20,048 nt of DNA, taken from the IMG/VR virus record IMGVR_UViG_3300010354_000909, positions 1 through 20,048 of that record. One strand, written 5' to 3'. The notes below the pieces were generated by a model that made no database searches, had not been told where the DNA came from, and saw only the letters and a list, made by a program, of their open reading frames with translations. The translations under genes were made by a program, and so were the position numbers. Numbering within the stretch: the stretch's first letter is position 1; each line of letters begins with the position of its first letter. The stretch comes from a virus. Below, piece by piece: positions 1 to 20,048 of the stretch.

Positions 1-855
1 AATGGTGATCTTTCGGTTCTGAATTGGTTCGTTGCTGATAGCAATCTCTCCCTCAAGATTGACGGTGCTCCCGCTATTGTCTGGGGGACTAATCCTGCGA
101 ACGGTAAGTTCTTCGTGGGAACCAAAGCTGTGTTCAACAAAGTAAAGATTCGCATTGCACATTCTCACGAGGATATTGATACTTTCTATGCAGGAGAAGT
201 TGCAGACATTCTGCACTCTTGTTTCGACAATCTGCCTCACATTGCTGGTATCGTCCAAGCAGACTTCATCGGGTTCGGTGGTAGTGATGAGTACAATCCC
301 AACACCATCACCTACAAGTTTCCCGAAATTGTAGACAACAATATCATCATCGCACCTCACACTTTCTATACTGCAACCAACGATCTTCGTGATGCAGTTG
401 CACAACCTGATCCCTATCTGTGGGTGGATACTGATAACGTCAAGTATGTGAAACCAAATGCATATATTGCACACAATCAGACCTCTTTTGCTGATGTGAA
501 GGAAGTGTGTGAGTTTGCTCGTCAAATGTCCACTACTTGTGAGTTCGTTTCTGATAAGGAAGCTGCAAAGATCAAACAACAACTGAATGGTTTCATTCGT
601 ACTGGTGAAGAGGTAAATCCTGAGGAGTTTGATTGTGATCCTAATCTGATTCGTTTGTGGGCGTTGGTGAAGTCCATCAAGGATGATTGTTTATATCTGT
701 GTCGCAATGATGGTCCTGCCGCTTATCTGTACGGTAATCGAATTGATGCAGAGGGTTATGTAATGGTGAATGAGTTTGGTATGTTCAAACTGGTCAATCG
801 TGAGGTCTTTTCTAATGCAAACTTTAATCACAGTCGGTTTCAGTGTGCCAGCTGA
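1..855 (+). CDS. DUF6267-like phage protein with ligase-type nucleotidyltransferase motifs, 5' truncated
   Basis: The frame is open from the first base, so the start lies outside the window; 284 codons are visible. The order of motifs resembles covalent nucleotidyltransferases (DNA/RNA ligase and capping enzyme fold): KIDG at visible residues 19-22 (motif I KxDG, K being the candidate nucleotidyl lysine), QADFIGFG in the middle, the segment NTITYKFPE followed by IIIAPHTFY, then AEGYVM near residue 251 (motif IV EG) and FKLVNR near residue 262 (motif V, lysine at 263). The stretch NGKFFVGTKAVFNK after motif I is what I recall from the phage family called DUF6267, found in T4-like phages; that assignment is from memory. 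If the fold is right, it would bind ATP and act in nucleic acid end joining or repair, but no activity is proven. The stop codon lies inside the inverted repeat of the next promoter module. Confidence 0.72.
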   Translation, partial: NGDLSVLNWFVADSNLSLKIDGAPAIVWGTNPANGKFFVGTKAVFNKVKIRIAHSHEDIDTFYAGEVADILHSCFDNLPHIAGIVQADFIGFGGSDEYNPNTITYKFPEIVDNNIIIAPHTFYTATNDLRDAVAQPDPYLWVDTDNVKYVKPNAYIAHNQTSFADVKEVCEFARQMSTTCEFVSDKEAAKIKQQLNGFIRTGEEVNPEEFDCDPNLIRLWALVKSIKDDCLYLCRNDGPAAYLYGNRIDAEGYVMVNEFGMFKLVNREVFSNANFNHSRFQCAS

Positions 856-902
856 TGAACTGGGCCACACCTCTTGCCAGAGTCCTCGTTTGATCGTATT
901 GT
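843..902 (+). promoter_or_regulatory. Promoter module P1 (inverted repeat plus sigma-70 promoter)
   Basis: An imperfect hairpin pairs GTGTGCCAG (843-851) with CTGG-GC-CACAC (860-870) and spans the preceding stop codon. Eight bases after the CTGGGC end is TTGCCA (874-879), then a 17-bp spacer and TATTGT (897-902). The transcript would begin near 909, shortly before the ATG at 927. CCACACCTCTTGCC (865-878) recurs exactly at 4952-4965 in P6, and the initial transcribed sequence TAGCCACATCA recurs at P8 and P9. Confidence 0.6.
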
Positions 903-926
903 AGCCACATCAAACAACTCAACTCA

Positions 927-1442
927 ATGCAGTCCAATCTCACCTCTGCACAACAACAATACCTCGATGCATTTGCTGCTCTCTATGAGGCAGCAGATGC
1001 ACTGAATGCTGGCGACCCGATGAGTTATGCTCGCTCTCGTGAGATTCACCTTGCTTGTTTGTTGGGTCACACGGTTGCTGATACTTACAGTGGTGCAGAT
1101 GCATTTGAACCCGATGGAACTCCTGTAGAGTATAAGAGCACCATTGGCACCAAGATTTCCGCAACCTATAATGGTATCAGTGTTCAACCTACTTGGGAAG
1201 AACAAGAAGAGTATCTGATTGAGCATAAAATCGGTTGTTATCCTCGTCACTATTATGCTCGTTATGAGGGTGCAAATGTCGCAGAGGTTTGGATGATGGA
1301 CTCTGACACTGTTCTGTCTCTTTTGCTACCCAAAGCGAAGAAACAATACCCCACCAAACGTAACGGTAAAGCAAAAGATCCCCGTATCGGTATCACTATC
1401 TCAGCTGGAGAGATTCGTAAGCACGGGACTCGTGTGGTGTGA
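927..1442 (+). CDS. PD-(D/E)XK nuclease-like protein
   Basis: 171 residues. I do not recognise a named family, but the core resembles a PD-(D/E)XK endonuclease: a helix with SREIHLACLLGHT (E39), then SGADAFEPDGTPVEYKST, where D58 and E68-Y-K70 sit on adjacent strands as the metal-binding D...ExK triad would. The spacing, preceding helical glutamate and length are typical of small restriction or homing-type nucleases. The C-terminal KRNGKAKDPRIGITISAG could contact DNA. It would hydrolyse DNA with magnesium if active. It is a single-gene unit driven by P1 and followed directly by P2, with its stop codon overlapping the P2 palindrome. No methylase is adjacent, so a classical restriction-modification pair is not supported; a homing or host-DNA-degrading nuclease is equally possible. 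The fold call is inference from motif pattern. Confidence 0.6.
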   Translation: MQSNLTSAQQQYLDAFAALYEAADALNAGDPMSYARSREIHLACLLGHTVADTYSGADAFEPDGTPVEYKSTIGTKISATYNGISVQPTWEEQEEYLIEHKIGCYPRHYYARYEGANVAEVWMMDSDTVLSLLLPKAKKQYPTKRNGKAKDPRIGITISAGEIRKHGTRVV

Positions 1443-1495
1443 CAGCCGGCCGGCTGTCCACTATTCTCGCCGATGAGTTCGTTCTGTTCTATATT
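1441..1495 (+). promoter_or_regulatory. Promoter module P2 with perfect 18-bp palindrome
   Basis: GACAGCCGGCCGGCTGTC (1441-1458) is its own reverse complement and includes the last two bases of the preceding TGA. Eight bases on is TCGCCG (1467-1472), 17 bp, then TATATT (1490-1495). The next ATG is at 1517. There is no T-tract after the palindrome, so an operator or activator site is as likely as a terminator. Confidence 0.6.
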
Positions 1496-1516
1496 GGATA
1501 CAGTTAAGAAACACCA

Positions 1517-1672
1517 ATGAGCGACCGTCTGACTCTCACGATTCGTTGGGTTCGTGAGCATTGTGCATTTCTTCAGGTTCAAGCTTCAGAGTCTATCATT
1601 GCTCGGGTTCAGATGAGTGTCAACCAACTGACAGATGCCGAAGTGTCAAAGTTTCTTTCCGAACCTATCTGA
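1517..1672 (+). CDS. Hypothetical protein, 51 aa
   Basis: ATG at 1517 lies 21 bases after the P2 -10 box, with AAGAAA as a weak ribosome site. The product MSDRLTLTIRWVREHC... ends ...SVNQLTDAEVSKFLSEPI. It is small and probably helical; no motif is recognised. It is the first gene of a short run ending near 2233. The position right after the promoter and the downstream packing support it being real. Confidence 0.55.
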   Translation: MSDRLTLTIRWVREHCAFLQVQASESIIARVQMSVNQLTDAEVSKFLSEPI

Positions 1673-1695
1673 GTCACTACATCACAAACAAACCA

Positions 1696-1857
1696 ATGAA
1701 GAACTATCGTGTAATGGTTGAAACTAACGATGGATGTGTGACCGTTTGGTATGAGAAATCCAATGCAAAGACGGCGGACAAATTGATTCTCAATCGTGTC
1801 TATAATCAACTCTGTGGGTTGAACATTAAAGAGATCGACGTTACTCTTTCTGTCTGA
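1696..1857 (+). CDS. Hypothetical protein, 53 aa
   Basis: I chose the ATG at 1696, 23 bases after the previous stop. The longer in-frame extension back to 1561 would overlap the upstream gene almost completely. The product MKNYRVMVETNDGCVTVWYEK... then a helix and IKEIDVTLSV looks like a compact beta-alpha-beta protein. No function is recognised. The stop overlaps the next ATG (TGATG at 1855-1859), indicating translational coupling. Confidence 0.6.
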   Translation: MKNYRVMVETNDGCVTVWYEKSNAKTADKLILNRVYNQLCGLNIKEIDVTLSV

Positions 1858-2030
1858 TGAACTTCATTGAAATCAAGAAAACTTCACGCACAAGCCGCAA
1901 TGGTCGTTTAATTCAATGTCCACACTGCAAGAATGTAACGAAAGTCCATCATTTGAGTTGGAACGCATTACATTGTTTGAAATGTGAGACAATGGTGAAC
2001 AAGTATGATTATCTGATGGAATGCCAATGA
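1857..2030 (+). CDS. Small zinc-ribbon protein, 57 aa
   Basis: Start ATG overlaps the stop of the gene before it, and its own stop overlaps the next start (ATGA at 2027-2030). The product has two CxxC knuckles, CPHC at residues 21-24 and CLKC at 40-43, separated by 15 residues, the classic single zinc-ribbon layout. The N-terminus (KKTSRTSRNGRLIQ) is basic, so nucleic acid binding or a transcription-modifying role is possible, as for many small phage zinc proteins. Specific role unknown. Confidence 0.65.
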   Translation: MNFIEIKKTSRTSRNGRLIQCPHCKNVTKVHHLSWNALHCLKCETMVNKYDYLMECQ

Positions 2031-2233
2031 AACTCACAAAAGAACAATTAATCACTGCACTTTCTGCTGAGTATGAGTATCTTTGCCACGATGATTTTGA
2101 TCCTGATATGGATGTATCTCCTGAAGATTATCGCGTGATGCTGACACAAATGTCAATGAATGAACTGATCGAAGAGACAAGCACTGGTGAACATTTCAGT
2201 TTAGAAGAATACCTCAACACTTGGACCAGTTGA
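2027..2233 (+). CDS. Hypothetical acidic cyanophage protein, 68 aa
   Basis: ATG at 2027 overlaps the upstream stop by four bases; an alternative ATG two codons earlier (2021) adds only MP. The product begins MKLTKEQLITALSAEYEYLC and contains an acidic centre DDFDPDMDVSPEDYRVML and a C-terminal helix. It resembles small acidic proteins I recall from cyanomyoviruses, function unknown. It is the last gene of the 1517-2233 run. Confidence 0.65.
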   Translation: MKLTKEQLITALSAEYEYLCHDDFDPDMDVSPEDYRVMLTQMSMNELIEETSTGEHFSLEEYLNTWTS

Positions 2234-2287
2234 GAAACTGTCACAAGCCCGCTTGATTTTTCGTCGATTCTGTGCAAGCCTAAGACT
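2234..2287 (+). promoter_or_regulatory. Short intergenic spacer with weak terminator-like and promoter-like signals
   Basis: CAAG (2244-2247), loop CCCG and CTTG (2252-2255) followed by ATTTTT form a short terminator-like hairpin. GATTCT (2266-2271) could be a -10 for the gene at 2288 but has no clear -35. This spacer does not carry the palindrome seen in P2-P5. Confidence 0.25.
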
Positions 2288-2470
2288 ATGAACAAAACCA
2301 CTTCAAACCCTTACATCGCCACTCTCGTTGAGATGGGCTATGACGAAGCAGACTGCCAGATGGCAATCGCCTCTCGTGATGCTACCTATCCTCGTGTGAT
2401 TCACGGCCGTACGTTTCACACCAAAGCTGAGTATGACGAAGCACTCGCTGACTTTCTGAATGGACTGTGA
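2288..2470 (+). CDS. Hypothetical protein with UBA-like MGY helix, 60 aa
   Basis: The product starts MNKTTSNPYIATLVEMGYDEADCQMAIASR and ends FHTKAEYDEALADFLNGL. The segment ATLVEMGYDEADCQMAI has the pattern of a UBA/TS-N type three-helix domain (MGY loop followed by an amphipathic helix); such domains also occur in bacterial elongation factor Ts. This is a pattern resemblance only. Its stop codon TGA is part of the P3 palindrome (TGACAGC). Confidence 0.6.
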   Translation: MNKTTSNPYIATLVEMGYDEADCQMAIASRDATYPRVIHGRTFHTKAEYDEALADFLNGL

Positions 2471-2523
2471 CAGCTGCACGGCTGTCCACTGATTCCGCCG
2501 AGACGCCCGTTCTCGTGTATTCT
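2469..2523 (+). promoter_or_regulatory. Promoter module P3
   Basis: GACAGC (2469-2474), a 6-base loop and GCTGTC (2481-2486) form the inverted repeat, starting in the upstream TGA. Eight bases later is CCGCCG (2495-2500), 17 bp, TATTCT (2518-2523). The sequence TCTCGTGTATTCTATAAGAG followed by TCAAAGGAA is nearly identical to that in P4. The downstream ATG is at 2550. Confidence 0.6.
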
Positions 2524-2549
2524 ATAAGAGTCAAAGGAATCGCACTCAA

Positions 2550-2738
2550 ATGACGATCACCAAACAACAAGCACTTTCTCAGTTTCGCTATGTTTGGAAA
2601 GTGGAATCCATTCGCAATCCTGTCATCAAAGGTGACACGATTATGAAACGTGAAGCGTGGAACAATTTCGTTGATTCTCTCAACAAAGAGGGTTACGTTT
2701 CTGACTCTCAAGCTTTTCGTTGGAACAATCCTTTCTGA
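2550..2738 (+). CDS. Conserved cyanophage hypothetical protein, 62 aa
   Basis: ATG at 2550 is 26 bases after the P3 -10; AAAGGA lies 11 bases upstream of it, rather far for a ribosome site. The product MTITKQQALSQFRYVWKVES... contains KGDTIMKREAWNNFVDSLNKEGYVS, a helical segment I recall in several T4-like cyanophage small proteins without function. First gene of a four-gene operon ending at 3506. Confidence 0.65.
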   Translation: MTITKQQALSQFRYVWKVESIRNPVIKGDTIMKREAWNNFVDSLNKEGYVSDSQAFRWNNPF

Positions 2739-2749
2739 ACACCAAACAA

Positions 2750-3082
2750 ATGACTGCAATGCTGACTCAAACCAAACCCGAGTTTCTGACCGATTGCCTC
2801 ATTGAAGAGGTGAACAATCGTTGGAAAGTTGATGGAATTGAATCCGATCGTAACTATCACATTCTGTCCGCAGATTATGGTAAAAAGTACATTAAGGTGA
2901 TGCAATCTTATGCACACTCTTCTGGTCGTAGTGTGTGGATGTTCGTTGATCGCAAGACTGGTGAATGTTTCAAACCTGCAAGCTGGAAATCACCTGCAAA
3001 AGGGGTTCGTTATCTGATTCACCAACTGACCGAAAATCCTCACATTTGTGATCCTTACGGCGGTTTTCTGTACCTGAAATGA
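2750..3082 (+). CDS. Conserved phage hypothetical protein, 110 aa
   Basis: I chose ATG at 2750, 11 bases after the upstream stop; an upstream in-frame ATG at 2720 would overlap the previous gene, and one at 2759 is also possible. The product has a small alpha/beta pattern with the conserved-looking centre SVWMFVDRKTGECFKPASWK and a C-terminal GVRYLIHQLTENPH. The VDRKTG...KPASWK...KGVR pattern is familiar from uncharacterised small proteins of many tailed phages. The stop overlaps the next ATG (ATGA at 3079-3082). Confidence 0.68.
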   Translation: MTAMLTQTKPEFLTDCLIEEVNNRWKVDGIESDRNYHILSADYGKKYIKVMQSYAHSSGRSVWMFVDRKTGECFKPASWKSPAKGVRYLIHQLTENPHICDPYGGFLYLK

Positions 3083-3291
3083 TGTACCAAATCACTGAGA
3101 TTGAGTTTGATTGTTCACTTGAAGATGACGATTGGACTGAACAGGATCAGATCGAAACCGAAGAAATGCTACCCAGTCGCTACATCGGCACCATTTGGGA
3201 TGCTGATGATGAAGATGATTTAGTAGAAGAGATCACCGCTGCCACTGGTTGGTGTATTAAATCTCTCAACTTTCGCCACATTCTCAAATGA
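3079..3291 (+). CDS. Hypothetical acidic protein, 70 aa
   Basis: Translationally coupled at both ends by 4-base ATGA overlaps. The product MMYQITEIEFDCSLEDDDWTEQ... is strongly acidic, with the segment YIGTIWDADDEDDLVEEITAATGWCIKSLNF, suggestive of a compact alpha/beta fold. A second ATG immediately follows the first, so the exact start may be residue 2. No function is recognised. Confidence 0.65.
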   Translation: MMYQITEIEFDCSLEDDDWTEQDQIETEEMLPSRYIGTIWDADDEDDLVEEITAATGWCIKSLNFRHILK

Positions 3292-3506
3292 ACAATCTCA
3301 CCACCGAACAATTCGAAAAACTGAAGTCCATCTATTGTGCTTTCATTATTGAAGGAATGGACGTGGATTGCTTAATGCAGATGGCGTATGATATGCTGCT
3401 AGAGTCTTATGCAGATGTGACAGAAGAACAACTCAAGGAAGAGATTGCTGACTTCTATGATGGTACTCTGCTGGAGGATTTTATGGAGGAAGCTGTAGAG
3501 AACTAA
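3288..3506 (+). CDS. Hypothetical acidic helical protein, 72 aa
   Basis: Starts within the stop of the preceding gene (ATGA). The product MNNLTTEQFEKLKSIYCAFIIEG... is rich in E and D and predicted mostly helical by eye, with a C-terminal DFMEEAVEN. It is the last gene of the 2550-3506 operon and is followed by P4. Function unknown. Confidence 0.65.
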   Translation: MNNLTTEQFEKLKSIYCAFIIEGMDVDCLMQMAYDMLLESYADVTEEQLKEEIADFYDGTLLEDFMEEAVEN

Positions 3507-3516
3507 GATCGACTGT

Positions 3517-3571
3517 GCCAGTTCACCAGCTGTCCACTCATTACGCCGAGACGTTTGTTCTCGTGTATTCT
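3517..3571 (+). promoter_or_regulatory. Promoter module P4
   Basis: GCCAGTTCACCAGCTGTC (3517-3534) is a degenerate copy of the palindrome, differing from the P5 copy at one base. Eight bases later is ACGCCG (3543-3548), 17 bp, TATTCT (3566-3571). The downstream region TATTCTATAAGAGTCAAAGG matches P3 exactly. ATG follows at 3598. Confidence 0.6.
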
Positions 3572-3597
3572 ATAAGAGTCAAAGGAACACCACTCAA

Positions 3598-3849
3598 ATG
3601 ACAATGAACGCCAAACACATTCTCAAGTCTTTTTCGTTTCAAGCTATCACTGAGTTGAGTGCTCCTTGTAGCAAAGCAGAAATCTCAAAAAAGGTCTTAG
3701 AAATTGCTAGGGAATGTGATGCTCTCACTGATGATTTAATCTTTGCATTTAAGGATATTGGGTGGGGTTTTACTGAACTTAAAATGCAAGGATTGATTGC
3801 AAACAATGGCAAACCTGGTAAGTCTTCCCGCTGGTTTCTTACAGTGTGA
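3598..3849 (+). CDS. Winged-helix protein resembling the Mrr N-terminal domain, 83 aa
   Basis: MTMNAKHILKSF then CSKAEISKKVLEIARECDALTDDLI and WGFTELKMQGLIANNGKPGKSSRWFLTV. The end has the winged-helix signature W-x-x-T-x-L-x-x-x-G-L-I followed by a basic turn and an aromatic-L-T strand, as in the Mrr_N domain that precedes Mrr-type restriction nucleases. Here only that domain is present; no nuclease domain follows. A DNA-binding regulator or anti-restriction decoy is possible but is inference. Single-gene unit under P4; the stop codon TGA enters the P5 palindrome. A start two codons later (3604) is also possible. Confidence 0.62.
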   Translation: MTMNAKHILKSFSFQAITELSAPCSKAEISKKVLEIARECDALTDDLIFAFKDIGWGFTELKMQGLIANNGKPGKSSRWFLTV

Positions 3850-3902
3850 CAGTTCACCAGCTGTCCACTCATTCCCCACAGACTCCCCAAATGACTTATA
3901 TT
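3848..3902 (+). promoter_or_regulatory. Promoter module P5
   Basis: GACAGTTCACCAGCTGTC (3848-3865) has 5-bp perfect arms and starts inside the preceding stop. At the conserved distance the -35 position reads CCCCAC (3874-3879), a poor match, then 17 bp and TATATT (3897-3902). Transcription would start near 3909, 39 bases before the ATG at 3948. Confidence 0.5.
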
Positions 3903-3947
3903 AGGTGCATCGGAGGGAAACAAACCTTCCACACACACACCAACAAG

Positions 3948-4310
3948 ATGCGCAAGATCGAACGCCAAATGAATCAAGCGATTGCTGATTCAATCAACTG
4001 GAAATCCACAAACACTGAAGTTATCTTTGACTCTGAAGATAATGTCTCTCGTGTTTATCTTCACGGTAATCACATTGCTACTGTTTCTGAAGATTCTGTT
4101 CAACTGTTTGATGGTGGTTGGCAATCCAATACCACTAAGTCCCGATTGAATGCTATCTGTGATGCTAATGCAATCGCAGGTGAAGGAGTCTATCAAAAGG
4201 ACTTCAACTGGTATGTGCGCCAGTATAATAATAGGACTCAATCATTCGAGACTGTGCCATTCTATTCTGGTATGAATCTCGGTGAGTCTGCTCTTCCCAT
4301 TGCTGCCTGA
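3948..4310 (+). CDS. Conserved cyanophage hypothetical protein, 120 aa
   Basis: I chose the ATG at 3948 (MRKIERQMNQAIADSINWKSTNTEVIFD), because starts at 3846 or 3891 would precede the P5 transcription start. The product has a basic N-terminal helix, a strand-rich centre VSRVYLHGNHIATVSEDSVQLFDGGWQSNTTKSRLNAICDA and a C-terminal YQKDFNWYVRQYN. This pattern, including LHGxxIA and DGGWxxNTTKSRLNA, recurs in my memory in small T4-like cyanophage proteins of unknown function. First gene of an operon with the two small genes that follow. Confidence 0.68.
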   Translation: MRKIERQMNQAIADSINWKSTNTEVIFDSEDNVSRVYLHGNHIATVSEDSVQLFDGGWQSNTTKSRLNAICDANAIAGEGVYQKDFNWYVRQYNNRTQSFETVPFYSGMNLGESALPIAA

Positions 4311-4315
4311 ATCTA

Positions 4316-4441
4316 ATGACTGAAAAAGAGTTCTACATCTCTGCCCTTCACACTTTCGGAGATACTGGTAACAAACTTCTTCAACTGCTGGATGATATTG
4401 AGTCCGGTGAACTTGTCTGGTTTGATCCTACACTGATCTGA
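4316..4441 (+). CDS. Hypothetical protein, 41 aa
   Basis: ATG five bases after the upstream stop. The product MTEKEFYISALHTFGDTGNK ends LLQLLDDIESGELVWFDPTLI. It is small and acidic; the spacing suggests cotranslation with its neighbours. No motif is recognised. Confidence 0.5.
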   Translation: MTEKEFYISALHTFGDTGNKLLQLLDDIESGELVWFDPTLI

Positions 4442-4497
4442 GTCTAATGCTTCATTCACTCACTAAGTCACGCTCACCACAATACCACAAGGAAACG

Positions 4498-4620
4498 ATG
4501 CTCAAACTGACTGTAGCTGGTTTGTTATTGTGGGTGTTCTGGTCACCGCTACAACCTATTCGGCAAGTCACCGCCAGTGTGTTACATACCGCTGCCGATG
4601 CGATTTATAGTCAAAATTGA
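4498..4620 (+). CDS. Small single-pass membrane protein, 40 aa
   Basis: I prefer the ATG at 4498 because AAGGAAA lies six bases upstream; an in-frame ATG at 4447 would add 17 polar residues. The product MLKLTVAGLLLWVFWSPLQP has a hydrophobic helix at residues 2-15, followed by IRQVTASVLHTAADAIYSQN, a short amphipathic helix. The pattern resembles short membrane peptides I recall from cyanomyoviruses. It is the last gene before the non-coding repeat region. A membrane-associated role in infection is inference. Confidence 0.6.
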   Translation: MLKLTVAGLLLWVFWSPLQPIRQVTASVLHTAADAIYSQN

Positions 4621-4704
4621 TTAAAAAGTGATTAAAAAGGTATTATTAAATGGCATAGCGTTGTTTATGTGATATTGATAATTATCTGTATTGAGTTGAT
4701 TACC

Positions 4705-4722
4705 TGATACGAATTCGTATCA
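4705..4722. other. Perfect 18-bp palindrome
   Basis: TGATACGAATTCGTATCA equals its own reverse complement. It stands alone in AT-rich non-coding DNA about 85 bases after the membrane peptide gene. Its perfection and intergenic position suggest a dimeric protein binding site. Confidence 0.6.
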
Positions 4723-4739
4723 AAGATGTATGAAATAGA

Positions 4740-4858
4740 GTGCTAAAGTCTTATGAAACCCAGCTGAGTATTATGTGCTAAAGTCTTATGAAACCCAGCC
4801 AGAATCTTATAAAGGGCGCCGAGTATTATGTGCTAAAGTCTTATAAAGGGCGCCGAGT
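4740..4858. repeat. Mosaic tandem repeat, about 34-35 bp period
   Basis: A 25-base block is identical at 4740-4764 and 4775-4799 (core TCTTATGAAACCCAGC). A 24-base block (GAGTATTATGTGCTAAAG plus TCTTAT) is identical at 4766-4789 and 4821-4844. A 20-base block (TCTTATAAAGGGCGCCGAGT) is identical at 4805-4824 and 4839-4858. Four TCTTAT(G/A)AA units therefore occur at 4749, 4784, 4805 and 4839, with the tail switching from ACCCAGC to GGGCGCC. Confidence 0.85.
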
Positions 4859-4960
4859 CTTGTGGTCTAAGCGCGCACGGTAACGCGCCGCCGCCCATTA
4901 TATAAAACCCCGGCGCCCTTGGCAATCCCTCCGAACCACTCCGCGAACCGTCCACACCTC

Positions 4961-4989
4961 TTGCCGAATCCCTCCGAGTGTCCTACACT
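4961..4989 (+). promoter_or_regulatory. Promoter P6
   Basis: TTGCCG (4961-4966), 17 bp, TACACT (4984-4989). The preceding CCACACCTCTTGCC is identical to P1. The ATG at 4996 begins six bases after the -10, so the predicted transcript would be leaderless or nearly so. Confidence 0.6.
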
Positions 4990-4995
4990 AGCCTT

Positions 4996-5178
4996 ATGAA
5001 AAACACCACACCAGACCTCACCCAGATCCTGAGTGCTTATGAGCAGTCTGTGATCGCTGAAGAGAAGCGTCGCCAGGAGCTGTGTGACCGGTACTTCAGC
5101 GACCCCGTGTTCGCCGCCCAGTATGATCAGGAACTGAGCCGCCAGTGTGCGAGCTGGTACATCTCCGACCGCCACTGA
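4996..5178 (+). CDS. Hypothetical protein, 60 aa
   Basis: I chose the ATG at 4996 rather than the in-frame GTG at 4978, which lies upstream of the P6 -10 box. The product MKNTTPDLTQILSAYEQSVIAEEKRRQELCDRYFSD... is mostly one long charged helix, possibly coiled coil, with a C-terminal CASWYISDRH. First gene of the GC-rich island. There is essentially no space between promoter and start codon, so translation would be leaderless. No function is recognised. Confidence 0.58.
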   Translation: MKNTTPDLTQILSAYEQSVIAEEKRRQELCDRYFSDPVFAAQYDQELSRQCASWYISDRH

Positions 5179-5198
5179 CCCCATCAGCCCCCTATACT
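5170..5198 (+). promoter_or_regulatory. Promoter P7
   Basis: TATACT (5193-5198) is a near-consensus -10. The -35 position 17 bp upstream reads CGCCAC (5170-5175), weak and inside the preceding gene. CCCCATCAGCCCC just before the -10 is shared with P9, and TAGCCACA follows the -10 as in P8 and P9. ATG follows at 5220. Confidence 0.55.
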
Positions 5199-5219
5199 AG
5201 CCACAACGACAGACACCTG

Positions 5220-5405
5220 ATGAAAGCCACCCTCTCCCTCCGCGATCGTTGCCTGGCCCTTGCAGAGGCCTATGCTTGGGAGATCAATGGAGATCTTGAT
5301 CAGGTCGAGCAGGAGGCGATCGATTCTATCCTGGCAGACCTGACCCCTGAGAACCTGGAGGAGACGGCCGGCGAACTGGCACACCTGGCCGCCTGGATGA
5401 ACTGA
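5220..5405 (+). CDS. Hypothetical protein, 61 aa
   Basis: The ATG at 5220 is downstream of P7; an in-frame GTG at 5145 would start inside the upstream gene and before the promoter. The product MKATLSLRDRCLALAEAYAW... DQVEQEAIDSILADLTPENLEETAGELAHLAAWMN is acidic and helical throughout. GC-rich codon usage differs visibly from the late genes. Function unknown. Confidence 0.6.
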   Translation: MKATLSLRDRCLALAEAYAWEINGDLDQVEQEAIDSILADLTPENLEETAGELAHLAAWMN

Positions 5406-5419
5406 TCTGACCCTATACT
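5391..5419 (+). promoter_or_regulatory. Promoter P8
   Basis: TATACT (5414-5419) with TGACCC just upstream as in P7. The -35 position reads GCCTGG (5391-5396), weak. TAGCCACATCACC follows, identical to P9. AAAGGA (5432-5437) is a clear ribosome site five bases before the ATG at 5443. Confidence 0.55.
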
Positions 5420-5442
5420 AGCCACATCACCAAAGGACACCA

Positions 5443-5691
5443 ATGAACGGCTACGCAACCTACGAAACCTGGAACGCCGCCCTCTGGATTCAGAACGACC
5501 AGTTTCTTTACAACACCGCTCAGGCCTGTGTGACCTACTGTGGGGCTAATGAGACCCCGTGGCAGAAGTTCCAGCGTTGTATGATGGAGGGGCAGATCGG
5601 TCGTTACCTGGGCGCCACTGGTGATGGTGTTGCTTGGAATGATCCTGCGATCGACTCTAAGGAGATGGAGGCGCTTCTGGCAGACCTCTGA
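5443..5691 (+). CDS. Small phage protein, DUF7249-like, 82 aa
   Basis: Good ribosome site AAAGGA five bases upstream. The product begins MNGYATYETWNAALWIQNDQ followed by FLYNTAQACV, and ends TGDGVAWNDPAIDSKEMEALLADL. The Y-x-T-Y/W-x-T-W-N-x-A-L-W-I-x-N-D opening and the DGV-x-W-x-D-x-x-I ending match a family of small phage proteins that I recall as DUF7249; the label is from memory. Role unknown. It is a single-gene unit in the GC-rich island. Confidence 0.68.
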   Translation: MNGYATYETWNAALWIQNDQFLYNTAQACVTYCGANETPWQKFQRCMMEGQIGRYLGATGDGVAWNDPAIDSKEMEALLADL

Positions 5692-5700
5692 AGAGGGGCC

Positions 5701-5729
5701 TTGCCTCTGACCCCATCAGCCCCTACAAT
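5701..5729 (+). promoter_or_regulatory. Promoter P9
   Basis: TTGCCT (5701-5706), 17 bp, TACAAT (5724-5729): a good sigma-70 promoter. AGAGG (5691-5695) and CCTCT (5704-5708) form a small inverted repeat over the -35. TAGCCACATCACC follows the -10. Confidence 0.62.
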
Positions 5730-5752
5730 AGCCACATCACCGAATCGCACCG

Positions 5753-5935
5753 ATGATCCTCTCCATGTCTTCCGATCTCCAAACCCGTCGCATCGTTTGG
5801 ACCGGTCGCAACAACGACAACAGCCCTATGGGTTCGCGTCTGCAGCCCCAACTGGGCATCAGCGCCTTCGCCATCGCTGGTCAGTTCGCTGAGGTATGGG
5901 CAGACGAAGCACAGGAGACTCGGCCCATCTGGTGA
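5753..5935 (+). CDS. Hypothetical protein, 60 aa
   Basis: ATG 23 bases after the P9 -10; a second in-frame ATG at 5765 is a possible start. The product contains LQTRRIVWTGRNNDNSPMGS then RLQPQLGISAFAIAGQFAEVWADEAQ. A Gly/Asn-rich turn and a hydrophobic core are visible; no family is recognised. The overlapping frame starting at 5701 begins inside the P9 -35 region and is discounted. Confidence 0.55.
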   Translation: MILSMSSDLQTRRIVWTGRNNDNSPMGSRLQPQLGISAFAIAGQFAEVWADEAQETRPIW

Positions 5936-5937
5936 GG

Positions 5938-5992
5938 ACAGTTGAGCAAGTGGGCCAGGCCCCTTGCTTTCCTCCCCGTTTCATCCTATCTT
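5938..5992 (+). promoter_or_regulatory. Promoter module P10
   Basis: GACAGTTGAGCAAG (5938-5951) recalls the first arm of the P5 element. GCAAG (5947-5951) and CTTGC (5963-5967) flank GGGCC/GGCCC to give a near-palindrome. TTGCTT (5964-5969), 17 bp and TATCTT (5987-5992) form the promoter. AAAGGGA (6004-6010) is the ribosome site for the gene at 6019. Confidence 0.55.
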
Positions 5993-6018
5993 GGCCTCAT
6001 ACCAAAGGGAACAACCCC

Positions 6019-6261
6019 ATGACCTCCTCCACTCAGAACCTGCTCAACATCGCCGCTGAGCTCCAGGCTGCTGGGAAGCCCGTTACCGTTACCGTTCTCA
6101 AGCCCCGTAAGGCACGCCGTTCGGAACTGGTTATGAGCCAAACCAAGGGCGTTCGCACCAACACCAACCGCCGCGGCCAGGCCTACCAGGGCCACGCCAC
6201 TCACGCTCAGCAGAGTGTGGTTGCAGGTAACCGTGCTGCCTACTTCAAAACCAGCGGCTGA
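6019..6261 (+). CDS. Hypothetical basic protein, 80 aa
   Basis: ATG preceded by AAAGGGA with eight bases of spacing; the frame is open further upstream but that would include the promoter. The product MTSSTQNLLNIAAELQAAGK has an N-terminal helix, then VTVTVLKPRKARRSELVMSQ and a basic Gly/Arg-rich tail with KGVRTNTNRRGQAYQGH. Its charge suggests nucleic acid contact, but no domain is recognised. Last gene of the GC-rich island, followed by a G-tract hairpin. Confidence 0.6.
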   Translation: MTSSTQNLLNIAAELQAAGKPVTVTVLKPRKARRSELVMSQTKGVRTNTNRRGQAYQGHATHAQQSVVAGNRAAYFKTSG

Positions 6262-6276
6262 TAGGGGCTTGCCAAA

Positions 6277-6299
6277 GGGGGGGGAGCAGTTCCCCCTCT
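6277..6299 (+). terminator. Possible hairpin terminator
   Basis: GGGGGA (6280-6285), loop GCAGT, TCCCCC (6291-6296) is a 6-bp stem that can extend outward by G-U pairs. It follows the stop at 6261 directly. There is no immediate T-tract; TTTT appears only at 6309-6312, so this is a weak call. Confidence 0.4.
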
Positions 6300-6447
6300 G
6301 AGCAGTGTTTTGATGGGTTGATCCTTATGGCGCGGGGCGCGTATCGGTATAAGAATAACCCCCCCTTTATAAAAACGCTAACAACCCTAACCTACAAAAC
6401 TTTGAAATCGCGCTCTTTATTTCATTCAACTCAAAATTTTTTCCGGT

Positions 6448-6597
6448 ATGAAATTCCTCGCCAAGGTCGTTCTAAGTTTACTCGCATTCAATTATGTAAA
6501 CACAAGTTTCCGAGAGTCTCCGAGGGCGCGTATAGGGCGTCGTAGTAACGTAGATATGAATACGTTTGGAAGGATACCGAACAATGGGGGGTTATAG
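6448..6597 (+). CDS. Possible small exported peptide, 49 aa
   Basis: ATG-initiated frame MKFLAKVVLSLLAFNYVNTS followed by FRESPRARIGRRSNVDMNTF. The N-terminus looks like a signal peptide or membrane anchor (basic n-region, hydrophobic residues 7-16), and the rest is basic. No good ribosome site or promoter is visible and the surrounding DNA is otherwise non-coding, so chance is quite possible. Confidence 0.3.
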   Translation: MKFLAKVVLSLLAFNYVNTSFRESPRARIGRRSNVDMNTFGRIPNNGGL

Positions 6598-6604
6598 ACA
6601 AAAA

Positions 6605-6620
6605 CTAAATACTGCAGTAT
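6605..6620 (+). promoter_or_regulatory. Late promoter candidate overlapping a 12-bp palindrome
   Basis: CTAAATAC (6605-6612) resembles the T4-type late promoter core TATAAATA and stands 35 bases before the first late-block gene. The overlapping ATACTGCAGTAT (6609-6620) is a perfect palindrome. No -35 is expected for this class. Confidence 0.5.
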
Positions 6621-6646
6621 GATATTGTTGTTGAACTTTCAATTTT

Positions 6647-7411
6647 ATGGCTAAAGGATTTAAAGTAATTGCAAAGGAAACCGAACAGACAGAAGAGTGG
6701 GACTACGATGCGATCAAGGAAAGAGCAAAGGGTAAGAGCATTGTGTTCTGCCTCCCTGGTCGTGGATGCTCTTATATCTTTCTGAAAAATTTTGTACAAC
6801 TTTGTTTTGATCTTGTACAGAACGGTAATCAGATTCAGATTTCACAAGACTATTCTTCAATGGTAAACTTTGCACGATGCAAAGTACTCGGGGCGAATGT
6901 ACTCAGAGGTCCAAAACAGATTCCCTGGGATGGTAAGTTGAATTATGACTATCAACTCTGGATTGACTCAGATATTGTCTTTGACACAAACAAGTTCTGG
7001 CAGTTGATGGATCTTGCACTTCCTGCAGATGGTGATGAGAAAGAGATTGCTTGTGGTTGGTATGCAACCGAAGACGGTCACACTACCTCTGTCGCTCATT
7101 GGTTGGATGAAGAAGACTTTGAGAAGAATGGTGGAGTGATGAATCACGAAACCGTAGAGTCCATCACTCGTCGGAATAAGCCTTTCACAGTTGACTACAC
7201 AGGTTTTGGATGGGTACTGATTAAGAAGGGAGTCTTTGAGCGTTTGGAGTATCCTTGGTTCGCACCAAAGATGCAACGATTTGACTCAGGGCGTATCCAG
7301 GATATGTGTGGTGAAGATGTGAGTTTCTGTCTGGATGCAAAAGAAGAAGGTATCGTCACCTGGTGCGATCCACGTATCAGAGTCGGTCACGAGAAAACGA
7401 GGATTATCTGA
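6647..7411 (+). CDS. GT-A fold glycosyltransferase (family 2-like)
   Basis: 254 residues. SIVFCLPGRG (31-40) gives the nucleotide-sugar binding strand and loop, YDYQLWIDSDIVF has the D107-x-D109 metal/sugar-nucleotide motif, and VDYTGFGWVLIKKGVFERL plus CGEDVSFCLDAKEEG (G222-E-D) match the acceptor side and catalytic-base region of GT-A enzymes; a late H248 in RVGHEK could be the third metal ligand. Such genes sit near baseplate genes in cyanomyoviruses. Donor and acceptor are unknown; glycosylating virion proteins or phage DNA are options, and the late-block position favours a structural protein. The stop overlaps the next ATG. Confidence 0.82.
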   Translation: MAKGFKVIAKETEQTEEWDYDAIKERAKGKSIVFCLPGRGCSYIFLKNFVQLCFDLVQNGNQIQISQDYSSMVNFARCKVLGANVLRGPKQIPWDGKLNYDYQLWIDSDIVFDTNKFWQLMDLALPADGDEKEIACGWYATEDGHTTSVAHWLDEEDFEKNGGVMNHETVESITRRNKPFTVDYTGFGWVLIKKGVFERLEYPWFAPKMQRFDSGRIQDMCGEDVSFCLDAKEEGIVTWCDPRIRVGHEKTRII

Positions 7412-7599
7412 TGGCTTCTAAGTTACCACGGCATCGGTTTAAGCTGATGCATGACGGCCGGGAAATCTCTTCTGGCCTTTTGAGTGAAGAGGGGAAGTTT
7501 GAGGCTTTCCAAATCTTAAGTCAGTTGTTTGATGAAGGTAAACCGGGCGCGATTGACCCGGATGATGTTGAAGTGATTGAAGTTATTGAAGGAGTTTAA
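7411..7599 (+). CDS. Conserved hypothetical protein, 62 aa
   Basis: ATG at 7411 overlaps the upstream TGA (TGATG); the in-frame ATG at 7363 would run through the 3' end of the glycosyltransferase gene. The product MASKLPRHRFKLMHDGREIS is basic at first, then has GKFEAFQILSQLFDEG and an acidic C-terminus DPDDVEVIEVIEGV. Likely a small two-part alpha/beta protein; no family is recognised. GAAGGAG near its end serves the next gene. Confidence 0.68.
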   Translation: MASKLPRHRFKLMHDGREISSGLLSEEGKFEAFQILSQLFDEGKPGAIDPDDVEVIEVIEGV

Positions 7600-7601
7600 T
7601 T

Positions 7602-7748
7602 ATGGCAAAACCCAAAGGCGCAATGAACAAGGTGAACTTTCAACCAGGTCCACCGAAGAAAACTCGTCAAGGTCGTTCTGTACATACCTTGTTGAGTGCA
7701 ACGTCTCGTAATGGTCGTAAGAAAGCATATCGTGGTCAAGGTCGATAA
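7602..7748 (+). CDS. Small very basic cyanophage protein, 48 aa
   Basis: The ribosome site GAAGGAG lies about seven bases upstream. The product MAKPKGAMNKVNFQPGPPKK continues TRQGRSVHTLLSATSRNGRK and ends AYRGQGR. It is almost devoid of acidic residues and rich in K, R, G and N. I recall similar short proteins (ending RNGxKKxYRGQGR) from T4-like cyanophages at this locus. It looks unstructured and able to bind nucleic acid, but its role is unknown. The stop overlaps the next start (TAATG). Confidence 0.72.
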   Translation: MAKPKGAMNKVNFQPGPPKKTRQGRSVHTLLSATSRNGRKKAYRGQGR

Positions 7749-8464
7749 TGGCATATCTCAATCATAATCTTCCGACGTTTACTTGTTACATTCGTAATGA
7801 GTTTCTATACAATCACAAGAAAGGTTATGGTGAGACAACTCTATGTGACGTTCATTCAGTGGCATCCTTGGAAAAAAGGGTGCCTCTTTTTGAAGCTTTT
7901 TTAGAGAACGGTGTGAATTGGACTCGAAGGCCGATTCACGCATTTTGCTGGAAACCTGATGCACCTAAACCCGAACTTGAAGATTGTATGTGGTGGGATT
8001 GTTTTTCTCCTTACATCGATGTTCAGGTTCGTTCTCGTTTGTCTGGACTACGTGCGGAATTAATTAACTATAAAGGAATCAAGAATGAAGGAACTTATAT
8101 GTTCACTCTTGATTGGTCTTGGGAGTCAAAATCTACATTAAATACTAATTTTAGCGAAACACCAGAACATAAGTGTGCCCATTTTTTCAAAATGGACGAT
8201 GGTAACTTCTATGCATATCCAAATAATAAAATATTATGGTATGATGATGCGTGGACAAAGAATAGAATCACTCGAAACCCAGGTTATGAGATCGACCTGA
8301 CCGAATATTCTGTTGAAAATCGTCGTAAAATTGAAACGTCTGATGATTTTATGTACGAAATCAAAGAAATTCGGGATAGCAACCCCGTAAAAAGTTCTGA
8401 TTTACACGAATCAGGAGCAAACAATGGGACAACCATCGGATTTCAACAGGAAAATGATGCGTGA
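7748..8464 (+). CDS. Conserved cyanomyovirus protein of unknown function, 238 aa
   Basis: Begins MAYLNHNLPTFTCYIRNEFL and contains a His/Trp-rich segment NWTRRPIHAFCWKPDAPKPE, YMFTLDWSWESKSTLNTNF, and HKCAHFFKMDDGNFYAYPNN followed by LWYDDAW. The C-terminal third is polar. The protein is familiar from late blocks of T4-like cyanophages, always next to small basic and baseplate genes, but I know no assigned role. The cluster of H, C and W could bind metal. It overlaps the next gene by 41 bases. Confidence 0.75.
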   Translation: MAYLNHNLPTFTCYIRNEFLYNHKKGYGETTLCDVHSVASLEKRVPLFEAFLENGVNWTRRPIHAFCWKPDAPKPELEDCMWWDCFSPYIDVQVRSRLSGLRAELINYKGIKNEGTYMFTLDWSWESKSTLNTNFSETPEHKCAHFFKMDDGNFYAYPNNKILWYDDAWTKNRITRNPGYEIDLTEYSVENRRKIETSDDFMYEIKEIRDSNPVKSSDLHESGANNGTTIGFQQENDA

Positions 8465-8660
8465 AATGTGGGGAACCACTCATCTGATCACAAATTATGA
8501 CTCTGAACACCTTCTTCAGGAGGTTGTGAACGATGATATGTTGAAAAAATCGAAGAAATTTGACTCAGCTAACGAATTGCACGAAAAAATTCGTAATGAT
8601 GAGGATTACGATGACTGGGAATACGGCACTGAACCCACATATGGGAGACAAGTGCTCTAA
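8424..8660 (+). CDS. Hypothetical protein, 78 aa
   Basis: Starts inside the preceding gene. AGGAG at 8413-8417, six bases before the ATG, supports this start over the later in-frame ATG at 8454. The product MGQPSDFNRKMMREMWGTTH is followed by a helical middle and a strongly acidic end (NDEDYDDWEYGTEPTYGRQV). No family is recognised. Last gene before the second late promoter candidate. Confidence 0.68.
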   Translation: MGQPSDFNRKMMREMWGTTHLITNYDSEHLLQEVVNDDMLKKSKKFDSANELHEKIRNDEDYDDWEYGTEPTYGRQVL

Positions 8661-8667
8661 TTAACGA

Positions 8668-8675
8668 CTAAATAT
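8668..8675 (+). promoter_or_regulatory. Late promoter candidate upstream of gp25
   Basis: CTAAATAT (8668-8675), followed by AAAAAGG, resembles the T4-type late promoter core and shares CTAAATA with the candidate at 6605. It lies in the 41-base gap before the gp25 start. Confidence 0.5.
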
Positions 8676-8701
8676 AAAAAGGTTAGACCAAATACGTATC
8701 A

Positions 8702-9100
8702 GTGGCATCCGTTTCGAGAGAGTTTAGAGACATTAATTTATCATTTAAACGTCATCCAGTGACGAATGATCTCCTTACGATCAAAAATGAGGATGCCATC
8801 AAACGTTCGGTTCAAAATATTGTTCTTACTCTCGTTGGTGAGAAGCCTTTTGATGCACTTTTTGGTTCAAACGTCAATGATTCGTTGTTTGAACTGAATA
8901 CATCATTACAAAATATTGGTATTCGAGAGCAGATTCTCACATCTATCAGTAATTTTGAACCGAGAGTGAACAATGTTGACGCAACTGTCACCATTGATAG
9001 CGATAGTAATGATATGTACGTGACAATTCAGTATGATATCATCGGTCTTCCTGTTCCTACTCAAACAGTAGACGTTCTTCTTTTCCCGGCTAGAGTATAA
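8702..9100 (+). CDS. 25: Baseplate wedge protein gp25
   Basis: 132 residues, the same length as T4 gp25. It starts with GTG: the frame is closed by TAG at 8684 and no ATG is available between. Family features are the N-terminal REFRDINLSFKRHPVTNDLL, the internal DAIKRSVQNIVLTLVGEKPF and the EPR sequence in ISNFEPRVNNVDATV, a hallmark of the gp25/lysozyme-like baseplate family. In T4 it joins the wedge core with gp6 and gp53, linking to the sheath. The next gene begins in its stop codon (TAATG), and gp25-gp6 adjacency is typical of T4-like phages. Confidence 0.93.
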   Translation: MASVSREFRDINLSFKRHPVTNDLLTIKNEDAIKRSVQNIVLTLVGEKPFDALFGSNVNDSLFELNTSLQNIGIREQILTSISNFEPRVNNVDATVTIDSDSNDMYVTIQYDIIGLPVPTQTVDVLLFPARV

Positions 9101-11079
9101 TGGCTTTCGGTCAGTACGTTAATTTAGATTTTGATCAAATCAAAACGTCCATCAGAGACTATCTGAGGGCGAATTCAAATTTTACTGACTATGATTTCGA
9201 AGGTTCAAACCTTTCGATCATTCTAGACGCGCTTGCATACAATACTTACATCACGGCATATAATACCAATATGTCGGTGAATGAAAGTTTTCTCGATTCC
9301 GCTACATTAAGAGAAAACGTTGTATCATTGGCACGTAATATTGGATATGTTCCCCGTTCTCGTCGTTCGGCTAGAGCAAGAATCTCATTTTTAGCAACAA
9401 ATCTGAACGATGTTGTCACGTTAACACTCAAAGCCGGTATTGTTTGCAATGGTGTTGCTGCAAATACCAGTTATATCTTCTCTTTACCAGAAGATATCAC
9501 CGTAAATGTGATTGATGGCGTTGCCAGATTCGATGATATTGAAGTTTACGAAGGTTCTTTCATCAAACAGAACTTTACAGTCAATACGGCACAGTATAAT
9601 CAGAGATATATTCTTCCAAACTCTTACATTGACACCTCTACAGTCAATGTAAAAGTCAAAGTGAACCAAAATGCATCAACATCGGTCACTTATAAACAAA
9701 TTGACAACATTATTGGTATCACTTCAACGACAAATGCATATCTTTTGCAGGAAATCGAAGATGAAAGATACGAAATTCTGTTTGGAGACGGAATTATCGG
9801 TCGAAAACTCGTAAATGACAATTATGTCACTGTAAGTTACATCACAACGAGTGGAAAAGACGGAAATGGAGCCGCAGAATTCAGTTTTGTCGGTCAATTA
9901 GTCAATCAGGATGGTGGAGTGATCGATACAAGTAACGTTTCACTCGTTACAACCAATCAACCAGCAAGAGATGGTGATAATATTGAGTCAATTTCGTCCG
10001 TCAAGTATTATGCACCAAGAATTTACTCTTCACAATACCGTGCAGTGACTGCATCGGACTATGAAGCGGTTCTTGCGTACATTTATCCGAACATTGAGTC
10101 TGTAAGTGCATACGGTGGAGAAGAATTAAGTCCACCACAGTTCGGAAAAGTGTTTATTTCTGCAAAACCAAGAAATGGTGACTTTTTATCAGATTTTACG
10201 AAGAAAGATCTCATTCAAAAACTGAAAAGTTACTCGGTTGCAGGTATTGTACCAGAATTTATTGACCTGAAGTACCTGTATGTCGAATTGCAGTCATTTG
10301 TTTATTATAACACAAACTTTAGTGATGACCCCAACAATCTGAAGACTCTTGTATCAAGTGCGTTGACACAATATTCAAGATCCATCGATATTAACAAGTT
10401 TGGAGGTCGTTTCAAATATAGTAAGGCTCAAACTCTGATCGATGGAGTGAATGAATCGATCACATCAAACATTACTAGAGTCATAATGAGAAGAAATATG
10501 AGTGCCGCGATCGGCGTCTTCGCTCAGTATGAACTTTGTTATGGAAACAGGTTCCATGTCGCACAATCCTCATATAACGTTGTATCTACTGGATTCAAAA
10601 TCGTAGGTATCAACGAAACCGTTTATATGGCGGATGAAGTCATTGATGCAAACAATGGTCGCATCTTCTTCTTTACATATACCGATGGTGGTACTCCAAA
10701 TATCATCAAAAAGAACGCAGGAACCGTCAAATATGACATCGGCGAAATCATTATAGATACTGTAAATATTCTTTCTACTGACATATCAAATAACGTGATT
10801 GAAGTCCAAGCCGTACCTCATTCAAATGATGTAATCGGACTTCGTGACTTGTACATTCGACTTGATATGACAAATACGAGTATTACGATGGTTCAAGACA
10901 TTATCTCTTCTGGAGAAAACACGTCTGGTTCAAGATTTATTAGAGAATCAAGTTACAACGTTCCAACATACATCAGAAAATCGAATTCACCGATTACTTC
11001 TACTGCGATTACGACTATTCCATCATCAGCTGGTTCAATTCAAAGTTCAACATCAACCGTAGCCGGTTACACCTACTAA
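9100..11079 (+). CDS. 6: Baseplate wedge protein gp6
   Basis: 659 residues against 660 in T4 gp6, which forms the dimeric ring tying the wedges together. The N-terminus has YVNLDFDQIKTSIRDYL and DFEGSNLSIILDALAYNTYI, typical of gp6/baseplate J proteins. ILFGDGIIGRKL around residue 228 carries the conserved FGDG-x-x-G turn, and RDGDNIESI then YAPRIYSSQYRAVTASDYEA (about 291-323) matches the J-like core. The C-terminus has low-complexity Ser/Thr (TSTAITTIPSSAGSIQSSTS). The start is coupled to gp25. Confidence 0.93.
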   Translation: MAFGQYVNLDFDQIKTSIRDYLRANSNFTDYDFEGSNLSIILDALAYNTYITAYNTNMSVNESFLDSATLRENVVSLARNIGYVPRSRRSARARISFLATNLNDVVTLTLKAGIVCNGVAANTSYIFSLPEDITVNVIDGVARFDDIEVYEGSFIKQNFTVNTAQYNQRYILPNSYIDTSTVNVKVKVNQNASTSVTYKQIDNIIGITSTTNAYLLQEIEDERYEILFGDGIIGRKLVNDNYVTVSYITTSGKDGNGAAEFSFVGQLVNQDGGVIDTSNVSLVTTNQPARDGDNIESISSVKYYAPRIYSSQYRAVTASDYEAVLAYIYPNIESVSAYGGEELSPPQFGKVFISAKPRNGDFLSDFTKKDLIQKLKSYSVAGIVPEFIDLKYLYVELQSFVYYNTNFSDDPNNLKTLVSSALTQYSRSIDINKFGGRFKYSKAQTLIDGVNESITSNITRVIMRRNMSAAIGVFAQYELCYGNRFHVAQSSYNVVSTGFKIVGINETVYMADEVIDANNGRIFFFTYTDGGTPNIIKKNAGTVKYDIGEIIIDTVNILSTDISNNVIEVQAVPHSNDVIGLRDLYIRLDMTNTSITMVQDIISSGENTSGSRFIRESSYNVPTYIRKSNSPITSTAITTIPSSAGSIQSSTSTVAGYTY

Positions 11080-11094
11080 TAGCGGAAAATATAA

Positions 11095-14000
11095 ATGATC
11101 GACACCTCCATTCAAAGAGTTAAAATCAGCCAGGTAATTGAGAATCAGTTACCAGAGTTTGTTCAAGCTGAAAGTCCACTTTTTGTGGAATTTATGAAAC
11201 AATATTATGTTTCACAAGAATACCAAGGTGGTGCCGTTGATATTGGAGAAAATATTGATCAATACACTAAGTTACAGACTTACGTTGGTTCCGCTACCAC
11301 AGTATATACGGGTCTTACCACAGACACTCAATCTTATTCAACCACTATCTACGTAGATAGTACTCTTGGTTGGCCAGAGAAGTATGGCCTGTTAAAGATT
11401 GATGATGAGATCATTACATATACAGGCATTGGTTCAACTTACTTTAGTGGTTGTGTACGTGGATTCAGTGGTGTAGATGCATTAGAAAGAAACAGCAGAC
11501 CAGACCTACTTTCATTCTCTTCTACAGTTGGTGCAGCTCATACTGGAAGTACCAAGGTTTATAATCTATCAAATCTCTTCCTGAGAGAATTTTTTGATAA
11601 TCTAAAATCAACTTTTGCAAATGGTTTCCAAAATAGAACTTTCTATGGTGATGTAAACCAGGTTCAGTTCATTCGTCAGGTTAAAGACTTCTTCAAGACC
11701 AAAGGCACTGAAGAATCATACAAAATACTTTTCAAAGTATTATACAACGAAAACGTTAACGTACTCAAACCATCACAATTCCTCTTTAAACCTTCTGATG
11801 CCGATTATAGCATCACTCAGGATTTCGTCGTTAAATCGGTCTCAGGCGACCCTAGGGCGTTAAAAGGTTCAACCCTATTCCAAGATAAGGACGACACCGA
11901 CATCAACATTGTAGGCGCTTCTGGCGCTATCTCAGACGTAAAAGACTTTATATATGGTGGAGACCATTATTATCAAGTAAGTGTCTCCAGAGACTCAATT
12001 TTTGGTAACTTCGTAATTCCTGGCAGAACAAGATTAACTGATAACGTATCAGTTGGTGCAACTGCAATCACAGTCGATACTACAGTTGGTTTCCCAACTA
12101 GTGGAAAGTTACATCTTGTCAAAAATAACGTTGTTGGTGTTGTAACTTATTCCGACAAGACACTCAACCAGTTTCTTAATATTGCACCAATCTCGAAAGA
12201 GTATACGGTTTCAGATGAAGTAAGATATGGAAATGTTGCATATGGATATACCGCAGCCTCACCAGAGAACAAAATTGAGGTTTTGATTACTGGTGTTTTA
12301 TCTCAATTTAGAATCCCAACCAACACAATCTACTTTAACAAAGATGATATTGTTAGAGTCGGTACTCTTGGAATTAAAAAGAGTGCAGAAGATGTTAAGT
12401 TTAGTTCTTGGATTCACAACGTTGTTGTAAGACATTCACTTGTCAACTTTGAACAGACATCAACGACTGGTGTATACAATGTAACTACTAACTCCAGACA
12501 CGATTTCTATGAACAAGACTTTATTGAAGTTCTTGATGGACAATCAAATGTTCTTGGATTAGGTCGCGTAACTAATGTTGTAAGTACCTCCACATTTATT
12601 CTGAGTGATCTGCCAGGTATTGATCCTTTAGATGTAGAGTTTGTTAGAAGAAGACTGAATAGAGGTAACAGTACTGTACACGACAATATCACAAAATACA
12701 CTACTGACGTTCAAAACACATATGATCACGAAAGTGATAATCCTGAAGCCAGACCTCCACATCCACACGTTTATGTAGCTTCTCCATCAATTCCAAGTTT
12801 GGGACAGGAACCAATTAGTGCCACTGACCGTTCAATTCAATGGTCTGGGTCAACTGTTGGAGAAACCATTCAAATTACATCTGGATCTCAAGATCACGGA
12901 TTCTATTCTGGAGAAGTTGTTAGATTTAACATACTCAATGATACTGGAGTTCTAGGAAGCCTGATTAATGGAAAGAACTATTTCATTAGTAGAGAGAACG
13001 CAAATGAAATTAAACTTGCCAATTCTCTTCCAGATCTTCTGAATGAAACATTTGTAAATGCAACTGGTAGTGGTGTATTCAAGATTTCTGTTCCAGAACT
13101 TGCTGGTAAGAAATTAGAACACCAAAGACTTCTCAAGAGAATCTCGTTTGATCCTCTGTTTGATGGACAAGAACGTGAAACTATTCCAGGCACAACTGGT
13201 ATTCTTGTTAATGGTACAGAAATTATAAACTATAAGTCGGGCGACGTTGTGTTCTTCGGCGGCATTGATCAAATCGATGTTCTTTCTGGTGGATCAAATT
13301 ACGATGTTATTACTCCACCATCAGCAACTATTGAGAGTACTGCTGGAGCTGGTGCAAGTGTAACTGTTAACGTAAAAGGAACATTCTCAAGAATAGACGT
13401 TGTTGATCCTGGTTTTGATTATGTGGATACGCCTATCATTGAGATCTCTGGTGGAAACGGCAAGAATGCAACTGCACAAGCAGTTCTTAAACAAATTGAT
13501 CACTACATCGACTTTGATGCATCATCTTCTGGTAGTGTAGTCAACATCAATAATAATACTCTTGGATTTACAACTTATCACAAATTTAGAGATGGTGAAC
13601 CAGTAATCTATAAGACCTTTACTGGAACTGGTGCAATTGGTATTGCAACAGATCCATCATTTGTTGGTATTCAAACATCACCAGATCAAAATCTGATTAA
13701 TAATGAAGTTTACTATGTTGCAAGAATTAATCCGACAACTATTCAACTTGCAAATGATCGCAACAGTGCATTAACTAAAACAAACATCATCAATATCACA
13801 GGATTCGCTGATGGTATTCAGAGACTCGAAAGCCTAGAGAAGAAGAGAGTTATTGGCCAGATCATTATTGAAAATGCTGGCGAAGGGTATGAAAATAAGA
13901 GAAGATTGATATCACCAACTGGTATCAATACGTATTCAGATTACATTGAATATCAAGACCACGGATTCTCTGATGGAGAACTGGTAAGATACTCCAATTC

Positions 14001-17000
14001 TGATGTTTCGATTGGTGGTCTGCAAACAACGCAAGACTATTATGTCTTAAAGGTTGACGACAATAGATTTAGATTGGCAGCTGCTGGTATTGGAACCACT
14101 ATCTCTGATTTGAACTATTTGACAAAACAGTATGTCGGATTGACATCTGTTGGTTCTGGTAATCACGTCTTCAATTATCCTCCAATCACCGTAAACGTAA
14201 AAGGTAGAATTGGAATTAATACTTCTGCACCAGAGAACTATCACGCAGTAGTAAATCCAGTTGTAAGAGGAAGTATTACATCTGTTAATGTAGAAGAATC
14301 TGGCATTGGATATGGATCTTCCACAATTCTGAATTTTGCAATCCGACCCACAGTTAGAGTTTCTTCTGGATCATCTTCAGAATATAGAGCTATTGTAACT
14401 GATGGAAAAATTCAATCTGTCATTATCACCAAATCTGGTACTAATTATAGTTCCCCACCCGACATTTCCATCTTTGGTGATGGTGTTGGTGCCAAGGCTA
14501 TTGCGTCAATTAGTAACGGTCAAGTTTCAAAGATCACCATTCTGAATGGTGGTGTTGGATATACCACATCGAGTGTAGTAGTATCTGAGAACATTCCTGG
14601 TACTGGAGTTAAATTCTTACCAAAGATCAGTAGTTGGAATATTAATGATGTCAAGAGATACGAAGATATCATCACATCTGATGATGGATTCTTAACCAGA
14701 GGTGATAATGACAATGGAATGAAGTTTACTTCGTTCTATGCACCAAGATCTTTAAGAAGAGTATTAAAACAAAAGAATAGTGATGGAACCTTTGATTATG
14801 CACAGAATGATCTGACATTGGTAAACAATGCAGAACAAGTCTCGACCAAACACTCTCCGATCATTGGTTGGGCTTATGATGGTAATCCAATTTATGGCCC
14901 ATATGGATACGACAGAAAGGATGGTGGTTTAGCTAGAATTATGAAGTCTGGATATACGTTAAAGACATCCAGAACTGATGGCCCACCGATTGACTTGTTC
15001 CCTCTTGGATTCTTCATCGAAGACTATGAGTATACCGGAAATGGTGATCTTGATCGGAATAATGGTCGCTATTGCATTACACCAGATTATCCAACTGGCA
15101 CATATGCATATTTTGCAACAATCAATCCAAACTCGAATCAGACTAGCGGAACTTTTAAAAACTATCGTTCACCACAATTCCCATATTTGATTGGTGATAG
15201 ATTTACTGCAAAACCAGATGATTACAACTTTGTCGAAACCAATAATCAAAGTGTTGATTTAAATGCAACTACATTTAGAAGAAATAACTATCCATATAAA
15301 CTGGGATTACCTGGCACATCATATGATGGAGTTTATGATAGCACCAAACTCGTTAATCAGGAAGCCGTAGTTAACTATGCATCTCCTGGAGATATTAGAT
15401 CCTATGTTGTTGAAAATGCTGGATCTAACTATAAGGTTAATGATAGGTTAATCACTAGACAGAGTGACAACGGTAATGGATTTGATGCAAAAGTTTCCAG
15501 TGTAGTAGGAAGTGATATCGTATCAATTGGATCAACCGTTCTAAGAGTTGATAATATTACTTTTGGATACAATAATAGAAATGGTAATGTAACTGGATTC
15601 TCAACACAACCTCACGGCCTTGCCGTTGGTGATATTATCAATGTCTCAGGTTTGTCTACCGATGCGTTAAAGAGAATTAGTGGAAGACATAGAATTGGAT
15701 TTAATACTTCATTCCTGATTCTCAATACTGGAATTGGAACCACTGGCGCCACAGGTATTATCACAAGCCTGTCGGTTAGTGGTAACTTAACTCAATTAAA
15801 CATCGAATCTAACGACATTATTGGCATCTCATCAGAACAAATGTTGGTTCTGAACATTGATACCCTGAATAACAAACTCAGAGTAAAGAGAGAGTATGAT
15901 GGTGTTGTTGGAACTGCTCATTCTGGTACTTCACTGATTACTGTTCTGAACAGAGTTATTCAATATAACATTGGTATAAGTACAAACTTTGTTACCAACA
16001 GAAATATACCTTATTACTTTAACCCTTCAGAAACCCTTGCATTGGGTTCTACTGCTGGTGTTGGTATTGGGTCTACGATTGTTTATTCATACAAGGTTGT
16101 CGGTGGAGGTTCTACTTCCAGATTTATTCCAACTCAAACTGCATATCTCCCCGATCACGGATTTGTAACTGGCCAAGAACTGACATACTCAAATGGAGAT
16201 GATGCCTCCATCGAAGTTTACAATGGTATCTCTACATTCTCATTACCAAACAAATCTGTTGTTTATGCAATCAACGCAGGTAAAGATTTCTTAGGTATCT
16301 CTACAAACCCTGTTGCGATTGGATCTACTGGATCTATAGTTGGTATTGCATCAACTGCATATCGACTCTTCTTCAGTGGAGTTGGTTCTGGTCAGGCTCA
16401 CAGTTTTACTCCAAGGAAGTTTGAAGTAACTGGATTCCTCGAAAAGGTTATTGGAACTATTGTCTGTAAAGAGCCTCACGGGTTGTTGCAAAATGATAGA
16501 ATTCAAGTAAGAGTAACACCAGGTATTACAACATCTTATGCGGTTAAGTATAACGAAACCACTAAGAGAACAATTATTGCACCAAAGACCTTCGGTGCAT
16601 CTGGCATCAATACCGATCTTTCACTAATCACAATCAATAATCACAAGTATGAGACTGGAGACAAGGTGTTGTATACATCTACCAATCCAGCTCTGCCTCT
16701 TGCAAACAACCAAATCTATTTCGTTGTCAGAAGAGATAATAACTCATTCAAACTTGCTGAGACTTATTACAAAGCGACAAAGTTTATTCCAGACGTTATT
16801 GGTATTACATCTACTGGATCTGATCACGAAATTGGTCTTATTAATCCTAAACTGAGATTGATTCGTGGCTATAGAGTTGGATTTGCAGTTTCCGATACAT
16901 CTCTTGGGCAAACTGTTCTTGGGAAGAGAACATCTTCATTTGATTTCAATCTGTATAGAGATCAAACATTTATTAAACCATACTATTCTAATTTCCAAGA

Positions 17001-20000
17001 ATCTGGTTTCCAAGTTGTTGGAGTCGGAACCGTTGGTGTAACCACAACTGCAAGAGTTGATCTTCTCTTAACAGAGAATACTCCTCAACAACTTTTCTAC
17101 AAACTGTCACCAGTCAACTTGGACATTATCAGTGAAGATAAGAAGACCCCAGTTATCGATACGGATGTAATCAGCTACTCTAGTTTGAATGTCTTTGATA
17201 GTGAATATAATGGAATCTTTAATGTAACTGGTATTGGTAGCACAACCTTCTCATTCAACTTGCCAGGAGAACCAGAGAAAGATAGTTATAACTTAAATGA
17301 AACTACGTTACTTAAGTATTCTACCATTGCTCGACAAGTATCTGGCCCAATCGATAAAGTACAAATTGTATCTAAAGGAAAGGGATATGATGCTATCCCA
17401 GTCGTAACTGCAATCGCATCGACTGAGGGTGTTGGTGGAATTGTCAAATTAGTCAGTGACAATATCGGTGTTCTGAGAAATTATACAGTTAAGAATATTG
17501 GATTTGATTATTCTGCTGATAGAACCCTTCGCCCATCGGTAAGATTACCTCAGATTATCAAACTCGATAGATTATCAACAATTAGTAATATTGGAATTAC
17601 CTCTGGAGGTAAAAATTATGTTGAACCTCCCAAAGTCATTGTTATTGATAGAGTAACAGGATCTGTAAATGAAAATGTTATTACCGATGTTGAACTTCAA
17701 GGAACCGCTGTTTCTAAAGTAGAGATCATCAGAAATACAAATGACCTCTATGATACAAATCCAAGGGTACTTACGGTAAACAACTCCAATGGTGTAAAAG
17801 TATCTAACGTCTCTTATGCTAGCGCAACGAATACCGTAACGCTTACTCTCGATGGAACATTTACAACTCAATCTTATCCTTTTGTTCTCGGAAGAAAGAT
17901 CTTTGTAGAAAATATTGGTATTGCTTCCACTGGTACTGGGTATAACTCATCCAACTATGAGTATGATTACTTTACTGTTACTGGAGTAAATACGAATCCT
18001 GGTGGCGGAAATGCAACTGTTTCCTATAAGTTAGATTCCAGTGTTACCAATCCAGGAATTTTTAGTGGCAACTCATCTTCTGGAAGAGTAATTCCTTTTG
18101 AAGATCTGCCAGTTTTCAACATTACAATTAAACCAAATCAGTTTAGTGTTGGTGAAATTGTAAGTACTGGTGATAAGTTTGGAACTGTTGTTTCTTGGAA
18201 CGAAGTAAACAAGTACCTTAAAGTTATATCAACAAATGACAACTTTGTTGTCGGAGAAAGAATCAATGGCACGTCTTCTAAGTCAATCGCTCTGATTCAA
18301 GAAGTTATCAACTTCTCCTCCGATTTTGACGTTGAGTCAAACTCATCAGTGATCAATGGTTGGCAGAGAGACACTGGTAAACCAAGTGAATCCTTGCAGA
18401 AGATTCCAGATAATGATTACTATCAAGTATTCTCATATTCACTGGAAAGCCCAATCGAATTTGAGAAGTGGAGAGATCCCGTAAGTTCACTGTCACACGT
18501 TGTAGGATTTAAGAAGTTCTCCGATCTCCAAATCGTATCAATTGCATCTACAGATTCGAAGAATCGCAGAAGAGCTTCTGTTGGAGTTTCTTCAGAGGTA
18601 ACATCAAGTCTCGTTGATCTTATCAGTGAAAATGAGTCTGTTCATAATACTTATGATTTTGATCTTGTTACAGAAAATTCAAAACTAATTAATAATCAAC
18701 TTGCATCTGATGAGATTAAGTTCAGTAACCGCATTCTCACTGATTATATCGAATCCAGAACAAACCGTGCAATTTCTATTGATAGCGTAAGTTCGCAGTT
18801 TAATGATGAACCAAGATCCACAGCTTATTCTGAGATTTCTAGTTTTGATATCAATGATATCAGAAGTGCGAAATACTACGTTCTCATCTTTGATAGAAGG
18901 TTTAGTGGTGAAAAGGAAATCATTGAAGTCAACGTCGTTCACGACGGATCTAACGCATATATCGTTCCATTTGGAAGAGTTGAAACGCAGATTGACTTGG
19001 GAACTTTCGACTTTGTAATTAGTGGTGCAACAGGATCACTCAGATTTGTTCCTGCCAAGTTTAAGTCGAACAACTACGCTCTTAGAATCTTATCACAACA
19101 AACTTATGTTGATACTAAGGTTGGTGTTGGATCTACCGAGATTGGAACCGGATACAAGATCATTTCTGGTTCCGCTGGAGTAAGTTCTTCAGTTTCACCA
19201 GTTCCAATCCAAGTCGTTGGATTTGGTACAACATCATTTACTACCACAAAACTGTTTGTTGAGACCACAGAAACAACAGGTGAACAAAGAAGTCAAATCA
19301 ATGAGTTGATTCTGTTACAAGACGGAACAGAGGCTTATTTGTTGGAGTATGGACAAGTTGTTGCGGAAAACTTCTCCGCGACTAGTGTTCCCAACGTCGG
19401 TCTTGGAACATTTGGTGCTGATGTCACTGCTGGTATTGCCAGTGTTTACTTTACACCTCTTGCCGGTGTTGGCGTAACGATGAGAGTTCATCAGACATCA
19501 TTTGATAGTGCAGCTACTGGCATTGGAAGTACATCGATTGCACTGTCTCAGATTCTGACCACAACTACTTCTATCGGATCTACCTCAACTCCACAAGCCA
19601 CACGCATTAGTGGATTCTCATCAAATGTATATCAGTCTGCAAACTGTCTGATTGAAATTAATGATACCACTAACAACAGGTATGAAGTTACTCAGGTAAC
19701 TCTGATTCACGATGGAACCGACATCTATTTCAATGAATATGGAAGTTTCAATAACTTTAATGGAACTGGTATTGGAACTATTGGTGTCGGTTACTCTGCC
19801 ACAGGATCAGATCTTGAGTTACTACTCACTCCACCAGCAAATACTGATGTTACTACGAAGGTTCTCCAATATAACCTCACTGAAACTGGAGGAAGCACGG
19901 GTATTGTAAGCTTTACAAATTCAACTCTTAAGTCAGAGGATAGTTTCTACACGGGAACAGAAAATGACATTGTGTTCTCCTTTAATCTGAAACATAGAGG

Positions 20001-20048
20001 AGATTCTGTCTTCCATAAAGTATTTGATGCATCTGATCCTGCAGTTGT
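11095..20048 (+). CDS. Giant modular baseplate/tail structural protein, gp7-position wedge initiator, 3' truncated
   Basis: The frame stays open from ATG 11095 to the window end: at least 2984 codons, with no stop or shift in my full reading. It follows gp6 by 15 bases, the position of T4 gp7 (about 1032 residues), so wedge initiator or peripheral baseplate protein is likely. The N-terminus has KISQVIENQLPEFVQAESPL; residues 159-232 carry FLREFFDNLK and KGTEESYKILFKVLYNENV, a signature of phage baseplate proteins. Repeated H-G-F-x-x-G-E-x-V-x-Y modules like E1 FCCH-type beta domains occur at about 600-1000 and 1690-1895. GG-x-GY-x-x-PP repeats occur, a YHYH-type domain spans 1253-1370, SYSLESPIEFEKWRDPV lies near 2449, and a triplicated HDG-x-x-AY module starts near 2590. 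Cyanomyoviruses typically carry such a protein. Host-receptor or fibre attachment roles are inference. Confidence 0.85.
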   Translation, partial: MIDTSIQRVKISQVIENQLPEFVQAESPLFVEFMKQYYVSQEYQGGAVDIGENIDQYTKLQTYVGSATTVYTGLTTDTQSYSTTIYVDSTLGWPEKYGLLKIDDEIITYTGIGSTYFSGCVRGFSGVDALERNSRPDLLSFSSTVGAAHTGSTKVYNLSNLFLREFFDNLKSTFANGFQNRTFYGDVNQVQFIRQVKDFFKTKGTEESYKILFKVLYNENVNVLKPSQFLFKPSDADYSITQDFVVKSVSGDPRALKGSTLFQDKDDTDINIVGASGAISDVKDFIYGGDHYYQVSVSRDSIFGNFVIPGRTRLTDNVSVGATAITVDTTVGFPTSGKLHLVKNNVVGVVTYSDKTLNQFLNIAPISKEYTVSDEVRYGNVAYGYTAASPENKIEVLITGVLSQFRIPTNTIYFNKDDIVRVGTLGIKKSAEDVKFSSWIHNVVVRHSLVNFEQTSTTGVYNVTTNSRHDFYEQDFIEVLDGQSNVLGLGRVTNVVSTSTFILSDLPGIDPLDVEFVRRRLNRGNSTVHDNITKYTTDVQNTYDHESDNPEARPPHPHVYVASPSIPSLGQEPISATDRSIQWSGSTVGETIQITSGSQDHGFYSGEVVRFNILNDTGVLGSLINGKNYFISRENANEIKLANSLPDLLNETFVNATGSGVFKISVPELAGKKLEHQRLLKRISFDPLFDGQERETIPGTTGILVNGTEIINYKSGDVVFFGGIDQIDVLSGGSNYDVITPPSATIESTAGAGASVTVNVKGTFSRIDVVDPGFDYVDTPIIEISGGNGKNATAQAVLKQIDHYIDFDASSSGSVVNINNNTLGFTTYHKFRDGEPVIYKTFTGTGAIGIATDPSFVGIQTSPDQNLINNEVYYVARINPTTIQLANDRNSALTKTNIINITGFADGIQRLESLEKKRVIGQIIIENAGEGYENKRRLISPTGINTYSDYIEYQDHGFSDGELVRYSNSDVSIGGLQTTQDYYVLKVDDNRFRLAAAGIGTTISDLNYLTKQYVGLTSVGSGNHVFNYPPITVNVKGRIGINTSAPENYHAVVNPVVRGSITSVNVEESGIGYGSSTILNFAIRPTVRVSSGSSSEYRAIVTDGKIQSVIITKSGTNYSSPPDISIFGDGVGAKAIASISNGQVSKITILNGGVGYTTSSVVVSENIPGTGVKFLPKISSWNINDVKRYEDIITSDDGFLTRGDNDNGMKFTSFYAPRSLRRVLKQKNSDGTFDYAQNDLTLVNNAEQVSTKHSPIIGWAYDGNPIYGPYGYDRKDGGLARIMKSGYTLKTSRTDGPPIDLFPLGFFIEDYEYTGNGDLDRNNGRYCITPDYPTGTYAYFATINPNSNQTSGTFKNYRSPQFPYLIGDRFTAKPDDYNFVETNNQSVDLNATTFRRNNYPYKLGLPGTSYDGVYDSTKLVNQEAVVNYASPGDIRSYVVENAGSNYKVNDRLITRQSDNGNGFDAKVSSVVGSDIVSIGSTVLRVDNITFGYNNRNGNVTGFSTQPHGLAVGDIINVSGLSTDALKRISGRHRIGFNTSFLILNTGIGTTGATGIITSLSVSGNLTQLNIESNDIIGISSEQMLVLNIDTLNNKLRVKREYDGVVGTAHSGTSLITVLNRVIQYNIGISTNFVTNRNIPYYFNPSETLALGSTAGVGIGSTIVYSYKVVGGGSTSRFIPTQTAYLPDHGFVTGQELTYSNGDDASIEVYNGISTFSLPNKSVVYAINAGKDFLGISTNPVAIGSTGSIVGIASTAYRLFFSGVGSGQAHSFTPRKFEVTGFLEKVIGTIVCKEPHGLLQNDRIQVRVTPGITTSYAVKYNETTKRTIIAPKTFGASGINTDLSLITINNHKYETGDKVLYTSTNPALPLANNQIYFVVRRDNNSFKLAETYYKATKFIPDVIGITSTGSDHEIGLINPKLRLIRGYRVGFAVSDTSLGQTVLGKRTSSFDFNLYRDQTFIKPYYSNFQESGFQVVGVGTVGVTTTARVDLLLTENTPQQLFYKLSPVNLDIISEDKKTPVIDTDVISYSSLNVFDSEYNGIFNVTGIGSTTFSFNLPGEPEKDSYNLNETTLLKYSTIARQVSGPIDKVQIVSKGKGYDAIPVVTAIASTEGVGGIVKLVSDNIGVLRNYTVKNIGFDYSADRTLRPSVRLPQIIKLDRLSTISNIGITSGGKNYVEPPKVIVIDRVTGSVNENVITDVELQGTAVSKVEIIRNTNDLYDTNPRVLTVNNSNGVKVSNVSYASATNTVTLTLDGTFTTQSYPFVLGRKIFVENIGIASTGTGYNSSNYEYDYFTVTGVNTNPGGGNATVSYKLDSSVTNPGIFSGNSSSGRVIPFEDLPVFNITIKPNQFSVGEIVSTGDKFGTVVSWNEVNKYLKVISTNDNFVVGERINGTSSKSIALIQEVINFSSDFDVESNSSVINGWQRDTGKPSESLQKIPDNDYYQVFSYSLESPIEFEKWRDPVSSLSHVVGFKKFSDLQIVSIASTDSKNRRRASVGVSSEVTSSLVDLISENESVHNTYDFDLVTENSKLINNQLASDEIKFSNRILTDYIESRTNRAISIDSVSSQFNDEPRSTAYSEISSFDINDIRSAKYYVLIFDRRFSGEKEIIEVNVVHDGSNAYIVPFGRVETQIDLGTFDFVISGATGSLRFVPAKFKSNNYALRILSQQTYVDTKVGVGSTEIGTGYKIISGSAGVSSSVSPVPIQVVGFGTTSFTTTKLFVETTETTGEQRSQINELILLQDGTEAYLLEYGQVVAENFSATSVPNVGLGTFGADVTAGIASVYFTPLAGVGVTMRVHQTSFDSAATGIGSTSIALSQILTTTTSIGSTSTPQATRISGFSSNVYQSANCLIEINDTTNNRYEVTQVTLIHDGTDIYFNEYGSFNNFNGTGIGTIGVGYSATGSDLELLLTPPANTDVTTKVLQYNLTETGGSTGIVSFTNSTLKSEDSFYTGTENDIVFSFNLKHRGDSVFHKVFDASDPAV
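14851..15210 (+). other. YHYH-type domain inside the giant protein
   Basis: HSPIIGWAYDGNPIYGPYGY, then FFIEDYEYTGNGDLDRNNGR and CITPDYPTGTYAYFATI, closing with SPQFPYLIGDRF. The GxAxDGxPIYGPYG core, DLDxxNGR and TPxYPxGTYAYF are hallmarks of YHYH domain proteins of bacteria and marine phages. Function of the domain is not established to my knowledge. Confidence 0.75.
18865..19800 (+). repeat. Three tandem copies of a beta-rich protein module
   Basis: Matching cores encode VNVVHDGSNAYIVPFGRV (from about 18931), LILLQDGTEAYLLEYGQV (from about 19309) and VTLIHDGTDIYFNEYGSF (from about 19699). The spacing is about 125-130 codons. Each is preceded by a hydrophilic strand and followed by a Gly/Thr-rich segment ending in a hydrophobic strand (LRFVPAKF, VYFTPLAG, LELLLTPP). 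Confidence 0.75.

Follow-up and report, generated by a model that had tools for sequence, protein, structure and literature searches.

A dyad locked to the -10 element in small-gene promoters of T4-like cyanophages and its probable role as a protein-binding site

Several small genes near one end of this viral fragment are preceded by similar inverted repeats, which raises the question of whether these repeats belong to a single kind of promoter and whether they act as DNA sites or as RNA hairpins. The window, meaning the whole stretch of 20,048 bases that was analysed, is a fragment of a T4-like cyanophage (Kyanoviridae) with its nearest matches among Synechococcus and Prochlorococcus phages. 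It contains gp25- and gp6-like baseplate genes at 8.7-11.1 kb, and the repeats lie in a cluster of small codirectional genes 5' of these, syntenic with Syn9, S-RIM8 and DSL-LC02. A preliminary description had listed five sites with an inverted repeat and a promoter. All five were observed as described, and two more with the right geometry (5364 and 5938) had been missed (Table 1).

Table 1. Dyads, promoters and neighbouring features observed in the window
Feature	Position	Strand	Half-sites, cores or other elements	-10	Matrix score	Distance to -10	Context
P1	844-902	+	half-sites 844-853, 859-868; TTGCCA 874-879	TATTGT 897-902	21.5	+37	dyad overlaps stop codon (853-855) of upstream DUF6267 gene
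P2	1438-1495	+	ACAGC 1442-1446, CTGTC 1454-1458	TATATT 1490-1495	32.8	+36	left arm contains stop TGA (1440-1442) of upstream gene
Dyad 2226	2222-2246	+			20.8 (dyad only); -10 score -8.2		no -10 at usual distance; terminator-like CAAGCCCGCTTGATTTTT 3' of dyad
P3	2466-2523	+	cores 2470-2474, 2482-2486	TATTCT 2518-2523	33.0	+36	
P3 leader	2524-2540	+	ATAAGAGTCAAAGGAAT				conserved; Shine-Dalgarno-like AAAGGAA
P4	3514-3571	+	CCAGT 3518-3522, CTGTC 3530-3534	TATTCT 3566-3571	36.7	+36	-10 followed by same conserved leader as P3
P5	3845-3902	+	ACAGT 3849-3853, CTGTC 3861-3865	TATATT 3897-3902	37.7	+36	
Gene 3' of P5	3948-4310						Kyano_Gp96; Pfam PF23790 matches residues 1-111 from 3948 start
Site 5364	5360-5419	+	ACGGC 5364-5368, CTGGC 5376-5380	TATACT 5414-5419	21.5	+38	dyad within ORF ending 5405; upstream of DUF7249 gene at 5443
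Site 5938	5934-5992	+	ACAGT 5938-5942, GTGGG 5950-5954	TATCTT 5987-5992	18.9	+37	directly after stop of ORF 5753-5935

Using a scoring matrix whose training contigs included neither the window nor Syn9 or DSL-LC02, we found seven sites combining dyad and -10, all on the + strand and none on the - strand. Since 100 dinucleotide shuffles of the window yielded only three matches in all, the set of sites lies far above chance. The highest shuffled score was 21.9, so P1 and the 5364 site are individually weak, and P1, 5364 and 5938 are each at the edge when taken singly. A repeat finder grouped four of the five originally noted sites, and a sigma70 consensus scan was uninformative (16 found, 14.4 expected). 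The fixed geometry that had been proposed was retained for the distance from dyad to -10, which differs by a single base between P1 and P2-P5 when counted from the CTGTC or CTGGG right core, but not for a fixed, recognizable -35. The hexamers suggested for that role in four sites (TCGCCG, CCGCCG, ACGCCG, CCCCAC) are unlike TTGACA, and only the TTGCCA of P1 resembles it.

The dyad, here called IR1, approximates TGTG[AC]CAGTT-N5-AACTG[GT]MCAC, and a sigma70-type -10 follows its right half-site at 36-38 bp. The loci compared are a sample drawn by patterns, and kinship among cassettes was reduced by identity cut-offs. The distance was +36 or +37 in 161 of 175 training cassettes. Loci retrieved without any promoter pattern supplied 562 non-redundant dyads; for these, -10-like hexamers numbered 77, 123 and 58 at offsets +36, +37 and +38, where the background level is 4.6 per offset. 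Of 542 dyads, 439 had one or both flanks carrying a -10-like hexamer at +36 to +40. Scanning with the dyad only, we observed -10-like hexamers gathered at the expected distance before many different leaders. Searches with the leaders themselves gave a similar picture: GTGTATTCTATAAGAGTCAAAGG returned 69 viral stretches, whose 130 non-redundant cassettes (set 1) aligned without gaps and with the dyad in one register, while TATCTTRGCCATGTTGAGAGG, first noticed behind dyads and then searched without requiring a dyad, returned 49 stretches and 73 non-redundant cassettes (set 2) with the same dyad in the same place. Promoter families with the unrelated leaders TATTCTATAAGAGTCAAAGG and TATCTTRGCCATGTTGAGAGG, each gathered independently of the dyad, carried it there in nearly every member. 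Many cassettes had a conserved leader with a Shine-Dalgarno sequence, and the distance from leader to ATG varied while that from dyad to -10 was locked. The core of the P3 leader (22-23 nt) is common to many cyanophage contigs, and the P4 region at 3557-3587 is identical to Syn9 in 31 of 31 positions.

Syn9 and DSL-LC02 each contained about ten IR1 sites, most of them in hyperplastic regions of small genes (43-53 kb in Syn9 and 25-34 kb in DSL-LC02, with 1-6 kb as the corresponding region of the window), and in both phages one IR1 precedes a peptidase gene and one a cytidyltransferase operon. Eight sites were observed in S-PM2 and five in P-HM2 within the stretches read, and no IR1 was found in the podovirus Syn5, which shares the same hosts. 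Far from being absent elsewhere, as it might have been had the preliminary description been mistaken, the motif recurs across Kyanoviridae with the same dyad and the same distance, before clustered small genes and two core operons. Dyad symmetry with independently conserved half-sites and a lock to the -10 is thus a feature of the lineage, and by these comparisons the IR1 sites are members of what we read as one cyanomyovirus promoter class, marine and freshwater.

The explanation that best covers the whole, and that we consider probable, is a class of promoters with IR1, at which a putative dimer would bind and most likely activate transcription. With the predicted start taken as about 7 nt past the -10, the centre of IR1 would fall near -52, with a weak or absent -35 and a sigma70-type -10 downstream. 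The classical activator position, -41.5, is one helical turn closer to the start. A dimeric protein would occupy IR1 on the side of the DNA that faces RNA polymerase, and its activating role would explain the tolerance of a missing -35; many small units of the hyperplastic regions, together with the two core operons, would in this way be switched together. The poor -35, sometimes replaced by a terminator stem, suggests a promoter needing help and hence an activator. The protein would have to come from the host or the virion if IR1 promoters are early promoters. We put forward more tentatively, and would not yet call probable, the fuller proposal that T4-like cyanophages, as a group without motA and asiA, rely on an activator of their own: a dedicated dimer, encoded by the phage, delivered with the virion or recruited from the host, that would recognize IR1 near -52 and replace the -35, making up one regulon of mobile cassettes across marine and freshwater Kyanoviridae. 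As a candidate for the IR1-binding protein we considered the 'transcriptional regulator' beside phoH, which is conserved and matches no Pfam family, and rejected it because no evidence spoke for it.

The same dyad and fixed spacing would be expected if IR1 were instead an operator at which a phage or host repressor shuts these promoters off, and its position just upstream of the -35 region would suit such a role. However, a site centred near -52 covers neither the -10 nor the start, and a promoter that lacks a usable -35 as a rule calls for assistance, not for repression, so that we regard a repressor as unlikely.

Because the dyad occurs at gene ends and its RNA can form a hairpin, a terminator was first expected. 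On that reading IR1 would end transcription of the upstream gene as a stem-loop and be coupled to the early promoter of the next gene, as in the mobile promoter early stem-loop (PeSL) cassettes of T4-like phages reportedly described in Arbiol 2010 and Comeau 2014. The dyads do lie mostly at gene ends, frequently over the stop codon, those of P2 and P5 fold well (z of -4.6 and -3.4), and IR1 in general folded better than shuffled sequence (mean z -1.45), which counts against a DNA site. Near-identical cassettes were also observed between unrelated genes, and PMC4503421 cites the class as described for T4-like phages. Against these points, no U-tract follows IR1, and P4 folded no better than shuffled sequence. 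Paired positions showed no covariation: Fisher tests gave p = 0.10-0.14 for set 1 and p = 0.24 for set 2, where the trend ran in the opposite sense. The commonest inner state in set 1 was a G-G mismatch. Swapping IR1 halves carried no cost in set 2, where 47 of 100 swaps reached the real fold value, and little cost in set 1 (4 of 100 and 3 of 40), with a hint of pairing. The two halves behave like half-sites conserved independently of each other, not like a co-evolving RNA stem. Arms kept around a varying centre, which had been proposed for the window, were also observed between orthologues in the window and the 83%-identical contig L001: the P2 orthologue reads GACAGCC-ACGT-GGCTGTC where the window has the centre GGCC, and the P3 orthologue reads GACAGCC-GTCT-GGCTGTC where the window has GACAGCT-GCAC.

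The placement of IR1 also bears on this choice. With ORF and gene ends in viral contigs called mechanically, 49 non-redundant dyads lay wholly inside ORFs of at least 60 aa (up to 331 aa), including eight in ORFs of at least 249 aa. Window site 5364 is of this kind, and the ORF around it had no relative in the phage collection. Separate canonical terminators were observed between dyad and -10 at DSL-LC02 27180 and 136926, at S-PM2 11351 and in contigs L091, L099 and L103; the S-PM2 11351 stem has been listed as a possible PeSL stem (PMC4503421). One dyad of P-HM2 is divergent, lying between genes 064(-) and 066(+) with -10-like hexamers on both sides, and an annotated 43-codon ORF runs across it. 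We used only this divergent case because S-PM2 p063/p064 and p067/p068, also considered, resemble misannotated codirectional gene ends. The DNA before the p064 and p068 IR1 promoters resembles gene ends on the strand opposite to that of the annotated genes, so the annotations of p063 (20455-20700, -) and p067 (21656-21928, -) may be wrong. Finally, a terminator has no need of a fixed distance to a -10. None of these five results (covariation, spacing, dyads inside ORFs, coexisting terminators and the divergent case) is decisive alone, but together they favour a DNA site. After the covariation, coding-sequence and coexisting-terminator results we gave up termination as the main role of IR1 and now consider it improbable. 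The dimer-binding site of the preliminary description accordingly fits better than a terminator hairpin, while its -35 component is not supported.

A second inverted repeat, IR2, lies between the dyad and the -10. Its halves match each other in set 1, where none of 100 swaps reached the real value. Some cassettes have an IR2 in the form of a canonical terminator, which overlaps the -35 region. IR2 may be the true PeSL stem.

A total of 136 cassette pairs were at least 86% identical, of which 23 had both flanks unrelated and 28 had one flank unrelated and one shared (51 of 136). Judged from their flanks, cassettes appear to move between genes, and the pattern would fit either recombination at the cassettes or their duplication, as has been claimed of PeSLs. 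Such near-identical cassettes between unrelated genes would also arise if a single ancestral cassette had been spread by recombination and its dyad had no present function, but the sequence from dyad to -10 has diverged far more than the dyad and the -10, orthologues retain the arms while the centre changes, and the site recurs with unrelated leaders. We hold inheritance alone to be very improbable, although selection need not account for all of the fixed spacing, some of which could be inherited. A host origin of the leader was considered and rejected: the exact 22-mer occurred in one of 84,980 species genomes, on contig L194 (NZVD01000053.1) of a Rhodopirellula MAG. This planctomycete-binned contig of 14,985 nt equals the phage contig L021 in length and nearly coincides with it in motif coordinates, and is probably a mis-binned cyanophage contig.

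IR1 is also a practical aid to annotation, since it flags promoters and reveals where a start codon has been placed too far upstream. At Syn9 gp61, gp73, gp150 and gp183, the -10 of an IR1 promoter seems to include the annotated start codon or to follow it, and for this reason the true starts are probably further downstream. Separately, we observed a conserved non-coding stretch about 60-200 nt upstream of a DUF7249-type gene in L115, L163, L086, L196, L198, L202, L206, L212 and L221. It comes after a near-perfect sigma70 promoter (CTTGACATAAG...TATAAT), precedes an IR1 promoter and is bounded by CTCTGTGG and CCACAGAG, which could pair. No Rfam match was found at the three loci scanned, and the stretch is possibly an unnamed phage small RNA. 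Within the window, the leader CCCTATACTAGCCACA is repeated at 5190-5205 and 5411-5426, with a CCCTACAATAGCCACA form at 5721-5736; it precedes three successive small genes, of which only the middle one has a scored IR1, and looks like a second promoter family. No convincing gene was seen at 4620-4975, a non-coding region that contains imperfect repeats (GAGTATTATGTGCTAAAGTCTTATGAAACC, GGGCGCCGAGTATTATG).

A novel regulatory element of Syn9 early genes, conserved among T4-like cyanophages, has reportedly been described by Doron et al. 2016 (ISME J 10:1437). This element is probably IR1: the phage group is the same, and the Syn9 dyads lie mostly in one small-gene cluster. To this the present analysis adds a definition of the half-sites, shows that the geometry is locked, extends the range to a freshwater relative and tests the terminator reading. 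Like PeSLs, IR1 cassettes are small, promoter-bearing units at gene ends in hyperplastic small-gene regions, between unrelated genes, with a sigma70-type -10 and leader immediately before the start codons of the next gene; the -35 of IR1 cassettes is weak or absent. They differ from PeSLs in that IR1 is not terminator-like, having neither U-tract nor covariation, occurring inside coding sequence and standing beside canonical terminators, and in its fixed distance to the -10; S-PM2 and DSL-LC02 carry a PeSL-like terminator stem in addition to IR1.

Cyanomyoviruses lack motA and asiA (PMC2984593; PMC5780444), and a 2010 review described the mechanism of their early and middle transcription as still unclear (PMC2984593). 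A sharply defined site of fixed geometry makes this control testable. The middle promoters of T4 (MotA/AsiA) resemble IR1 promoters in combining a phage-specific upstream box with a sigma70 -10 and a weak or absent -35, but the MotA box lies near -30 and is no long dyad, whereas IR1 is one. Bacterial activator-dependent promoters of the CRP/FNR type, whose dyad lies between about -41 and -62, share with IR1 a palindrome on the polymerase face at fixed spacing, and differ in their half-sites, which are spaced by N6 in CRP and follow TGTGA-N14-TCACA in IR1.
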